A stretch of 64,000 nt of DNA, taken from the NCBI GenBank assembly GCA_016199935.1, contig JACQFS010000170.1, positions 1 through 64,000 of the forward strand, read 5' to 3'. Below are positions 1 to 64,000 of the stretch, in pieces. Origin of the DNA: Verrucomicrobiota bacterium. Lineage in GTDB: Bacteria > Verrucomicrobiota > Verrucomicrobiia > Limisphaerales > JACQFS01. The position numbers and the translations under genes were made by a program. Positions within the stretch are counted from its first letter, which is position 1. Each line of letters begins with the position of its first letter. A model generated the notes under the pieces. It was given only the letters and a program-made list of their open reading frames with translations, was not told where the DNA came from and did no database searches.

Positions 1-214
1 CGGGCATCAGGCAGTAGGCCGGGCAGAAAAGTTTTTCGCGCGTCGCGGTGTGGGTGAGCAACTCGCGGAACTGGAGGTGGAACCGCTCGGTCAGCCAGCC
101 GGGTGAGCGCGGCTCGACGCGCATCCGCCAGTGGACGGCGGCGAAGGCCTGATAGTGACGCCGCTCCAGCCTCGGGAGGTTGTGGCGTGGCGGGTTGTCC
201 ATGGGAAAAGTTTG

Positions 215-286
215 CCGCGCTCTCACGAGCGCGGCCACTCAAAATTGTGACACTCAAAATTGTGGCCGTGCTCGTGAGAGCACGGG
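215..286. repeat. intergenic inverted repeat with internal direct repeat (actcaaaattgtg x2)
   Basis: CCGCGCTCTCACGAGCGCGGCCAC ... GTGGCCGTGCTCGTGAGAGCACGG form an imperfect inverted repeat; 'actcaaaattgtg' occurs twice between the arms. Confidence 0.6.
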
Positions 287-390
287 TGACTAGGTCGGCC
301 GTCAAGCACCAGAGTTTTGAAGTCCCGCGTTCTTACGAACGCGGCCACGAACACTGGCGCGGCCTCGCGCGCTGTGTTTCAATTCCACCC

Positions 391-2364
391 ATGACGTTGA
401 ACGAACTGCTCGGCGGCGGCAGCGCTGACATTTTCTCCGTGCGCTCGAAGGCCGCGGGGCCGGCGGGCAGTCTGCCCATTGATGAAAATTTTCTGCTGAA
501 CCGGCCGAGCGGCGATGTCTTCGGACTCACGCAGAACGTCGGCATGGGCTGGAATCCCGCCGAGGTGGGGCGCAAGGCGTTTCTGATTTTAAGCACGCAG
601 GGCGGGCTGCGCGCGGAGGACGGCTCGCCGATCGCGCTCGGCTATCACACGGGGCATTGGGAAATCGGCCTGCTCGTGCGCGCGGCGGCGGAGGAGTTGA
701 AGCGGCTGAAGACGGTGCCCTTCGCCGGCGCGTGCTCGGACCCGTGCGACGGGCGCACGCAGGGGACGCCGGGGATGTTCGACAGCCTCGCGTATCGCAA
801 CGACGCCGCGATCATTTTCCGCCGGCTCATCCGCTCGCTGCCGACGCGCGCGGGCGTGCTGGGCGTGGCGACGTGCGACAAGGGGCTGCCCGCAATGATG
901 ATGGCGCTCGCCGGAATGCGCGACCTGCCGTGCGTGCTGGTGCCGGGCGGCGTGACGTTGCCGCCGACGAACGGCGAGGACGCGGGCGCGGTGCAGACGA
1001 TCGGAGCGCGGTTCGCGCACGGGATGCTGTCGCTGGAAGAGGCGGCGGACCTCGGCTGCCGCGCGTGCGCGAGTCCGGGGGGCGGGTGCCAGTTTCTCGG
1101 CACGGCGGCAACGTCGCAGGTCGTCGGCGAGGCGCTCGGGTTGTCGCTGCCCCACAGTGCGCTCGCGCCATCGGGCGAGCCGGTATGGCGCGAACTGGCG
1201 GTGAGTTCGGCACGGGCGCTGGTGGAGTTGGAAAAGGCGGGCGTGACGACGAAGCAAATCCTCACCGACGCGGCGATCCGCAACGCGATGGTGGTGCACG
1301 CGGCGTTCGGCGGCTCGACGAATCTGCTGCTGCACATTCCCGCCATCGCGCACGCGGCGGGGCTGCGCCGACCGACGGTGCAGAACTGGATCGAGGTGAA
1401 TCGCACCGTGCCGCGGCTCGTGAGCGTGCTGCCCAACGGGCCGGTGCATCACCCGACGGTGCGGGCGTTCCTCGCGGGAGGCGTGCCGGAGGTGATGCTG
1501 CATCTGCGCGCGCTCGGCGTGCTCGACACAAGCGTGATGACGGCGAGTGGAAAAACTTTGGGTGAAGTGCTGGAGTGGTGGGCGAAGTCGGAGCGGCGCG
1601 CGCGGTTCCGGAAAATTTTGCAGGAACAGGACGGCGTGGATGCCGACGACGTCATCATGTCGCCCGCGCGCGCGAAGGAGCGGGGGCTGACGAGCACGGT
1701 CACATTTCCGCGAGGCAATCTTGCGCCCGAGGGCGCGGTCATCAAGAGCACGGCGCTAGACCCGAAGGTCGTGGATGCCGACGGCGTGTATCGCAAGGAG
1801 GGGCCGGTAAAATTTTTTGCACGAGAGAAGGACGCCATCGCCGCGATCAAGCAGGTCCGCATCGAGGCGGGCGACGTGCTCGTGGTCGCGGGCATCGGCC
1901 CGATGGGCACGGGGATGGAGGAGACGTATCAGCTCACGTCGTCGCTCAAGCACCTGCCGTTCGGCAAACACGTCGCGCTCATCACCGACGCGCGCTTCAG
2001 CGGCGTAAGCACCGGCGCGTGCGTCGGCCACGTGGGACCGGAGGCCCTCGCGGGCGGGCCGATTGGCAAGCTGCGCGATGGCGATGTGGTGCGGATCGTC
2101 GTTGATCGCAACACGAACACCGGCACGGTGGACTTCATCGGCGACGGCGCGCGGAAATTTTCACCGGAGGAGGGCGCGAAGATTCTCGCGGCACGGACGA
2201 CGCGGGAAGATCTCGCGCCGGACAAGAACCTTCCGGCGGACACGCGGCTCTGGGCGGCGTTGCAGGCGGTCAGTGGTGGAACGTGGGGCGGGTGTGTGTA
2301 TGATGTGGAGAGCGTGCTGGCCATTATCGAAGCCGGACGAAACGCGATCGCGAAATCCAAATGA
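391..2364 (+). CDS. IlvD/Edd-family dehydratase (YjhG/YagF, D-xylonate dehydratase-like)
   Basis: [29 protein letters not shown]..., [28 protein letters not shown] and [21 protein letters not shown] motifs; internal ATG at 391 preferred over the 103 start. Confidence 0.85.
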
Positions 2365-3074
2365 GCCTCCTCGAAATCTCAACGCGACGGGTGGCGCCGG
2401 AAATCCTCGACGGGCTGGCGGCCGTGGACCAGCGGGCGGTCCGTTCGCGCGCCGATCTGGTGCGGGTGAATGCGCGGCTCGGCAATCCGTCGCTGCTCGC
2501 GCGACATTTGCAGGCGGCATTTCCCCGCGCGAAACCGCTGCGGCTCGTCGAACTGGGCGCGGGCGACGGACAATTCCTGCTGGCCGTGGGTGCGCTGCTC
2601 GGGCCGGCGTGGAAGGATCTGGAAGTGGTGCTGGTGGACCGGCACCGGAGCGTGAGCCCCCAGACGCGCATCGCGATGACGCAACTCGGCTGGACGGTGC
2701 GCATCGCCGGCGCGGACGTGTTCGAGTGGTTGCGCGCGAATCCGCTGCGCCCGACCGATGCGGTCGTGGCGAACCTGTTCCTGCACCATTTTCAGTGGGA
2801 GGAACTGCGGGATTTGCTCGGACTGCTCACGGCGGGTGCGGGGCATTTTGCGGCGTGCGAACCGCGCCGCTGGCATCCGGCGTTGCTGGCCACGCGGTTC
2901 CTGTGGGCGCTCGGCTGCCACGCCGTCACGCGCCACGACGCGCGGGTGAGCGTGCGCGCCGGATTCGCCGGCCGGGAGTTGTCCCGGCTCTGGCCCGGGG
3001 CGCAGCGGTGGGAAATGTCCGAGTGCGAGGTGAATCTCGGGCTGCACTTTTTCGCCGCGCATTTCAAACGGTGA
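2361..3074 (+). CDS. class I SAM-dependent methyltransferase
   Basis: [22 protein letters not shown] motif I; 4-bp ATGA overlap with upstream gene. Confidence 0.75.
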
Positions 3075-3210
3075 CGACGGGACAGAATGGCGTCCGGCCT
3101 GTTCCGAATCAGGACAGGCCCGGGGCGTCCGGATGCGAGCGGACGGGGAGTTCTCGTTTTTGTGGAAGACTTGTCAGCGTGGCACATGCGTTGCTGAAAA
3201 ACGGTCACGT

Positions 3211-3486
3211 ATGGCCACTACACCGAAAGCTCCTTCGATCACCGACTGGTTTCTGACGCGCTGGTTGGGCGACTGCGAGAAGTCTCCCAAGTCCGACGCG
3301 CCCTCCGCTTCGGCGAAAGCCGCGGAAGCGCGCGCGCTGCCGGTGCGGTTCATGTTCGGCATAGATGGGAAAAATGCCATCGTGCCGATCCTGCATCGCT
3401 CGACGTCGCTCCGCCGCCACGCGGACGCCGCGCCCGCGCGGGAAGCCGCGCGGTTGGAGAAACCGCCCGGCAAACCGGGCCGCTGA
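3211..3486 (+). CDS. short hypothetical protein
   Basis: open frame between flanking genes; no recognisable domain. Confidence 0.3.
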   Translation: MATTPKAPSITDWFLTRWLGDCEKSPKSDAPSASAKAAEARALPVRFMFGIDGKNAIVPILHRSTSLRRHADAAPAREAARLEKPPGKPGR

Positions 3487-3516
3487 ACGCGCGCCGCGAA
3501 ACCAGCCATTCAACTC

Positions 3517-5784
3517 ATGGGAGAACATTTCTCAGGACTCGATCTCACCTTCCCGGTGGAATACCTGAAGGCGGCGGTGGTGCTGTCACTGCTGACTGTC
3601 TGGGTGCTCGTCGGTTTGTTTTCGTATCTCAACCTCTACACGCGGCGGCGTTACTTCACGTTGTGGACGTGTGCGTGGTTGTTTTATGCGCTGTGGTTGA
3701 CGCTGTGCATCGGCAGCGCGGGCCACGGCACCCAGGAGTCGTCACTGGTGATGATGCTCAAGCAATGGTGCGTGAGCGCCTCGGCGGTGTGTTTGTTGTG
3801 GGGCAGCGCGGTGTTCCACAACCTCAAGCCGCGGCAGACGATGTTCGGCCTGTTCATTCTGTTCCTCTTCGTCTGGAGCTACGTCGGCGCATATCATCTG
3901 GAGGATGCGCTGCACATCCAAGTGCCGATCTTCACGCTCATCGGTCTGTCGAGCGCGATGACGGCGTGGGCCTTCTTCAAATTCCGGTTGCGCCGCGGCT
4001 ACATCGGCGCCGGGCTGCTCTCGGGTGGATTTTTCTTCTGGGGATTTTACCTCGCGGGGTATCCGTTCATCCAGACCTCGGAGGCGATGATCAGCTCGGG
4101 CTTTCTCGCGTCGGCGGTGCTGCAACTGTTCATCGCGGTGAGCATGATCATCCTCGTGCTCGAGGAGGTGCGCAGCTCGAACAAGCTCGCGTTCCAGCAG
4201 CTCCGTTCGCAGAAATCCGAGAAGGCGGTGCTCCAGCAGAAGGTCGCCTCGACCGAGGAGCGTTACCGCGACCTGTTCGACAAGGCGCACGAGGGCATCA
4301 TCATCGTGTCGGCGGAGGACCTGCAGATTCTGGAAATGAACCAGACCGGGCGGAAACTGCTCGGCATGCAGAACTCGGCGCTGAAAAATCCGAGCCTGCG
4401 CCAGTTCGTGCGCGATGTCGCGGACAAGGAACCCGCGCCCGCCGGCGGACAGGAATGGTTCCTGTGGATCAAGAAAGTCCAGCAGGTGACGCTGGTCCGT
4501 TTCGACGGCAGCTCATCCCAGGTGGAGATTGACGGTGCCGGGGTCGAGTATGACGGGCGGAGCGCCTTCCAGTTTTTCATCCGCGAAGTCACGGAACGCG
4601 CGCGGCTGGAGCAGCAGTTGCGGCAGGCGGAGCGGCTCTCGGCGCTCGGCCAGATGATCTCCGGCGTGGCGCACGAGTTGAACAACCCGCTGGCGGTCGT
4701 CATGGGGTATGTCGAACTCATCCTGAAGCGGCAGGGGTTGACCGACCAGATCCGCGGCGATTTGCAAAAGGTCGCGCTCGAAAGCCAGCGCGCCGCCAAG
4801 CTCGTGAGCAACTTTCTCTCGTTCGCCCGCGGTCATTCCACCCATCGGGTGGGCGTGGACCTCAACCAGCTCATCGAGCGCGTGGTGGAGCTGCGCCAGC
4901 CGGAGATCCGCCTCATCGGCATGGAGGTCTCGACCAGTCTTGACCGGGCGATTTCCTGCGCGATGGCCGATCCGGACCAGGTGCAGCAAGTTCTCGTCAA
5001 CCTCATCAGCAACTCCCTCCACGCGATGCTCGACAGGCCGCTGCCCGGCCGCATCCGCATCCGCACCGCGCAGGAAGGCGCGTCCCTCTTCATCCGCGTC
5101 GAGGACAGCGGGCCCGGCATTCCGGCGGAGATCCAGCCCAAGGTATTTGAACCGTTCTTCACCACCAAGGATGTCGGCATCGGCACCGGGTTGGGTTTGT
5201 CGATTGCGCACGGCATCATGTCCGAACACAACGGCCGCATCACCTACGAACGCTCCCCGGAGTTGGGCGGTGCCTGCTTTGTGCTGGAGTTTCCGCTGGT
5301 CGAGGTGAAGGAAGAGCCCGTGAAGGAAGCCGCCGCCGGGGCCGTCGCCAAGCCCGAAAATGCACCCGCCGCCCCACCCCAGGCGAAACGTTCCGCCCGC
5401 GTGCTCGTGCTCGACGACGAGGAGATGATCGCCACCTTGTTGAGCGAAATGCTCTCCCTGCTGGGCTTTCAACCGACGGTGTGCCTCACCGGCCAGGAGG
5501 CCTTGGAGAAACTCAAGGGCGAGGAGTTTGACGTGGTCCTGTCCGACTTCCGCATGCCCGGCATGGACGGAAAAAAATTCTTCACCCTCGCGGTCGAACA
5601 GCAGGCGGATGTGGCGCGCCGCATTATTTTCCTGACGGGCGACACGGTGAACGAAGAAACCCAGGCGTTCCTGAAATCCATCGGGGCACCTTGCGTTGGC
5701 AAGCCGTTCCGGTTGGAAAAAATCGAGCAGGCGGTCACCGCCATCTTGGAGAACCGCAGGGAAGCTGTGCCGGCACTGAACTAG
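3517..5784 (+). CDS. membrane-anchored hybrid histidine kinase (PAS-HisKA-HATPase-REC)
   Basis: N-terminal TM helices, PAS region, SGVAHELNNPLAVVMGY H-box, N/G boxes, C-terminal receiver (LVLDDEEMIATLL...VLSDFRMPGMDG). Confidence 0.92.
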   Translation: MGEHFSGLDLTFPVEYLKAAVVLSLLTVWVLVGLFSYLNLYTRRRYFTLWTCAWLFYALWLTLCIGSAGHGTQESSLVMMLKQWCVSASAVCLLWGSAVFHNLKPRQTMFGLFILFLFVWSYVGAYHLEDALHIQVPIFTLIGLSSAMTAWAFFKFRLRRGYIGAGLLSGGFFFWGFYLAGYPFIQTSEAMISSGFLASAVLQLFIAVSMIILVLEEVRSSNKLAFQQLRSQKSEKAVLQQKVASTEERYRDLFDKAHEGIIIVSAEDLQILEMNQTGRKLLGMQNSALKNPSLRQFVRDVADKEPAPAGGQEWFLWIKKVQQVTLVRFDGSSSQVEIDGAGVEYDGRSAFQFFIREVTERARLEQQLRQAERLSALGQMISGVAHELNNPLAVVMGYVELILKRQGLTDQIRGDLQKVALESQRAAKLVSNFLSFARGHSTHRVGVDLNQLIERVVELRQPEIRLIGMEVSTSLDRAISCAMADPDQVQQVLVNLISNSLHAMLDRPLPGRIRIRTAQEGASLFIRVEDSGPGIPAEIQPKVFEPFFTTKDVGIGTGLGLSIAHGIMSEHNGRITYERSPELGGACFVLEFPLVEVKEEPVKEAAAGAVAKPENAPAAPPQAKRSARVLVLDDEEMIATLLSEMLSLLGFQPTVCLTGQEALEKLKGEEFDVVLSDFRMPGMDGKKFFTLAVEQQADVARRIIFLTGDTVNEETQAFLKSIGAPCVGKPFRLEKIEQAVTAILENRREAVPALN

Positions 5785-5852
5785 CGCGTTGGGCGCACCT
5801 CGCGCTTGCGCGCGTCCGGCGAACCTGATATGCCACACGCCGTTCTCAGCGA

Positions 5853-5926
5853 GCGGGTGTGGTTCAATGGTAGAATGTGGGCTTCCCAAGCCTGAGACGA
5901 GGGTTCGATTCCCTTCACCCGCTCCA
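5853..5926 (+). tRNA. tRNA-Gly (anticodon CCC), CCA encoded
   Basis: GCGGGTG acceptor pairs with CACCCGC, T-loop GGTTCGATTCC, anticodon loop TTCCCAA, encoded TCCA end. Confidence 0.93.
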
Positions 5927-6002
5927 CTTCATTTTCTCACCTTATCCGGTGCGGTCTCCGTGGACAAGTTGCTGCCGCCATGGCAATCATCGTCACGCCT
6001 CA

Positions 6003-6689
6003 GTGAAGACCCGCAAGGCCAACGGTCCGCTGTCCCGCCGCTTCGCTGCCGCGAGCGCGTTCGTCGAACGCTACTTCATCACCGCGGCGTTCGCGCTGAT
6101 CGTGCTCGTGCTCGCGTATCACCAGCCGTGGATCGGGGCGCTCGCCGCCGGGTTGGGCGCGCTCTACGCGTGCGCGTATCTCGATCCGCTCACGCGGCTG
6201 CACGGCGGACACACGCTGCGCGCGCACTACGGTCCGTTGCGCGCGGTGGATTTTTCCGGTGACGGCCGGATCGTTCGCGCGGTGTCAGCGGAAAGGGTGC
6301 TCATCGAGTGGGATGCCGGGACGCGCGCAATGCAGCGGGTCAGGATCGGTGAACTGCACGTCGCCTCGCCGCCGATCCCCTCGCCCAACGGCCGGCTGTA
6401 TGCGCAACTGGCCGGCGGTTCGGCGAAGGTCTGCGATGCGGTCAGCGGCGAGCCGCTCCCGGCATTTTGCGGCGGGCTGCGCGGGATTGAATGTGTGGCG
6501 TTCTCCTGCGACAGCGCGCGCGTGGCCATGTCCGCGGGCCGCACCGTTTCCGTCTGGGAGCTCGCGACGGGCCGGCGGGTGCGCGTTCTGCGCGGGCACC
6601 GCCGGCGGGTGACGGGCCTCGCCTTCGCCCCGGACGGCGGGTTGGCTTCGACGAGCGCCGACGGCACGGTCAAGTTGTGGCGGATCTGA
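6003..6689 (+). CDS. WD40-repeat membrane protein
   Basis: TM segment then WD40 motifs (GHRRRVTGLAFAPDGGLASTSADGTVKLWRI); GTG start inferred. Confidence 0.7.
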   Translation: MKTRKANGPLSRRFAAASAFVERYFITAAFALIVLVLAYHQPWIGALAAGLGALYACAYLDPLTRLHGGHTLRAHYGPLRAVDFSGDGRIVRAVSAERVLIEWDAGTRAMQRVRIGELHVASPPIPSPNGRLYAQLAGGSAKVCDAVSGEPLPAFCGGLRGIECVAFSCDSARVAMSAGRTVSVWELATGRRVRVLRGHRRRVTGLAFAPDGGLASTSADGTVKLWRI

Positions 6690-6742
6690 GGAGCGTGCGC
6701 CTTGACCCCCGCTGAACACCGCGCTATCCAAGCGCGTCCATC

Positions 6743-8041
6743 ATGCACCAAATTATGCGCCTCACCTGTCTCGCCGCCGTTTCGCTCGCCGCGATTTCCA
6801 CCAACCTCTCCGCCGCCGACTGGCCGCAATGGCGCGGGCCGCAGCGCGATGGCGTGATCCGCGGCGAGAAGCCGCTCGACAAGCTGCCCAGCGCGCCGAG
6901 AAAAATTTGGGAAATCCCCGCCGGCTCCGGCCACAGCGCCGTGGTCATCAGCGGCAACCGCTTCGTCTATATTGACCAGGGCGGCGAACCGGCCGGCACC
7001 AAGGAAGTCGTCCACCTGTGCGACCTCGCGACGGGCAAGGAACTCTGGAAGAACGCCTACGCCGAGATGGCCGACTACTACAATTACGGCACCGGCCCGC
7101 GCACGACGCCGGTGATTGATGGCGACCGCCTTTATGTCCAGTCGGGCCGCGGCGAATTTCAATGCCTCAAGCTGGCGGATGGAAAAAAAATCTGGAGCGT
7201 GAACTTCGAGAAGGACTACGGCGCAAATTACTTCGGCAACAAAGGCTCCGACCCCGCCGCGAAAGAGACCGCCGCCCGCCGCCACGGCAACAACGGCGCG
7301 CCGGTCATTGACGGCTCTCGCGTCTTCGTCCCCGTCGGCAGCCCGGAGAAGGGCACGCTCGTCGCGTTCGACAAACTGACCGGCAAGGAACTCTGGCACG
7401 CGGGCAGCGACAACACCGCCTATTCCTCGCTCATGGTCGGCACGCTCGCCGGCACGCGGCAGGTCGTCCACTTCACCGCCGATGCGCTCATGGGAGTGGA
7501 CGCCGAGAAGGGAAAAGTCCTCTGGCGCGTGCCCATCAAGACCGGCGCGAAGCGGCACACGTTCACGCCGCTCATCGTCGGCGACACCGTGACCATCGCG
7601 TCGCAGACGGTGGGCTTGATCCGCTACCAGATCGCGAAGGCCGGCGCGGCGTTCACCGCCACGCCGATGTGGGAAAACAAGGAGACGAAGGTGAACATCT
7701 CCTCGATGGTGCTCGTGAACGGCAAGCTCTACGGCATCGGCGCGGGCGGAAACAAAACCGATTTCACCTGCGTGGATTTCGCCACGGGCAAGACGCTCTG
7801 GACGCACCCCGGCTTCGCCGACTACGCCTCGACGCTCGCGCTGGGCGACAAGCTGCTCGCGCTCAATTCCGACGGCGAACTCCACCTGATTGCCGCCGAC
7901 CCCACGGCCTACAAGGAGATCAGCCGGATGCAGCCGTGCGGCAAGACCTACAGCTTCCCCGCCTACCTCAACGGCGTGCTCTACGTGCGCGACGAGAAGA
8001 CCATACGCGCGCTGGCGATGGGCGAAGCGCCGCTGCCGTGA
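6743..8041 (+). CDS. secreted PQQ-like beta-propeller repeat protein
   Basis: signal peptide, ADWPQWRGPQRDG..., repeated GKELWKN/GKVLWRV/GKTLWTH blade motifs. Confidence 0.88.
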   Translation: MHQIMRLTCLAAVSLAAISTNLSAADWPQWRGPQRDGVIRGEKPLDKLPSAPRKIWEIPAGSGHSAVVISGNRFVYIDQGGEPAGTKEVVHLCDLATGKELWKNAYAEMADYYNYGTGPRTTPVIDGDRLYVQSGRGEFQCLKLADGKKIWSVNFEKDYGANYFGNKGSDPAAKETAARRHGNNGAPVIDGSRVFVPVGSPEKGTLVAFDKLTGKELWHAGSDNTAYSSLMVGTLAGTRQVVHFTADALMGVDAEKGKVLWRVPIKTGAKRHTFTPLIVGDTVTIASQTVGLIRYQIAKAGAAFTATPMWENKETKVNISSMVLVNGKLYGIGAGGNKTDFTCVDFATGKTLWTHPGFADYASTLALGDKLLALNSDGELHLIAADPTAYKEISRMQPCGKTYSFPAYLNGVLYVRDEKTIRALAMGEAPLP

Positions 8042-8083
8042 GGCCGCGTCCGGCGGCGCTTGAAACGGGCTCCGGCTTGCGAC

Positions 8084-8377
8084 GATCTGAACTCAAATCG
8101 TGGCTGGTCAGACTCAAGCGACGGTGATCTGAACCCAACCTGCCGCGGTCTGAACTCAAACTGCCGCGTTTCGAACTCAAACCGCGGCAAGTTGGATTCA
8201 AACTGTGACGATCTGAACTCAACCAGCCGCAAGTTGGATTCAAACTGCCGGAATCTGAACTCAAACTGCGGCGATTTGGACTCAGATCGCGGTGATTTGG
8301 ACCCAGATCGTGACGATTGGGACCCAGATTGCGACGATTTGGACCCAGATTGCGACGATTTGGACTCAGATCGCGAC
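8084..8377. repeat. 21-bp degenerate tandem repeat array A (14 units)
   Basis: 14 consecutive 21-mers without indels, e.g. gatctgaactcaaatcgtggc, ggtctgaactcaaactgccgc, gatttggactcagatcgcggt, gatttggacccagattgcgac; approximate consensus GATYTGRACYCARAYTGCGRC. Confidence 0.95.
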
Positions 8378-8507
8378 GATCAAAGTCTGAATTCCACGCA
8401 CTTTAGACCAGTTATCCACTTCCAAACACGATATTTACGTCGCTTTACGTCAGCTTCAGCCTGCCGCCCCACGTCCGGTGTCCAGCCAGAACCGGCGTTT
8501 CCCCGGG

Positions 8508-8538
8508 CTTTGAACCGTGCTTATCCGGTTTGTTGGCA
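8508..8538 (+). repeat. dispersed ~35-bp repeat (CTTTGAACCGTGCTTATCCGGTTTGTTGGCA), copy 1
   Basis: similar to copies at 10275 (-), 52756 (+) and 52899 (-). Confidence 0.75.
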
Positions 8539-8720
8539 TTGAAGGAATTTAGCTCCTAAAGCGCATCGCGAGACCGCGCGATCCCTCCGTCTTGCCGCCA
8601 CGGGGCGCGCTGCCGAACGGCGGGGAGGTTGTTCATTGTATTATGGAAACGCGCCCCCCCCCACTCGATCAAAGCGAACCGCGGAGCAAGCACGAGTTGG
8701 GCTACCAATTCGATGTCTGC

Positions 8721-8747
8721 AAAAAAAACCCCCGCCGAAGCGGGGGG
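8721..8747 (-). terminator. intrinsic terminator for the 8767-10192 operon
   Basis: minus strand CCCCCCGCTTCGGCGGGGGTTTTTTTT. Confidence 0.85.
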
Positions 8748-8766
8748 TGAATTTCAATCGAGAAGT

Positions 8767-8976
8767 TCAGGCGGGAATTGCCTTCTTGTCTGGTTCGGAC
8801 GCTCGAACTTCCGCCTCAGCATTGGAGCCAAATCCGATGCCTTGTTGTTCCTGACCAAGCCTTACCAAGTTCTCAAGGAACTCGATGTCAATGGACCCAT
8901 TCACCCGCGTCACTCGGACAGTCGAGTGATCATTACCAGGGTCGGCGTTCTCGCCACTTGTTTTGTTATCACTCAT
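8767..8976 (-). CDS. small hypothetical protein (69 aa)
   Basis: ATGA overlap with upstream stop; terminator follows immediately. Confidence 0.55.
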   Translation of the reverse strand: MSDNKTSGENADPGNDHSTVRVTRVNGSIDIEFLENLVRLGQEQQGIGFGSNAEAEVRASEPDKKAIPA

Positions 8977-9914
8977 TTGTTTGTTACGCCCTCTGTTGCC
9001 TTGGGTTTAACTTTGCGCGACTCACCACCTATGTAGCAAGCCACACTCACAACATCGGTGAAACAGGCAAGGATTTCACCAAAATTCTTGTCATACATGT
9101 TTGGCTCTTTCCAATCAAAACACAGGACTCCCACTACGGTTTTGTTGGTGATCACGGGGCAGGTTACGACTGTCCGGTAACGAGCGCCATAACTTTGTTT
9201 CTGCTCCTGTGGCCAGAACCGTGAATCTGTCAGGATGTCGTTCGTCCATGCAATTTTCTTCGTGATTAACGCCTCCTGCGCGATCCCTTGGTTGGTTGGA
9301 AGAGTAGTCGAGTTCTTCCTTCGTTCCAGTGGAGTTGATGGGCTGTATGCGCAAGTGACCAAACCGGGTTCGCCAGTGTTCGGGTCTGGCTTCAGCACTT
9401 TGAAGACGATTTGGCAGTCCGCTCCGGAAATTGCGCGCATCGCTCTCTCCAGCATTCCGAGTTGCGCGCTGATTGTGTCGAAAACATGTTTGGTCGCGGT
9501 GGCTACGTCGCTTTGGTCAGCAAGCCGAAGAAAAGCGCCGTCCGAAAGCAAGGAATCACGGGTTTGGTGAATGACACAATGGAGGCTGGCATAAACATCG
9601 TAGTGTGACGTTACGACCTGCTCCAGATGTTGAACCTTCTCCGCCTGTGCCCCAGCGTTCTCACCGATAATAAAAAACGCCCGCACCGCAAAAGCCCCTA
9701 CGATCACGTAAGCCAATTGCAACGCGGTCACCACTCCTTCGGAAATGAGCTTCAGATCGAGCGCCTGCTTGTGCAGCTTCATCACAAAGTCTGCCAAGGC
9801 GATTACGGAAACCCAACTGAATATCTTGATCGTCAAACTCCCCTGGATACCGCTCCAAAAATGTCCGAGGCGGCGCAGCCACTGGGGCTGGGTGTTTTTT
9901 CGTGGTGCAGACAT
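8973..9914 (-). CDS. 2TM-GAF domain protein
   Basis: two hydrophobic segments near N-terminus, then GAF-like region (GIAQEALITKKIAWTNDIL...VVTCPVITNKTVVGVLCFDW). Confidence 0.75.
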   Translation of the reverse strand: MSAPRKNTQPQWLRRLGHFWSGIQGSLTIKIFSWVSVIALADFVMKLHKQALDLKLISEGVVTALQLAYVIVGAFAVRAFFIIGENAGAQAEKVQHLEQVVTSHYDVYASLHCVIHQTRDSLLSDGAFLRLADQSDVATATKHVFDTISAQLGMLERAMRAISGADCQIVFKVLKPDPNTGEPGLVTCAYSPSTPLERRKNSTTLPTNQGIAQEALITKKIAWTNDILTDSRFWPQEQKQSYGARYRTVVTCPVITNKTVVGVLCFDWKEPNMYDKNFGEILACFTDVVSVACYIGGESRKVKPKATEGVTNK

Positions 9915-9919
9915 GATGC

Positions 9920-10192
9920 CTACCGAATATTGCGTTTCATCCAATCCACCACTTCCTTCACAACATTAAGGGAGTTCCATCCGCCCGTAAGTTCGACAAC
10001 CAAAATCTTGTCGTTTTCATCCACGAGCGCCATCAGGGAATCCCGCACCTGAGTTGTGTTCTGCGACGTCACTAACAACCAGGTGGATTCCAACGGCCTT
10101 GCCCATAACTCGAAAGTTTTGAGTGCGGTGATCAGCTTGGAATAGTCCCGATGTGGTGCCTTTAAATCATAGCTGACGAGGATTTTGTTCAT
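9920..10192 (-). CDS. SinR-family / Cas2-fold-like small protein
   Basis: MNKILVSYDLKAPHRDYSKLITALKTFELWARPLESTWLLVTSQ...VRDSLMALVDENDKILVVELTGGW resembles SinR-family proteins (YDL...STW...D.LLV pattern). Confidence 0.7.
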   Translation of the reverse strand: MNKILVSYDLKAPHRDYSKLITALKTFELWARPLESTWLLVTSQNTTQVRDSLMALVDENDKILVVELTGGWNSLNVVKEVVDWMKRNIR

Positions 10193-10274
10193 GGCGACGC
10201 TCAGATTTGTTTAAGCATCTGCGGCAGCAGTGATAAGAGAGGAATGGTTTGCATGAAGCAAAAGGAAAATTTCA

Positions 10275-10313
10275 CTTTGTCAGCGAACCGGATAAGCGTG
10301 CTTTGAACTTTGA
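10275..10313 (-). repeat. dispersed ~35-bp repeat, copy 2 (inverted relative to 8508)
   Basis: ctttgtcagcgaaccggataagcgtgctttgaactttgag. Confidence 0.75.
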
Positions 10314-10365
10314 GCTTTGAACTTTCCCCCGGCGTCTCTAGCGTCCGCCCGCAAAACCACGCGCC

Positions 10366-12504
10366 ATGCCTGCATTCGCCCTCGCCATCTTTACCGGCGC
10401 CTTTCTCATCTTCCTCGTCCAGCCGCTCATCGCGAAGTTCATCCTGCCGTGGTTCGGCGGGACGCCGGCGGTGTGGAGCACGTGCGTCCTTTTTTTCCAA
10501 CTGCTCCTGCTCGGCGGCTACGCTTACGCGCACCTGAGCATCAGCAAGCTGACGCCGCGCCGGCAGGTCATCCTGCATCTCGCGCTGCTCGCGGTCGCGC
10601 TGCTCTGGCTGCCCATCGTGCCGGGCGAGCAGTGGAAGCCGGCGGACGGGACGAATCCCTCCGGGCGCATCCTGCTGCTGCTGCTCGCCACGCTCGGCCT
10701 GCCGTATCTCGTGCTCTCGGCCACCGGGCCGTTGATGCAGGCGTGGTTCGCGGAGGCGCGGCCGGGTGTATCGCCGTATCGGCTGTATGCGCTTTCAAAT
10801 GTGGGCTCGCTGCTCGCGCTCGTGGCGTATCCGTTCATCGTGGAACCCAACCTCTCGCGGCGCGCGCAGGCGTGGGCGTGGTCCGGCGGGCTGCTGTTGT
10901 TCATCGGCTTCGCGGTGTGGTGCGGCGTGCTCGTGTGGAAGGCGGCGGGGCAGACGAAACCGGCCAGCACACCGGAGATGGCGGCCGCGGATTCTGCCGC
11001 CGAAGACAAGGGTGGTCCCAAATGGCTGTGGTTCATGCTCCCCGCGTGCGCCTCGGTGCTGCTGCTCGCGGTGACGAACAAGATTTGCCAGGACATCGCG
11101 GTCATCCCGTTTTTGTGGGTCGTGCCGCTGAGCCTTTACCTCGTCACGTTCATCGTGAGCTTCGACGGCCCGCGGTGGTATTGGCGGCCGTTCTGGATTC
11201 CGCTGTTCGTGATCTCCATTGGTGCGCTGCTCTGGATGCTCGCGGGGCCGGACCTCACCGAGCCGACTTCCAAAACTCTCAAGCCGCTCGCCTGGCTCAT
11301 TGAAAAATCCAACGGCCTGTCCATCCTCACGATCATCGGCATCTACGTCGGCACGATGTTCGTGTGCTGCATGGTCTGCCACGGCGAGCTCTACCGGCTC
11401 CGGCCCGGCGCGAAAAAACTCACGGGCTACTTCCTCACCATCTCCGCCGGCGGCGCGGCGGGCGGTCTGTTCGTCGCGCTCGTCGCGCCGTTCATCTTCC
11501 GCCATTTCCTGGAAATGCAGGTTGGTTTCTTCGCCGTGTGCGTGCTCGTGGTGACCGTGCTCTGGGTGGACAAGAATGGCTGGCTGCGTCATCCGCGCCA
11601 CGCGTGGTCGTGGTTCGTCGTGCTGCCGGCGCTCGGCGGAGTGGGCGGGCTGTTTTACTTCGACGCGCGCGAGGACATGCGCGGTGCCTCCGAGCTGGCG
11701 CGGAACTTCTACGGTGTGCTCAAGGTTTACGAGTCCTGGCCCGACAATCCGGATCTGCACAAATTCATGTTCCAGCACGGCGGCACCACGCACGGGTTGC
11801 AGTTTGTGGATGACGCCAAGCGCCGCCTGCCGACGACGTATTACACGAGCAGCAGCGGCGTGGGGTTGGCGATGAAAAATTTCCCGCGCAAGGAGAACCG
11901 CCGCATCGGCCTCGTGGGCCTCGGCGCGGGCAGCCTCGCGGTATATGGCAAAGCGGGCGACACCATGCGCATCTACGAGATCAACCCCGAGGTGCCGCGC
12001 ATCGCAAACAAATGGTTCACCTACCTCAAGGACTCCGCCGCGAAGATTGAGCTCTCGATGGGCGACGCGCGCCTCTCGCTGGAACGCGAGCCGTCGCAGC
12101 AGTTCGACATCCTCGTGCTCGACGCCTTCAGCAGCGACGCGATCCCGGTGCACCTGCTCACGCGCGAGGCCATCGAGATTTACCGGCGGCACCTGAAGCC
12201 GGACGGCGTGATCTGCGTGCACATCTCCAATCGCCACCTGAATCTCCAACCCGTCGTGTTCGACCTCGCCAGGCATTTCAACTACAAGGCCATCCTCTTT
12301 CGCGACGACGACGTGGACGAACGGCAGGAGGACGAGGAAACCGGCGGCGCCTACACGACCGACTGGGTGCTGCTGACGAACAACGAGGAGTTCGCGAACC
12401 TCCCCGCCATCCACGGCGGCAAGGGCGAGCGGGACGAGTTCAAAAAGAAAATGCCGATGTGGACCGACGAGCGCAGCAGCCTCTCGGAGATTTTCATTTT
12501 CTGA
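10366..12504 (+). CDS. fused MFS-like transporter / spermidine synthase-like protein
   Basis: multiple TM helices then IGLVGLGAGSLAVYGKAGDTMRIYEINPEVPRIA and ILVLDAFSSDAIPVHLLTREA. Confidence 0.85.
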   Translation: MPAFALAIFTGAFLIFLVQPLIAKFILPWFGGTPAVWSTCVLFFQLLLLGGYAYAHLSISKLTPRRQVILHLALLAVALLWLPIVPGEQWKPADGTNPSGRILLLLLATLGLPYLVLSATGPLMQAWFAEARPGVSPYRLYALSNVGSLLALVAYPFIVEPNLSRRAQAWAWSGGLLLFIGFAVWCGVLVWKAAGQTKPASTPEMAAADSAAEDKGGPKWLWFMLPACASVLLLAVTNKICQDIAVIPFLWVVPLSLYLVTFIVSFDGPRWYWRPFWIPLFVISIGALLWMLAGPDLTEPTSKTLKPLAWLIEKSNGLSILTIIGIYVGTMFVCCMVCHGELYRLRPGAKKLTGYFLTISAGGAAGGLFVALVAPFIFRHFLEMQVGFFAVCVLVVTVLWVDKNGWLRHPRHAWSWFVVLPALGGVGGLFYFDAREDMRGASELARNFYGVLKVYESWPDNPDLHKFMFQHGGTTHGLQFVDDAKRRLPTTYYTSSSGVGLAMKNFPRKENRRIGLVGLGAGSLAVYGKAGDTMRIYEINPEVPRIANKWFTYLKDSAAKIELSMGDARLSLEREPSQQFDILVLDAFSSDAIPVHLLTREAIEIYRRHLKPDGVICVHISNRHLNLQPVVFDLARHFNYKAILFRDDDVDERQEDEETGGAYTTDWVLLTNNEEFANLPAIHGGKGERDEFKKKMPMWTDERSSLSEIFIF

Positions 12505-12617
12505 AAGGCGGCGTGACGCCGCGCTCCGACACCCACGAGGTCCAGATGCGTTTCGCCCTGAAGTTTTTCCCCGAACGCCCGTTTGACTTTGCCCCGGCCG
12601 CTGGCATTCTGCGCCCC

Positions 12618-13166
12618 ATGAAATTTGTCCTCCTCGCCGCCGTGGCCGCGCTCGTCGCGGGCAGCGTGGGCGCGCGCGCCGCGGGACTGCTCGACATCCC
12701 GCTCAAGGACATCCACGGCAAGGACACGTCGCTCAAGGCGTGGAAGGGCAAGGTGCTGCTCATCGTCAACGTCGCGAGCGAGTGCGGTTACACGCCGCAA
12801 TACGCCGGCCTCGAGGCGCTCTACCAGAAGCACAAGGACGCCGGCCTCGTGGTGTTGGGTTTTCCGTGCAACCAGTTCGGCGGACAGGAGCCGGGCGGCG
12901 AGGCGGAGATTTTGAAATTCTGCACCGGCAACTACCACGTCACGTTCCCGATGTTCAGCAAGGTCGAGGTCAACGGCCCGGGCGCGCACCCGCTCTTCGC
13001 CGCGCTCACGGGCAAGGACTCGCCGGCGCCCGGTCCGGTGGCGTGGAATTTTGGAAAGTTTCTCATTGGCCGCGACGGCAAGATTGTGAAACGCTTCGAC
13101 TCCGGCGACGAACCGGAGTCGCCGGAGGTGGTGTCCGCCATCGCGGCGGCACTCAAAACCAAATAA
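12618..13166 (+). CDS. secreted glutathione peroxidase
   Basis: LLIVNVASECGYTPQYAGLEALY, VVLGFPCNQFGGQEP, WNFGKFLIGRDGKIV motifs; N-terminal signal. Confidence 0.92.
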   Translation: MKFVLLAAVAALVAGSVGARAAGLLDIPLKDIHGKDTSLKAWKGKVLLIVNVASECGYTPQYAGLEALYQKHKDAGLVVLGFPCNQFGGQEPGGEAEILKFCTGNYHVTFPMFSKVEVNGPGAHPLFAALTGKDSPAPGPVAWNFGKFLIGRDGKIVKRFDSGDEPESPEVVSAIAAALKTK

Positions 13167-13230
13167 ACTCGTCGGAAAAATTACGGCCGGCGGGCGCCGA
13201 ATGCGCCGCGCGGGCCAGAGCGAAAAAATT

Positions 13231-13533
13231 ATGTCCAAGATCAACCACGTCGTCCTCCTGAAGTTCAAAGAGGGAACCACCGAAGAAACCGTCACGCAGA
13301 TTTTCGACCAGGTGCTCGAACTCTCCGAGAACGTCCCCGGCATCGAGAACTACACCGGCGGCCCGAACAACAGCCCCGAGGGGCTTGCGCAGGGCTTCAC
13401 CCACGCGTTCGTCATCACCTTCAGCGATGCCGCCGCGCGCGACGCCTACCTCACGAACGCCGACCACGGAAAGTTCAAGGACGCCGCGCTGCCGCACGTG
13501 GAGAACGTGGCCATCGTGGATTTCGAGGTTTGA
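13231..13533 (+). CDS. Dabb (stress-responsive A/B barrel) family protein
   Basis: MSKINHVVLLKFKEGTTEET...YTGGPNNSPEGLAQGFTHAFVITFSD...YLTNADH. Confidence 0.88.
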   Translation: MSKINHVVLLKFKEGTTEETVTQIFDQVLELSENVPGIENYTGGPNNSPEGLAQGFTHAFVITFSDAAARDAYLTNADHGKFKDAALPHVENVAIVDFEV

Positions 13534-13536
13534 GTC

Positions 13537-13604
13537 GGAGCGCGGAGCTCCGGCTCCGCGTGTCCCGGTCCGTTCGAACGCGCAGAGCTGGAGCTCTGCG
13601 CTCC
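13537..13604. repeat. intergenic inverted repeat
   Basis: ggagcgcggagctc ... gagctctgcgctcc arms between convergent genes. Confidence 0.6.
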
Positions 13605-14711
13605 TCATTTTTCCCCGAGCGCCTTCACGACCCGCTGGCGCTCGTCCTTGTCCTTCCGGCCGAGCTTGCGGACTTCCTTGTAGAATTTTTCCGAGTCGCC
13701 GTCCTGTTGCTTGAGCAGCGCGGCGAAGCCGGGGACGAGTTCGTAGTAAGTTGAAATGGTGTTGAGCCGTGCGTTATTCAGCTCCTTGGCGAACCACCGG
13801 TCGTATTCGCCGCGGCCGCCCCACGTTTCCTTCAGCCCGCCGTAGCTTGCGCGCAGACGATCGAACGCGGCGGCTTTCTCCGCGCGCATCGTCTCGGGCG
13901 GGAGGTTCGTGCGCGCGTAGAGCGCGGTCAGTTCGTCGCGCGTGCGGAAGATGAGGTGGGAAAAATCGGTCTCGTGGCCGAGGCCGGCCTCATACTTCGC
14001 GAGCGCCTCCGGTTTTTTCTCCGCGCGAAACCAGCGGCGCACGCCCTCCTGCGCATTGGCGGTGGCGAAGGCCTCGTTGAAATCCGTGTCGCCGGAAATG
14101 AAGACCTTCTGGTGCGTGAGTTCGTGGAAAAGCACCTCGGCGAGATCGTCCTCGTCGCGGTTGATGAAAGTGTTGAGCACCGGATCGGGAAACCAGCCGA
14201 GCGTCGAGTAGGCCTCCACCCCGCCGACGAAGACATCCTGCCCCTCGGTTCTTATTTTCGCCGCGTAGTCGCGGGCGCTCCGCTCGTTGAAGTAGCCGCG
14301 GTATTTCAAACTCCCGACCAACGGATACCACCAGCTCCGCGCTTCAAGCGAAAACTCCGGCGCGGCGTAAATGGTCCACACGGCGTAGCGCCGGCCGAGG
14401 TCGGCGTAGTTGAGGTAATGGCGATGCGCGGAGAGATGCAGCTCGCGCTCGGCGAAGGTGCGCACGCGCAGGACGAATTCGAGCTGGGCGCGGAGCTTGG
14501 GCGGCGTGTTGGTGCTCGCGAGAAAATCCGCGATGGGCTTGGGCGCCGTGAGCATTTGCCATTGCCCGCGCGCGGCCTGGCCGTAGAACCGGCACGACTC
14601 GCACCCGCACAGCGCGAGCAGCAGCGCGAGCAGCAGCGCGAGCGAGGCGAACAGGAAGGTGAGTTTTCTGGCGCGCTTCTTTCGCGATTTGGCGGCGGGG
14701 GCGTCGGGCAC
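13605..14711 (-). CDS. predicted aminopeptidase (zinc, HExxH type)
   Basis: AEVLFHELTHQKVFISGDTDFNEAFAT zinc motif; N-terminal TM/lipobox-like cysteine. Confidence 0.8.
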   Translation of the reverse strand: MPDAPAAKSRKKRARKLTFLFASLALLLALLLALCGCESCRFYGQAARGQWQMLTAPKPIADFLASTNTPPKLRAQLEFVLRVRTFAERELHLSAHRHYLNYADLGRRYAVWTIYAAPEFSLEARSWWYPLVGSLKYRGYFNERSARDYAAKIRTEGQDVFVGGVEAYSTLGWFPDPVLNTFINRDEDDLAEVLFHELTHQKVFISGDTDFNEAFATANAQEGVRRWFRAEKKPEALAKYEAGLGHETDFSHLIFRTRDELTALYARTNLPPETMRAEKAAAFDRLRASYGGLKETWGGRGEYDRWFAKELNNARLNTISTYYELVPGFAALLKQQDGDSEKFYKEVRKLGRKDKDERQRVVKALGEK

Positions 14712-14754
14712 GGCGGGGTTTGTAATTCAGAACCGGCGCGGTGTCAGCAAGCCA

Positions 14755-14850
14755 GTGCCGCAGGCACGAAAGAAAATAGCCCCGGTTTTCAAGCCGGGGT
14801 TTGCAGCGGGAGAGTGCGAGTCCCGTCAGGGACGAGAGAAGGATGAACGA
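14755..14850. repeat. multi-hairpin intergenic element
   Basis: gtgccgcaggcacgaaag / gccccggttttcaagccggggtt / gtcccgtcagggacgagag: three successive stem-loops. Confidence 0.55.
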
Positions 14851-14916
14851 AATTTTTCTGCCGGCCCTTCGGGACTCGGGGCCGGAACTGCCGGCAGGAT
14901 GCCGGCGGCACGTTGG

Positions 14917-16053
14917 TCAATGATGCGTGCAGACGAGGTCGCGCGCCGGCTCGATGCCCCAGCGTTTGCCGGTGGCTTCGAGGTCGGGTGTGAGCGACCA
15001 GCGGTCGGGCAGGGGCTCGCCGGCGTAACCGGGATTGCCGCCCTTGAGTTCCATGCAGCCCTTGTTGTCGCCGATGCGCGCGATGGCTTCGATTTCCTCC
15101 GCGCTCAACTTCACGTCGGGCAGCGCGGCGAGTTCGTCCACCTTGGCCTCGTAAGTTTTCGCGCCGTCGCCGAGCTCCTGGACGAAGGTGGGGATGACGC
15201 TCTGCACGGGCGATTGCGCGAGGGTCCAGAGGCACGCGAGTTGGAGCGGGGTGAGGCCGTGCTTCTGCGCGATGGGGCGCATTTTTTCCAGCTTCTCGTT
15301 GCCGGCCTCGACCCAGCCGGCGGGGCGATGCGCGCGGTGATCGTGCGAGCCGAACTGGTGGCCGGGCTTCACGTCGTCGTGAAAGATGCCGCCGTAGTCC
15401 ACGACGCGGGCCATGAGTTTCACGTTGTGTTTGCGCGCGGCGGGGAGGGCGAGGTTGCCGGGCCACGGCTCCATCGGGCCGAGGATGATCATCGCCCAGT
15501 CAATGAGTCCGTCGAAGCGCTCGAAGCAGTTGATGAGGTCGAGCGAGAAGCCGTTGGCCGGTCCGGGCGCGACGCCGAGGAGGCTCGTAAGCTTGGACTC
15601 CTTGAGTTTCTCCATGCCTTTCCACACAACCTCGTTGGCGTAGCCGATGGAGTCGGGGTTGTGCAGCATCACGACGTCGAAGTGGTCGGTGCGGCAGCGT
15701 TCGAGGCATTTCGTCGCGGCCATTTCGAGGTAGCCGGCGTAGTCGGCGGGCTGGCGCAACGTGGAGCTGGTGAAGCGCGGGAAGCCTTTCGAGCCGTCGC
15801 GTTTTCCGGAATAAATGTCGTGCCCGAGCACGCCGACGAGGCAGTAAGTGTCGCGCGGCACGCCGGCGAGCGCGCGGCCGAGCATCGTGTCGGCCTCGCC
15901 GTTGCCGTAAACGTCGGAGGTCATGAAGGTGCGGATGCCGCGGTCGTAGGCGCGGCGCAGGGCGGCGAGGTAGCGTTCCTCGGTGAGCGGTTCGCCGAAG
16001 TGCATGTAGCGTCCGCCGCTCCAGGTTCCGTAGGCAGTGCGAGTGGGTTGCAT
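14917..16053 (-). CDS. aldo/keto reductase
   Basis: FMTSDVYGNGEADTMLGRALAG, HFDVVMLHNPDS, LGVAPGPANGFS, PLQLACLWTLAQSPVQSVIPTF. Confidence 0.85.
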   Translation of the reverse strand: MQPTRTAYGTWSGGRYMHFGEPLTEERYLAALRRAYDRGIRTFMTSDVYGNGEADTMLGRALAGVPRDTYCLVGVLGHDIYSGKRDGSKGFPRFTSSTLRQPADYAGYLEMAATKCLERCRTDHFDVVMLHNPDSIGYANEVVWKGMEKLKESKLTSLLGVAPGPANGFSLDLINCFERFDGLIDWAMIILGPMEPWPGNLALPAARKHNVKLMARVVDYGGIFHDDVKPGHQFGSHDHRAHRPAGWVEAGNEKLEKMRPIAQKHGLTPLQLACLWTLAQSPVQSVIPTFVQELGDGAKTYEAKVDELAALPDVKLSAEEIEAIARIGDNKGCMELKGGNPGYAGEPLPDRWSLTPDLEATGKRWGIEPARDLVCTHH

Positions 16054-16139
16054 AAATTTTAGCGGGGCGAAATCTAGAAGCGCGGCCGGGCGGGGGCAAA
16101 CCTGTTTTTGTCAGCGTTCACCCGGATGTTGCGGCGGGG

Positions 16140-16260
16140 TTTTAACGCAAAGGCGCAAAGGCGCAAAGACGCGAGAGGAATCTCAGATCGAGTCTGGCCC
16201 GCCAAGCGGAAGTCGTTTGTATTCCTCGCGCCTTTGCGTCGTTGCGCCTTTGCGCTAAAA
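16140..16260. repeat. long imperfect inverted repeat (GCAAAGGCGCAAAG type)
   Basis: ttttaacgcaaaggcgcaaaggcgcaaagacgcgagaggaat ... tattcctcgcgcctttgcgtcgttgcgcctttgcgctaaaa. Confidence 0.85.
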
Positions 16261-16268
16261 AGAAAACC

Positions 16269-17627
16269 TCACGCCACCCGCCAGATCCCGCGATACTCGC
16301 GGTCGAGCCACTTCGCGTTGCCGGTGCCGTTGATGAATTCGTGCTTCGCCGGGTTCCACTGGATTTTCTTCCCGTAGCGGTAGGCGAAATTCACGAGGTG
16401 GCAGACGGTGACGGTGTGTGCGCCAACATCCACGTCCGTGATCGGCCGCTTGCGGTTGCGAATGCACGCGATGAAATCCGCCTTGTGATCCGTGCTGGCG
16501 TAGAGCTTCACCTTGGCCTTCGCGAGATACTCCTTTTCCACGCCGTCCAGGATTTGCTGCAAGCCGGCCTTGTCCTTGGCGAGCGAACTGGCCGCGTCCT
16601 TGCCGCCGAGTTCCATCCCGAACTTGCCCCGGTTCACATAAATTTTCCCGCCGCTGCCGAAGAACGTCACACCGTTCTCGCTGATGTGCTCGACCTCGAT
16701 GCCGTCCGCGTAGCGGTAGCGCACGCCGCTCTGCGCCGTCGCCACGTCGGCGGGCGGGGTGATCTCGACGGGACCGCTGGCGTCCATGCCCAGGCCCCAT
16801 TGCGCGATGTCGAAATGGTGCGCGCCCCAGTCGGTGACCATGCCGCCGCCGTATTCCCAATAGTTGCGCCACGCGGGGAAATGAGTGTGGACGCCGCGCG
16901 GGCTGAGGATCGAGTTGTAGGGCCGCATCGGCGCGGGGCCGAGCCACATGTTCCAGTCGAGGCCCGGCTCCATCGGCTCCTCGGGCAGGTCGCACGGTTT
17001 GCCGGGGCCGCCGACGCCGACGGTGACGCGGGAAATTTTTCCGATGACGCCATTGCGGACGAGTTCGCACGCGACGCGGAACTCGCGCGAACTGCGCTGC
17101 ATCGAGCCGGTCTGGAACACGCGCTGGTTCCGGCGCACGGCGGCCACCATGGCGCGCGCTTCCTTGACCGTTTCGGACAGCGGCTTCTCGCAATAGATGT
17201 CCTTGCCCGCGTAGGCCGCGGCGACGCTGATGATCGCGTGCCAGTGGTCCGGCGTGGCGATGCAGACGGCGTCAATGTCCTTGCGCGCGAGCACCGCGTG
17301 GAAGTCGGTGTAAGCGTCGCAGCCCTTGAACGTGCCGCCGGGCGTCTTCTTCGCGTAGTAAGCCTCGACCGTTTTCTTCGCGGCCTCGCGGCGCGTGGTG
17401 TCCACGTCGCACACGGCGACGACCTGCGTGTCGGCGCGATTGAGGAAGCCGCCGAGGAGCCCGCCGGCCTGTTTGCCGTTGCCGATGAAACCCATCGTGA
17501 GGCGGTCGTTCGCGCCGAGGCGGCGGTCGGTCGCGCAACCGCCGGAAAGAATCAGCGGCGCGGCGAACGCGGTGGCGGCGGAGGCGTGGAGGAAATGGCG
17601 GCGGGAGACGTTGGCGGGGTTGGTCAT
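16269..17627 (-). CDS. Gfo/Idh/MocA-family oxidoreductase with Tat signal
   Basis: MTNPANVSRRHFLHASAATAFAAPLILSGGC; LTMGFIGNGKQAGGLLGGF; ATPDHWHAIISVAAAYAGKDIYCEKPLS. Confidence 0.92.
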   Translation of the reverse strand: MTNPANVSRRHFLHASAATAFAAPLILSGGCATDRRLGANDRLTMGFIGNGKQAGGLLGGFLNRADTQVVAVCDVDTTRREAAKKTVEAYYAKKTPGGTFKGCDAYTDFHAVLARKDIDAVCIATPDHWHAIISVAAAYAGKDIYCEKPLSETVKEARAMVAAVRRNQRVFQTGSMQRSSREFRVACELVRNGVIGKISRVTVGVGGPGKPCDLPEEPMEPGLDWNMWLGPAPMRPYNSILSPRGVHTHFPAWRNYWEYGGGMVTDWGAHHFDIAQWGLGMDASGPVEITPPADVATAQSGVRYRYADGIEVEHISENGVTFFGSGGKIYVNRGKFGMELGGKDAASSLAKDKAGLQQILDGVEKEYLAKAKVKLYASTDHKADFIACIRNRKRPITDVDVGAHTVTVCHLVNFAYRYGKKIQWNPAKHEFINGTGNAKWLDREYRGIWRVA

Positions 17628-17877
17628 GCGGCTGTTATGCGCCGCGAGGAAAGCGGCGGCAAGTTTTTCTATTTCCATCCGCGGCCGGGCAGGCCGGCGA
17701 AAAATCGTAACACCCCCCGCCGTAAAGTTCCGCCCGTGAGGGCAGGGTGGTTCAACGGCGGGCGGGGGCGCGCAACGGCTGGGAAGAGCGCCACCGCCGC
17801 AGACGACGAACCCTCGTTCCAACAAGGGAACGACAGCGGGCGAGGGGTGTTAAATCCAAAAGCATTTCGGTGCCGGT

Positions 17878-18345
17878 TCAGAGGCGCCCCTGCGCGATGC
17901 CCAATTGGGTGTCGCGGTAGGTGCGCAAAAAAAGATTCGTCTCGGCGACCTGCTGCATGATGAGCGCGCCGAGGCTGTCAATGTCGTCCTTGTGGACGAC
18001 GGCGTTGACGCTGTGCTGGAGGGCGTGGAGCGTGTTGAGCGTCGCGAAATTTTCGCCGAGGAGGAAAATCACCGAGTGCCGGCGGCGGCTCATCGGCATC
18101 TGCTGGAGCGTGGTGAGCGCGCGGTTGTCAACCGGGAGATCGCAGAGAAACTTCTCCTCGATGATCACCAGTTCGTATTGGACGTGGACGTAGTTGTTGA
18201 GGAAGTCGTCGTGGTGCGCGGCCTCGTAGGGTTTGTAGCCGAGCGCCTTGAGGACGTCCTTGGCGACGCCGAGATACTCGGGCGAACTGAGGCCGAGCAG
18301 GGCGGGTTTGCCCTCGGCGCTGCCAAAATCAATTTCGATGGCCAT
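17878..18345 (-). CDS. receiver-like hypothetical protein upstream-linked to pilT genes
   Basis: MAIEIDFGSAEGKPALLGLSSPEYLGVAKDVLKALGYKPYEA...; 3-bp spacing from pilT-like gene. Confidence 0.5.
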   Translation of the reverse strand: MAIEIDFGSAEGKPALLGLSSPEYLGVAKDVLKALGYKPYEAAHHDDFLNNYVHVQYELVIIEEKFLCDLPVDNRALTTLQQMPMSRRRHSVIFLLGENFATLNTLHALQHSVNAVVHKDDIDSLGALIMQQVAETNLFLRTYRDTQLGIAQGRL

Positions 18346-18348
18346 GCG

Positions 18349-19602
18349 TCACTTGAGTTTGAGCGCGAAGCCCGGTTGGGGCGCGCGGCGTAGTCCAGGT
18401 TCGGCCGCGCCGCGCGGGGCGGGGGCGCCCTTCGCGGGGCCGCCGGCCGCGGGCAGCGACGAGAGGTTGAGTTTCACGAGGTCCTCGGCGGAGAGGCCCT
18501 GCTTCTTGCGGATCATGTCAATGCCGCGCGAGACGTGGCCGCGCTTGGTCGCGTAGCGCAATGCGATCTCCTCGCTGATGACGCCGGACTCGTAGGCTTC
18601 GAGGCACGAGTAATCAAACGTGCGCCAGCCGAAGGTGGTGCTCGCCTCGATGATCTCGTAAAAACTTTTCCCGTCGCTCTCGCCGTGGATGACGCTCTCG
18701 TTGACGCGGAGGTTGGTGCCCATGATTTCGAGCAACGGCATGCGCCCGCCGGATTGCTTGGGGACGAGCCGCTGGCTGATGACCCAGCGGAGCGTGTCGG
18801 CGAGCCGGTAGCGCACCTGTTCCTGCTCCTCGGGGTCGAACATGCCGAGGATGCGGTTGACCGTCTGGCCGGCGTCGATCGTGTGCAGCGTGCTGAAGAC
18901 GAGGTGGCCCGTCTCCGCGGCGGTGAGCGCGATCTCGACCGTGAGGCGGTCGCGCATTTCGCCCACGAGGATGATCTTCGGCGCCTGGCGCAGCGCGGCG
19001 CGCAGGCCGTTGGCGTAGGTGTCGAAGTCGTTGCCCATCTCGCGCTGGTTGAAGGTGGAGAGCACCGGCGTGTGGACGAACTCGACCGGGTCCTCGAGCG
19101 TGATGATGTGGCAGGCGCGCTTGTTGTTGATCTCGCCGAGCATGGCCGCGAGCGTCGTGGATTTGCCGCTGCCCGTGGCGCCGGTGAGGAGGACCAACCC
19201 GGTCTTTTCGTCCGTCGGTTTGGAGAGGACCGTCGGCAGGCCCAACTCGGCGAGGGTGGGGATGGCGGTGTTGAGCTTGCGCAGGACGATCGAGTAGTTG
19301 CCGCGCTGCGAGAAGATGTTCACGCGGAAACGCGCGCGGTCGCTGACGCCGTAGGAGCAATCGCACGAGCCGGTGCGCAGGAGGTCCTCGGTGAGGCGGC
19401 GGTTGCCGGCGATGATCTTCAGCGCGAGATGCTCGGTCTGGAAGGGCGTGAGCGCGCCGATGGGCGGGTCGGTGATGATGGGGACCAACTCGCCATAAAC
19501 CTCCACCTGCAACGGCCGGCCGGGGGTGAAGTTCAAGTCGGAGATGTCCGGATACGAATCCATCATCGCCGACAGGAAGTAATCAAGTTCGTTGATCCGC
19601 AT
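18349..19602 (-). CDS. PilT/PilU-type twitching motility ATPase (second copy)
   Basis: VLLTGATGSGKSTTLAAMLGEIN Walker A, HIITLEDPVEFVH Asp box, GEMRDRLTVEIALTAAETGHLVFSTLHT. Confidence 0.93.
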   Translation of the reverse strand: MRINELDYFLSAMMDSYPDISDLNFTPGRPLQVEVYGELVPIITDPPIGALTPFQTEHLALKIIAGNRRLTEDLLRTGSCDCSYGVSDRARFRVNIFSQRGNYSIVLRKLNTAIPTLAELGLPTVLSKPTDEKTGLVLLTGATGSGKSTTLAAMLGEINNKRACHIITLEDPVEFVHTPVLSTFNQREMGNDFDTYANGLRAALRQAPKIILVGEMRDRLTVEIALTAAETGHLVFSTLHTIDAGQTVNRILGMFDPEEQEQVRYRLADTLRWVISQRLVPKQSGGRMPLLEIMGTNLRVNESVIHGESDGKSFYEIIEASTTFGWRTFDYSCLEAYESGVISEEIALRYATKRGHVSRGIDMIRKKQGLSAEDLVKLNLSSLPAAGGPAKGAPAPRGAAEPGLRRAPQPGFALKLK

Positions 19603-19647
19603 GGATTGAAAGCGTCGTTGGCGCGCGCCGCCTGCTTCGCCGGGTTT

Positions 19648-20742
19648 TTACAACTCGTCGTCTTCGGGCGGGTGCGCGAGGAACATTTTGAATTTCTTCT
19701 TGTCGAGCGCCCGGTCGAACGCGTCCTCCGGCGAGATGCGCTTCATGCGCAGGTGCTCCATGATCGAGTCGTCGAACGGCTGGTTGCCCAGCTTCTTGCC
19801 CACCTGGATCATGCCCGGGATCTGGTGCGTCTTGCCCTCGCGGATGAGGTTGGCGACGGCGGTGTTGATGACGAGAATCTCCAGGCCGGCCACGCGGCCC
19901 TTCTTGTCGATGCGCTTGAAAAGATTCTGCGCGATGACGCCCTTGAGCGCCTCGGAGAGCGTCTGCCGGATCTTGTTCTGCTGGTCGGCGGGGAACACGT
20001 CGATGATGCGGTCCACCGTCTTGGCCGCGCTCGCCGTGTGCAGCGTGCCGAACACGAGATGGCCCGTCGCCGCGGCGGTGATGGCGAGTTCGATGGTTTC
20101 CAAGTCGCGCATTTCGCCGACCATGATGATGTCCGGGTCTTCGCGCAGGGAGCCGCGCAACGCCGAGGCGAAGGACTTGGTGTGGACGCCGACCTCGCGG
20201 TGGTTCACGAGGCAGTTCTTCGACTCATGCACGAACTCGATCGGGTCCTCGACGGTGATGATGTGGTCCTTCCGATTCTTGTTCGCGTAATCCACCATCG
20301 CCGCGAGCGTGGTGGATTTGCCGGAGCCGGTCGGGCCGGTGCAGACGACCAGGCCGCGGTGCAGCATGGCGAACTTCTTGAGCACCGGCGGCAGGGGCGC
20401 GTCGAACTTTTCGAAATCCTCGAAGGAGAGCACCTTCGTCGGAATCTGGCGGAACACCGAGCCGATGCCGTTTTTCTGGTTGAAGAAGTTCACGCGGAAG
20501 CGCGCGAGGTTCGGGATTTCGTAGCCGAAGTCCACGTCGCCGGTTTCCTCGAAGATTTTGATCTTATACTCCGGCGTGATTTCGTAGAGCATCGCCTTGA
20601 GCGAGTCGTGCTCGAGCGCGGGGTAGTCAATGCGCTGCATCTCGCCGTTGATGCGCAACAGCGGCGGGTTGCCCGAGGCCATGTGAAGGTCCGACGCCTT
20701 CTGCTCGAACATCAGATTGAAGAACGAATCAATTCTAGCCAT
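19648..20742 (-). CDS. pilT: type IV pilus retraction ATPase PilT
   Basis: LVVCTGPTGSGKSTTLAAMVDYAN, ITVEDPIEFVH, GEMRDLETIELAITAAATGHLVFGTLHT. Confidence 0.93.
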   Translation of the reverse strand: MARIDSFFNLMFEQKASDLHMASGNPPLLRINGEMQRIDYPALEHDSLKAMLYEITPEYKIKIFEETGDVDFGYEIPNLARFRVNFFNQKNGIGSVFRQIPTKVLSFEDFEKFDAPLPPVLKKFAMLHRGLVVCTGPTGSGKSTTLAAMVDYANKNRKDHIITVEDPIEFVHESKNCLVNHREVGVHTKSFASALRGSLREDPDIIMVGEMRDLETIELAITAAATGHLVFGTLHTASAAKTVDRIIDVFPADQQNKIRQTLSEALKGVIAQNLFKRIDKKGRVAGLEILVINTAVANLIREGKTHQIPGMIQVGKKLGNQPFDDSIMEHLRMKRISPEDAFDRALDKKKFKMFLAHPPEDDEL

Positions 20743-20793
20743 AGGATTCGCAAAGTTGACTCACCCACGCCGGCGTGACCGGACCGTTGGCGA

Positions 20794-21948
20794 ATGCAGC
20801 CGTTGCACATGACCCTCCAAAAGCAAATCGCCCGCCAAGGCGCGATCCCCTTTGGGCACTTCATGGAGCTCGCCCTCTACTGTCCCGCTCTTGGATACTA
20901 CGAGCGTGACACTGCCTCGACCGGGACCGTCGGCCGCGCCGGCGATTTCTTCACCTCCGTCAGCGTCGGCAGCGCCTTCGGTGAACTGCTCGCCCACCGC
21001 TTCGCCACGTGGCTCCGCGAGGCCGACGGGAGCGCGGAGCCGTCGGCTGAAAAAGGTGGGCGCCTCACCCTCGTCGAGGCCGGCGCGCATGACGGCCGGC
21101 TCGCCGCCGATGTCCTTACCGAACTTCAGTCCGCCCACGCCGACCTTTTCGCGCGGCTGGAATACTGGATCGTCGAGCCGTCGGACGCGCGCCGCGTGTG
21201 GCAGCGCGAACGGCTCGCGCCCTTCGCCGGGCGAGTGCATTGGGCCGCCGGTTGGCCGGAACTGGCCGCGCGCGGCGTGCGTGGCGTCATCTTTTCCAAT
21301 GAACTGCTCGACGCCTTTCCCGCGCGGCGAATCGGCTGGGATGCGGCGCGCCGCGCGTGGTTCGAGTGGGGTGTCGCCACGCAGGACGGGCATTTCGTGT
21401 GGACCTGCCTGCCGCTGCGCGCGGGCGATGGCGACGCGTTTCCCTTCGCCGACTGCGGCCTGCCGCTCGACGCGCCGACGCGTGCCGCACTGCTCGACGT
21501 GCTGCCGGACGGCTACACCATCGAGGTGAATCCCCGCGCCGCCGCGTGGTGGCGCGAGGCCGCGCGGGCGCTGCGCGCCGGCGTGCTCGTGACGTTCGAC
21601 TACGGCCTGCCCGCGGCCGAGTGGTTCCGGCCCGAGCGCCCGCGCGGCACCCTGCGCGCCTACCGCGACCATCGCGCGAGCGACGACCTCCTCGCCGCGC
21701 CGGGCGAACAGGACCTCACCGGCCACGTGAACTTCACCACGCTCCAGCAGGCGGGCGAGGCCGAGGGCCTCCGCACGGTCGCCTTCGAGACGCAGGAAAA
21801 ATTCCTCGCCGACACGCTTGCCTCGCTCTCCGCCGCCGGCGCGCTGTCCCGCAACTGGACGGCTGCCCGCGCGCGCCAGTTGCAAACCTTGACACACCCG
21901 CAGCACCTCGGCCGCGCCTTCCGCGTCCTCGCCCAGTCCCGGCCGTGA
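20794..21948 (+). CDS. MidA/NDUFAF7-like SAM-dependent methyltransferase
   Basis: GDFFTSVSVGSAFGELLAHRF, LVEAGAHDGRLAADVL, IFSNELLDAFPARRI, TFDYGLPAAEW. Confidence 0.88.
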   Translation: MQPLHMTLQKQIARQGAIPFGHFMELALYCPALGYYERDTASTGTVGRAGDFFTSVSVGSAFGELLAHRFATWLREADGSAEPSAEKGGRLTLVEAGAHDGRLAADVLTELQSAHADLFARLEYWIVEPSDARRVWQRERLAPFAGRVHWAAGWPELAARGVRGVIFSNELLDAFPARRIGWDAARRAWFEWGVATQDGHFVWTCLPLRAGDGDAFPFADCGLPLDAPTRAALLDVLPDGYTIEVNPRAAAWWREAARALRAGVLVTFDYGLPAAEWFRPERPRGTLRAYRDHRASDDLLAAPGEQDLTGHVNFTTLQQAGEAEGLRTVAFETQEKFLADTLASLSAAGALSRNWTAARARQLQTLTHPQHLGRAFRVLAQSRP

Positions 21949-21960
21949 CGGGCGTTCCCC

Positions 21961-22287
21961 GGAGCGCGGCCTTTAGGCCGCTTCATCGTTCGGACGCCCA
22001 CCGGCCGGTCGTTTCATCCCTGCCCGTCGAACGCTGAAGCGACCTGAACCGGGACGATGCAGTTGGAAATGGGGAGCGCGGGCACCTCGCCCGCTGTTTC
22101 CGGGGAGCGCGGGCGCCCCGCCCGCTGTTTCCGGCGCCCTCGCCGGAAACTTCGGACGCCGCGAGCGTCCACCAAACCGTGACCGCTCCTCGCGCCCGGC
22201 CAACCGGCGAGGGCGCCGGTTGGCAACGCCCGGGGCGGGCGTGCTCCCCATTTCCTACTGCGTCGTTCCCGCTAAAGGCCGCGCTCC
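21961..22287. repeat. ~330-bp nested palindromic intergenic element
   Basis: perfect 15-bp outer arms ggagcgcggccttta/taaaggccgcgctcc; second arms gggacgatgcagttggaaatggggagcgcggg / gtgctccccatttcctactgcgtcgttccc. Confidence 0.85.
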
Positions 22288-22342
22288 GCGCCTTTCCCCT
22301 TCTCAATCCTGCTCATGGAACGCGCTTTGCTAATTAAGGGAG

Positions 22343-23329
22343 ATGAGTTCCGCGTTGGACCAACCCAGGACTGGGCGGGCCGTGAGCGGGTTCGTTCTCC
22401 TGATTACCTCAGAACGGGAGAATGGCCGCAAACTAACCGTCCGGCTTGCGCCCCCCATGATCGTGGGCCGCGCCCTCGAAGCGGACATCTCCCTCGCCGA
22501 TCATCTCACCTCCCGCCGCCATGCCCAGCTCAGCGTCCACGGCGACCAGGTCGTCATCGAGGACCTCGAATCCACCAACGGCACCTTCGTCAACAGCCAG
22601 AAAATCCGCCGTGCCGTCGTTCGTCCCGGTGACCGCATCCTCATCGGCGTCACCACCCTCGAACTTCAGACCCAGTCCCAGTCCATCACCCTCCCCTCCG
22701 GCCAGGCCGCGGCGCCCCGCGCCGGGGCCGCCCCCGCCCCCGTCCCCGGCAAGACCCTCGCCGTCACCACCATGGTGGACGCCGCCAAACTCATCAGCGG
22801 CTCCGTCAAGGAAATCCCCATCGCCGACCTCCTCCAGCTCCTCAACCACATGCGGAAAAGCGGCATCCTCATGATCCGCAACGCCAGCGACACCGGGAAA
22901 ATCTACCTGCGCGAGGGGCAGATCTGCGGTGCCACCATCAACGGCAGTTGCGCCGTCGAGCCGCGCCGCACCTTCTACCGCCTGCTCCGGTGGCAGAAGG
23001 GCTCCTTCGAGCTGCGCCCGGCCGAGGACGAGCCGTTGCGCGCCGACATTTCCGACGCCACCGATTCGCTGCTGCTCGAGGCCGCGTGGCAGCACGACGA
23101 ACTCATCCAGTTGGAATCGCAGCTCCCGCCCTTTGAATCCCTCCTCGCCCTGGCCAACCCGCTCCCCGGCCCCCTGCGCGACCTGACCCAGAGCGAGATG
23201 GACATCTGCCAGCTCGTGATGGAGCACCGCACCCTGCTGGGCGTGATTGACCACTTTCCCGGCACCGACTTCGAGGCCTACAAGGACCTCATCCGCCTCA
23301 TCCAGCGCAAATACGTGGTGGTGAGCTGA
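22343..23329 (+). CDS. FHA domain + DUF4388 (PATAN-like) protein
   Basis: IVGRALEADISLADHLTSRRHAQLSVHGDQVVIEDLESTNGTFVN; KEIPIADLLQLLNHMRKSGILMIRN...GKIYLREGQICGATING. Confidence 0.88.
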   Translation: MSSALDQPRTGRAVSGFVLLITSERENGRKLTVRLAPPMIVGRALEADISLADHLTSRRHAQLSVHGDQVVIEDLESTNGTFVNSQKIRRAVVRPGDRILIGVTTLELQTQSQSITLPSGQAAAPRAGAAPAPVPGKTLAVTTMVDAAKLISGSVKEIPIADLLQLLNHMRKSGILMIRNASDTGKIYLREGQICGATINGSCAVEPRRTFYRLLRWQKGSFELRPAEDEPLRADISDATDSLLLEAAWQHDELIQLESQLPPFESLLALANPLPGPLRDLTQSEMDICQLVMEHRTLLGVIDHFPGTDFEAYKDLIRLIQRKYVVVS

Positions 23330-23419
23330 GGCGTGCGGGCGGGGCGGACGGGGAAAAGGGGCGGCGGGCTTCCGTAAAACTCGAACGCGGTTTTGCTTCG
23401 GGGAAAAGTTTCCTGCTCG

Positions 23420-23476
23420 CGCTAACGATCCAAGCTGAGCGGCCGCGGAGCCGTTCGCGGCAGCGCATGGTCAGGG
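23420..23476 (-). other. attC-like recombination site 1 (integron cassette)
   Basis: minus strand CCCTGAC-CATGCGCTGCCGCGAAC...CTCAGCTTGGATC-GTTAGCG; shares arms with attC-like site 2; toxin stop codon lies in the R''-like end. Confidence 0.65.
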
Positions 23477-23830
23477 GACGGTTCGTTCACCAGCGGCTTC
23501 CTGAAGGTAGCTGGCTAGACGACGCAGCAAACGGGTGTGCCGCTCGGATGAGATGGAGCCGATGTCGCCCAAGAATTCATCGGCAGGTAACAGCGCGAGA
23601 AAACCCAGGCGGATGAGTGATGTGCTCGTCAAGCCGCTCGACGGAAAATCGGAGTCGGTCGGAGAAATAATCTCGTCGAAGTCGGCGACTTGGTGACGCA
23701 ACTGGCGGCTGATGCCGCAAATGAGCAGGTCGCCAAACGGACGCATCACCCGCAAAACGATTGCCGGTCGGTTCTTGGTCTTGCCGTCGGCCTGCTCGAA
23801 CGCGGTGAGCACTACATCGCCCTCTTTCAT
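23471..23830 (-). CDS. MazF/PemK-like toxin
   Basis: MKEGDVVLTAFEQADGKTKNRPAIVLRVMRPFGDLLICGISRQ pattern; overlaps antitoxin stop by 4 bp. Confidence 0.8.
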   Translation of the reverse strand: MKEGDVVLTAFEQADGKTKNRPAIVLRVMRPFGDLLICGISRQLRHQVADFDEIISPTDSDFPSSGLTSTSLIRLGFLALLPADEFLGDIGSISSERHTRLLRRLASYLQEAAGERTVP

Positions 23831-24057
23831 TTGGCGGCGGGCGTCCGCACCAGGCTCGCCGGATAATCTGGCTCGTCGTCCGAATACGCGCGCGCCAGAC
23901 CCGCTTTGGAGAGCGCATACCACTGCTGCCGCTCGGCGTCGGACAAGGTCTCGGGCAGAATCGTTACGAGCAGCCGGGCGTCGGCAGGTAGCACGAACGG
24001 CTCGTCGAGTTGGATGTGGTCGCCGTTGACGTGGGCGGTAAGAGTGACGGCCTTCAT
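23827..24057 (-). CDS. putative antitoxin partner of MazF-like toxin
   Basis: MKAVTLTAHVNGDHIQLDEPFVLPADARLLVTILPE; immediately upstream of and overlapping toxin. Confidence 0.7.
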   Translation of the reverse strand: MKAVTLTAHVNGDHIQLDEPFVLPADARLLVTILPETLSDAERQQWYALSKAGLARAYSDDEPDYPASLVRTPAAK

Positions 24058-24106
24058 GGGGGGCACTGTATTCGGTGGGCTCGTCGCGGGCAAGCACGTA
24101 AAGTCG

Positions 24107-24199
24107 GCCTAACGACCCAAGCTCAGCGACCCGGCACACGGGACGCAACGATTGCAACCGCGACGCTCCCGCCGGGTTCGCTGCAGCGCATGGTTAGGC
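24107..24199 (-). other. attC-like recombination site 2 (integron cassette)
   Basis: GCCTAAC...GTTAGGC core pair (RYYYAAC/GTTRRRY) enclosing palindromic arms CAGCGACCCGGC / GCCGGGTTCGCTGCAG with unpaired bases. Confidence 0.85.
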
Positions 24200-24217
24200 C
24201 ACGGTGTCGTCATAATC

Positions 24218-24388
24218 TCATCTCCCGTCTGAGCGCAATGCGATGAGCATCCCAATGGCAGATGCCAGCATCACAACTGCATAAACTGTCTGCTTCACAG
24301 AAAACTGAAGGTAGATAAGCCCCCAAATCTTCAGGACACCGAGAAGCCCGAACACTATCACGCCGAAGATCAAGAGTGCCTTCTTCAT
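24218..24388 (-). CDS. small membrane protein (56 aa), integron cassette gene
   Basis: MKKALLIFGVIVFGLLGVLKIWGLIYLQFSVKQTVYAVVMLASAIGMLIALRSDGR, two hydrophobic helices; ends 18 bp before the attC-like site. Confidence 0.65.
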   Translation of the reverse strand: MKKALLIFGVIVFGLLGVLKIWGLIYLQFSVKQTVYAVVMLASAIGMLIALRSDGR

Positions 24389-24406
24389 GTCAAAGCGGGT
24401 CGAGTG

Positions 24407-24413
24407 GTCTAAC
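24407..24413 (-). other. GTTRRRY core-site match upstream of first cassette gene
   Basis: minus strand GTTAGAC 18 bp before ATG of the 56-aa ORF; no second arm found. Confidence 0.4.
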
Positions 24414-24847
24414 AGGTATTCGACCGCATTTTGCAGTCTAGCAAAGTGGGGGCTGGGGCGGTCATGCCGGCAGTTTATTGACGAAACAGGCCGTGTCGAG
24501 CAGGATTCCCGCTTCCCGGCATGACTCAGGGCGAAAATATTGAACCGACAAAAACCGCACCGTTTGAACGGATGATTCCGAATCCGAAGGCGCGCTTGCA
24601 GGATCAGTTGCACGCCGCAGGCAGGTAGGGACTCAGCCGCCGGCTGGTCCCCGTCGCCGAGCGCAGCGTCAGGCGACGGAATCCCCGGGCTCGCGGTCGC
24701 GCCCCCGGCCTCCGTTCCGCCCGCTGCACGCGGCCGGGGACCACCCGGCGGGTCGTCCTTACCTGCCCGTTCCCTCGCCGAAAAGTGTCCCAACGGGACA
24801 TTCTGTCGTAAATCCCTCATTGCAAGCGGCTTAACATGTTAATCACG

Positions 24848-25120
24848 CGCCTTTTCCCTCCTCGGAAGCGTCGTTTCCCTCCTCGGGAACGACGTTCCCG
24901 TCCACGGAGACCACGTTTCCGACCACGGGAACGACGTTTCCGAGGAGGAATGCGTCGTTTCCACGCCGGGAGTCGGCGGCTCCTTGGAGGGGCGCGCCGC
25001 TTCCCTGCGGAGCAGCGAGGCGTCCCTGCATGGAAACCGGGCTTGTCTGCGGGGTGGTCGCGTCACCTTGGAGGGAAGAGGCGCGACTGCGGAGGGTGAC
25101 GCAGCGTTCGTGGTGGGAGG
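24848..25120. repeat. 21-bp degenerate tandem repeat array B (~13 units)
   Basis: consecutive 21-mers cgtcgtttccctcctcgggaa, cgacgttcccgtccacggaga, ccacgtttccgaccacgggaa, cgacgtttccgaggaggaatg, cgtcgtttccacgccgggagt ... Confidence 0.9.
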
Positions 25121-25172
25121 CTCCGGCTTGCTGTCCTCAGCGAGTCGCAAAACCATCTTCCGCGTTTGGTCG

Positions 25173-25313
25173 GCCCGCCCTCACCCCGGCCCTCTCCCGG
25201 GGGGAGAGGGAGAATCGTTCCGCAGCCGTGGAGGTTCCGAACGCGTCCGGCCTTCGCCGAAGCTGAGTGCGTTTCCCCCTCTCCCGCCGGGAGAGGGCAG
25301 GGGTGAGGGCGGA
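25173..25313. repeat. REP/MITE-like inverted repeat (CCCTCACCCC-GCCCTCTCCC type)
   Basis: gcccgccctcaccccggccctctcccggggggagagggag ... ccccctctcccgccgggagagggcaggggtgagggcggaa. Confidence 0.85.
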
Positions 25314-25541
25314 ATTACCAAGGGCGTCCGGTCTGGTCGGGGTGCGCTGAGGACGGTGCCCCCTGCCTTCCCGCCCTGCACCCGGCCGGGCCGCGCGGCG
25401 CGCGGTGAACAACCTGTGAATACTTTCCAATAACTTTGCGTTGGCTTTTTTCCAGGCTTCGGGGAAAACGCTCCCGTTCACCGCACCCACAGGAGGAGCA
25501 GTGCATTCATCCCCAAACCAGCAACCAGTCCGGCCACGGCC

Positions 25542-26249
25542 ATGCAACTGTTTTACGACTCCGCGACGCCCGTTTTCTACGACGCGCCCACGAGCCATTA
25601 CGACAGCGGTGCCGCGGAGCCGATCCTACGTAAAATGAAAAAAATAAAAGCTGACAGCCGCAACCTCCCCGTCCCGAACAAAGTCCTCAAGGGCCAGGAG
25701 GTCGCCGGCAAACTCGCGGCCAACGCGGCGCTCCCGCAAATGGCCGCCTTCTCCGCCACCCTCCTGACCGCCACGACGCTGATGGACAACGACTACAAGG
25801 CGGCCGTCGCCGCCGCCGACACCGCCAAGCAGCTCTTCAACGCCGCGCGCGTCTCCGAGTCGGCGTGGGACACGCTCTACGTGCAGGGCGCGGCGGACGT
25901 GAACAAATTCGGCACCACCGAGGCCGTCCGCCTCAGCAGCGGCTACCCGCTCGAATCCGACCGCACGCCCATCGGCCCGCTGCCCGCCCCGGCGAACTTC
26001 ACCGTCACCTTCGGCGACATGCCGGGCACGCTCTCCTTCACCATGGACCCGGTGAAGGGCGCCAAGACGTATCTGATCGAGCTCGCCACGGCGGCCACCG
26101 GCCCCTTCACGCAGGTGCTGGTCAGCACGTCGTCCGACGGCGTGGTGCCGGGCCTGACGAGCGGCACGGTTTATTATCTGCGCGCCAAGGCCGTCGGCGC
26201 CGCGGGCACCGGCGCGGCGAGCGACATCGCCATGAAGATGGCACCCTAG
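25542..26249 (+). CDS. hypothetical protein with C-terminal fibronectin type III-like domain
   Basis: PAPANFTVTFGDMPGTLSFTMDPVKGAKTYLIELATAATGPFTQV...VPGLTSGTVYYLRAKAVGAAGTGAAS. Confidence 0.75.
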   Translation: MQLFYDSATPVFYDAPTSHYDSGAAEPILRKMKKIKADSRNLPVPNKVLKGQEVAGKLAANAALPQMAAFSATLLTATTLMDNDYKAAVAAADTAKQLFNAARVSESAWDTLYVQGAADVNKFGTTEAVRLSSGYPLESDRTPIGPLPAPANFTVTFGDMPGTLSFTMDPVKGAKTYLIELATAATGPFTQVLVSTSSDGVVPGLTSGTVYYLRAKAVGAAGTGAASDIAMKMAP

Positions 26250-26522
26250 AATCCGGGCGGACCCAGCGGCCGGCGAGAATCCTCCCGCCGTCACCGCCGT
26301 CCGCCCTCCAAGGAGGCGGGACGGGACACCACGGTGCCGTGAAACAAAACCCCGCCCCACCAAACAGACGGAGCGCGGCACGTTGGCCGCGACGGGACTT
26401 GGAGAGGTCTTATGAATCTCCAGCCGGTATGAAATGAAGACCCGTCGGGCGTCCGCGCCCGCGCTCCGTCCCCTGACGAAACACTTTCCGCCTTACCTCT
26501 TACCGCCCACCCCTTGCCGCCT

Positions 26523-26936
26523 ATGCCCTTCGATCCCACCAAGCCCGCGACCGACGCCCCGCTGCTCTCCGCCGAACTGCGCGCGCAGTTCAACGGCCTG
26601 CGCGACGACCTCCACGCCGAAATCACCACCATCCCGCAGGGCCCACCCGGCAACGACGGCGCGGACGGCCTTCCCGGCGACAAGGGAGACAAAGGCGACA
26701 AGGGCGATTCCGGTGACAAAGGGGACAAGGGCGACCCGGGGAACACTGGCGCGACCGGCGAGGTGACGACCGTGCAGTTGAACGAGGCGCTCAACACGGC
26801 CATCGCCGGCACGAGCAGCAACACGAACGCCGTGCCGACGCTGGACACGCCCTTCGTCAACGACCCGCCCACGCTCGCGGACATGGAACTGATGCGCGCG
26901 GCGTATAACGCGCTCGTGCTGGCGATGCGTCGGTAA
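26523..26936 (+). CDS. short collagen-like (Gly-X-Y) protein
   Basis: GPPGNDGADGLPGDKGDKGDKGDSGDKGDKGDPGNTGATG; termini similar to the 60821..61342 protein. Confidence 0.85.
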   Translation: MPFDPTKPATDAPLLSAELRAQFNGLRDDLHAEITTIPQGPPGNDGADGLPGDKGDKGDKGDSGDKGDKGDPGNTGATGEVTTVQLNEALNTAIAGTSSNTNAVPTLDTPFVNDPPTLADMELMRAAYNALVLAMRR

Positions 26937-27092
26937 GGTAGGGACAACCCGCCGGGTTGTCCCCGCCCGCGTTCAGCAGCGGGCGGAACGGAGGGCGGGG
27001 GCTCACGGTGCGTCCCAATTCCGTCGCCTGACGCTCCGCTCGGCGACGGGGACGAGCCGGCGGCTCGTCCTTACCTCGGCGCGAGGTTGCCG

Positions 27093-27124
27093 CAAAAGAA
27101 AAAGCGCGGGCCCGAGGCCCGCGC
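27093..27124 (-). terminator. intrinsic terminator downstream of rho
   Basis: minus strand GCGCGGGCCTCGGGCCCGCGCTTTTTCTTTT. Confidence 0.85.
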
Positions 27125-27155
27125 TGGAAATACCGGGAGGGGTGACGACGCCGGC

Positions 27156-28087
27156 TCAGGCGACGGAGAGCTTGGCGAGGAGTTCGTCGTTGGTCTTGTG
27201 CTTCTTCAGCGCGGCCAGGAGCGTCTCCATCGCCTCGACGGGGTTGAGGTCCACCATGGTGCGGCGGAGTTTGCGGATGGCGTCGAGGTTCTTGGCGGCA
27301 AAAAGTTTCTCCTCCTTGCGCGTGCCGGACTTCGGGATGTCGATGGCGGGGTAGATGCGGCGCTCGGCGAGTTTGCGGTCGAGGATGAGCTCCATGTTGC
27401 CGGTGCCCTTGAACTCCTGGAAGATGAGCTCGTCCATGCGGCTGCCGGTGTCCACCAGCGCGGTGGCGATGATGGTGAGGGAGCCGCCATTTTCGATCTT
27501 GCGGGCGGAGGCGAACATCTTGCGCGGAATCTCCAGGGCGCGCGCGTCCACGCCGCCGGTCATCGTGCGGCCGGAGCCGCCGTGGACGGAGTTGTAGGCG
27601 CGGGCGACGCGGGTGAGACGGCGTTGGCGAGCTGCTTGAGGATGGTGGTCTTGCCGGTGCGCGGCGGCGCGACGATGATGCCGCGGGTGCCCTTGCCGAT
27701 GGGGGTGACGAGGTCAATGACGCGGGTCTCGAGGACGTCGGGCGTGGTCTCGAGCTTGAACTTCTCGATGGGGTCAATGGTGACGAGGTTCTCGAAGCGG
27801 TTGGACTTGGTGTAGTCGTCGAAGGTCATCCCATTGACCGTGAGCACGGTCTTGAGCTGCGGGCTGGAGCCGCGGTGGGGCGGCTGGAGGGCGCCGGTGA
27901 TGAGCGCGCCCTCGCGGAGGAAGCTCTTCTTGATGGTGTCGGGCGTGACAAAGATGTCGGCCGGCCGGGGCTGGAACTTGTGCTCCGGCGAGCGGAGGAA
28001 GCCGAAGCCCTTCTCGGAGATTTCAAGGAAACCGGAACCGCTGTCCGGGGTGGTCGCCGGGGGAGCGGCGTGAACGTGCTGACTCAT
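27156..28087 (-). pseudogene. rho: transcription termination factor Rho, internally deleted and frameshifted
   Basis: MSQHVH...GFLEISEKGFGFLRSPEHKF...GIIVAPPRTGKTTILKQLANAV, then out-of-frame [77 protein letters not shown]; the Walker B block is missing. Confidence 0.88.
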
Positions 28088-28261
28088 AGTTTTGTTTGCC
28101 GTGGCGCGGCGCGGATTGCATCCCGCGTCGCGAACCTGAATTGTGATGTCTGGGAAACCGCGACCCTGAAAAAGCGCAGCAGAAACATACTGCGGTAGGG
28201 AGGAGCGGTTGAACCGTGCGCGGTTTGTTTAACCCAACGCCGCGTGATTGCAACTTCTATT

Positions 28262-29464
28262 TTACCGGCTGGCGAACAAGGCCGGAACTCCGGGCACGTC
28301 CACCAAGTCAAGTTCGAGCCTCGTTTCGCCCTCGTCTGTAACAGCTCCGACGGTGAACGCGCCCCAGCCCAGTCGGTCCAAGGACGCGATACCGTTGACC
28401 GGATTGGCAGACACCATGGAAGGATGAAACGTCGGATGCAGGTGGAAAGTTACCGGCGAAGCCAGCGGCTTCCCGCCCGTGGTCGCAACTTCGAGATGGA
28501 TGAGAAAGTAGTCGTCATCAATGTTGTCCGCCTTGGTGACCTTCGCCGTCAGGCGCCGCCCGCCCGCCTCGGCTTTCCCGCCGAATTTTCCTTTGTGAGG
28601 ATCCGCGTCATCGCCGGAGGGGACGGCGACGGCGGAAAGGCTGGTCAGGTTTTTCAACTTCTGCACCAGCGCGGCGCCCACGCCCTTGGCCGGCAGCGGC
28701 TCCGAGTCAACGGTTCCCGCGAGCTTGGCGGCCTCGAGCTGCTTGTCCCAGATGGCCCGCGCATCCTTGTCGGCCTCGGTCAGGGCGATGCGCCAAAACA
28801 GTTTCGTCAACAAGTAGGCCCCGAGGAATCCGACGATAAGATAGTAGATGATCAGCAGGACGATGAAGGCAACGCAACCGTCATTGCCCAGACACTTCGC
28901 CAGATACTCCGCGAAGCGAACGAGGCTGCTCCGGATCTCCTTCATCTGGACGAGGCCGGCGCCTAGGAGCAGTTTGACCAGCCAGTCGGAAACCTGTTCC
29001 AAGTTGGTGCTGTCCCGCAGTCCCGGAGACTCCTTGGCCCCGGCCGCGTTGGGCGCGGGCTTTGATTCCGGCTCACCATGTGGAATGCCGAACAAAAACC
29101 CGAACAGCACGCCCGCCGCGCAACAGCCCAGCGCGGCCATGAAGTAAATCGCCAGCCCGCGGGCCGGGCTGACGGGCGAATGCATCAAGCCCGTGGACGG
29201 GGCATTGGTGGCCGTGACGGCGCTGGTCCCGCCGCCGGCGACGGGCTGATGAGCGACGTTGGTTCCTTGGGTCGTAAGGGCTTGCGGACTGGAGTCGGCG
29301 GACTGGGTCAGCAGCCACGCCGGAACGATCCCAATCAGCAGTGCGACTACCACGGCCACGGCAATCGTGTGGATGTTCTTTTGATTTCCCGAATTGGCGG
29401 TTGCAGAATTCGGCATATCCGTTGCGGGCTTCTTTTTTAGCGCTCCGCTGCCGACCAGCGGCAT
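28262..29464 (-). CDS. membrane protein with C-terminal pYEATS-like domain
   Basis: TM segments, FGFLFGIPHG...NLEQVSDWLVKLLLGAGLVQ, C-terminal VTFHLHPTFHPSMVSANPVNGIASLDRLGWGAFTVGAVTDEGETRLELDL. Confidence 0.65.
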   Translation of the reverse strand: MPLVGSGALKKKPATDMPNSATANSGNQKNIHTIAVAVVVALLIGIVPAWLLTQSADSSPQALTTQGTNVAHQPVAGGGTSAVTATNAPSTGLMHSPVSPARGLAIYFMAALGCCAAGVLFGFLFGIPHGEPESKPAPNAAGAKESPGLRDSTNLEQVSDWLVKLLLGAGLVQMKEIRSSLVRFAEYLAKCLGNDGCVAFIVLLIIYYLIVGFLGAYLLTKLFWRIALTEADKDARAIWDKQLEAAKLAGTVDSEPLPAKGVGAALVQKLKNLTSLSAVAVPSGDDADPHKGKFGGKAEAGGRRLTAKVTKADNIDDDYFLIHLEVATTGGKPLASPVTFHLHPTFHPSMVSANPVNGIASLDRLGWGAFTVGAVTDEGETRLELDLVDVPGVPALFASR

Positions 29465-29485
29465 GTTGAGATTGATTGACCCATA

Positions 29486-30469
29486 TCAACCGCCCACTTC
29501 CTTGCGCGCCTCTTCCGCCAGCGCGGTGCTGAGGTAACGCTCGCCGGTCGAGCACGCGATGGTGACGATCAGCTTGCCCTTGTTCTCCGGCCGGCGCGCG
29601 ACTTCGAGCGCGGCCACCACATTCGCGCCGGTGGAGATGCCGACGAGCAAACCCTCTTCCTTCGCGAGCCGCCGCGCCATCGCGAAGGAGTCGTCGTTGG
29701 ACACCTGCACGCACTCGACGATCTGCGGATTGCCGGCGGCGTCCTTGAGGTGGAGGTTCTTCGGCACGAAGCCCGCGCCGGTGCCCTGAATCTTGTGCGG
29801 CCCCGGCTTCAACGGCTGGCCGGCGAGCGTCTGGGAAATGACCGGCGAATCCTTCGGCTCGACGGCGATGGCCTTGAAGCTCGCCTTGCGCGCATGAATG
29901 ACCTCGTAGCAGCCCGTGATCGTGCCGCCGGTGCCGACCGCCGCGACGAGGATGTCCACCTTGCCGTCGGTGTCGTCCCAGATTTCCACGGCGGTGGTCT
30001 TCTTGTGGATCTCGGGGTTGGCCGGATTCTCGAACTGCTGCGGGATCCACGCGCCGGGGGTGCTCGCGGCGATTTCCTCCGCGCGCTTGATCGCGCCCTT
30101 CATGCCTTCGGTGCCGGGCGTGAGGACGAGCTTCGCGCCGAGCATCGCCAGCAAAGTGCGGCGCTCCACCGACATCGTCTCGGGCATGGTGAGGATGAGT
30201 TTGTAACCCTTCGCCGCCGCGACGAACGCCAGCGCGATGCCAGTGTTGCCGCTGGTCGGTTCGACGATGACGGTGTCCTTCTTGAGCACGCCGCGCTTCT
30301 CGGCGTCCTCGATCATGCTCAGGCCGATGCGGTCCTTCACGCTGCCGAGCGGGTTGAAGAACTCGCACTTGAGCAGGATGGTGGCGTCCACGCCGGCGGT
30401 GACCTTGTTGAGTTTGACCAGCGGGGTGTGCCCGACGGTTTCGACGATGTTGTTGTAGATGCGGCCCAT
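29486..30469 (-). CDS. cysK: cysteine synthase A
   Basis: [84 protein letters not shown]. Confidence 0.95.
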
Positions 30470-30556
30470 GGTGAGATCAGGTGAAAGGTTGTTCGGTGCC
30501 GATGAAATAGCGCGGGCGCGGCGCAGGCGGCAAGCAAACAATTCGCGGGGTGCGAT

Positions 30557-30682
30557 GTAGGGCAGGCATCTTGCCTGCCGGTCAGCCGGGCATCCTTGCC
30601 CGGCGAAGTTGGACGCACCATCTGCTCCGGCGAACACGGGGCAGGATGCCCCGTGAACCGGCAGGCTGGAAGCCTGCCCTAC
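30557..30682. repeat. intergenic nested inverted repeat
   Basis: gtagggcaggcatcttgcctgccggt ... accggcaggctggaagcctgccctac. Confidence 0.8.
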
Positions 30683-30708
30683 CTTCCGCGCGCAGCGCGA
30701 TCCCCCGC

Positions 30709-31254
30709 TCACTCCAAGCCCAGCACGCGCCGCCCGTCCGCCGTGATCATGGACTGGTGCCACGGCGGGTCCCACACGATGCTCACCTCCGCCTCCTGCA
30801 CGCCCGGCAGGTCGAGCAGCTTCGTCTGCGCGTCGCGCGCGATCACCGTGCCCATGCCGCAGCCGGGCGCAGTGAGCGTCATCTTCACGTTCACGCGCCG
30901 GTTGCCGTTGGGCAGCGGCTCGACCACGAGGTCATATACCAGTCCGAGGTCCACGATGTTCACCGGGATTTCCGGATCGAAGCAGCTCTTCAAAGTCTCC
31001 CACACCGCCCGTTCGTCCGCCACCGGGCCGGTTTTCGGCGCGACGCTCCCCTGCTCTGCCGCGAGGCCCAGCGCATCCGCATCTTTCGGGGCGATCTGGA
31101 ACAACCCCTGTGCCGTGCGCAGCGTGTGGTTGCCGCCCAGGCTCTGCGTGATGTCGAACTCCGTGCCCGCCGCGAGCGTCACCACCTCGCCGCTGGGAAT
31201 CCGCACCGCGGCGCACTCGCGCCGGAGACTGGTCGCCGTCGTTTCGTTCTGCAT
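30709..31254 (-). CDS. sufT: Fe-S cluster assembly protein SufT (DUF59/MIP18 family)
   Basis: [92 protein letters not shown]. Confidence 0.9.
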
Positions 31255-31353
31255 GACGCAAACCGTAGCGGAGACGAAATGAAAAGCAACGCGCGCATGA
31301 CTCCGCGATTCGCGAGCGCGGCGGAATGGCTCGCGATCCCCGGCACACCGCCC

Positions 31354-32169
31354 TCACCCGCGCTGCCGCGCCGCTTCGTAGAGGAACACCGCCGTGGCCG
31401 CGGCGACGTTGAGCGAGTTCATGTGCGAGGGCATCGGGATTTCCACGGCGGCATCGCACGCGATCACCGCCGCTTCGCTCAGGCCTGGGCCTTCCGCGCC
31501 GAACACGAGGCAGCGATCGCCCCGCAGGTCCACGGCGGAAAGTTTTTCCGCGCCCGGCCGCGGATGCGCCGCGAGGCAGCGCACGCCACGCGCGCGCAAG
31601 TCCGCCAGCGTGGCCACCAGGTTTTCCACCTGCACCACCGGCTGATCGAAGATCGTGCCCATTGACCCGGAGACCGCGCGGCGCTGAAAAGGACTACCGC
31701 ACGTTTCGCCCACGATCAGGAAGGAGACGCCGAAGGCCGCGCAACTCCGCACGATCGCGCCTAGGTTTTCCGCGCTGGCAATTCCCTCGACGGCCGCGAG
31801 CAGGAGCGGACGCGGCGTGGTTTCGATCAAGAGCGCGAAGCCCCGTTGCGGCGGGATGCGCGCGACCGCGAGCGCGCCCTGATGAAGCTGGTAGCCGGTG
31901 ATCGTTTCCAGCAGCGCCTTGTCGCCGACGTAAACACGGATTTCTTCCGGACGCGCGCGCAGCCGGGCTTCGAGGCGCTCGAACCACGCGGGCGTGAGCA
32001 GCACGGAGACGACGGGGAACCGGCTCGCGAGCAATCGCTGCACGACTTTCTCGTTGGTGGCGACGAGCACGCCGGCGCGCTCGTGTTCCTCGGGGCGCTT
32101 GAGCGTGCGATACAACGCCAACTCCGGAGCGTCGAGCGAGAGGATGGTTTCGATGTGCAGCGTGGCCAC
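31354..32169 (-). CDS. TrmH/SpoU-family RNA methyltransferase
   Basis: VEGIASAENLGAIVRSCAAFGV; CLVFGAEGPGLSEAAVIACDAAVEIPMPSHMNSLNVAAATAVFLYEAAR. Confidence 0.93.
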   Translation of the reverse strand: MATLHIETILSLDAPELALYRTLKRPEEHERAGVLVATNEKVVQRLLASRFPVVSVLLTPAWFERLEARLRARPEEIRVYVGDKALLETITGYQLHQGALAVARIPPQRGFALLIETTPRPLLLAAVEGIASAENLGAIVRSCAAFGVSFLIVGETCGSPFQRRAVSGSMGTIFDQPVVQVENLVATLADLRARGVRCLAAHPRPGAEKLSAVDLRGDRCLVFGAEGPGLSEAAVIACDAAVEIPMPSHMNSLNVAAATAVFLYEAARQRG

Positions 32170-32232
32170 GCGCGAATTAGAGCGGCCGGCGCAGCGAATG
32201 AAAAGCCCGGCGCACGACGTGAAGGGAGCAAT

Positions 32233-33303
32233 TCATTTCCGCGCGGCCCTCGGCGGCTCGACCGCGTGGAGCCAGAGGGAGGTGCCGATGCGCAGGCAGA
32301 ACGCGTCTCCGGCCGGATGCCACATCAGCGCCGGGTTCGCACCGCGCGAGCCCCAGCCGTCCCAGACCGCATCGGGAATGGATTCCATCAAGGTCGCGCT
32401 CCGGCCGTCCGGCGCGGCCGCCCAGAAACCAATCCAGCGACGCGAGTCCAGGCTGACCCACGGGAAGATATCCATGCGCGTCACGCGCGGCAGCGCATAT
32501 TCGTGGACGGTGAAGAGCAGGAGCTGGTCGCCAGCCGGCGACAGTTGGATGTTGCCGCCGACGTAAGGCAGCGGCAGGTCCAGCCGCCGGGGTTCCGGCG
32601 ATTGGCCGGCGGGATCAGGATTCAACGGCACGAGATCGCGCTGGCGCGGGTCGCCCATGAGGCTTTCGCGTGAGCCGAGCAGCAAGCCATCGCGCCCGAC
32701 GCCGTGGAGTGTGGTGTTGGGTTGGTTCGTGTGCAACGCGACGCTCACCTCGCGACCGGTCCGGTCGAAACGCCGCAGGTTCATGCCGCCCGACTCGGCC
32801 GGCTCGACGGAGATCCAGCCGCTCGAATCGGGATACCAGAAAGTGTTCCGCAACGACATGGGCCGCAGGAGGCGCACTTCGCCATCGGGCAACGAAACGA
32901 GCCGGACCGGCCCGCCACCGGAACGATTCGTGGCCGTGCTCACGAGGAGAAGGCGACCATCCGGCGAGGGCCGCGCGGTCCAGCGAACCGTGTCCCGACC
33001 GCCGGGCGGAAACACTCCGCGCAACGGGGTGAAAATTTTTTCCGAGCCGGTCGCGACGTTGAGCACGCAAGCATCGGGCGCGCGGACGAACAGGATTTCG
33101 TTCGTGTTGAGCCAGACGAACCGCTGCAACTCCGGCCGCGACCAATCAACGGCCAGGCCGATGCGCCGCGCGTGCGGGAACGCCTCCCCACTCGGCCGGC
33201 GCAATCCAAGCGCCAGCGCGAACGCGAGCAGCACCAGCAGCGCGGCCACGACGGCGAGGGAGGCTTTGCGGATCGAGGGCACAGAGGCGGAGGAGAAGGT
33301 CAA
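32233..33303 (-). CDS. hypothetical TolB/PD40-like beta-propeller protein
   Basis: N-terminal TM; repeats such as RPSPDGRLLLVSTATN and LSPAGDQLLLFTVHE. Confidence 0.6.
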   Translation of the reverse strand: MTFSSASVPSIRKASLAVVAALLVLLAFALALGLRRPSGEAFPHARRIGLAVDWSRPELQRFVWLNTNEILFVRAPDACVLNVATGSEKIFTPLRGVFPPGGRDTVRWTARPSPDGRLLLVSTATNRSGGGPVRLVSLPDGEVRLLRPMSLRNTFWYPDSSGWISVEPAESGGMNLRRFDRTGREVSVALHTNQPNTTLHGVGRDGLLLGSRESLMGDPRQRDLVPLNPDPAGQSPEPRRLDLPLPYVGGNIQLSPAGDQLLLFTVHEYALPRVTRMDIFPWVSLDSRRWIGFWAAAPDGRSATLMESIPDAVWDGWGSRGANPALMWHPAGDAFCLRIGTSLWLHAVEPPRAARK

Positions 33304-33395
33304 AACTCAAAGTCTAAAATTCAAACGGTTGAGCATTGAAGGTTGGAGCTTCCGTTGAGCCTTCGCTTTGGAAGTTGTCCCTCGGCCGTCGCGCT

Positions 33396-34286
33396 TCACT
33401 TCGGCGCGACGGCGGGCGGCACGGGCGCCGGGGCCGGGGTGGGCTCGGGCGCGAGCAAGTCCTCCGGCGGATTGGGCGGGAGATCGTCCGCCGTCAGGCG
33501 GCGCGCGCCCCCGGCGACGAGGAGGTTGCCGTCAGGATCGGTCGTGAGCACAGGACGCGTGCCGGCGTATTCGAAGATCTGGCGCTTGAGCATTTTTCCC
33601 TCATTATCCATTTGCGTGAAAAGAAAAGAACGCGCGCCATTCTGGTAGAGCACGTGCAGATTCCCCGCGCGATCAATCTGCGCCTCGGGCTTGCTGAAGG
33701 AAATCAGGCCGCCCAGCGGATAGATGGCAAAGATGCGCGCCTCGCTCGGGTCGGTGAGGCGGAAGTAGAGCTTCAACTCCTTGCGGTGATTGGACTGGAT
33801 GAGCGCGTAGCGCCGCATCTCGGGCTGCGCGCCGCCACGCGGAACGCCGAAGTCCGCCTCCCAGATTTTGCTGCCGGGAACAATGTTGAAGCCGATGGGT
33901 TTGCTGGTCCAGTCCTGCTCCCACGGCGAAACTTTCATCGACGCGGTGACGAAATAACGCCCCGGCCGGTCAAAGGAAAAACACGGGCCGAGGTTCACGA
34001 GCTTGGTGCCGATGGTGGCGTTCTGGAGCTGGAACGGCGCCCGCACCGGCGGTTTCTCCAACTGCCGGACGAAGCGGTGCTGATCCGTCTCGATGCGGAA
34101 GGTGAGCCAGTCGTCATTCCCGCCGAACTGAACCACCTGGCCGGAGACATTTGAGATGCGGACCTTGAGCGGCACACTCTCGCCGGGGAGGAACTGCTCC
34201 TGATCGAAACGCAGTTCCACTTCGAGTTGAGCCCACGCCGGCAGAGCGAGCAACACCAGCGCGGCAAGGGCGAGGAGATTCTTCAT
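33396..34286 (-). CDS. secreted hypothetical protein
   Basis: MKNLLALAALVLLALPAWAQLEVELRFDQEQFLPGESVPLKVRISNVSG signal peptide plus Ig-like N-domain. Confidence 0.7.
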   Translation of the reverse strand: MKNLLALAALVLLALPAWAQLEVELRFDQEQFLPGESVPLKVRISNVSGQVVQFGGNDDWLTFRIETDQHRFVRQLEKPPVRAPFQLQNATIGTKLVNLGPCFSFDRPGRYFVTASMKVSPWEQDWTSKPIGFNIVPGSKIWEADFGVPRGGAQPEMRRYALIQSNHRKELKLYFRLTDPSEARIFAIYPLGGLISFSKPEAQIDRAGNLHVLYQNGARSFLFTQMDNEGKMLKRQIFEYAGTRPVLTTDPDGNLLVAGGARRLTADDLPPNPPEDLLAPEPTPAPAPVPPAVAPK

Positions 34287-34390
34287 GACGGACGCAAGGC
34301 TAAGCGCCCGGGCGACGCCGCGCAAATGGGAACTGGCGGGGAAAATCTCTGAAATCACCGGGGGCGGAACGATGGCGACCAAACGCAAGT

Positions 34391-35425
34391 TCAGGATGCC
34401 GGCACCGTAACCCCGCGCAGCATCGCCGCCACGCGTTGCGCCACCACCGCGGGCGTGATCGCGCGCAGGCACTCCCTCGGCTTCTCGTAGGCGCAGCTTC
34501 CCTTCATGCACGGCACGCACGGCAGCGAGAGCTGAAGACAATTCGCCAATTGTCCGTAAGGCCCCGTGCGGCGCGGCTCGGTCGGCCCGAACAGGCCGAC
34601 GAGCGGTTTGCGCAACGCGGCGGCCACGTGCATCGGCCCGGTGTCGTTCGTGACCACGACTTCCGCGAGCCGGATCCACTCGACCATTTCCATGAGCGAA
34701 GTCTGACCGGCGAGATTCAGGCATCGTTCCGGCAACGTCGCGGCGATCTGTTCCGCGAGCGGTGCGTCCTCGCGTCCGCCGAGGATGGCGAAGCGGACGT
34801 TCGGAAATTCGCGCGCCAGCAGGCACACGGCCGCGGCGAAATGTTCCGCGGGCCAGCGCTTGTTCAGCCAGCGCGCGCCCGGATTCAAAATCACCCAGCG
34901 ATGCGCGCCAATGGACCACTTCTCCGCCATCACTTCCTCGACCACGGGCCGCTCCGGCAGCCACTCGAACGCCGCATCGGTCGGGATGCCGGCCGCGCGC
35001 GCGACCGCGAGATACCAATCCACCGCGTGCGAGAGCCGGCCGGGACGCGCCACGGCCGCGTCGTAAAACGCGCGCGCGCCTTCGCGCAAATCATCCACGC
35101 CGATCGTCCGCGCGCCGCCCGCGAGCCACGCGAATCCGCCGCTGCGCAGGAGACCTTGCAGATCGAGCACGAGATCGAAGCGGTGCGCGCGCATCTCGCG
35201 AATGCTCGCGATCATCTCCGGCCAGTGCCACGGCTTGCCCCAGCGTTTGCGGCGAAAAAGAAAAAGCCCGGCGAGATCCGGGTCGCCCCGGAGCAGGTCG
35301 GCGATGCCTTCATCAATCCACCAGAAAATTTCCGCCGCGGGCCAGCGCCGCTTGGCGAGCCGCAACACCGGCAGCGCTTGCACCACGTCGCCAAGCGAAC
35401 TGGGTTTGAGGATGAGGATCTTCAA
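34391..35425 (-). CDS. glycosyltransferase family 9 (heptosyltransferase-like)
   Basis: LKILILKPSSLGDVVQALPVLRLAKRRWP; ILNPGARWLNKRWPAEHFA; VVTNDTGPMHVAAALRKPLVGLFGPTEPRRTGPYG; TTG start inferred. Confidence 0.9.
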   Translation of the reverse strand: MKILILKPSSLGDVVQALPVLRLAKRRWPAAEIFWWIDEGIADLLRGDPDLAGLFLFRRKRWGKPWHWPEMIASIREMRAHRFDLVLDLQGLLRSGGFAWLAGGARTIGVDDLREGARAFYDAAVARPGRLSHAVDWYLAVARAAGIPTDAAFEWLPERPVVEEVMAEKWSIGAHRWVILNPGARWLNKRWPAEHFAAAVCLLAREFPNVRFAILGGREDAPLAEQIAATLPERCLNLAGQTSLMEMVEWIRLAEVVVTNDTGPMHVAAALRKPLVGLFGPTEPRRTGPYGQLANCLQLSLPCVPCMKGSCAYEKPRECLRAITPAVVAQRVAAMLRGVTVPAS

Positions 35426-35483
35426 GCGGGTGCGAAGTGAATGACGCCGTGCGACCGTCCCGCGTGGGAAAAATCGCCGCGGC

Positions 35484-36206
35484 TCACTTGCCGTAAGAGA
35501 GTCGGTCCGCGAGCCGCTCGGGCAGGCCGGCGGCGCGGATTTTCGCCTGCGCGGCCGCGATGTCGTAATCGAGACGGCGCAGTTCGACCGAGCCGGTGTC
35601 CACGTCGTAAACCACATACGCGGCCTTGGGATTGCCGTCGCGGGGCTGGCCAACGCTGCCGCAGTTGATGAAATATTTCCGCCCGCCCTCGATGCGGAAC
35701 TTCGAGTAGGTGCCGCCGCGCACCACGCTGTCGCGGATGAACGCCAGCGGCAGATGCGTGTGGCCGAAGAAGCACACCGGCGTGTTCTGGTAGGTGAAGC
35801 TGGCCGCCGCCGCGAGCTTGTCCGCGACGTAGCCCCACGTCTGCGGGCCGTCGAGCGTGGCGTGGACGATGGAGAAGTTCGCGACGAGCCGCATGTATTT
35901 CAGCTCGCGCAGCCATTTGCGATCTTCCTCGGTGAGATGCGCCTTGGTCCACTCCACGGCCTCGGCGGCGTGGGGATTGAAGCCCTCGAGTTCGCGTTCG
36001 CCGGAGCAATACTCGTCGTGATTCCCCTTCACGCAGGGCATGCCCATGGAGCGGACCAGGTCGAGGCACGCCTTCGGGTCGGCACCATAGCCGACGACGT
36101 CGCCGACGCAGGCGTAGTGCGTGCAACCTTGCTGGCGGGAGTCCTCCAACACAACCTGGAAGGCCTCCAGGTTGGAGTGAATGTCCCCGATGATGGCGTA
36201 TCTCAT
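35484..36206 (-). CDS. metallophosphoesterase (YfcE-like)
   Basis: MRYAIIGDIHSNLEAFQVVLED; CVGDVVGYGADPKACLD; VKGNHDEYC; FGHTHLPLAF. Confidence 0.92.
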   Translation of the reverse strand: MRYAIIGDIHSNLEAFQVVLEDSRQQGCTHYACVGDVVGYGADPKACLDLVRSMGMPCVKGNHDEYCSGERELEGFNPHAAEAVEWTKAHLTEEDRKWLRELKYMRLVANFSIVHATLDGPQTWGYVADKLAAAASFTYQNTPVCFFGHTHLPLAFIRDSVVRGGTYSKFRIEGGRKYFINCGSVGQPRDGNPKAAYVVYDVDTGSVELRRLDYDIAAAQAKIRAAGLPERLADRLSYGK

Positions 36207-36211
36207 GTCGG

Positions 36212-36490
36212 CTACCGAATAATCTCAAATCCCCGGAAGCGGTTTTCCGCCGGCCGCCACGTCACGTGCTCGTTCTGAACGAACCGGCCCACTTCCGAGT
36301 CCTGTATCGCTTTTTGAAACTCAACCAACTCCGCGCGCGCGCCCTCGATCACCAATTCCACCCGGCCATCCGGGAGATTTTTCACCATGCCCGTGACGTC
36401 GAACCCCGCCGCCAGTGACTTCACCGTGTAGCGGAACCCGACGCCCTGCACGCGGCCCGTGTATAAAATGTGCAACTGGCAGCGTTCCAT
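36212..36490 (-). CDS. acylphosphatase
   Basis: LHILYTGRVQGVGFRYTVKSLAAGFDVTGMVKNLPDGRVELVIEGA. Confidence 0.95.
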   Translation of the reverse strand: MERCQLHILYTGRVQGVGFRYTVKSLAAGFDVTGMVKNLPDGRVELVIEGARAELVEFQKAIQDSEVGRFVQNEHVTWRPAENRFRGFEIIR

Positions 36491-36627
36491 GCCGCACCAT
36501 GCCCGAAGTTCCCCGCTCGCGCGAAGAGATAACGGCACGGTTTGAAAATGTAGCCACAACCGGCGCACGCGAGGCAATGTTTAAGTTCGCGCTTGCCACT
36601 TGCCCGCGCGCCCGAAATTCTCGCCGC

Positions 36628-37008
36628 ATGAATCAACCCGACCAGTTGCGCGAACTTTTCCGGATGCAGCAGGCCCTCAACGAGCGCATCGGCGTGCGCA
36701 CCGACGGCATGAGCGAGGAGGAGAAGACCAAGTGGATCCTCAATTACTGCCGCGCCATGTCGCAGGAGATGGCCGAGCTCACCGACAGCGTGCCGTGGAA
36801 GTGGTGGGCCAAGTATCAGAAGTTCGACGAGCAGAACGCGCGTGTGGAGGTGGTGGACCTGTTCCATTTCCTGATCTCGATGGCGCAGGTGCTCGGCATG
36901 AGCGCCGACGACGTGTTCGCCGCCTACGTGAAGAAGAACGAGGTGAACTTCAAACGGCAGGACTCGGGCTACACGACCAAGGACCACGAGGACTCGAAGC
37001 ACATTTAA
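36628..37008 (+). CDS. dUTPase/MazG-like all-alpha NTP pyrophosphohydrolase
   Basis: SQEMAELTDSVPWKWWAKYQKFDEQNARVEVVDLFHFLISMAQVLGMSADDVFAAYVKKNEVN. Confidence 0.85.
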   Translation: MNQPDQLRELFRMQQALNERIGVRTDGMSEEEKTKWILNYCRAMSQEMAELTDSVPWKWWAKYQKFDEQNARVEVVDLFHFLISMAQVLGMSADDVFAAYVKKNEVNFKRQDSGYTTKDHEDSKHI

Positions 37009-37024
37009 TTTTTCAACCTCACCC

Positions 37025-37127
37025 TCCTTGTCTCAATCCTTGTCTTCATCTCTGTCCTTGCTGTCTTCTTTGTCCCTGGAAGCTAGCCATGGGGGCTGAA
37101 ATCGCGCGACAAGGATTGAGACAAGGA
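37025..37127. repeat. perfect 20-bp inverted repeat
   Basis: tccttgtctcaatccttgtc (37025-37044) / gacaaggattgagacaagga (37108-37127). Confidence 0.92.
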
Positions 37128-37140
37128 TGAGGATAGTCGG

Positions 37141-37605
37141 ATGCAACTCGTCCACGCCACCACTCCCGAACACCTTGTGACAATCCGCGAGTTGTTTCAG
37201 GAATATGCCATCGGCATGGGAATGAATTTTCATTTCCAGGGTTTCGCCGAAGAACTCGCCACGCTCCCCGGCAAATACGCGCCGCCCAGGGGCCGCCTGC
37301 TGCTCGCCGTGAACGACGAGCAGGCGGCCGGATGCGTGGCGCTGCGACCGTTGGCGGAAGGCGTCTGCGAAATGAAGCGTCTCTTCGTGCGCCCGCAATT
37401 TCGCGGACAAGGCGTCGCGCGCCGAATGGCGGAGACGATCCTCGCCGAGGCCCGCGCCCTCGACTACCGGGTGATGCGGCTCGACACCCTGAAGACCATG
37501 CGTCCGGCGATGGCGCTCTACCAGTCGTTGGGTTTCGAGGAGATTCGGCCCTACTATGACAACCCGTTGCCCGACGTGGTTTACTTCGAGCGCAAACTGT
37601 GGTGA
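37141..37605 (+). CDS. GNAT-family N-acetyltransferase
   Basis: MKRLFVRPQFRGQGVARRMAETILAEARALDYRVMRLDTLKTMRPAMALYQSLGFEEI. Confidence 0.92.
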   Translation: MQLVHATTPEHLVTIRELFQEYAIGMGMNFHFQGFAEELATLPGKYAPPRGRLLLAVNDEQAAGCVALRPLAEGVCEMKRLFVRPQFRGQGVARRMAETILAEARALDYRVMRLDTLKTMRPAMALYQSLGFEEIRPYYDNPLPDVVYFERKLW

Positions 37606-37713
37606 ATTGGTGGGAACACTCGATGACCAAACCAGACAGTTCGCAACGCGCACAGGCAACCCGCCGGCACCGCCTTCACGCAAGGCCCGCCTGGCTCGAC
37701 TCGTGGCGATGAC

Positions 37714-40700
37714 GTGAGAATCGTTTCCGTCCATCGCGCACGAGCCGTTCAAGCCTTTGTGCTCGCGCTGGCTTTGCCGCTCACCGCGGCGGAGTCAGGC
37801 CGCCTGGCCGACCACACGCTCCGGCAGATCGAGGCGCTGCATCAGGAAAAACTCGCGCGCACGCCCGCGCAGCAGAAGCTCGACTCGCAACTCATCTACG
37901 GCGCGAAGGGCGCGCGCGGCGAACTCATCGCCGCCGGCATTACGAACCTGCAGGTGGATCTCCAGTTCGCCCCGGACGGCCGCGTGCTGGTGGATCTCGA
38001 CGCCTTGGTTTCCGATTCCCTGCTCGCGCAAATCCAGTCGGGTGGCGGCCAAGTCCTCCACAGTTCGCCCCGGTATCAATCGATCCGCGCGCTCGTGCCC
38101 GTGACGCTGGTGGAAACCCTGGCCGCGCGCGCGGATGTCCGCTTCATCCGCCGCGCCGCGCTCGCGCGCACGAACCGCCTGCCCGGGCCCGGATCGCCCG
38201 TCCTCAACGCCTCGGGCGGCGGCGTGATCGCCAACGCCGGCAGCGTCACGTCGCAAGGCGACATTGCGCACAATGCCAACCTCGCCCGCAGCACGTTCAA
38301 CGTGGACGGCACCGGGGTGAAAGTCGGCGTGCTTTCGGACAGCGCGGATTACTACACGAACTCCCAGGCCACGGGCGACCTGCCCATCATCACCATTTTG
38401 CCGGGCCAATCCGGCATCGGCGCGGGCAACGCCGGCGAGGGCACGGCGATGATGGAGATCGTCCACGACCTCGCGCCGGGCGCGCAACTTTTCTTCGCCA
38501 CCGCGTTCACCAGCGACACGAGCTTCGCGCAGAACATTCGCGATCTCCGCACCGCCGGGTGCGACATCATCATCGATGACGTGACTTACTTCAACGAGTC
38601 GCCCTTTCAGGACGGTGCCATCGCGCAGGCCGTGAGCGACGTGTCCGCCAGTGGCGCGCTCTACTTTTCCTCCTCGGGAAATTCCGGCAGCAAAGATCAC
38701 GGCACGGCGGGAACGTGGGAGGGCGATTTCCTCGACGGCGGCTCGGCCGCCATCGGCCGCGGCGGACGGTTGCACGATTTCGGCGGGCTGACCTACGACA
38801 CCGTGACCTCGGCATCGAGCGGACGCGCGGATCTGTTCTGGGCCGACCCCGCGGGTGGCGCGACCAACGACTACGATCTCTACATCGTCAATTCGAGCGG
38901 CACCGTGCTGCGCAGTTCGACCACCACGCAGAACGGCTCCCAAAATCCTTACGAAAGCGTCAGCAGCCTCAACACCGGCGAGCGCATCGTCATCGTGAAA
39001 TTTTCCGGCGCCGGCCGCTTCCTGCATCTGGACACGGGCCGGTCCGCGATTTCGTTGAGCACCTCGGGCATGACCCGCGGGCACAACGCCTCGGGCGCGA
39101 GCAACGCCTTCTGCGTCGCCGCGGTTCCCGTGCCCATTCCCACCGCGCCGTTCTCGGGCGGAGCCGCGAATCCCGTCGAGACCTTCAGTTCGGACGGACC
39201 GCGGCGGATGTTTTTCAACGCGAACGGCACGGCCCTCACGCCGGGAAATTTTTCCTCCACCGGCGGGCAGTTGTTTCAAAAGCCGGACCTCACCGCCGCC
39301 GACGGCGTGGCGACGACGGTGCCCGGGTTCAGTTCTTTTTTCGGCACCTCCGCCGCCGCGCCGCACGCGGGCGCGATCGCAGCGCTGGTCAAGTCGTTCA
39401 ACCCGTTGCTCACGCCGGCGCAGATCCGCGCGATCCTCACCGGCTCCGCGCTCGACATCGAAGCGGCCGGCGTGGATCGCGACTCGGGCGCGGGCATCGT
39501 GATGGCGCTGGCCGCGCTCCAGATCACGCCGCCGCCGGACATTCCGCGCCTCGTGCTCACCGGGGCCGCGCTCGCGGCGGAAAGTTGCACGCCGACGAAC
39601 GGGGTGATTGATTCCGACGAATTCGTCACGGTGAATTTTTCCATCGCCAACACCGGCTGGAAAAACACCTCCAACCTCGTCGTGACGCTGCTCGCGACCA
39701 ACGGCGTGAGCTTTCCCAGCGGCCCGCAAAATTTCGGCACCATCGTGACCAACGGCCCGGCGATCACCCGGCCGTTTTCGTTCGTCGCCAGCGCCACGTG
39801 CGGCGCGACGATCTCGTGCGTGCTCGATCTGCAGGACGGCACGAACTCACTCGGCCAGTTCACGAACACCTTTCTGCTGGGGGTCGCCATCACGAATGTG
39901 GTCAGCCTCACCAACAACAACCTGATCACCATCCCGACGAACGGCGCGACCGCCGGCGCCGCCACGGCCTACCCCTCGGTCATCAGCGTGTCGAACTTCG
40001 CGGGCACCGTGACCAAGATCACCGTCACGCTGCGGAATCTTTCGCACACCTTTCCCGACGACCTCGACATCCTGCTCGTCGGACCCGGGGGACAGAAGGT
40101 GGTGCTGCTGTCCGACGTGGGTGGCGGCAATGATCTGGTCAATGTCACCCTGACACTCGACGATTCGGTCGCGGCGCTCCTGCCCAATACGAGCCAGATC
40201 ACCAATGGCACTTATCGCCCGACGAACGTCGGCACCACTGACACGTTCAATTCGCCCGCGCCCGCCGGTCCTTACGGGACGAACCTGAGCGCGTTCGCCG
40301 GCGTCAACCCCAACGGGAACTGGTCGCTCTACGTCATGGATGATTCTTCCTCCGACATCGGATCGCTCGGCAGTTGGTCGCTCAACATCATCTCCACCAA
40401 TCTTTCCTGCTGCAACGGCGTGGGCATCTCCGACCTCGCGGCCGGCGCGGGGCCGCCACCGCCCGTAACCGTCACCGGAAGCAATTTCACTTTTGCGCTC
40501 ATGATCACGAACCTTGGCTCGGACCCGGCGACGACCATCACCGCAACCGACCAGCTTCCGCTGGGCGCAAACTTCGTCAGCGCCATCGCGAGCCAGGGCG
40601 GATGGACGAACGTCGGCACCAATGTCGTTTTCACCTTCACCAATCTCGGCATCGGCGGCGCGGCGACCGGCAGCGTCACCGTCGTCGCGGCGAGCGCCGG

Positions 40701-42357
40701 GCTGTTCACCAATCTGGTCAGCGTGAGCTCCTCGTCCATCGATCCGATCCCGGCGAACAACACGGCGACCGTCGTCGCCACGGTGCTGCCCGCGCCGCCG
40801 GTCGCCAGCTTCACCGGCAGCCCGCTCGCCGGCGCGCATCCGCTGCTGGTGGCGTTCACGGACACTTCGACGGGCACCATCACGAATCGTGCTTGGAATT
40901 TCGGCGACGGCGTCGTGACGAACGCCAGTTCCACCAACGTCGCCCACACCTACGCCTCCACCGGGACCAACACCGTGAGCCTCACCGCCAGCGGGCCCGG
41001 CGGGACCAACACGCTCGTCCGCACGAACTACATCTCGGTCACCAACCCGCCGCCGCCGCTGTTGAGCGTCAGCCCGGCCAGTCTGAACTTCGGCAACGTG
41101 CTCACCGGCCAGGTCGCGCAGGCGAGTTTCGTGGTGAGCAATCTCGGCGGCTCGCTGCTCACCGGTTCCGCAACGGTCGTGACCGGAGCGTTCGCCGTTT
41201 TTTCCGGCGGCTCGTTCGCCGTCGCGGCGGGCGGCTCGACGAATGTGGTGATTCATTTCACGCCAGCCGGCGGAGGCGGTGCGAGCAACGCGGTGGTGTT
41301 CGCCAGCGATGGCGGCGACTCGACCAATGCCGTGAGCGGCACCGGCGTGCTCGCGCCGATGGCCGACTTCAACGGCACGCCGACCAATGGAACCGCGGCG
41401 TTGACCGTGACGTTCGCCGACCTCTCGACCGGCACGATCACGAACCGCTTGTGGGTTTTCGGCGACGGCTTCGCGACCAACACGACCGCGACGAATCTCG
41501 CCCACACCTACGACGCGGCGGGCACCAACACCGTGAGCCTCACCGTCAGCGGGCCGGGCGGGACGAACACGCTCGCCCGCACGAACTACCTCAACGTCAC
41601 CAATCCGCCCGCAGCCGATCTCGCGGTGGCGGCCAAGGCTTCACCGGAGCCGATGGTCGTGAGCAATCAACTCACCTGCACCATCGCGATCACGAACCGC
41701 GGGACGCTGGACGCGAGCGCGGTCACGTTGAGCAACGACCTGCCGGCGGGCGTGTTCCTCATCTCCGCCACGAGCAGTCAGGGAACGTGCACCAATCTCG
41801 GCAGCGTCTTCGCGTGCGATCTCGGCGCGTTGACGAATGGCGCGGCGGCGACGGTCACGCTCATCGTGCGGCCGACGATTCCAGGTCTGCTCACGAACCA
41901 TTTCCGCGTGACCGCCGCGGAGTTCGACGGTGATCTTGCGAACAACACCGCGACCGTGATCACCACCGTCCTCGCCGACAGCGATGGCGACGGGATTCCG
42001 GACGTTTGGGAAATTGCGCACGGCCTGAATCCCAACGACCCCACGGACGCTGCGCGCGACAACGACGGCGACGGCCTCACCAACTTGCAGGAATATCTCG
42101 CGGGCACCGATCCGAACGACGCGCAAAATTATCTGCACATCGTCGCGGTCGCGGCGGCGGGCGGGGACACGCTCGTCTCCTTCAGCAGCGTGACGAACAA
42201 AACCTACCGCGTGGAAAACAGTGATGACTTTCCGCCCGGCGCGACGTGGCAGACGCTCTTCGACAATCTCGCCGGCACGGGTGGCACGCTGACGATGACG
42301 AACTCCAACACCATCGCCCTGCCCCGGCGCACGTATCGCGTGCGCCTGCTGCCGTGA
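37714..42357 (+). CDS. large secreted subtilase/S53-like peptidase with PKD, choice-of-anchor D and DUF11-like repeats
   Basis: VGVLSDSADYY, GEGTAMMEIVHDLAPGAQLFFATAF, DIIIDDVTYF, FFGTSAAAPHAGAIAAL; PKD repeats (WNFGDGVVTNAS..., WVFGDGFATNTT...); Ca-binding DSDGDGIPDVWEIAHGLNP. Confidence 0.88.
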   Translation: MRIVSVHRARAVQAFVLALALPLTAAESGRLADHTLRQIEALHQEKLARTPAQQKLDSQLIYGAKGARGELIAAGITNLQVDLQFAPDGRVLVDLDALVSDSLLAQIQSGGGQVLHSSPRYQSIRALVPVTLVETLAARADVRFIRRAALARTNRLPGPGSPVLNASGGGVIANAGSVTSQGDIAHNANLARSTFNVDGTGVKVGVLSDSADYYTNSQATGDLPIITILPGQSGIGAGNAGEGTAMMEIVHDLAPGAQLFFATAFTSDTSFAQNIRDLRTAGCDIIIDDVTYFNESPFQDGAIAQAVSDVSASGALYFSSSGNSGSKDHGTAGTWEGDFLDGGSAAIGRGGRLHDFGGLTYDTVTSASSGRADLFWADPAGGATNDYDLYIVNSSGTVLRSSTTTQNGSQNPYESVSSLNTGERIVIVKFSGAGRFLHLDTGRSAISLSTSGMTRGHNASGASNAFCVAAVPVPIPTAPFSGGAANPVETFSSDGPRRMFFNANGTALTPGNFSSTGGQLFQKPDLTAADGVATTVPGFSSFFGTSAAAPHAGAIAALVKSFNPLLTPAQIRAILTGSALDIEAAGVDRDSGAGIVMALAALQITPPPDIPRLVLTGAALAAESCTPTNGVIDSDEFVTVNFSIANTGWKNTSNLVVTLLATNGVSFPSGPQNFGTIVTNGPAITRPFSFVASATCGATISCVLDLQDGTNSLGQFTNTFLLGVAITNVVSLTNNNLITIPTNGATAGAATAYPSVISVSNFAGTVTKITVTLRNLSHTFPDDLDILLVGPGGQKVVLLSDVGGGNDLVNVTLTLDDSVAALLPNTSQITNGTYRPTNVGTTDTFNSPAPAGPYGTNLSAFAGVNPNGNWSLYVMDDSSSDIGSLGSWSLNIISTNLSCCNGVGISDLAAGAGPPPPVTVTGSNFTFALMITNLGSDPATTITATDQLPLGANFVSAIASQGGWTNVGTNVVFTFTNLGIGGAATGSVTVVAASAGLFTNLVSVSSSSIDPIPANNTATVVATVLPAPPVASFTGSPLAGAHPLLVAFTDTSTGTITNRAWNFGDGVVTNASSTNVAHTYASTGTNTVSLTASGPGGTNTLVRTNYISVTNPPPPLLSVSPASLNFGNVLTGQVAQASFVVSNLGGSLLTGSATVVTGAFAVFSGGSFAVAAGGSTNVVIHFTPAGGGGASNAVVFASDGGDSTNAVSGTGVLAPMADFNGTPTNGTAALTVTFADLSTGTITNRLWVFGDGFATNTTATNLAHTYDAAGTNTVSLTVSGPGGTNTLARTNYLNVTNPPAADLAVAAKASPEPMVVSNQLTCTIAITNRGTLDASAVTLSNDLPAGVFLISATSSQGTCTNLGSVFACDLGALTNGAAATVTLIVRPTIPGLLTNHFRVTAAEFDGDLANNTATVITTVLADSDGDGIPDVWEIAHGLNPNDPTDAARDNDGDGLTNLQEYLAGTDPNDAQNYLHIVAVAAAGGDTLVSFSSVTNKTYRVENSDDFPPGATWQTLFDNLAGTGGTLTMTNSNTIALPRRTYRVRLLP

Positions 42358-42358
42358 C

Positions 42359-43042
42359 TCAGCCCTGCTCGCGCAGCAGCAACTCCACGTAGGGCAGATC
42401 CGCGGGCACCGTCACCTTCGGGTTCGGCGTCGCGCTCTCCACCAATCGCACGGGTTGGCCGATGAGTTCGCACGCCGCCGTGTCGTCGGTCAGCACCAAC
42501 CCGCGCTCGCGCGCGGTGGCCAGTGCGCGGCGGATGATGGACACGCGAAACGTCTGCGGCGTCTGCACCGCCCACAATTTTTCCCGGTCGAGGTGGCGCG
42601 CGATGGTGCGGCCGTCGGCGGATTCCTTCACCGTGTCGGTCACGCGCATCGCGGCGACGGCGGCGCCGGATTCGCGCGCCGCGTCCATCGTGGCGCGGAT
42701 GAGCGCCTTGGTGGTGCAGGGCCGCGCGCCGTCCTGAATCGCGACGATCTCCGTCGCGGGCGCGAGCGCGTCGAGACCGTTGGCGACGGAGTCCTGTCGC
42801 GCCGCGCCGCCGAGGACGAGCCGCCACGGAAGCTGCACGTCGAGTTCGATGGCGAGTTCCTCGAACGCCGGCCGCAAATCTTCGCGCGTGACGATCAGGA
42901 TTTCATCAATCTCCGCCACGCCGTCGAACCGCTGCCACGTGTGGCCCACGATGGGGATGCCGCCGATCTCGAGGAAGAGCTTGTCCACGTTCGGCCCCAT
43001 GCGGGTGCCGCGCCCGGCGGCGACGATGATGGCGGAGTTCAT
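42359..43042 (-). CDS. ispD: 2-C-methyl-D-erythritol 4-phosphate cytidylyltransferase
   Basis: MNSAIIVAAGRGTRMGPNVDKLFLEIGGIPIVGHT; VAIQDGARPCTTKALI; WAVQTPQTFRVSIIRRAL; LTDDTAACE. Confidence 0.93.
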   Translation of the reverse strand: MNSAIIVAAGRGTRMGPNVDKLFLEIGGIPIVGHTWQRFDGVAEIDEILIVTREDLRPAFEELAIELDVQLPWRLVLGGAARQDSVANGLDALAPATEIVAIQDGARPCTTKALIRATMDAARESGAAVAAMRVTDTVKESADGRTIARHLDREKLWAVQTPQTFRVSIIRRALATARERGLVLTDDTAACELIGQPVRLVESATPNPKVTVPADLPYVELLLREQG

Positions 43043-43096
43043 GGCGCGAGGTTTGAAGTTCGGCGCGCAAAGCGCAAGGTTCGAGTGGCGAGGAGC

Positions 43097-43200
43097 CCGG
43101 ACGGTCCCCGTCTGCAGCGGCTCCGCAACGAAGAACGCGCCCGACAACCCTCAACCGCTTCGCGATCCCACGCGCTGCGGCCCGGGACGGGCCGCGCTCC
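43097..43200. repeat. palindromic intergenic repeat, related to 54877-55023
   Basis: cggacggtccccgtctgcagcggctccgcaacg and cgctgcggcccgggacgggccgcgctcc. Confidence 0.65.
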
Positions 43201-43202
43201 GC

Positions 43203-44930
43203 TCACTTCCCCGCGCGCCAGTCGAGCAGCTTCAACTGGAGCGACACGCGGCCGTTGTATTCGTTGCGCTCGGGCGCGAAGGCAAGGTCGAAATTTCCCT
43301 CTGGCATCTTCGAGTCGCCGCAGCGCCACCACACGACCTCGTGCGTGACGCCGTCGCCAGTGACGAACAGTTTTGCGTGCTGCTGCTCGCGGCCCATGCG
43401 CTGCGGCGGGCGCGCGAGGCGCAGGCCGCGCATCAGGAATTGCAACGGCGGGTTGCCCTGACCGAAGGGGTTGAGTTGTTCAAGCTCGTCCAGCAGGCCG
43501 AGCGTAAGGTCGCGCGCCGAAAGCTCCGCGTCGAGCCGAAGCACGGGGCGAAGCTGGTCGGGCGAGAGCGAGCGTTGGACGAGTTCGTTCAGGCGCGTGC
43601 GCAGCGCGTCCACGTTTTTCGGATGGATCGAGAGACCCGCGGCCATCGCGTGGCCGCCGTGGCGCAACAGCAAATCGTCACACGCGCGCAGTCCGGCGGC
43701 GAGGTCGAAGCCCTCGATGCTCCGACCCGAGCCGCGCCATTCGTGACCGTCGCCGCCGAGGACGATGGTCGGCCGGTAAAATTCGCGAAGCACGCGCGAG
43801 GCAACAATGCCGACGACACCGACGTGCCACATCATCTCGCCCTCGACGATGGCGAAGTCGCGCGCGGGGTCGAAGCTCTGGCGCAACCGCGCGGTGAGAT
43901 TGTCGGCGATGCCGCGCTCGATGTCCTGCCGCTCGCGGTTCCGAGCATCAAGTGAGTGCGCGATGGGCAGCGCGTCTTCGAGCGAGCGGGCGAGGACGAG
44001 ATCGAGCGACTCCTCGGCGGTTTCGAGGCGGCCGGCGGCGTTGAGGCGCGGGCCGAGTTGAAAACCGACTTCATACACGCCCACGTCGCCTTTCACTGCC
44101 GCGACTTCCTTCAGCGCCACGAGGCCGGGGCGCGTCGTGCTCGTGAGCCGGAGCAGGCCGGCGTGGACGAGGATGCGGTTTTCTCCGACGAGCGGCACGA
44201 GATCGGCGACGGTCGCAAGCGCGACGAGGTCGAGCAGCGGCTTGAGATCAAAGGCGTCGGCGCCCGCGAGGCCGGTGGCGCGTCCGTGTTTGAGCAGGGC
44301 GTGGGCGAGCTTGAAGGCGAGGCCGGCGGAGCAGAGTTCCGTGAAGGAAGTTGAGGGTTGAGAGTTGAGAGTTGAGAGCTGCGGATTCACGAGCGCCACG
44401 GCGGCGGGCGCGGGTGAGCTGACCTGGTGATGATCGAGCACGATGACATCCACGCCGCGTTCGCGGAGCCACGCGATGGTCTCCACGGCGGTCGAGCCGC
44501 AGTCCACGGCGAGCAGCAGCTTCACCGGAAATTTTTGCAGGCACTTCTCCACGCCGTCGCGCGTGAGGCCGTAGCCCTCGGCCATTCGGTGCGGGAGATA
44601 TTGGTGAACCTTCCAGCCGAGCGCGCCGAGCACCTCGGTGAGCAGCGCGGTGGAGCAGACACCGTCCACGTCGTAATCGCCGAAGATGACGAGCGGCTCA
44701 TCCGACGCCCGCGCGCCGAAAAGACGCTCGACGGCGGCGCGCATATTCGGAAGCAGGAACGGGTCGGCGAGATTTTTCAGGCGCGGCGCGAGGAAGGCGG
44801 CGGCGGACTCGACCGAAGTGTGACCGCGGTTGACGAGGCATTGCGCAAGCAGGGGCGGAAGCGCGAGCGGTGTGGCGAGCTGGTTCACGAGCAACGGCTG
44901 CGGGGCCGCAAGTGACCAGCGGAATTTCAT
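43203..44930 (-). CDS. recJ: single-stranded-DNA-specific exonuclease RecJ
   Basis: LVIFGDYDVDGVCSTALLTEVL (DHH family), DVIVLDHHQVSSPAP, GRSIEGFDLAAGLRACDDLLLRHGGHAMAAGLSI. Confidence 0.95.
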   Translation of the reverse strand: MKFRWSLAAPQPLLVNQLATPLALPPLLAQCLVNRGHTSVESAAAFLAPRLKNLADPFLLPNMRAAVERLFGARASDEPLVIFGDYDVDGVCSTALLTEVLGALGWKVHQYLPHRMAEGYGLTRDGVEKCLQKFPVKLLLAVDCGSTAVETIAWLRERGVDVIVLDHHQVSSPAPAAVALVNPQLSTLNSQPSTSFTELCSAGLAFKLAHALLKHGRATGLAGADAFDLKPLLDLVALATVADLVPLVGENRILVHAGLLRLTSTTRPGLVALKEVAAVKGDVGVYEVGFQLGPRLNAAGRLETAEESLDLVLARSLEDALPIAHSLDARNRERQDIERGIADNLTARLRQSFDPARDFAIVEGEMMWHVGVVGIVASRVLREFYRPTIVLGGDGHEWRGSGRSIEGFDLAAGLRACDDLLLRHGGHAMAAGLSIHPKNVDALRTRLNELVQRSLSPDQLRPVLRLDAELSARDLTLGLLDELEQLNPFGQGNPPLQFLMRGLRLARPPQRMGREQQHAKLFVTGDGVTHEVVWWRCGDSKMPEGNFDLAFAPERNEYNGRVSLQLKLLDWRAGK

Positions 44931-44934
44931 GCGG

Positions 44935-45573
44935 TCAGTTGGCGGAGTGCCCCGCGCGTTTCAAGAACTCAAAGACCATGACGATCGCCTTCTCGCCGAA
45001 GAACGCGAGCATCGTGAACCATGCGGCCGTCACGAGCGCGAGCGCGTAGGCAAACCAGACGAGCACGCCGTCCTCCTCCATCATCGCCAGCGCGAGCAGC
45101 AAAATGGAAAAGCCGGGCGGCTGGTTGGTGAACGGAATCGGAATCGGCAGCGCGAGCAGCGCCGCGAGCACGACGATGAGGAGCGCGTTGAAGGCGCGCG
45201 CCGGCCGCGTCTGGAGCCAGACGGTGCGGCGCGGGCGGACGACCTTTTCCACCCAGCGCAGAAACCTGATGCTGCCGTTGACCACCCGGATCTGGAAGCC
45301 CGGCGGAAGCACGCGGTCGCCGATGAAGCGCGGCAGCCCGCGCGGTTCGGGGAACACGAGGCGATACGCGAGGAAGATGATGACGACGCCCAGCACGGTG
45401 CTGAAGCCGGGCAGCGGAATCGGCTGCACGAACGGCAGGCAGAGCAGCACGATCAGGAGATAGACCCCGCGGCCCTCGGTGCGGCGGATCAGATCATTGA
45501 GGGTGAGTCCGCCCGGCGGCACCTCGGCGCGCACGACCGCTTCGAGATCCTTGGAGAGCGGGGTGTGGTGCAT
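44935..45573 (-). CDS. exopolysaccharide synthesis ExoD-family membrane protein
   Basis: GRGVYLLIVLLCLPFVQPIPLPGFSTVLGVVIIFLAYRLVF...ALLALPIPIPFTNQPPGFSILLLALAMMEEDGVL. Confidence 0.88.
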   Translation of the reverse strand: MHHTPLSKDLEAVVRAEVPPGGLTLNDLIRRTEGRGVYLLIVLLCLPFVQPIPLPGFSTVLGVVIIFLAYRLVFPEPRGLPRFIGDRVLPPGFQIRVVNGSIRFLRWVEKVVRPRRTVWLQTRPARAFNALLIVVLAALLALPIPIPFTNQPPGFSILLLALAMMEEDGVLVWFAYALALVTAAWFTMLAFFGEKAIVMVFEFLKRAGHSAN

Positions 45574-45609
45574 CGCGCGGCGGGAGAGTGGACGCGGCGG
45601 TGTCTGAAC

Positions 45610-46602
45610 TCAAGCCGGCGGCGGAGTTTTCCGTTCGCGCGCCGCGGCGAGGAGCGAGACAACCACGGAGAGCACGATGATGCCGATGACAACACCGAGC
45701 GAGTAGCCGGTCGGGATCGTCCACCAATTCGCCACGAGCATCTTGATGCCGATGTAGGCCAACACGACGGCGAGGCCGTATTTCAAATAGCGGAACAGCG
45801 CGATCGCGCCCGCGAGCACGAAGTAGAGCGAACGCAGGCCGAGAATGGCGAAGACGTTCGAGGTGAAGATGACGTAGGAGTTGGTGGTGACGCCGAAGAT
45901 CGCCGGGATGGAATCCACCGCGAAGATCAGGTCGGTGGTCTCGACCATCAGCAGCACGAGCGCGAGCGGCGTCAGCGCGAGCGTGGGCGAGGAGGCAATG
46001 CCGGCGTGGCTCCCGCCAGTGGGCAGGTGCGTGAAAAATTTCTGGCCGTCAAATTCCGCCGAGACGGGGCAGAGTTTCCGCGCGAGGCGAATGGCGAGGT
46101 TCCGTTCGGGGTGAACCTCCGCTTCGCCGCCGAAGCACATCTTGATGCCGGTGACGACGAGGAACACGCCCAGCGCGTAGAGCAGCCAGTGGAACTGCTG
46201 CACGAGCGCGACGCCCGCGCCGATCATCAGGCCGCGCATGACCAGCGCGCCGAAGATGCCCCAGAACAGCACGCGGTGCTGGTATTCCTGCGGCACGCGG
46301 AAGTAGGAGAAGATGAGCGCGATGACGAACACGTTGTCCATCGAGAGCGACAACTCGAGCACGTAGCCGGTGACGAACTCGTTCGTCTCCTGCAATCCCC
46401 AGCCGTCCACGAGTTGCGGCGCCACGGTCCACGCGAAAGCCATGGCCGCAAGGAACCACACCGTCGTCCACCCGAGCGCCTCGCGGAAGCGCACCACGTG
46501 CGCGCGTCGATGAAACACGCCGAGGTCAAGCGCGAGAAAGAAAATGACCGTGCCGAGAAAGCAGGCCCAGCGGGCCGAGAAGATTTCCGCCAGGGCGATC
46601 AT
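45610..46602 (-). CDS. TerC/Alx-family integral membrane protein
   Basis: ELSLSMDNVFVIALIFSYFRVPQEYQHRVLFWGI; VETTDLIFAVDSIPAIFGVT; AILGLRSLYFVL. Confidence 0.95.
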   Translation of the reverse strand: MIALAEIFSARWACFLGTVIFFLALDLGVFHRRAHVVRFREALGWTTVWFLAAMAFAWTVAPQLVDGWGLQETNEFVTGYVLELSLSMDNVFVIALIFSYFRVPQEYQHRVLFWGIFGALVMRGLMIGAGVALVQQFHWLLYALGVFLVVTGIKMCFGGEAEVHPERNLAIRLARKLCPVSAEFDGQKFFTHLPTGGSHAGIASSPTLALTPLALVLLMVETTDLIFAVDSIPAIFGVTTNSYVIFTSNVFAILGLRSLYFVLAGAIALFRYLKYGLAVVLAYIGIKMLVANWWTIPTGYSLGVVIGIIVLSVVVSLLAAARERKTPPPA

Positions 46603-46620
46603 GCGGGCGGCCGCGCGCGC

Positions 46621-49131
46621 TCAGACGCGCGCCGCGTCTTTGGCCCGTTCCTGCATCACGACCTGCGAGCCACCGAAGCTGCTCGTGGGCCGCTGGCCCT
46701 TGTGCCACCAAAGCACCAGCGCGCTGGCGATGTAGATGGAGGAGTAAGTGCCGGTCACGATGCCGACGAGGAAGGTGAAGGCGAAGTCCTTGATCGCGCC
46801 GCCGCCGAAGACGTAGAGCGCCATCGTCGAGAGGAACACGGTGCCGGAGGTGATGAGCGTGCGGCTCAGGGTCTGGTTGAGCGCGGTGTTCAGCACGTCC
46901 TTGAACGAGCCGCGCACGCCCAGCTTCAGGTCCTCACGGATGCGGTCGAAGATGACGATGGTGTCGTTGGTCGAGAAGCCGATGATGGTGAGGAACGCCG
47001 CGACGATGGGCGAACTCAACTCCAGCCCCGCCAGCGAGAAGATGCCGAAGGTCATCAGCAGATCGTGGATGATCGCCAGCACCGCGCCGACGGCGAAGGA
47101 GAACTCGTAGCGGAACGCCACGTAGATGAGGATGCCGAAGAGCGAGAGCAGCGAGGCGAGCACGGCGGAGCGCTGGATTTCGCGGCCGACCACCGGGCCG
47201 ACGCGGTCCTGGCCGAGCGGCTTGAGCCTGGCCTCGGGGAAATCCTGCTGCAACTTCGCGATCACGTTGGAGCCTTTCTCGAAGGCGGTGGTGACGGCGA
47301 GGAACTCGGAGTTGTTGCCGATGTTGCGCTGATACTGGATCGTCGGGTCGCCGAAGCCGAGGCTCTGGACGGACTCGCGCACCTTGTCCACGCCGACGCG
47401 TTTCTCGAAGCCGAAGGTCACCGCGTCGCCGCCGACGAAATCCACGCCGAAGAGGTCGCCCTTGTAGGCGCGCATCCCGCCGTAGGTGCAGCCGACGATG
47501 ATGAGGAGCCACGTGGCGGCGAAGGCGGGCTTGGCCACCTTCATGAAGTCAATGTGCGAGCCCTTGATGAACTGGAGCATCGAGAGCGAGTTGAGCCAGC
47601 CCCGGCCCAGCAGCCAGTCGAAGATCAGCCGCGTGACGAACAGCGCCGTGAACATCGAGACGCACAGGCCGATGGTGAGCGTGACACCGAAGCCCTTCAC
47701 CGAGCCGGTGCCGAGGAAAATCAGCAGCACGGAGGAGATGAGCGTGGTGAGGTTCGAATCGAAGATGGTGCCGAACGCCTTGTCGTAGCCCGCGGCCAGC
47801 GCGCCGCGGATGGATTTGCCGGCGGCCAGTTCCTCGCGGATGCGCTCGTAGATGAGAACGTTCGCGTCCACGGCCATGCCGATGGTCAGCACGATGCCCG
47901 CGATACCCGGCAGAGTGAAGGTGCTGGGCAGCGCGCACATCACGCCGATCAGGATCAGGAGGTTCAGCAACAGCGCCACATTCGCCACCACGCCGGCGCG
48001 GAGATAATAGACGAGCATGAACAGGGCGACGGCCGCCGTGCCGATGAGCGAGGCCATCATGCCGCTCTTGATCGAGTCCGCGCCGAGCGACGGGTCCACG
48101 CCGCGTTCCTCGATTATTTTCACCGGAGCCTCGAGCGGATTCTCCATCACCTGCGCGAGCTGGATGGCTTCCTTGATGTCAAAGCTGCCGGTGATGCGCC
48201 CGCTGGCGCTGATTTCGCTCTGGATGACCGGGGCGGAATAAACGACGCCGTCCAGCACGATGGCCATGCGCTCGCGGATGTGCTCGCGGGTGAGCGCGCC
48301 CATGAGCGAGGCGCCCTCGCTATTCATCTCGAAAAGAATTTCCGGCTCGCCGGTGGTCATGTCCGTGGTGGGCATGGCGCGCTTGAGATACTTGCCGGTC
48401 AGCTCGGCCTTCTTCTTCACGAAGATCGGGCGCTGGACCTTCTCGCCATTGGCCGCCTTGGTTTCCTCGAAGAGCCGCTCGTAAAGCGGCTCGCGCTCGA
48501 CGCTCTGGGCGATGAGTTCATCGTTGTTGGGATGAACCATGCGGAATTCAAGGAAGGCCGCCTTCTGGAGCGTGATGCGCGCATCCTGCTTGGCCGACTC
48601 AGAAAGGCCGGGAAGCTGGATCAGGATGCGGTTGCCGCCCGCGGGCTGGAGGACGGGTTCGGCCACGCCCATCTTGTCCACGCGTTTACGGAGCACCTCG
48701 ATGGCCTGGGCGATGGACTGATCCAACTGCGCGCCGGAACTGAGCTTGGTCGTGTCCAACTCCACGAGGAACGACTGGCCGCCCTGCAAATCGAGGCCGA
48801 GGTGGATGCGGCCGGCGGCGTCGCGCTGGAGTTTGTTGAGGATGGTCCGCGTGGGATTCGGATCGGTGGGCGGCGCGAACTTCGGGAAATAACCGGCGAT
48901 GGGGTTGGTGCCGATGGCCGCGACGAGGTTGCTGTAGGAGTTGCCGGGGAGTTGTTGCTCCAGCGCGTGCGCGCGGCCGACGATGGCGGTGAAGTTGGTG
49001 TCGAGGACGCCCGCGGCGCGGTGCTCGAATTCGCCCACGAGATTGCGCGCCGTCGGCGGGCTCATCTCATAGATGGACCAGACGACCACGAGCGAGACGA
49101 AGAGGAACTTCCACAAAAGGTTCTGCTTCAT
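46621..49131 (-). CDS. secDF: protein translocase SecDF fusion
   Basis: GRIHLGLDLQGGQSFLVELD (SecD), GIVLTIGMAVDANVLIYERIREEL, FGVDFVGGDAVTF and IIGFSTNDTIVIFDRIREDL (SecF) in one ORF. Confidence 0.96.
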   Translation of the reverse strand: MKQNLLWKFLFVSLVVVWSIYEMSPPTARNLVGEFEHRAAGVLDTNFTAIVGRAHALEQQLPGNSYSNLVAAIGTNPIAGYFPKFAPPTDPNPTRTILNKLQRDAAGRIHLGLDLQGGQSFLVELDTTKLSSGAQLDQSIAQAIEVLRKRVDKMGVAEPVLQPAGGNRILIQLPGLSESAKQDARITLQKAAFLEFRMVHPNNDELIAQSVEREPLYERLFEETKAANGEKVQRPIFVKKKAELTGKYLKRAMPTTDMTTGEPEILFEMNSEGASLMGALTREHIRERMAIVLDGVVYSAPVIQSEISASGRITGSFDIKEAIQLAQVMENPLEAPVKIIEERGVDPSLGADSIKSGMMASLIGTAAVALFMLVYYLRAGVVANVALLLNLLILIGVMCALPSTFTLPGIAGIVLTIGMAVDANVLIYERIREELAAGKSIRGALAAGYDKAFGTIFDSNLTTLISSVLLIFLGTGSVKGFGVTLTIGLCVSMFTALFVTRLIFDWLLGRGWLNSLSMLQFIKGSHIDFMKVAKPAFAATWLLIIVGCTYGGMRAYKGDLFGVDFVGGDAVTFGFEKRVGVDKVRESVQSLGFGDPTIQYQRNIGNNSEFLAVTTAFEKGSNVIAKLQQDFPEARLKPLGQDRVGPVVGREIQRSAVLASLLSLFGILIYVAFRYEFSFAVGAVLAIIHDLLMTFGIFSLAGLELSSPIVAAFLTIIGFSTNDTIVIFDRIREDLKLGVRGSFKDVLNTALNQTLSRTLITSGTVFLSTMALYVFGGGAIKDFAFTFLVGIVTGTYSSIYIASALVLWWHKGQRPTSSFGGSQVVMQERAKDAARV

Positions 49132-49137
49132 TGCGGG

Positions 49138-49494
49138 TCAGGATTCGGAGGAGGAGGCTTCGGTGATCTCGGCGATGGTGCTCTTGAGGACTTCGAGCTT
49201 GGCCTCGCCGGAACGGATGGTGACGGTCTTGTCCTTCACGGAGACGACGATGCCGACGAGGCCGCTGGAGGTGAGCACCTTGTCGTTGGACTTGAGCTTG
49301 GAGAGGAGGTTCGTCTGTTCCTTCGCCTTCTTCTGCTGCGGGCGGATGAACATGAAGTAGAACATCACGCCAATGATGGCGAACATGCCGATCATCTGGA
49401 CCATCTGGCCCGTGGGATTGGCCTGCTGGCCGGGTTGGGAAGGCGGCGGCGTGAGCGCAAGCAGGGCCGTGAAATGGTTAAATAGCGTTGTCAT
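49138..49494 (-). CDS. yajC: preprotein translocase subunit YajC
   Basis: IGVMFYFMFIRPQQKKAKEQTNLLSKLKSNDKVLTSSGLVGIVVSV. Confidence 0.95.
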   Translation of the reverse strand: MTTLFNHFTALLALTPPPSQPGQQANPTGQMVQMIGMFAIIGVMFYFMFIRPQQKKAKEQTNLLSKLKSNDKVLTSSGLVGIVVSVKDKTVTIRSGEAKLEVLKSTIAEITEASSSES

Positions 49495-49633
49495 CAGAAA
49501 ACAAGAGGCGCAAATCTAGGGAGCAAGAGGGTTTTGGCAAGCTTTACGTTGGCCGGAACGGAAATCACCGCGGAGCGACACTCGCGCCCGCGATGATTTT
49601 CGCCTTGAGCCATCCCCCGCCCGCCCGCGCGCG

Positions 49634-51706
49634 TCACGCGGGAACCTGCTGCCGGTGGTAATACTTCGTGTATTTGTATTGGTAGTAGCCGGGGAACTGC
49701 GGGTCGGCGCGATTGAGGATGCAGCCGAGCACGTTGACCTTGCGCTGGCGCAGGAGGTCCAGCGCGCTGCGCGCCAGGCGCGTGGCGGTGAAACCGGAGC
49801 GCAGCACGAGCAGCACGCCATCGATCTTGGGCGCGAGGCTGGTCGTGTCCGCCGTGGCAAGCACCGGGGCACTGTCGAAAATGACGAAGTCATAATGCGG
49901 ACAGACTTCGCTGATGAATTTCTCCGTGTTCGGGTGGAGGAACAGCTCGCCGGCGATCAGCGCGGGCTTGCCGCACGAGATGAGACTGAGGTTGGGCGTG
50001 CCCGTCTGTTTGATGATCTCGGAGTGGTGGACCTGGTCGGTGAGCGCCTCGTGCAGGCCGGGCTCGGCGGCGACGCCGAAGTGTTTGTGCAGCGTGCCGC
50101 AGCGCAGGTCGGCATCCACGAGCAGCACGCGGGAGCCGGAGATGGCGAGCGTGACGGCGAGGTTGGCCGAGACGGAGGACTTGCCTTCATTCGGAACGGC
50201 GCTGGTGATGAGGATCGTCTTGGGCAACGCATCCCTGGGCGTCGAAAACAGGATGGCCGAACGAATGTCGCGGAAGGCCTCGACGAACGAGTGGCGCTCA
50301 TCGTGTGAATGCACCAGCTCGAGTTCGCCCTTGCGTCCGCGCATTTCCGGAATGAGGCCCATCGTGGGCAAATCAAAGGCCTCCATGAGATCACTCACCC
50401 CGGTGATCCGGTCGTCGTTGCGGTCCACAAACCAGATGATGCCCACGCCCAGCGCCAGGCCAATGAAGAAAGCCGTCAGGATGCGCTTGATCACGCTGGC
50501 CTTGACGGGTGCCGCGGTGGAGGCGTTCTCCATGACCGAGACGTTTTCCTGCTCGAGATTTTTGCTGGTGCCAATGCTCTGCGCCATGTTCAGCAGCTTC
50601 TCGAACAGGGCGCGCTGGCGATCCTCGCCGGCCTTGAGCTTTTCATAATCCGCCATTTTGCGATTGGCCTCCTGGGCCTTGGTCGTCCATTCGGCGACCG
50701 CCTGCTGGACACTTTGGATCTGAACCTTCACGGAATCACGGGCATCCGTGAGTTGCTCGCGGCTCTGCTGGCGGTAAATCTCGAGCAACTGCTCCAGCCG
50801 GCTGATGTCCAGATCCATCTTCATGATGCGGGGATGACGCGGCTTGAGGTAGCGCGCCCAGTCGGCCCGCTCGGCCCGGGCGAGCTGGAGCTGTTCCTTC
50901 GCCTTCTGAAAGCCCGTCAGCGCGGCGGTGTCCACCTTGCTTTTCGTTTCCGGGCTGGCGGAGCTTTCGATCATCTTGGCGGCATCACGGTCGGAATTGG
51001 CGATGAGCAACTCGAGCAACTGCAACTCGGAGCGCAGGTCGGCGAGCCGGGTTGTGTTTTTGCCGAGTTGGGCGGCCGCGCTTCCCCCCTGATCGTTGAG
51101 CGAGGTCATGTCGTTCTGGCGGGCGAACTCCAGTTTCTTCTCCGTCGCATCCTCCAGTTCCTTGCGCGGGGCGTAGAGCTGTTCGGTGATGCCCTTGAGC
51201 GCCTCCTCGGCGGACAGGTTGCGCAGTTCCTTTTTGTAATTGAGATACTCCGACATATGCTGGTCGAGAAACGCCTTGGTGTATTCCGGTTCACTGCCGA
51301 TGACCATCAGGACGAAGACGGCGGTGCGCGGGAGCACATTGACGCGGAAATCCACGGCGCCGGGCGCGAGATTGGGCTTCAGAATCCGGAGACGTTCACG
51401 GGTGCGCCCCTTTAACCTATCGCTGCGCAGCAGCTCGGACTGCGTGCCGAAAAAGTTTTGCAACTCTTCGCGCCAGCTCGAGGCTTCCGGGACGGCGACC
51501 TTGCCGCTGACCCACATCTTGGCGTCCGACCGGTAGGACGGTGCCTCGCCGTAAATGGCGTAGGATTGCCAGCACACGGCGCCGATGACGCACAGGGCGA
51601 CGACCCACCACGTGCGGCGCAGCAGGCGCAGGTAACGATAAACGCGCGCCTGGAGGTTGAGCCCCGGAGCAGCGGCGGCTGGAATCAGTCCCTTGGGTTG
51701 GTCCAT
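49634..51706 (-). CDS. polysaccharide biosynthesis tyrosine autokinase (Wzc-like)
   Basis: Wzz-like N-domain; ITSAVPNEGKSSVSANLAVTLAISGSRVLLVDADLRCGTLHKHFGV; YDFVIFDSAPVLATAD; Tyr-rich C-tail FPGYYQYKYTKYYHRQQ. Confidence 0.95.
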   Translation of the reverse strand: MDQPKGLIPAAAAPGLNLQARVYRYLRLLRRTWWVVALCVIGAVCWQSYAIYGEAPSYRSDAKMWVSGKVAVPEASSWREELQNFFGTQSELLRSDRLKGRTRERLRILKPNLAPGAVDFRVNVLPRTAVFVLMVIGSEPEYTKAFLDQHMSEYLNYKKELRNLSAEEALKGITEQLYAPRKELEDATEKKLEFARQNDMTSLNDQGGSAAAQLGKNTTRLADLRSELQLLELLIANSDRDAAKMIESSASPETKSKVDTAALTGFQKAKEQLQLARAERADWARYLKPRHPRIMKMDLDISRLEQLLEIYRQQSREQLTDARDSVKVQIQSVQQAVAEWTTKAQEANRKMADYEKLKAGEDRQRALFEKLLNMAQSIGTSKNLEQENVSVMENASTAAPVKASVIKRILTAFFIGLALGVGIIWFVDRNDDRITGVSDLMEAFDLPTMGLIPEMRGRKGELELVHSHDERHSFVEAFRDIRSAILFSTPRDALPKTILITSAVPNEGKSSVSANLAVTLAISGSRVLLVDADLRCGTLHKHFGVAAEPGLHEALTDQVHHSEIIKQTGTPNLSLISCGKPALIAGELFLHPNTEKFISEVCPHYDFVIFDSAPVLATADTTSLAPKIDGVLLVLRSGFTATRLARSALDLLRQRKVNVLGCILNRADPQFPGYYQYKYTKYYHRQQVPA

Positions 51707-51724
51707 AATGGAAATTTAGCGGGG

Positions 51725-52627
51725 CTAGAGGTTGATCAGCCGTTGCGGCACGAAAATCATGTCGTCGGCCTGCACGTCGAGATCCAGATCGGAGCGCCCC
51801 TTCTCCAGCACCTCAGTGCAATCGATCACGTAGATCACGTTCAGCCCGTCGGCCCCCTTGCGCGTGACGCGCACTTTGCGCTTGTTCGCGAAATCCGCGA
51901 ACCCCTGCGCGCGCAGGATGAGCTTGCTGACGGTGAGCACCTCGTCGGTCGGCAGATCCAGGGCGCCGGGAGTGCGCACCTGGCCGTAGAGGTAAACCTT
52001 GCCCCGCGTCTTGGCGAGCTGGTCCACGCCGATGACGACGGTGGCGCGGTGATAAAAATCCTTTTCCAAAACCGTCTTGATCTCCTTGGCCAACTGCGCG
52101 CAGGTCTTGTCCGTCGCCTTGATGCGTCCGGCCAGCACCACCTCCACTTCGCCCGAGTCCGTCACGAACAACGGCCGCGCGTCTTCGCGGTCCTCATACA
52201 CGCGATAGCTGAGTTTGTCGCCCATGCTCAACTTGCGCTTGTCATCAAGGGACTTCATGAGTTCCGCCGCCTCCCCGTCACTCAGACCCGTGCTCAAAAA
52301 CCCGCCGCCGCCTTCGATGCCCGCCGCCATCATCTTTGAAATGGTGGTCGCCGACGGTTTGCCGAGGGACGCGGGCGGGGCGGGCGCAGGTTCCACAACC
52401 GCAGTGGCCGCGGCCGGGATGATCGTCGCCGCCGGAGCCGGAGCTGGCGTCGGCGGCGCCACGGCATTGAGCGACTGCAACTGCTCCATCAACTTCTGGC
52501 GGGTGCGCGAAAATTCATCATCCGGTGCGGGAGCGGGTGCCTGCTGCGCGCGCAGCGGCAGGACGGCCGTGCACAGGCATAGCGCCAGGCCGGCCAAAGG
52601 GCGGAAGGTTTTCATTTTGGTGAACAT
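51725..52627 (-). CDS. polysaccharide export protein (Wza-like, SLBB)
   Basis: LSMGDKLSYRVYEDREDARPLFVTDSGEVEVVLAGRIKATDKTCAQLAKEIKTVLEKDFYHRATVVIGV; GKVYLYGQVRTPGALDLP. Confidence 0.9.
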   Translation of the reverse strand: MFTKMKTFRPLAGLALCLCTAVLPLRAQQAPAPAPDDEFSRTRQKLMEQLQSLNAVAPPTPAPAPAATIIPAAATAVVEPAPAPPASLGKPSATTISKMMAAGIEGGGGFLSTGLSDGEAAELMKSLDDKRKLSMGDKLSYRVYEDREDARPLFVTDSGEVEVVLAGRIKATDKTCAQLAKEIKTVLEKDFYHRATVVIGVDQLAKTRGKVYLYGQVRTPGALDLPTDEVLTVSKLILRAQGFADFANKRKVRVTRKGADGLNVIYVIDCTEVLEKGRSDLDLDVQADDMIFVPQRLINL

Positions 52628-52755
52628 GGGTTGGGTTCAAAAAGACTGGAGATATTTGGGTCATCAAAAGGCAAAAGTCAATTTTTATGCCCCGGCAACT
52701 GGCTCACGAAGCAATGCAGAAGTCGGGGCACCGGCATCTGACCGGCGAACCGAAG

Positions 52756-52930
52756 CAAAGTTCAAAGCGTGCTTGTCCGGTTGGTTGACAAAGTATGACG
52801 CGAATTGCGCGAATTGGCACGAATTGGAGAATCTGTTTTTGAATTCGCGCCAATTCGCGCAATTCGCGTCACCGGTCTTTTTTGGTTTCTTCGTTTTTGT
52901 CAGCAAACCGGATAGGCATGATTCAAAGTT
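52756..52930. repeat. MITE-like double inverted-repeat element
   Basis: outer arms 52756-52793 / 52899-52930 (copies of dispersed 35-bp repeat); perfect 22-bp inner arms tgacgcgaattgcgcgaattgg (52796-52817) / ccaattcgcgcaattcgcgtca (52850-52871). Confidence 0.9.
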
Positions 52931-52961
52931 CGCGGTTCAAGCGAGGCCCTCCGTCCCGCCC

Positions 52962-54503
52962 TCACGGCCGCGCCTTCAGCCGCGGGTCCGCCAGATCGAG
53001 CCGATACATGATCTGGTTGTAGTCATACCGCGGCGTGTGGACCGCGTTGCCGGAAAACTCCTGCGTGTAAGTCCCCTCGAAAAAAATAAACCGCCCGCCC
53101 GCCGCGTCGAGGAACGCGTGCTGCGCCGGGTTGTAAAATGTGTAGCGCTGATGCGTGACGATCCGGTGCGGATTTCGCCACGGCCCCGTCGGCGCGTCCG
53201 CCTCCGCGAACCAGATCTCCCCGCCGAACGACGGCCCGCCGAACAACTGCTGCCCGATCAGAATCCACTGCTTCCGAAACGCATTCCAGTTCACGCCGGA
53301 AGCGTGGATCGCCACCGGCTTGCCCGAGTCCGGGTCGCTCAACTGCCACCGCGCCTCCGACGCCTTGAGTTTGCCCGCGCCGATCAGCGCGAGTTCTTCC
53401 TTCGCACCGACCGGCTCCGCGCCCTTTTTCCACGACCAACGCGGGCGGCCGTCGGCGCCGAGGTCCGGCTTCGCGCTCTTCGCGGAAAATTTCGCCGAGC
53501 CCGCGACGCACGTGAAGCCTTCGTAGCTCGCCGGGGTTTTCAAATCCTCCAGCGTCGCGCGCACGCGGACGTTCGCGAACGGCGCGGGGAAAAGAAAATA
53601 ATCCCCGCCCTCCTCGTGCACGCGCACCGGGTGGCCGCGCGGGCAGCGCCAGTCGTCGTTCAAATCAAACTGCGCGACCTTTTCGAACTCCTCGCGTTCG
53701 TCGTTGTAAATCACCAACCCGTGTTCGAGCCGTTCACCGAGCGACTTCATCCGCGAGTAATGCGCCACCAACCGCTCGCGGCCCGCCGCGTCGGCGACGG
53801 TGAGCAGGCCGTCAATCCAGATCGGCCCCTCCGCCTTGAACGGCACCATGCGTTTGGAGAATCCCTCGGCGTCCTTGAAGTAAGTCAGGTTCACGCCCAC
53901 GGCCGGGTCGAGGCCGCCGTGGCCGGGCAGTTCGGACGTCGCGCCGCTGGTTTGATAATGGCCGAGCGGATAGCGCGCGCGCATCGTGTCGCCCCAGAAC
54001 CAGAAAATTTTCCCGCGATACACCGCCGTCTCCACCGTGTCCTGGCCGACCACCTGCGCGTTGAGCAACGGCTCGGCGATCGGGGGCGTGTGCCCGAGCA
54101 GCACGGTGTCGCGATAGATGCCCTCGCCGGTGATGCGGTAGAGGCGCTCGGCGAGGTTCACGCGCTTGAGCTTGATCGTCGCGCTGCCGCCGGGCTTCAC
54201 GTCGAGCGCCTTGCCGATGTAGCCGAAGCCGTCCTTCGACATTTCGTAGCCGTGACTGCGGACATGAAAATAAACCGCGCGGCTCATCAGGCCCGGCTCG
54301 TGAAACGCGACGCGCCCCGCGCTGTCGGTCACGAAGAGCAGATGGTTCACGGTTTCCAACTCGACCAGCGGCACGCCGCGGCCGGTCGCCTCGTCCACCA
54401 CGCGGATTTCAAAATAATCGGCGGGTGCGGCCAGGCCACGCAACGCCGCGAGCAGGAGCAGGCCGGACAGGAGGGTGATTGAAAATCGGAGCGGGCGCAT
54501 CAT
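52962..54503 (-). CDS. secreted hypothetical protein (possibly DUF4185-like)
   Basis: N-terminal signal/TM MMRPLRFSITLLSGLLLLAALRGLAAPADYFEIRVVDEATGRGVPLVELETV; KIFWFWGDTMRARYPLGHYQTSGATSELP. Confidence 0.7.
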   Translation of the reverse strand: MMRPLRFSITLLSGLLLLAALRGLAAPADYFEIRVVDEATGRGVPLVELETVNHLLFVTDSAGRVAFHEPGLMSRAVYFHVRSHGYEMSKDGFGYIGKALDVKPGGSATIKLKRVNLAERLYRITGEGIYRDTVLLGHTPPIAEPLLNAQVVGQDTVETAVYRGKIFWFWGDTMRARYPLGHYQTSGATSELPGHGGLDPAVGVNLTYFKDAEGFSKRMVPFKAEGPIWIDGLLTVADAAGRERLVAHYSRMKSLGERLEHGLVIYNDEREEFEKVAQFDLNDDWRCPRGHPVRVHEEGGDYFLFPAPFANVRVRATLEDLKTPASYEGFTCVAGSAKFSAKSAKPDLGADGRPRWSWKKGAEPVGAKEELALIGAGKLKASEARWQLSDPDSGKPVAIHASGVNWNAFRKQWILIGQQLFGGPSFGGEIWFAEADAPTGPWRNPHRIVTHQRYTFYNPAQHAFLDAAGGRFIFFEGTYTQEFSGNAVHTPRYDYNQIMYRLDLADPRLKARP

Positions 54504-54876
54504 GAGTCAGGTGGTGAACAGCGGATCAGGCGCGAACCGTATCGGAACGGATTCCCGTTTCAAGCCTGCTCCAGCCGGTCGCTTCCACGTCGGTGGAAAA
54601 GCCGGTTCACCCGCCCACGGACCGCGAGCCGTCCCGGCTCGCAGCGGCTTCGCGGCGAGGAACGGGTCCGGCAAATCCGGAATTCCGAAGTGGGAATCTG
54701 GAAACCACGGATGGACAGGGATCAACACGGATGGAACCCGGACCGGAGCCGGGGGATTTTTTCCCGCGTCGAAAAATGCGCGCCCGACGCGCGCCGGCTT
54801 GGCTCCCCAACCATCCGTGTCCATCCGTGGTTCAATTTCGGAGTTCGGGTAAATCTCAACGCGCGCCGGCCGCTCT

Positions 54877-55023
54877 GGCCGCTGCGGGCCGGGACGGCCC
54901 GCGCTCCCTTCCACGCGGAGCGCGGACGGTCTCCGTCCGCAGCGGCTCCGCAACGCGGCGCGGGTTCGATCAATCGCCGCGCCTTCTCGCGGCCGTGGCC
55001 GCTGCGGGCCGGGACGGCCCGCG
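54877..55023. repeat. direct repeat of palindrome ggccgctgcgggccgggacggcccgcg, copies 120 bp apart
   Basis: identical 27-mers starting at 54877 and 54997; internal cggacggtctccgtccgcagcggctccgcaacg also resembles 43097-43130. Confidence 0.85.
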
Positions 55024-55079
55024 GTCCGCCCGCGCACCTTGCGCTTGCACTTTGGCCCGCGCGCCGGAGACTCCGCCCC

Positions 55080-56474
55080 ATGTTCATCCAGTTCCTCGGC
55101 GCGGCCCGCACGACCACCGGCTCGATGTCGCTGATTCAAATCAACGGCGCGAAGCTCCTGCTCGAATGCGGCCTCTTCCAGGGCCACCGCGGCGAGTCCA
55201 TCGAGCGCAACTGCTGCTTCCCCTTCAAGCCCGCCGAGCTTGACGCCGTGATCCTCAGCCACGCGCACATTGACCATTGCGGCAATCTGCCGAATCTCTG
55301 CAAGCAGGGTTTTCGCGGGAGCATTTACTGCACGTTCGCCACGCGCGACCTCGCGGCGATCATGCTCGAGGACTCGGCGGACATTCAGAAGGACGACGCG
55401 GCATTTGTCTCCAAGCAGCGCGCGAAAAAAGGTCTGCCGCCCGTCCAGCCGCTCTACACGGCGGAGGACGCGCGGCGCGCGATCGAGCAGTTTGTCTCGA
55501 TCAATTACGACCGCCCCTTCCCCGTCGCCGACGGCGTGAAGGTCACGTTCCGCGACGCGGGCCACATCCTCGGCTCCGCGCAGGTGGTGCTCGACGTGCA
55601 GGAGGGCGGCCGGAAATTTCGCCATCTCTTCAGCGGCGATGTCGGCCGCGGCGGCGACGAAATCCTCCGCGACCCGCAGCCGGTCGAGAACGTGGACTCG
55701 CTCCAGATCGAGAGCACCTACGGCAACCGGCTCCACGCCGAGCGCCAGCTCTCGAAGGAAACGCTCGCGCAACTCGTGAACGAAACGATCGCGCGCCGCG
55801 GCAAGGTGATCATCCCGGCGTTCAGCGTCGGGCGCACGCAGCAGATTGTCTATGTGCTCAACCAACTCACCGAGGCGGGCAAGCTGCCGCGCGTGCCGAT
55901 CTTTGTGGACTCGCCGTTGAGCGTGAACGCGACGGAGGTCCACCGGCTGCACCCGGAATGTTTCAACGCGGAGATTTACCGCTTCCTGCGCGACGTGAAG
56001 AATCCCTTCGGCATGGAGAACCTCACCTACATCCGCGAGGTCGAGGGCTCGCGCAAGCTCAACGAACTTCAGGAGCCGGCGATCATCATCAGCGCGTCGG
56101 GCATGGCCGAGGCCGGGCGCATCCGCCACCATCTCAAGAACAACCTCGGCAATCCCGCCAACCTCATCCTCTTCATCGGCTTTTGCGCGGAGCACACGCT
56201 CGGGGCGCAGATTCTGGCCGGTCACAGCCCCGTGAACATCTTCGGCGAGCCGCAAGAAGTCCGCGCGCGCGTCGCCTCGGTGGACGCGTTCAGCGGTCAT
56301 GCGGACAAAAACGAACTGGTGCGCTACGTGCAGCAGCTCACCGGCAACATTAAAAAAGTGTTCGTCGTCCACGGCGAGGAATCGCAGAGCCTCGCCTTCG
56401 CGGAGACGCTGCGAAAACTCAAGCCGAAGGCCGAGGTGAACGTGCCGGTGTATCTGCAGAAGTTCGAGATGTGA
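55080..56474 (+). CDS. MBL-fold RNA-processing exonuclease (CPSF/Beta-CASP)
   Basis: MFIQFLGAARTTTGSMSLIQINGAKLLLECGLFQGHR; LSHAHIDHCGNLP; DAGHILGSAQVVLD; VDAFSGHADKNEL; FVVHGEESQSLAFAETLR. Confidence 0.95.
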   Translation: MFIQFLGAARTTTGSMSLIQINGAKLLLECGLFQGHRGESIERNCCFPFKPAELDAVILSHAHIDHCGNLPNLCKQGFRGSIYCTFATRDLAAIMLEDSADIQKDDAAFVSKQRAKKGLPPVQPLYTAEDARRAIEQFVSINYDRPFPVADGVKVTFRDAGHILGSAQVVLDVQEGGRKFRHLFSGDVGRGGDEILRDPQPVENVDSLQIESTYGNRLHAERQLSKETLAQLVNETIARRGKVIIPAFSVGRTQQIVYVLNQLTEAGKLPRVPIFVDSPLSVNATEVHRLHPECFNAEIYRFLRDVKNPFGMENLTYIREVEGSRKLNELQEPAIIISASGMAEAGRIRHHLKNNLGNPANLILFIGFCAEHTLGAQILAGHSPVNIFGEPQEVRARVASVDAFSGHADKNELVRYVQQLTGNIKKVFVVHGEESQSLAFAETLRKLKPKAEVNVPVYLQKFEM

Positions 56475-56515
56475 CGCGGAGCGAAGCGGGCGCATCCGCG
56501 CACTACTACCGATGT

Positions 56516-56672
56516 CTTCTCCCTCTCCCCCGCGCGAAGCGCGGGGGAGAGGGCTGGGGAGAGGGGGTGAAACAAAAGAGCAGGCACGGTTCAGGCAGCA
56601 GTCGCAGTTTTCACCACGAACAAGGCACCTCCTCTCCCCGGCCCTCTCCTCCACTTCGTGGAGGAGAGGGAG
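56516..56672. repeat. REP/MITE-like inverted repeat (CCTCTCCCC type)
   Basis: cttctccctctcccccgcgcgaagcgcgggggagagggctggggagaggg ... cctctccccggccctctcctccacttcgtggaggagaggga. Confidence 0.8.
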
Positions 56673-56780
56673 TCCGCCCGCGTGCAATTCGGTCAATGCC
56701 CGGACGCGCCCGACTTGGACTTGTGTTCACGGGTGCGGCTGACATAGCTTTCCCGCGCACGACACTCTCGACAACACACC

Positions 56781-58850
56781 ATGCACTGGTGGCACCTGCA
56801 AAAACTGAAGTTCAAAGACGCCAAGGCCCGCCTTGAGGCGTTGAAGAAACTTTCCAGCCAGGAGGATCCGGACAATTTGGAAATCATCCTCAGTCTCTTC
56901 ATCGACGAGGACACGGAGATCCGCAAAATCGCCGCGCTGGAGGCCGGCAAGTTCCGCAACGAACAGGCCACCCGCCCGTTGCTCAAACTGCTCAGTGACC
57001 GCGAGCCGGCCGTGCGCGAGGCGGCCATCAGTTCACTGCGCCGCATCGCCGACCCGCTGGTGGTGGATGCGCTGGAGCCGATGCTCAAGGACCCGGACAG
57101 CGCCGTGCGTTATCGCGCCGCGTCCGCGATGGAGTCGCTCAACTGGACGCCCAAGTCGCCGGAGCTTTCCGCCTACCACGCCGTCGCGCTGGGCAAGCCC
57201 GAGCGCGCCGCCTATCACGGCAGCGCCGCGGTGGAGGCGCTCGTCTTCGCGCTCCAGTCCAGCGTCGGCTACAAGCGCCAGGAGATCATCGACGTCCTGA
57301 GCAAGATTGAAGACCCGCGCGTGGTCAAGCCGCTCATCGCCGTGCTGCGCGACAACGACTCGAACGTCCGCGCCAACGCCGTCGAGGCGCTCGGCCGCGT
57401 GGGCGATGCGCGCGCGACCGAGCCGCTCATCGCCTCGCTCAAGGACAAGGACAACCGCGTGCGCGCCGCCGCCATCGAGGCGCTCGCGCGCATCGGCGAC
57501 GCGAAGTCGGTCCCGCCGCTGGCGAAGCTGCTGAAGGATTCCGCGTGGGAGGTGCGCATTGCGGCCGTGCAAAGCCTCGGCAAGTTCAAGGACGCCTCGG
57601 TCATTGATCCGCTCGTGGGTTGCCTCAAGGACAAGGACCGCGACACGCGGCAGGCGGCGTGCCTTTCGCTCGGCATGATCGGCCACCCGCGCGCGATCCC
57701 GGCGCTGGTCATTTCCATGGCCGACGAGCAGGAGTCCGTCCGCAACGCCGCCGCGATGGCGTTGCGCATGATTGATCCGGAGTGGGAAAGTTCGGACCTG
57801 GTCAAGATCGCCATCCCCGGGCTGCGCGAGGCGGCGAGGTCGAGCGTCTATTGGGTGCGCCAATCCGCGCTGGCCGTGCTGGCGCGGCTCGGCGAGACGG
57901 AGGGACTGTCAGGCAAACAGGATGCGCCGGACATTTCCGACCCCGCTCAGGTGCGGCGGATGTTCGCCTTCGACGTGCTCACCGCGGTGTTGAAGGAAAC
58001 GGACCGCGATCTGCGCCAGGCCGGCGCGGAGGCGCTGGGCCGCTTCGGCGACCGCCGCGCCACGAAAGGGCTCGCGACCGCGCTCGACGACAATGATGAA
58101 TGGGTCCGCGTCGCCGCCGCCAATTCGCTCCAGTCACTCCAGTGGGAACCGGCGGACACCGAGCAGCAGGCCAAACACATCGTCGTGCTCCACCACTGGG
58201 ACGAGGCGGTGCAGTTGAAGGCGGCGGCCGTGGACCCGCTCATCCGCGCGCTCAAATCCGCGGCCCACGCGGATCGCTCCGCCGCCGCCACGGCCCTGGC
58301 CCGGATCGGCGACAGTCGCGCGAAAGTTCCGCTGCAGCCGTTGCTGCGCGATCCGCACCCGAGCGTCCGGCTGGCCGCCGCCAAGGCGCTCAAAACCCTG
58401 CGCTGGGTCAGCCCCGATCCGCTGCTGCGCGCCATCTGGCACGTCGAACTCGGCGAATGGGAGCAGGTGCTCCCGCTCGGGCCCGCGGCCGTCGAACCGC
58501 TCGCCAACGCCGCCGCCAACCCGCAGGAGAATGCGCAGAACGCCGAGATCGCGCTGGCGCTGCTCGCGCGCGTGGACAACCCCGCCGCCGTCGGGAAGCT
58601 GCTCGTGCAGGTTTACAACGAACGGCTGGCCGCCGCGATCGTGCCCGCCCTCGAACTCATTCTCACCAATCGCGCCGCGGACGTGTCCGACGACAACCTC
58701 CGCGCCGTCCTGACCATGATCAATCCGCACGTGACACCGGGCTCGCTCAGCGACGAGCCCGTGGCGCCCCAGGAACTCGACTGCGATCCCCTGCGCCAGC
58801 TCGCGTTGATTGAACTCAACCGACGCGAAGATGAGGTCCGGGCGGAGTGA
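56781..58850 (+). CDS. HEAT-repeat (PBS-lyase-like) protein
   Basis: ~30-aa repeats: VVKPLIAVLRDNDSNVRANAVEALGRVGDARATEPLIASLKDKDNRVRAAAIEALARIGDAKSVPPLAKLLKD... Confidence 0.95.
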   Translation: MHWWHLQKLKFKDAKARLEALKKLSSQEDPDNLEIILSLFIDEDTEIRKIAALEAGKFRNEQATRPLLKLLSDREPAVREAAISSLRRIADPLVVDALEPMLKDPDSAVRYRAASAMESLNWTPKSPELSAYHAVALGKPERAAYHGSAAVEALVFALQSSVGYKRQEIIDVLSKIEDPRVVKPLIAVLRDNDSNVRANAVEALGRVGDARATEPLIASLKDKDNRVRAAAIEALARIGDAKSVPPLAKLLKDSAWEVRIAAVQSLGKFKDASVIDPLVGCLKDKDRDTRQAACLSLGMIGHPRAIPALVISMADEQESVRNAAAMALRMIDPEWESSDLVKIAIPGLREAARSSVYWVRQSALAVLARLGETEGLSGKQDAPDISDPAQVRRMFAFDVLTAVLKETDRDLRQAGAEALGRFGDRRATKGLATALDDNDEWVRVAAANSLQSLQWEPADTEQQAKHIVVLHHWDEAVQLKAAAVDPLIRALKSAAHADRSAAATALARIGDSRAKVPLQPLLRDPHPSVRLAAAKALKTLRWVSPDPLLRAIWHVELGEWEQVLPLGPAAVEPLANAAANPQENAQNAEIALALLARVDNPAAVGKLLVQVYNERLAAAIVPALELILTNRAADVSDDNLRAVLTMINPHVTPGSLSDEPVAPQELDCDPLRQLALIELNRREDEVRAE

Positions 58851-58982
58851 GGGGAAAGCCCGCATCCACTTCACATTTGATTTGCTTCGCCGGAGCGCTT
58901 CCCTGAAATAATCCGCACAAGCAACCGCGGATGAACGTGGGCAGCAAACTCAGGCTCCTCCACCGTCATCCGCGCAAGCCGA

Positions 58983-60074
58983 ATGAGCAACGACGCCGCC
59001 AAACGCAACCGCATCCTCTTCGTGGACGACGACGAGGCCTTCCTCTCCACGGTGCGCGACCTGTTCGACGCGTTCAGCAACGGCGACTGGGAGGTGCATG
59101 GCGCGCTCAGCGGAGCCAAGGCGATGGCCCTGCTCCAGGAATCACCCGTGGACCTCGTCGTCACCGATCTCCAGATGCCGGTGATGGACGGCGTGCAACT
59201 CATCCAGTTCCTCAAGAAAAATTATCCCGCCATCCCCAAGGCCGTGCTCAGCAGCCGCACCGACCCGAGCGCGCGCGACTCGTGCATGCAGGCCGGCGCG
59301 GATCTCTTTTTCATCAAGCCCACGGACATCAACGTGTGGGACGAAATCTTCGCGAGCCTCCGGCAGCTCGTCTCCGTGCAGCCCAAGGAGGGCTTCCGCG
59401 GCGTCATGCGCCGCATCGGCCTCCAGGAAGTCATCCAGCTCGAATGCCTCGGCACGAAATCCTCCGTGCTCGAGGTCAAGGCCGGCGACATCGTCGGCGA
59501 AATTTTCATCCGCGACGGCCGCATCATCCACGCGCGCGTCGGCGACCGCGAGGGCCTCGAGGCGTTCAACCGGATCATGGCCTTCAACAGCGGCGAGTTC
59601 GGCCTGAAGGCCTTCGCCGAGCCGCCGGTCGAGACGATTTCCGGCTCGTGGGAAATGCTGCTGATGGAGGCCGCGCGCGTGCGCGACGAGGCCGCCCAAC
59701 CCTCGGCCACCGGCGAACCGCCCACCGCGGCGGAAGTCGCCGTGACCGCCCAGGCCAGGGCCGCCGCGAGCGACGCCGCCGAAGCCGTGCTCGCCGGCGA
59801 GCAGGGGCCGCAGGTCGAGGAAATCCTCATTTGCACCACCAAGGGCGACGTCGTTTACGAGTGGCAGTCGCCGCAGGCCGACGCCCGCATGGAGATCATC
59901 TCGTTCATCAAGAAGTGGACGCAGCAGTTGAACCGCAAACTGCCGCTGGGCCGCCTGCGCGACACCGAGTTTGTCAACCAGGGCGACCGGCTCGTGTTCA
60001 AGCTCGCCGACGATTGGACCATGCTGGTCCGGACCCGGCGGGTCGCGACGCCCTCCGGTCGCCAGGCATCATGA
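58983..60074 (+). CDS. response regulator receiver + DUF4388 protein with roadblock-like C-terminus
   Basis: RILFVDDDEAFLSTVRDLFDAF...VVTDLQMPVMDGVQL; MRRIGLQEVIQLECLGTKSSVLEVKAGDIVGEIFIRDGRIIHARVGDREGLEAFNRIM. Confidence 0.88.
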   Translation: MSNDAAKRNRILFVDDDEAFLSTVRDLFDAFSNGDWEVHGALSGAKAMALLQESPVDLVVTDLQMPVMDGVQLIQFLKKNYPAIPKAVLSSRTDPSARDSCMQAGADLFFIKPTDINVWDEIFASLRQLVSVQPKEGFRGVMRRIGLQEVIQLECLGTKSSVLEVKAGDIVGEIFIRDGRIIHARVGDREGLEAFNRIMAFNSGEFGLKAFAEPPVETISGSWEMLLMEAARVRDEAAQPSATGEPPTAAEVAVTAQARAAASDAAEAVLAGEQGPQVEEILICTTKGDVVYEWQSPQADARMEIISFIKKWTQQLNRKLPLGRLRDTEFVNQGDRLVFKLADDWTMLVRTRRVATPSGRQAS

Positions 60075-60418
60075 AGGAAACCTTCAATCTCTGGCTCGAG
60101 GACAACACGCAGTTGTCCGTCATCCTCGCGTGCGCGCTGCGGCACCCTGATCGCGAGATCCACAGCCTGAGTTACGCGCCGGAATTTCCCCAACCCGCGT
60201 GCGAGGAGGCCTGGGCGTGCATGGCCGAGGCGCAGCGGTTGATGGACAAACTCAAGATGCCCCGCGGCCGGTTCTGCTGGAGCTTCCAGTCGGCGCGATT
60301 TTATTTCGGCGCGCGCCGCGACGGCGTCTGCCTCGGCTTGATCACGATGCCGAACCCGCCCGCCGAGCAGATTGAGAAAATCTTCGCCGACTTCCAGGCG
60401 ATCCCCGCCGCCGCATGA
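60071..60418 (+). CDS. hypothetical protein, roadblock-like
   Basis: [39 protein letters not shown]...; overlaps upstream stop; ATGA overlap with downstream gene. Confidence 0.65.
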
Positions 60419-60804
60419 GCGCCGATCCGCTGCCCAAGCTCGTCGAGGAACTCGGCATCCATTCCTACCGCCGCCACATTTTTCTCTGTGCGGATCAGAC
60501 GGAGGCGAAATGCTGCGCGAAGGAAGCCGGCCTCGCCTCGTGGGAATTTCTCAAGCGCCGGCTCAAGGAACTCGGCCTCGCCGGGCCGAACCCGCTCATC
60601 TATCGCTCCAAGGCCAACTGCCTGCGCGTCTGCACGCGCGGTCCCGTGGCCGTCGTCTATCCCGAGGGCGTCTGGTATCACGGCTGCACGCCGGAAGTTC
60701 TGGAGCAGATCATCCAGTCGCACCTCATCAAGGGCAAACCCCTCGCGACGCACGCCTTCGCCGAGAACCCGTTCTTCGCCGGCATCGTGCGGCGGGGAAA
60801 ATAG
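60415..60804 (+). CDS. (2Fe-2S) ferredoxin, thioredoxin-like fold
   Basis: [37 protein letters not shown]...[41 protein letters not shown]. Confidence 0.93.
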
Positions 60805-60820
60805 CTTCCGAGGAAATGTT

Positions 60821-61342
60821 TTATCGCCGCGCGGCAGTGATAAACTCGTTGACCTTGTCAATCAGCGCTTGGACCACGGGGTCTGAATGCGTGTCTGGGA
60901 TAAGATCAACAGCGTTTGTATTGTTGCTTGTTCCATTCACGGCGTTGGCGAGGGCATCCGTCATCTGCTGATTCGTGACTTCGCCGGGCAGACCCTGCGT
61001 CCCGTCGTGCCCGCGCGGGATGCCGAAGGTGAAATGCACGTTGCCGTCGAAACTGACCGCCACGGTCGCGGGATCGTCGGGATTGAGAGTATTCACCCCG
61101 TCAACAAACGCGTTGGCAAATGGCGGCCCTTGCGTTCCAGGCGTGCCATCGTTGCCCGGATCACCCTTGTCGCCTTTGTCGCCGCCATCCCCTTTGTCTC
61201 CCTTGTCGCCTTTTTCGCCTGGGTCACCTTTGTCACCTTTTGGAATGGCGGTGAGGCCGTCGTTGAGCGCGTTCAGTTGGGCGCGCATTCCATCGCCATC
61301 CAGTGGATCGCCGTTCTGCGGATAATTCGGATTGAAGGGCAT
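60821..61342 (-). CDS. short collagen-like (Gly-X-Y) protein
   Basis: GDKGDPGEKGDKGDKGDGGDKGDKGDPGNDGTPGTQGPP; MPF(N/D)P N-terminus and TNAV...A(A)RR C-terminus shared with 26523..26936. Confidence 0.85.
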   Translation of the reverse strand: MPFNPNYPQNGDPLDGDGMRAQLNALNDGLTAIPKGDKGDPGEKGDKGDKGDGGDKGDKGDPGNDGTPGTQGPPFANAFVDGVNTLNPDDPATVAVSFDGNVHFTFGIPRGHDGTQGLPGEVTNQQMTDALANAVNGTSNNTNAVDLIPDTHSDPVVQALIDKVNEFITAARR

Positions 61343-61382
61343 AATTTAGAGTGGTTGAAGTTGTGGTGGGCGGGTTTCAGAT

Positions 61383-61718
61383 CGGTTTGGACAGGTTTCC
61401 ATCCGGTTCGAAAACATTTCTAATCGGTTTAAACACATTTCTTTTCTCGTCGGAAGGGTTTCCAAACGGTTTGGAAACCCTCCTTTTCGGTTTGGACACT
61501 TTTCCCACGGCTCGGAACACGTTTCCCATCGGTTTGGAAGGCTGCCTTTTTCATTTGGAAACCCTTTCCATCGGCTGGGAAGGCTGTCGGAAGCGTTTGG
61601 AAACTCTCCTTTTTCGTTTGGAAATCCTTCCAACCGGTTTGGACGCCTGCTTTTTGACTTCGGAACGCTGTCCAAAGTGTTTGGGCAGGCGCCCAAACGG
61701 CCGGAAGACCCTTTTCAG
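61383..61718. repeat. 21-bp degenerate tandem repeat array C (~16 units)
   Basis: consecutive 21-mers cggtttggacaggtttccatc, cggttcgaaaacatttctaat, cggtttaaacacatttctttt, ctcgtcggaagggtttccaaa, cggtttggaaaccctcctttt ... Confidence 0.93.
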
Positions 61719-62098
61719 GGGTTCGGCGGGGTGGGCGGAGTGTTGTCGCCCCCGTTGTTCGGGCCGCGACCGCGGAGGGACTTGCGGATGCGGGTGCCTT
61801 CCTTCGCTTCCACCGAGCGGGAGCCGAGCTTGCTGATGGCCGTGGTGAGCGCATCGCTACCGTCCATGTAGCCGCCGTCGCAGGCCGCGTTGACAGCGGT
61901 CGTCTTGTTGGCGAGGTCGGTCTTCAACTTCTCCTGATCGGAGTCGAGCTTGCTCAGGGCCGTGGCGGCAGCGCGGGCGGTCGCGATGTCGTCGGTGGGG
62001 TCATACTTCTTCGCCTGAAGCTGAACTTTATACTTGTCCAGAAAGTCGGCGACCTCGTTGAGGAAGCCGATACACTGCGTTACATTAACGGCAGCCAT
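61715..62098 (-). CDS. hypothetical protein, helical, Pro/Asn-rich tail
   Basis: MAAVNVTQCIGFLNEVADFLDKYKVQLQAKKYDPTDDIATARAAATALSKLDSDQEKLKTDLANKTTAVNAA... Confidence 0.7.
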   Translation of the reverse strand: MAAVNVTQCIGFLNEVADFLDKYKVQLQAKKYDPTDDIATARAAATALSKLDSDQEKLKTDLANKTTAVNAACDGGYMDGSDALTTAISKLGSRSVEAKEGTRIRKSLRGRGPNNGGDNTPPTPPNP

Positions 62099-62359
62099 AT
62101 GCTTTTTCCTTTCATTTTGTTGTTCCTGCCCACCCCATGTAAGCCCGCGCTGTCCCCAGCGCCGGGAAGGCTTCCATGTCAAGGTTGGCATGGCTGCCAA
62201 GAAGGCATAACGCGTGCCAACTCAGAATTGAGAAATGGTTTCCAACCTGCTAGCGATGTCTATAGCGAAGGCAACCGTCCCTAACGGAAGTCTGAATAGC
62301 ACCGCGTCATTCACCTTGGATGGAAGCCGGACTGATGTCGTCGCTCAGTCCAAAAACCT

Positions 62360-63439
62360 TCATTCTGGTCCGGATCGCTTGAGTTCAAGCGCTGGATCAA
62401 ATTCGAGATTTCTAGAACCCCTGGGGTTAACATAGGCAAGTATTCCAAAATGCGCGCGATCATTGGCTGTCACTAGCATCTTCACGTATCCAAATTTCCC
62501 GCTTTTGAGTCGAAAATAATAGCTCTGCTCCACTTGGTCAAACCAGCGCGAGTCGTTTGCCGTCCTGATTATCTCCATTGCTGGTTTATATCCTTGCTCT
62601 GGGGCTTGGAAAGGAAATTCCTCGAGAGCTTCGACAAGTCCGCCACCAAGCACGCTGATTTTAACCTGCCAATCGTATTTGAGCCGGAAATCCAGCTTTC
62701 CGAGCGGAGCGATGAGTTCGACACGCATATCGCCCATTCCCAGCACCGTTTGTTTTCCCGTTTCCAATGATATTTCAATCGGGTTGCCATCTCGCGGCAA
62801 CGGATATGTTAGCCATTTTCCGATCCCTGGCTGTTTCAAGACAACGAGCGGCTCCGCTTTACCCTTCTTTCGAAGGCGAAAGATCACAGGCTGAGAGACG
62901 TCCGGGTGAAACGGCCCATCCGGGTCACCATAAGTAAATCCTCGTGGGTTGTCACGATACGGGTAGTAACCCTCCTTTGAGACACTCACTCCAAGATCAT
63001 AGCCCTTAGCCCCGGAAAGTTGGAAAAACCCGTCTCCATTCGATTTTGCAGCTTGCCGCGAAGTTCCATCCGCGGATAAGTCTGTCCAGATAAATACGAC
63101 ATCAGCCTCGGCGATTGGGTTTTCATTTTCATCCACTACTTTGCCGAAGAAATCAATCGGCGTGCGCCATCTTTCTGCCATCTGTTCAGGAGCCGCATCT
63201 CGCGCGGCTTTGCGCAAGGCCAGCCATTCTGGCACGGAATTACTATTAAGAAGGTGCCTGGGCGTGCCCGACGATTGCGGAAATGTTGGAGGGCGAAGCG
63301 CAGGAGGGTTGCTTTGTAGGCAAACGCTAGAACTAATTCTGGGTTCTGGAACGTATCGTTTGGCACGTAAATCGACAAACCACCAAGCCGCACAAAACAA
63401 AACCAGCGCGCATCCAAATAAAATTGTTCTCCGTCTCAT
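62360..63439 (-). CDS. hypothetical protein with carboxypeptidase-regulatory-like region
   Basis: N-terminal TM; FGKVVDENENPIAEADVVFIWTDLSADGTSRQAAKSNGDGFFQLSGAKGYDLGVSVSKEGYYP. Confidence 0.65.
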   Translation of the reverse strand: MRRRTILFGCALVLFCAAWWFVDLRAKRYVPEPRISSSVCLQSNPPALRPPTFPQSSGTPRHLLNSNSVPEWLALRKAARDAAPEQMAERWRTPIDFFGKVVDENENPIAEADVVFIWTDLSADGTSRQAAKSNGDGFFQLSGAKGYDLGVSVSKEGYYPYRDNPRGFTYGDPDGPFHPDVSQPVIFRLRKKGKAEPLVVLKQPGIGKWLTYPLPRDGNPIEISLETGKQTVLGMGDMRVELIAPLGKLDFRLKYDWQVKISVLGGGLVEALEEFPFQAPEQGYKPAMEIIRTANDSRWFDQVEQSYYFRLKSGKFGYVKMLVTANDRAHFGILAYVNPRGSRNLEFDPALELKRSGPE

Positions 63440-63441
63440 AG

Positions 63442-64000
63442 CTAAAAGGGTGAGATTCCGAAGCTGCTAAGCACCTGCTGCCAGTATGGGCCAGCGCCCT
63501 GAATAGGATAAGCAAACTGAGCACTATGTTCCGTCCGTTCTCTGCCAAAATTGAATGGCGGCGCATTGAGGTTCACCGAAGCCTGTATCACTCCCGCCAT
63601 GTTGTCCTGCGCCCCGACCGCTCGCGAGCGGCTTCGCGCAACAAATGATTTGGCTATATGCAAGTCTGTAACAAAATTGGAAACTGTAACCAATGGTGTG
63701 CTCTGTAAATACCATGATTGCCGCGTGTTTGTATTAAAACCCCATGAATCGATTACACCTCCGTAAGTGTAATATTCTGGTTTGTAATTCTCTTGGTTGG
63801 CTTCCCAATTAGTTTCGAGAAATTCAGTGCAAAAACCCTTTGCTAACGCATAATCGTTTGTGTTGTAAAAGCTAATGATTCTTCCCGTCAAATTCGTAAA
63901 ACACCCGTGATAACCGCCCTCTTGATATGTAAATGGGGTCTGTTGACCAGCCTCGGACTCTTTATTCAGAAATCGCTGCAAAAATGGTGCATTTGTTGAA
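63442..64000 (-). CDS. C-terminal part of an alpha/beta-hydrolase-like or hypothetical protein, truncated by the window edge
   Basis: open to window end; GRIISFYNTNDYALAKGFCTEFLETNWEANQENYKPEYYTYG ... RTEHSAQFAYPIQGAGPYWQQVLSSFGISPF. Confidence 0.5.
   Translation of the reverse strand, partial: STNAPFLQRFLNKESEAGQQTPFTYQEGGYHGCFTNLTGRIISFYNTNDYALAKGFCTEFLETNWEANQENYKPEYYTYGGVIDSWGFNTNTRQSWYLQSTPLVTVSNFVTDLHIAKSFVARSRSRAVGAQDNMAGVIQASVNLNAPPFNFGRERTEHSAQFAYPIQGAGPYWQQVLSSFGISPF

Follow-up and report, generated by a model that had tools for sequence, protein, structure and literature searches.

IS1595 insertion sequences are known to carry passenger genes (PMC3129680). Among small nucleases, BPSL1038 is an active dsDNA endonuclease in which a catalytic aspartate pairs with serine/threonine of the turn between strands beta2 and beta3, Asp11 acting with Ser33/Thr34 (PMC10491678). 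VapD toxins, in turn, are reported to trigger the SOS response (PMC11980593). Proteins of the phage and plasmid family phrog_1090 are often annotated "SinR"; the family is uncharacterised, and our search of the literature on SinR-like proteins in connection with Cas2, HEPN, VapD or CBASS returned nothing relevant.

Our present results concern a three-gene operon in a 64,000-nucleotide stretch of Verrucomicrobiota DNA (the window). The operon begins with a SinR-like gene and is carried by a discrete mobile element of about 1.8 kb, located at 8516-10300. We lean, by a modest degree, towards reading this element as an IS1595-type cassette that carries a three-gene conflict operon, in which the gene 1 product acts as a nuclease alongside a membrane GAF protein.

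Boundaries and relatives of the element

The features of the element and of its two short relatives in the same genome are as follows.

8508..8515, no strand: target-site duplication, left copy CTTTGAAC, identical to 10301-10308 and placed exactly outside the inverted ends
8516..8538, plus strand: left terminal inverted repeat CGTGCTTATCCGGTTTGTTGGCA, an end motif found also on MITE-like and IS1595 elements
8729..8746, minus strand: operon terminator of intrinsic type, CCCCCGCTTCGGCGGGGG, with a run of 8 T after it (8721-8728)
8767..8976, minus strand: gene 3, 69 aa, with its start inside the ATGA overlap, without family and with no homolog found
8973..9914, minus strand: gene 2, 313 aa counted from ATG, N-terminal pair of TM helices followed by a GAF domain
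9920..10192, minus strand: gene 1, 90 aa, SinR-like (phrog_1090), predicted Cas2/VapD fold, conserved D9 and S36
10193..10277, minus strand: leader from gene 1 to the right end; the promoter lies here or acts from outside the element
10278..10300, minus strand: right terminal inverted repeat, CACGCTTATCCGGTTCGCTGACA when read inward
10301..10308, no strand: target-site duplication, right copy CTTTGAAC, matching 8508-8515
52768..52920, no strand: MITE-like hairpin element of 153 bp, same inverted ends, 7/8 duplication (GTTCAAAG/ATTCAAAG)
C39:8042-8190 (L203), strand not given: MITE-like hairpin element of 149 bp, same ends, duplication GGTTGGAT

An earlier note on this DNA had described a compact minus-strand operon closed by an intrinsic terminator and poorer in GC than its flanks. 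ORF coordinates confirm the layout: genes 1 and 2 are separated by 5 bp (9915-9919), genes 2 and 3 share the ATGA at 8973-8976, and all three frames are intact. The terminator, a hairpin read from 8746 to 8729 on the minus strand ahead of its T-run, is equally real and is graded strong. The GC content of the operon is 0.50-0.54 vs 0.62-0.70 in the surroundings, and that of the bounded element 0.52 vs 0.64 in the 2 kb on either side. GC3 is 0.54-0.64 for the three genes vs 0.85-0.88 for neighbouring ones. A promoter search found no sigma-70-like site and nothing above chance.

While the note was right about the operon and its terminator, it missed the insertion-sequence ends and the target duplication, and the actual unit is larger (8508-10308 with the duplications). 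When 8380-10380 was searched for repeats, a single inverted pair emerged (8519-8538 with 10278-10297), and a direct repeat lay immediately outside it. The left end agrees with the reverse complement of 10278-10297 in 17 of 20 core positions, the terminal inverted ends are about 23 bp each, and over 30 bp they are identical in 19/30. With the ends set at 8516 and 10300, a perfect 8/8 direct repeat is present on both sides, suggesting a fairly recent insertion. No transposase gene was found among the ORFs of 8516-10300. It is because of these ends and this duplication, the marks of a mobile element, that the operon appears as a compact unit of low GC; a prophage or plasmid remnant had also been considered as the source of the low GC, and this candidate was dropped once they were found. 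Just left of the element, at 8126-8380 of the window, lies a degenerate tandem array of 21-bp units (consensus GCGACGATTTGGACCCAGATC and relatives) with up to about 10 copies matching at 73-88%.

Across the whole genome, the end motif occurs as an inverted pair in three places, namely the cassette itself, 52768-52920 and the copy on contig C39. The hairpin of 52768-52920 folds far better than shuffled sequences (z -9.65). The motif was also present in 16 of 146 related genomes, often as inverted pairs and in four genomes with 12-26 copies, while the reversed pattern, used as a control in the same 146 genomes, was almost absent. Eleven paired elements were inspected for duplications, which were 8/8 in six, 7/8 in two and 6/8 in one; the remaining two, both in one genome, have flanks agreeing in 2/8. 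One related genome (L256) holds an element with the same ends and an 8/8 duplication that encodes an IS1595-family transposase (PF12762, E 5e-29, with zinc ribbon PF12760) together with a 179-aa passenger. Another (L257, 539-1493) has the same ends and an 8/8 duplication, GAATGACC, without a transposase; its sole passenger is a 266-aa membrane protein with a hydrophobic segment. In two further genomes (L267, L270) transposase fragments are adjoined by the same end.

Since the same ends occur on small hairpin elements, here and in related genomes, and on an element with an IS1595 transposase, the stretch 8516-10300 is identified, at the level of sequence, as a non-autonomous mobile insertion cassette of IS1595 type, with the operon inside; the term agrees with annotation of the ISfinder kind. 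The draft host genome, 98% complete, yielded no transposase bearing ends of the cassette type: its one IS1595 relative (C122) is 34% identical and lacks these ends in its locus, so that the cassette would have to rely on a transposase other than those detected in the draft. For transposition, an IS1595 transposase would have to be supplied in trans.

The three proteins of the operon

Gene 1 matches the PHROGs profile phrog_1090 over residues 1-89 of 90 (E 3.1e-25). Its match to the Cas2 profile is weak (E 0.002), the Pfam score for PF09827 being 18.7 bits, below the cut-off of 23.8, and its PADLOC matches are confined to weak Cas2 models. The Cas2/VapD-like fold that the earlier note had suggested is supported by a confident AlphaFold model (pLDDT 93.3). 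The closest fold in the PDB is BPSL1038 (7VXR; Z 11.8 over 85 residues, rmsd 2.1), whose type of fold the model reproduces including the C-terminal helix, and it is followed by a long series of Cas2 proteins at Z 8-10, well above the rest. Foldseek alone gave a best E of 1.6e-3. In the model, the ferredoxin-like fold places an aspartate in catalytic position at the end of beta1. All 30 family sequences share residues Y8, D9 and S36, T37 and W38 are common, and by secondary structure S36 falls in the beta2-beta3 turn, as in BPSL1038. Gene 1 lacks D(X20)SST in its literal form, for it reads D9-X26-S36-T37 and thus differs in spacing and in the first Ser; we therefore call it a relative within the Cas2/VapD superfamily and not a BPSL1038 ortholog. 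On model and alignment, the assignment of gene 1 as a putative superfamily member that has both the acidic and the serine position of a nuclease site is well supported, and from this we infer nuclease activity.

Gene 2 carries a GAF domain above the Pfam cut-off (GAF_2, E 4e-7), preceded by hydrophobic helices at about residues 23-47 and 54-86, in agreement with the two helices and sensor domain named in the earlier note. Its homologs were sought in plasmids, phages, viral contigs and 84,980 species genomes, and none was found; 97 genomes of the same order gave generic GAF similarity and no other match, and no solved structure matched its sequence. Single-sequence structure prediction of gene 2 was unusable (pLDDT 37). 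For gene 3, plasmids and viral contigs yielded no homolog, and none of Pfam, NCBIfam, PADLOC and PHROGs assigns it to a family. NCBIfam matched none of the three genes, and PADLOC models of known anti-phage systems matched neither gene 2 nor gene 3. As genes 2 and 3 have no detectable relatives, the set of genes 1-2-3 was seen once.

Neighbours of the gene 1 family and the proposed function

Homologs of gene 1 are rare and scattered, present in 1-4% of genomes: 10/387 in the host phylum, 15/349, 5/239, 3/249 and 5/246 in four other genome samples, and 0/14 in control genomes, counts that include a few weak or merely partial matches. On small plasmids, and likewise in immunity regions of temperate phages, such homologs are common. 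The host genome itself has a second SinR-like gene, 35% identical to gene 1 (C227:1079-2110, L066).

The neighbours of these homologs were all identified in the DNA sequence itself, and a profile match confirmed most of them. An HEPN_RiboL-PSP gene directly precedes the second SinR-like gene of the host, and in one relative, too, a homolog follows such a gene. Abi_2/PD-T4-5-like and PIN_8 genes adjoin other homologs, and in two loci, one of them viral, a homolog is followed by a metallo-beta-lactamase, PDC-M48B, and a TM protein (L021, L128). CBASS-type neighbours include SAVED with SMODS (CD-NTase) and a LexA-like protein with SMODS. Short HsdS and HsdM stand beside homologs in at least nine gammaproteobacterial loci, and opposite-strand genes in the vicinity of homologs encode a TIR protein and an ABC-3C CTD7 protein. 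HTH/ImmA-IrrE pairs, in some cases PADLOC's capH/capP, and LexA-type regulators are further neighbours. A small 2TM protein is conserved with the homolog in three genomes of two phyla, at 33-39% identity.

Several details of these loci deserve record. In the gammaproteobacterial loci L032, L034, L036, L037, L038, L040 and L042-L046, a type I RM operon starts with the SinR-like gene and contains an unusually short HsdS (about 204 aa) accompanied by HsdM. The modules of SinR-like gene and 2TM protein (L072 4918-5600, L073 4589-5249, L110 4012-4781; Verrucomicrobiota and Pseudomonadota) encode a 2TM protein that begins with an RRGRV(D/E)S motif and has no Pfam family. Neighbours in L104, L106 and L111 were judged HEPN-like by eye (RN-x-x-x-H) and have no Pfam match. 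Small proteins of YegP/DUF2188 appearance, again by eye, adjoin SinR-like genes at L030 3747-3992 and in the upstream ORF of L128.

Counted as PADLOC families and not as proteins, with a few neighbours picked by hand (for example the metallo-beta-lactamase of L128), 179 families were matched for 107 neighbours, a number dominated by nine HsdS; 94 families for 61 neighbours are left when the HsdS set is removed. The control gave 14 families for 119 genes at randomly chosen positions of 15 of these genomes, a subset unmatched for mobile islands. Recurrence of the gene 1 family beside defence systems is well supported, and the conserved feature is gene 1 with swappable partners.

Because relatives of gene 1 stand beside so many anti-phage systems, the cassette is probably an undescribed mobile defence or addiction unit, and a role in defence appears rather probable. 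The interpretation offered by the earlier note, a defence, toxin-antitoxin or signalling cassette, is hence partly supported: the neighbours of homologs speak for the conflict setting, and the expected co-occurrence of all three genes was not found, genes 2 and 3 having no homologs. In the mechanism we propose, gene 1 would be the part acting on nucleic acid, perhaps as an mRNA interferase or a DNase. The membrane GAF protein would sense a trigger, either a ligand or the membrane state, and free the activity of gene 1; alternatively, gene 2 itself may be the membrane effector, restrained by gene 1. The product of gene 3 may be a subunit with an accessory or antitoxin-like function. As a result, the operon would either defend against phage by arresting growth upon infection or make the host addicted to the element.

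The partners also bear on what gene 1 does by itself. Homolog genes without an operon partner exist in L123, on plasmids L008 and L010 and in phages L014-L017, and some partnerless ones lie beside HTH/ImmA-IrrE or LexA-type regulators (L123, L124, L039; phages L015, L017). That homologs can stand alone next to damage-type regulators speaks for gene 1 being itself an effector. Carried further, and in line with the SOS induction by VapD toxins, gene 1 might be a stand-alone, damage-inducible VapD-like nuclease toxin transported as cargo, with gene 2 coding for a membrane sensor that is unrelated to it and only by chance part of the same operon. We hold this to be not very likely, for the cassette has no HTH/ImmA-IrrE or LexA-type regulator and the tight coupling of the genes, with its 5-bp gap and ATGA overlap, argues for a joint function.

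Membrane partners raise a second alternative, a type V toxin-antitoxin pair like GhoS/GhoT, which has its attraction as an analogy. Gene 1 would then be a Cas2-fold endoribonuclease and the 2TM part of gene 2 a membrane toxin, kept low through cleavage of its mRNA by gene 1, and removal of gene 1 by stress or phage would let the membrane protein arrest the cell. GhoS is indeed among the fold matches of gene 1, and two-TM or other membrane proteins recur beside homologs (L068, L071, L072, L073, L110, L078). The GhoS match, at Z 6.6, nevertheless stays below the level that separates true relatives, most partners of homologs are not membrane proteins, and GhoT is a very small two-TM toxin whereas gene 2 has 313 aa and a GAF sensor domain, so that this reading is unlikely.

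Given such extremely varied partners, the role of gene 1 could be regulatory. A purely regulatory, non-catalytic Cas2-fold binder that tunes adjacent defence or sensory genes would also fit the frequent position of the homolog as first gene of its operon, before HsdS/HsdM, SMODS or PIN genes, but the Asp and Ser at the nuclease-site positions are invariant, which makes this quite unlikely. Equally improbable is that ordinary signalling genes without a defence role are decaying as selfish cargo on a dead element, since the intact frames and terminator and the perfect target duplication speak against what the lack of homologs for genes 2 and 3 and the 19/30 identity of the ends might suggest.

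Returning to the conflict operon as the preferred reading, a wider proposal can be put forward tentatively, as a possibility rather less likely than not: phrog_1090 may serve prokaryotic immunity as a general module, nuclease or regulator, that is swapped among HEPN, PIN, MBL, CBASS, type I RM and 2TM partners, and the present locus a new system of that class, composed of a Cas2-fold nuclease and a 2TM-GAF sensor between IS1595 ends. If this is true, a widespread family annotated as "SinR" or "hypothetical" is a shared component of many immune operons. The family would also be a living relative of the Cas2 ancestor, making the origin of Cas2 from a toxin or regulator testable. Finally, defence operons would be able to move as transposase-less IS cassettes, which searches for transposases or integrases miss.

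Comparison with known systems

Gene 1 shares with BPSL1038 the fold of the whole protein and two conserved positions, an Asp that follows beta1 and a Ser/Thr in the turn from beta2 to beta3. It differs in sequence, with 8% identity and D-X26-S in place of D-X20-SST, and in setting, as BPSL1038 was described outside any defence or mobile context (PMC10491678). With Cas2 of CRISPR-Cas systems it has in common the ferredoxin-like fold, a conserved acidic residue and a weak profile match, yet it scores below the Pfam cut-off and has partners other than Cas1. VapD toxins likewise form a family of small Cas2-like nucleases, some of them stand-alone (PMC11980593); their antitoxins are VapX, VapY and VapW, whereas no matching antitoxin was recognised in the family searches made here with gene 3 and the partners of the gene 1 family are membrane, HEPN, RM or CBASS proteins. 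Loci of the PADLOC candidate PDC-M48 resemble ours in having a gene 1 homolog ahead, and differ in that the present operon contains no MBL.

As a mobile unit, the cassette resembles mobile insertion cassettes, and likewise IS1595 elements with passengers (PMC3129680 and references 5 and 6 therein), in its IS ends, its passenger genes and the 8-bp duplication; with the mobile insertion cassettes it also has the absence of a transposase in common. The difference lies in the cargo, which in the known cassettes consists of resistance or other known genes and here of a three-gene Cas2-fold/GAF operon, a new type of cargo on an IS1595-ended cassette.

Follow-up and report, generated by a model that had tools for sequence, protein, structure and literature searches.

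CALINs, in which attC sites occur without an intact integrase gene nearby, are as common as complete integrons, and their origin is mostly inferred. The locus described here lies in a verrucomicrobial genome of 5.03 Mb in 260 contigs and raises the question of what such a cluster was before: an integron that has lost its integrase, a unit copied around the genome, or a group of cassettes that never belonged to an integron. The window analyzed is a stretch of 64,000 nucleotides (positions 1-64000 of contig C5, of 65,581), and 146 genomes of the same order, which is most likely Limisphaerales (Verrucomicrobiota), served for comparison; genomes, contigs and loci are designated below by G, C and L numbers. 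A preliminary description had read the locus as an integrase-less, CALIN-like cassette cluster. Searches at the genus and family level returned this genome alone, so that there was no close relative in which an empty or intact version of the locus could be seen. No paper was found in the literature on the integrons of this order of Verrucomicrobiota, and according to PMC9024848 few good descriptions exist of attI sites other than those of class 1.

The layout consists of a divergent intI stub, an attI with a promoter, and two same-direction cassettes that are each closed by an attC, the final attC being degenerate (Table 1).

Table 1. Features of the probable decayed integron, with positions in the window.
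Feature	Position	Strand	Basis or remark
attC2, short and degenerate	23420-23476	-	shared arms, covariance model
Cassette 2, PemK/MazF-type toxin, 119 aa	23471-23830	-	PF02452
Cassette 2, antitoxin-like ORF, 76 aa	23827-24057	-	ATGA overlap with toxin ORF
attC1, intact	24107-24199	-	fold, covariance model
Cassette 1, membrane-protein-like ORF, 56 aa	24218-24388	-	ORF list
Recombination core GTTAGAC, attI/first cassette	24407-24413	-	direct reading; agrees with the attI cores of other arrays
attI plus cassette promoter region, about 120 nt	24407-24525	-	model R2, 105.7 bits
Leader ORF of 18 codons, MTAPAPTLLDCKMRSNTC	24409-24465	-	TAG stop at positions 3-5 of attI core GTTAGAC
Putative cassette promoter Pc, TCGACA-16-TAAACT	24472-24499	-	consensus match only
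intI fossil, MTQGENIEPTKTAPFERMIPNPKARLQDQLHAAGR, then stop	24521-24625	+	integron integrase N-terminus, divergent from cassettes
Inverted-repeat (MITE-like) element, about 150 nt	24620-24767		self-inverted match, 73%

The two sites that close the cassettes are both attC sites, of unequal quality. The full attC pattern that had been ascribed to attC1 is present: the site reads GCCTAAC...GTTAGGC, in agreement with the core consensus RYYYAAC/GTTRRRY, and has complementary arms and, on the folded strand, bulged bases; both strands of the site fold more favorably than shuffled sequence (z about -2.4). The second site, attC2, shares both arms with attC1 (87% over 30 nt in one arm); the sharing had been noted in the preliminary description. 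Its cores CCCTGAC and GTTAGCG depart from the RYYYAAC/GTTRRRY consensus and its own fold is no better than shuffles (z about -0.5), and for these reasons it is regarded as a degenerate attC. A first covariance model (R1), trained on eight sites, detected four more in this genome, which lie pairwise on contigs C127 and C193. Because both window sites were among its training sites, which made it circular, R1 was replaced for the test by a hold-out model (R3), built from 20 attC sites elsewhere with both window sites excluded. In the 64 kb window, R3 ranks attC1 first (112.9 bits, E 8e-27) and attC2 second (25.0 bits, E 3e-4) and thus puts both above noise, the third-ranked match reaching only 13.6 bits (E 0.24); scores below threshold for both sites, named in the preliminary description as a refuting outcome, are therefore not what is seen. 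An Rfam search gave no matching family for the region, and a match to the arm pattern on contig C159 proved to be coding sequence and not an attC.

A view of the sites as dispersed repeats that have nothing to do with cassettes, which the preliminary description itself had set against its reading, is scarcely credible. Similar sites do occur at several loci of the genome, but they lie in cassette arrays, one of which adjoins an intact intI, and the homology of cassettes ends at the cores. In the attC structure, the paired positions of both arms (R and L) and of the inner stem also covary: across the 20 sites, 9/21 pairs changed on both sides with pairing kept, compared to 2.8 in shuffles (0/500 as high). 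Furthermore, attC-type sites are found in 94/146 genomes of the order, clustered behind intI.

As first described, the three cassette genes are all on the minus strand and end at or adjoining an attC. The ORF of cassette 1 has no match in Pfam and NCBIfam searches. Cassette 2 is predicted to encode a type II toxin-antitoxin pair of the MazF/PemK type. The earlier naming of the toxin is borne out by a match to PF02452 at 28.1 bits (cut-off 23.1), while the antitoxin-like ORF matches no Pfam family and fits an antitoxin by its position and its ATGA overlap with the toxin ORF. The toxin stop codon had been placed within the R''-like end; it is the TGA inside the attC2 core CCCTGAC, and in the relative G080 the toxin gene is stopped by the TAA within GCCTAAC. 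Relatives of the toxin occur in 18/146 genomes of the order, and the closest proteins are found in two genomes of other families, G080 (89% identity) and G053 (87%), in which the antitoxin-like ORF has a DNA identity of 89 and 86%, respectively. In the DNA alignment of cassette 2 with both genomes, identity is about 82-90% in both genes; the homology begins at a GTTRGGC-like core and, immediately past the R'' core, drops to 49-53% in the body of attC2. In G080, the toxin is directly followed by an attC that belongs to the present family (43 bits). Homology from core to core is the signature expected of a moving cassette, and these alignments identify the toxin-antitoxin unit as such a mobile element. 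As attC2 is degenerate, the unit is probably locked in place at this locus, where the degenerate site and the addictive effect of the pair would both hold it.

The preliminary description had also seen a GTTRRRY match, GTTAGAC, ahead of the first cassette gene. This match is present, and it is the core of an attI followed outward by a promoter and the intI stub; these three elements had gone unnoticed, and the cluster is more than merely integrase-less. The putative Pc, which would transcribe the cassette array, is the sole promoter-like match in positions 23300-24800 (0.2 in shuffles). The attI stretch is common to contigs C236, C161 and C172 (over 105 bits each), with weaker matches on C247 (57.9 bits) and C159 (50.4 bits) and a match on C129 that covers the promoter part alone; the genome thus holds at least three more strong copies, all integrase-less. 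Elements of this type occur in 8/146 genomes of the order, and the majority of the copies have no adjoining intI. On contig C89 of G076, a homologous element (68.2 bits) adjoins an intact divergent intI and precedes two attCs, which is why the C5 element is identified as an attI. Out of 30 intI loci tested, this one alone carries the C5 attI type, the other attIs being diverse. CALINs can also arise when IntI inserts cassettes at an ordinary chromosomal attG-type site (discussed in PMC12444791), in which case the cluster would never have been an integron. This origin is highly improbable here, where the insertion site is an attI of about 120 nt with a promoter, homologous to an intI-adjacent attI and adjoining an intI stub.

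Some further elements of the attI type were observed. A hairpin (GACYGCA-NNN-TGCGGTC, 24409-24442) just before the attI crossover is well conserved among the orphan attI copies. At L116 (7525-7637; G044 C183), an intact intI has, besides the integron's own attI, an additional attI-like element on its downstream side, which points at the 3' end of the gene. The C5 attI type is also carried by L129 (CALQJI020000002.1), a record labeled Klebsiella pneumoniae, and by L128/L131 (RFVF01), labeled Proteobacteria, which suggests that these records are mislabeled MAGs.

The attI contains a short leader ORF that ends, in frame, at the core's TAG. ORF-11 in the attI1 of class 1 integrons is likewise a short attI ORF whose stop codon, TAG, occupies positions 3-5 of the core GTTRRRY, and it aids translation of the first cassette (PMC8876359). 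In the present family the length is 18 or 22 codons and the start lies about 6 nt after the predicted -10 box; the likeness to ORF-11 is one of arrangement, and sequence similarity is not claimed. An ATG or GTG is found exactly 18 codons before the core TAG on C5, C236 and C161, in both main copies of G076 and in L129; in three copies from G125 and G044 this distance is 22 codons. Among the intI-adjacent attIs of the order an in-frame start is present in 9/16, compared to 4 and 0 for the other frames; against shuffles the count is 9/15 vs. 3.7 (0/400 shuffles as high), one intI-adjacent attI, that of G076, having suggested the test. The presence of an in-frame start is significant, whereas the length of the open frame alone at intI-adjacent attIs is not (p 0.115). 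Protein-level conservation of the leader was considered and rejected: the frame is kept, but within the conserved part the majority of differences alter the encoded amino acid, and the conservation therefore looks like a constraint at the DNA level. By analogy, a device of the ORF-11 type is likely to operate at the C5 attI: ribosomes translating the leader would terminate at the TAG of the core and reinitiate at the gene of cassette 1, as is the case for ORF-11. Translation of the leader ORFs, if it occurs, would mean that this device is not peculiar to class 1 integrons.

The intI stub of about 35 codons is, from residue 1, 51% identical to the N-terminus of the intact G076 IntI. A blind genome-wide search with the latter protein returns C5:24533-24628 (E 1.5e-5), the intact gene on contig C237 (58%) and others that resemble Xer-type recombinases. 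A complete integron would have an intact intI adjoining attI; at C5 there is only the stub. The C5 attI is homologous to the G076 attI that has such a neighbor. The same pattern of decay is repeated at other loci, with intI stubs adjoining orphan attIs on C161 and C172, on C288 of G076 and in G036. The locus is therefore likely to be a decayed chromosomal integron from which the integrase has been lost, and CALINs have been described as degraded integrons in the literature (PMC9024848). The stub terminates where the inverted-repeat element starts, and copies of this element are found in the window at 26936-27076 (84%) and just upstream of the C172 orphan attI (87%). The remainder of intI was not found beyond the inverted repeat or adjoining other orphan attIs, which counts against decay.

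Two more observations count against decay and are shared by a different explanation. In this explanation, a unit of intI stub, Pc and attI spread within the genome by copying, through a mobile element or ectopic recombination, and gave rise to integrase-less satellite platforms at which a full intI was never present. The stubs are without exception short (about 9 to 38 codons), and those of C161 and C172 share their end point, which would not be favored by random decay of complete integrons that were separate from each other. Copying of a unit would also fit the presence of four or more strong copies within this genome and of MITE-like repeats adjoining C5 and C172. However, the stub lengths vary by locus (about 9, 35, 38, and 27 codons), the flanks differ, and a common outer boundary or target duplication was not found, and this explanation is considered unlikely. 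Decay of a complete integron remains the preferred reading.

The claim that the cluster is integrase-less holds for contig C5, on which searches of the genome with TIGR02249 and IntI found no intact integron integrase, but not for the genome. The genome search for IntI yielded a single intact gene, on contig C237, which encodes a 352-aa IntI (419 bits, cut-off 265) that matches the solved Vibrio IntI4 end to end. It adjoins an attI of its own, different type, which ends TACCTG/TTAGGC (slash, junction), and two cassettes. The last attC of C237 and that of C5 both end in GTTAGCG, from which we infer that both empty attIs would have read TACCTG/TTAGCG before capture; in this way the right core of attC2 matches the sequence to the right of the original attI. 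The C5 array can presumably no longer be changed by its own integrase, while the IntI of C237 may still recombine attC1 in trans, and trans mobilization of CALIN cassettes has been described (PMC12444791). As far as the cited account goes, a preference of integrases for their cognate attI has been reported (Collis et al., 2002, cited in PMC12901181), and service of the C5 attI by the C237 IntI is therefore not to be assumed, although it is possible. A more far-reaching model is a split integron, with one IntI locus and dispersed integrase-less attI-promoter platforms that would capture and shuffle cassettes in trans, the leader ORFs coupling translation to the newest cassette via the core stop; this model is speculative and probably incorrect.

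With two attC sites, same-direction cassettes and no intact intI on C5, the locus falls under the definition of a CALIN, and the preliminary description was right in this respect. Formally it is a CALIN with a retained attI, and it differs from other CALINs in keeping a recognizable attI, promoter and intI stub. It thereby keeps evidence of its origin. In its attI, Pc, cassette array, lineage-specific attC family and toxin-antitoxin cassette it resembles sedentary chromosomal integrons, in contrast to which its intI is reduced to about 35 codons. Decayed integrons of Xanthomonas, in which intI is truncated or absent and cassettes remain, with CALINs away from the intI locus (PMC12444791), are similar, but here several attI copies without intI are present in one genome. 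The attI and attC models permit the finding of orphan attIs in this order of Verrucomicrobiota.

Other features of the window and genome are listed for completeness. A repeat, CCTAACTGTTGATCCTCGACACGTTGTC, follows the last gene and begins in an R''-like core, and some copies continue into the right half of an attC. It occurs nine times in this genome (G000; contigs C109, C127, C159, C161, C18, C84, C197, C54, and C260; L132, L135, L137, and L139-L144), three times in G002 and once, weakly, in G029, and was considered as a candidate marker of the array end. Imperfect tandem repeats of about 21 nt are found in the window at 24853-24962, 8126-8380, and 61458-61634; such repeats lie near several arrays (e.g., L013 9500-9620 and L014 4860-5170), yet also elsewhere in the window. 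An Acido-Lenti-1 sRNA match (45.2 bits) is located at 14754-14799 on the minus strand, and a collagen-repeat ORF (PF01391) at 26514-26936 on the plus strand adjoins an uncharacterized ORF at 25542-26249.

Follow-up and report, generated by a model that had tools for sequence, protein, structure and literature searches.

The window (the whole stretch of 64,000 nucleotides that was analysed) carries on its minus strand gene X and a collagen-like gene of the MPFD family, both small and surface-protein-like, and between them an array of degenerate 21-bp units, here array C; carboxypeptidase-regulatory-like and ferredoxin-like genes are also found in the flanks (Table 1). Read on the minus strand, array C begins at the stop codon of gene X and ends 40 bp short of the ATG at 61342, in agreement with the preliminary description, whose further statement that ~16 units of 21 bp lie between two co-directional accessory genes was confirmed; the repeat was detected by both autocorrelation and TRF. 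Autocorrelation peaks of 0.47, 0.54, and 0.58 were obtained at offsets of 21, 42, and 63 bp, against an identity of 0.14-0.30 at most other offsets and minor peaks of ~0.33 near 10.5 and 31.5. The units are ~53% alike, so that array C, though degenerate, has stayed in register. In the surrounding region (60400-63500) no match to the Rfam 15 covariance models was obtained up to E=1, and no sigma-70-like promoter was found in the array C region.

Table 1. Positions, numbered within the window, of the arrays, genes, and open frame considered in the text
Feature	Position	Strand	Description
Array A	8075..8400		Class of array C; between convergent genes, no identified cassette beside it
Array B	24850..25129		Class of array C; unit ACGTTTCCCTGCAGGGAAGCG; 5' of Y-MPFD cassette
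Gene Y	25542..26249	+	235 aa; C-terminal end with a weak match to fibronectin type III
Second collagen-like MPFD gene of the window	26523..26936	+	
Collagen-like gene, MPFD family	60821..61342	-	Pfam Collagen E 1.4e-7; profile A3; directly 3' of array C in the direction of transcription
Open frame proposed as heptad peptide	61346..61696	-	TTG start; judged not coding
Array C	61383..61714		16 degenerate units of 21 bp, near-palindromic and non-coding; consensus CGGTTTGGAAACC[C]TTTCCAT
Gene X	61715..62098	-	127 aa, helical, with a Pro-rich tail; a 21-bp array follows every homologue

Gene X is predicted to be helical (pLDDT 82), with no significant structural neighbour in the PDB. Its homologues were identified on two more contigs of this genome, in three genomes of the same order (G002, G024, and G100) and, with the single gene X protein as query, in two named Verrucomicrobia MAGs, at the loci L130 (JAPLTX010000038.1) and L131 (JACRQF010000013.1). 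A 21-bp array follows shortly after gene X in every homologue (this genome and five others), each locus having its own unit except for the orthologous pair L130/L131; such arrays are thus more than the local curiosity to which the preliminary description would have reduced them had relatives lacked them. The complete order, X, array, and a collagen-like gene with the start MPFD, is present at six loci in four genomes (array C of the window, L020, L029, G002, L130, and L131), and no MPFD gene was found after the array in G024 and G100.

A profile of the start of the MPFD gene found matches in 23 of the 320 genomes of the order; this genome has at least 20 copies, and G067, G320, and G321 have 15-17 each. 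From the 23 genomes 30 MPFD loci were fetched, and half of them (15/30) bear an array, in all 15 cases upstream of the MPFD gene, where it either adjoins that gene or stands just 5' of gene Y (~235 aa, one end of which resembles fibronectin type III). The array lies within the gene pair in X-type cassettes and ahead of the pair in Y-type cassettes. Relatives of gene Y were not found in viral contigs or plasmids, neither X nor Y resembles DNA-binding proteins, and no DNA-binding gene consistently adjoins the arrays. Two candidate starts were observed in gene X (window 62098-62200) and in Y genes (L158, L159, L162, L168, L171, and L180), where an in-frame leader, [YW]D..PGLTYDSG..YD in Y and RGLTWGG in X, precedes a strong ribosome-binding site and another ATG.

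Arrays of this class were found in 18 bacterial genomes. When periodicity was scanned in 1.34 Mb sampled from the 5.03-Mb Verrucomicrobiota MAG (260 contigs), 16 stretches of period 21 passed the strict threshold and at most one did so at any other period except 21, 42, and 63; array C is therefore non-random and far above chance. The density is about one array per 84 kb, and by extrapolation from the 1.34 Mb the whole genome would hold ~55-60 arrays, a count to be read as a lower bound since arrays break the assembly, contigs L040 and L095 ending within one; in G024 one array was present in the 386 kb sampled. About half of the arrays of this genome, array A included, have no identified cassette alongside. 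No earlier description of such arrays was found in the literature searched, which left out most subscription journals. The class is well supported as real, and its mechanism is what we infer below.

What the arrays share is geometry. The period falls within 20.85-21.15 bp in all 20 arrays tested, and dyad symmetry is significant (p<0.05) in 28 of 32 (column-permutation test; Fisher p ~1e-43), the unit matching its own reverse complement around two symmetry axes set 10.5 bp apart. Both hold in arrays of unrelated sequence, whose units are only 43-60% alike and in which register slips are almost absent. No single sequence family runs through the arrays, as unit profiles are mostly unrelated from one array to another and a unit is nearly always private to its locus, the exceptions being L040, L095, L063b and, less closely, A. 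The kinship between arrays A and C proposed in the preliminary description, on the strength of a common unit core, had to be given up, their profiles being no closer than column-shuffled ones (z=-0.2). Nor is there a common A/T phasing of the kind that marks curvature, power at 21, 10.5, 7, and 5.25 bp varying by array. In 7 of the 32 arrays, including array C, the half-site GGAAA/TTTCC is present (null mean 0.16, maximum 3). The dyad symmetry of the unit, the strict period of two helical turns across unrelated arrays, the genome-wide occurrence and the conserved position in cassettes all go beyond the first reading of this locus.

Some arrays depart from this picture in one way or another. 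Three of them (L040 12440-12698, L095 18529-18714, and L063 5120-5440) have a common unit, AGTTTGCGGCGGACTGGCTCC, and L045 opens at its contig start (1-84) with four perfect 21-bp repeats, AAAACTCTAGCCGGAGGTCGT, unlike the degenerate arrays. At L170 1201-1450 palindromes of the forms GCGAAC..GTTCGC and CTCAC..TGAG alternate, as judged by eye, with one-base slips, and L170 may stand apart in having compensated halves, which a test tied to the register did not pick up.

The two halves of a unit were further compared by re-assorting right halves among the units of each array, which did not lower pairing (Stouffer z -0.34 and -0.90, 32 arrays); individual arrays (L042, L063b, and L168) do pair in register at one axis. 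Since half-sites lack in-register covariation, hairpins are not the thing selected, and the half-sites thus behave like independent copies of a locus-specific, alternately inverted motif, one to each helical turn.

A closer view of how arrays change comes from the orthologous pair L130/L131, whose source relatives are 94% identical in gyrA and 92% in rlmN. Between their arrays 16% of positions differ, and one of the two is longer by exactly one 21-bp unit, the differences falling in blocks that resemble the swap of one unit type for another, with about half of the unit nearly invariant and the remainder variable. The X-array-MPFD block is homologous between the relatives, its flanks are non-homologous, and the homology ends outside the array. 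In G321 the cassette lies between gyrA and rlmN, and in G320 it lies ~13 kb beyond rlmN, the gyrA-rlmN interval there being filled by a different MPFD cassette (G320:C5:52607). From the homologous block, the non-homologous flanks and the differing positions, the cassette probably moved and took its array along; as both genomes are MAGs, an assembly error is possible. The interval looks as if cassettes had been swapped at a site. Two further observations concern the same genomes and loci: a strong inverted repeat, conserved in L130 and L131 (GCGGTCCGG...CCGGACCGC), stands directly after the stop of gene X and before the array, and many dispersed repeats of 40-100 bp are present in G320 and G321, the region close to the 3' end of gyrA being one example.

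The period, the dyad symmetry, the privacy of units, the position, the gain or loss of one unit, the cassette positions and the absence of both coding signal and hairpin covariation are the observed basis for interpretation. The reading that we tentatively favour, at a little under an even chance, is that the array serves as a cis-acting platform of phased, alternately inverted half-sites for a putative DNA-binding protein, controlling or insulating the gene 3' of it; half-sites of the kind described are what such a platform would be expected to show, and a period of exactly two turns is not easily accounted for in another way. The array would present ~24-32 half-sites of alternating orientation, spaced at roughly one helical turn (10.5 bp), with every 21-bp unit forming a degenerate palindrome on one face of the DNA. 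The putative binder would be a dimeric or oligomeric protein acting on a multi-site platform, and the gene just 3', either the collagen-like gene or the Y-collagen pair, may be controlled or insulated by it. Exchange, gain, and loss of units would homogenise each array internally (concerted evolution), producing a motif private to the locus, and a mobile surface-protein cassette would carry its own array when relocating.

Several results argue for a binding platform: the period stays fixed in spite of differing sequence, other periods being essentially absent; dyad symmetry is significant in 28 of 32 arrays; the left half of a unit assorts without regard to the right half, which is what half-sites read singly should show; every array-bearing MPFD locus has its array upstream of the gene; and the orthologues keep a half-unit nearly invariant, beside the recurrence of the GGAAA/TTTCC half-site. 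Against it, one protein would have neither a common motif nor common A/T phasing to read, no DNA-binding gene stands consistently beside the arrays, X and Y do not look like such proteins, the array lies inside the X-type pair yet in front of the Y-type pair, about half of the arrays are away from identified cassettes, and the region yielded no sigma-70-like promoter.

The main rival is a functionless satellite with a generating process of 21 bp, in which slippage and template switching between inverted half-sites would create and sustain near-palindromic arrays at permissive intergenic places. We consider it an unlikely account, though one of real weight: sequences are private to the locus, orthologous arrays show a difference of exactly one unit as well as blocks resembling unit replacement, and unit similarity falls slightly with distance. 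Nevertheless, it sits poorly with an exact 21-bp period in unrelated arrays whose units are 43-60% alike and hardly ever slip in register, with a placement upstream of one gene family that is far from random, and with the near invariance of a half-unit between orthologues.

Less likely is that the array is transcribed and acts as RNA, as a chain of short hairpins in an X-collagen message that would stabilise it, attenuate it, or space translation. Folding of the arrays is far stronger than that of shuffled sequence (z down to -15) and in most cases also exceeds that of column-shuffled versions; gene X and the collagen gene are co-directional, and L042, L063b, and L168 pair in register at one axis. 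However, in-register covariation is absent overall, the sense strand is not the better folder, the distribution of G-T versus A-C pairs does not correspond to gene direction, arrays also stand 5' of Y genes and between convergent genes, Rfam holds no match, and the exact 21-bp period would be left unexplained. Hairpins kept by pairing, whether in RNA or as cruciforms, were rejected on the lack of overall covariation and of strand preference.

A site for recombination, with the array moving X-collagen and Y-collagen cassettes by a logic like that of integron attC sites, appears more improbable still. The different places of the X-array-MPFD block in two close relatives with non-homologous flanks, the other MPFD cassette in the old interval, and the conservation of symmetry rather than sequence would suit it, but the array lies on one side of the cassette or inside it and not at both ends, the homology between relatives stops outside the array, no recombinase was seen in the cassette, and both compared genomes are MAGs.

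Finally, the heptad-repeat peptide suggested in the preliminary description can hardly be upheld and was rejected: its minus-strand frame does exist, open for 116 codons in units of seven codons (21 bp), but it starts at TTG, frames on both strands (+ 61351..61836 and - 61429..61854) are likewise open over most of array C so that an open frame is no evidence of coding, column identity by codon phase is flat (0.50/0.57/0.52), array L042 has stop codons in four of six frames, and the comparison of homologous arrays by codon position, which that description had named as a check on translation, shows equal differences at the three phases between L130 and L131 (12/13/12, against 9/3/11 for gene X).

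If the platform reading is taken further, the arrays would represent a new class of cis-element in which geometry alone is inherited (two helical turns, alternating inverted half-sites, ~10-16 units) and sequence is private to the locus, giving each scattered mobile cassette of collagen or fibronectin type its own address, to be read by locus-specific or very tolerant putative binders; this wider proposal is a doubtful one. Repeat families are usually found through a common sequence, and the present arrays would escape such searches, as their period and symmetry are conserved and their sequence is not. If they are regulatory, selection would be acting on helical spacing over dozens of unrelated sequences in one genome, and the arrays would serve as markers of a large family of surface-protein-like cassettes, uncharacterised and apparently mobile, in Verrucomicrobiota.

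Several known systems resemble the arrays in part. Iterons and plasmid centromeres (replication iterons, sopC, and parC) consist of tandem, helix-phased sites of ~20 bp bound by a dimeric protein. The arrays are like them in helix phasing, whereas they are scattered among dozens of sites on the chromosome, every site having a sequence of its own, and array C has no replication initiator or partition gene in its flanks. As in REP elements, BIMEs, and REPINs, the palindromes are short, extragenic, and alternating in orientation; a REP sequence, in contrast, is common to the genome, and array units are nearly always private and held in a strict 21-bp register. VNTRs and minisatellites likewise have tandem units, and orthologues that differ by a whole unit, as L130 and L131 do, but the units of the arrays are far from near identity, and period and dyad symmetry extend across unrelated arrays. 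Integron attC sites also keep symmetry above sequence beside gene cassettes that relocate; unlike them, the arrays are tandem runs of ~16 units that flank the cassette on one side or lie within it, with no integrase seen and no in-register pairing signal. CRISPR arrays share with array C only the form of a regular intergenic repeat series, its units being contiguous and degenerate, with no spacers. Taken together, the class is a variety of the tandem-repeat or phased-site kind, a categorically new kind being the minority case.
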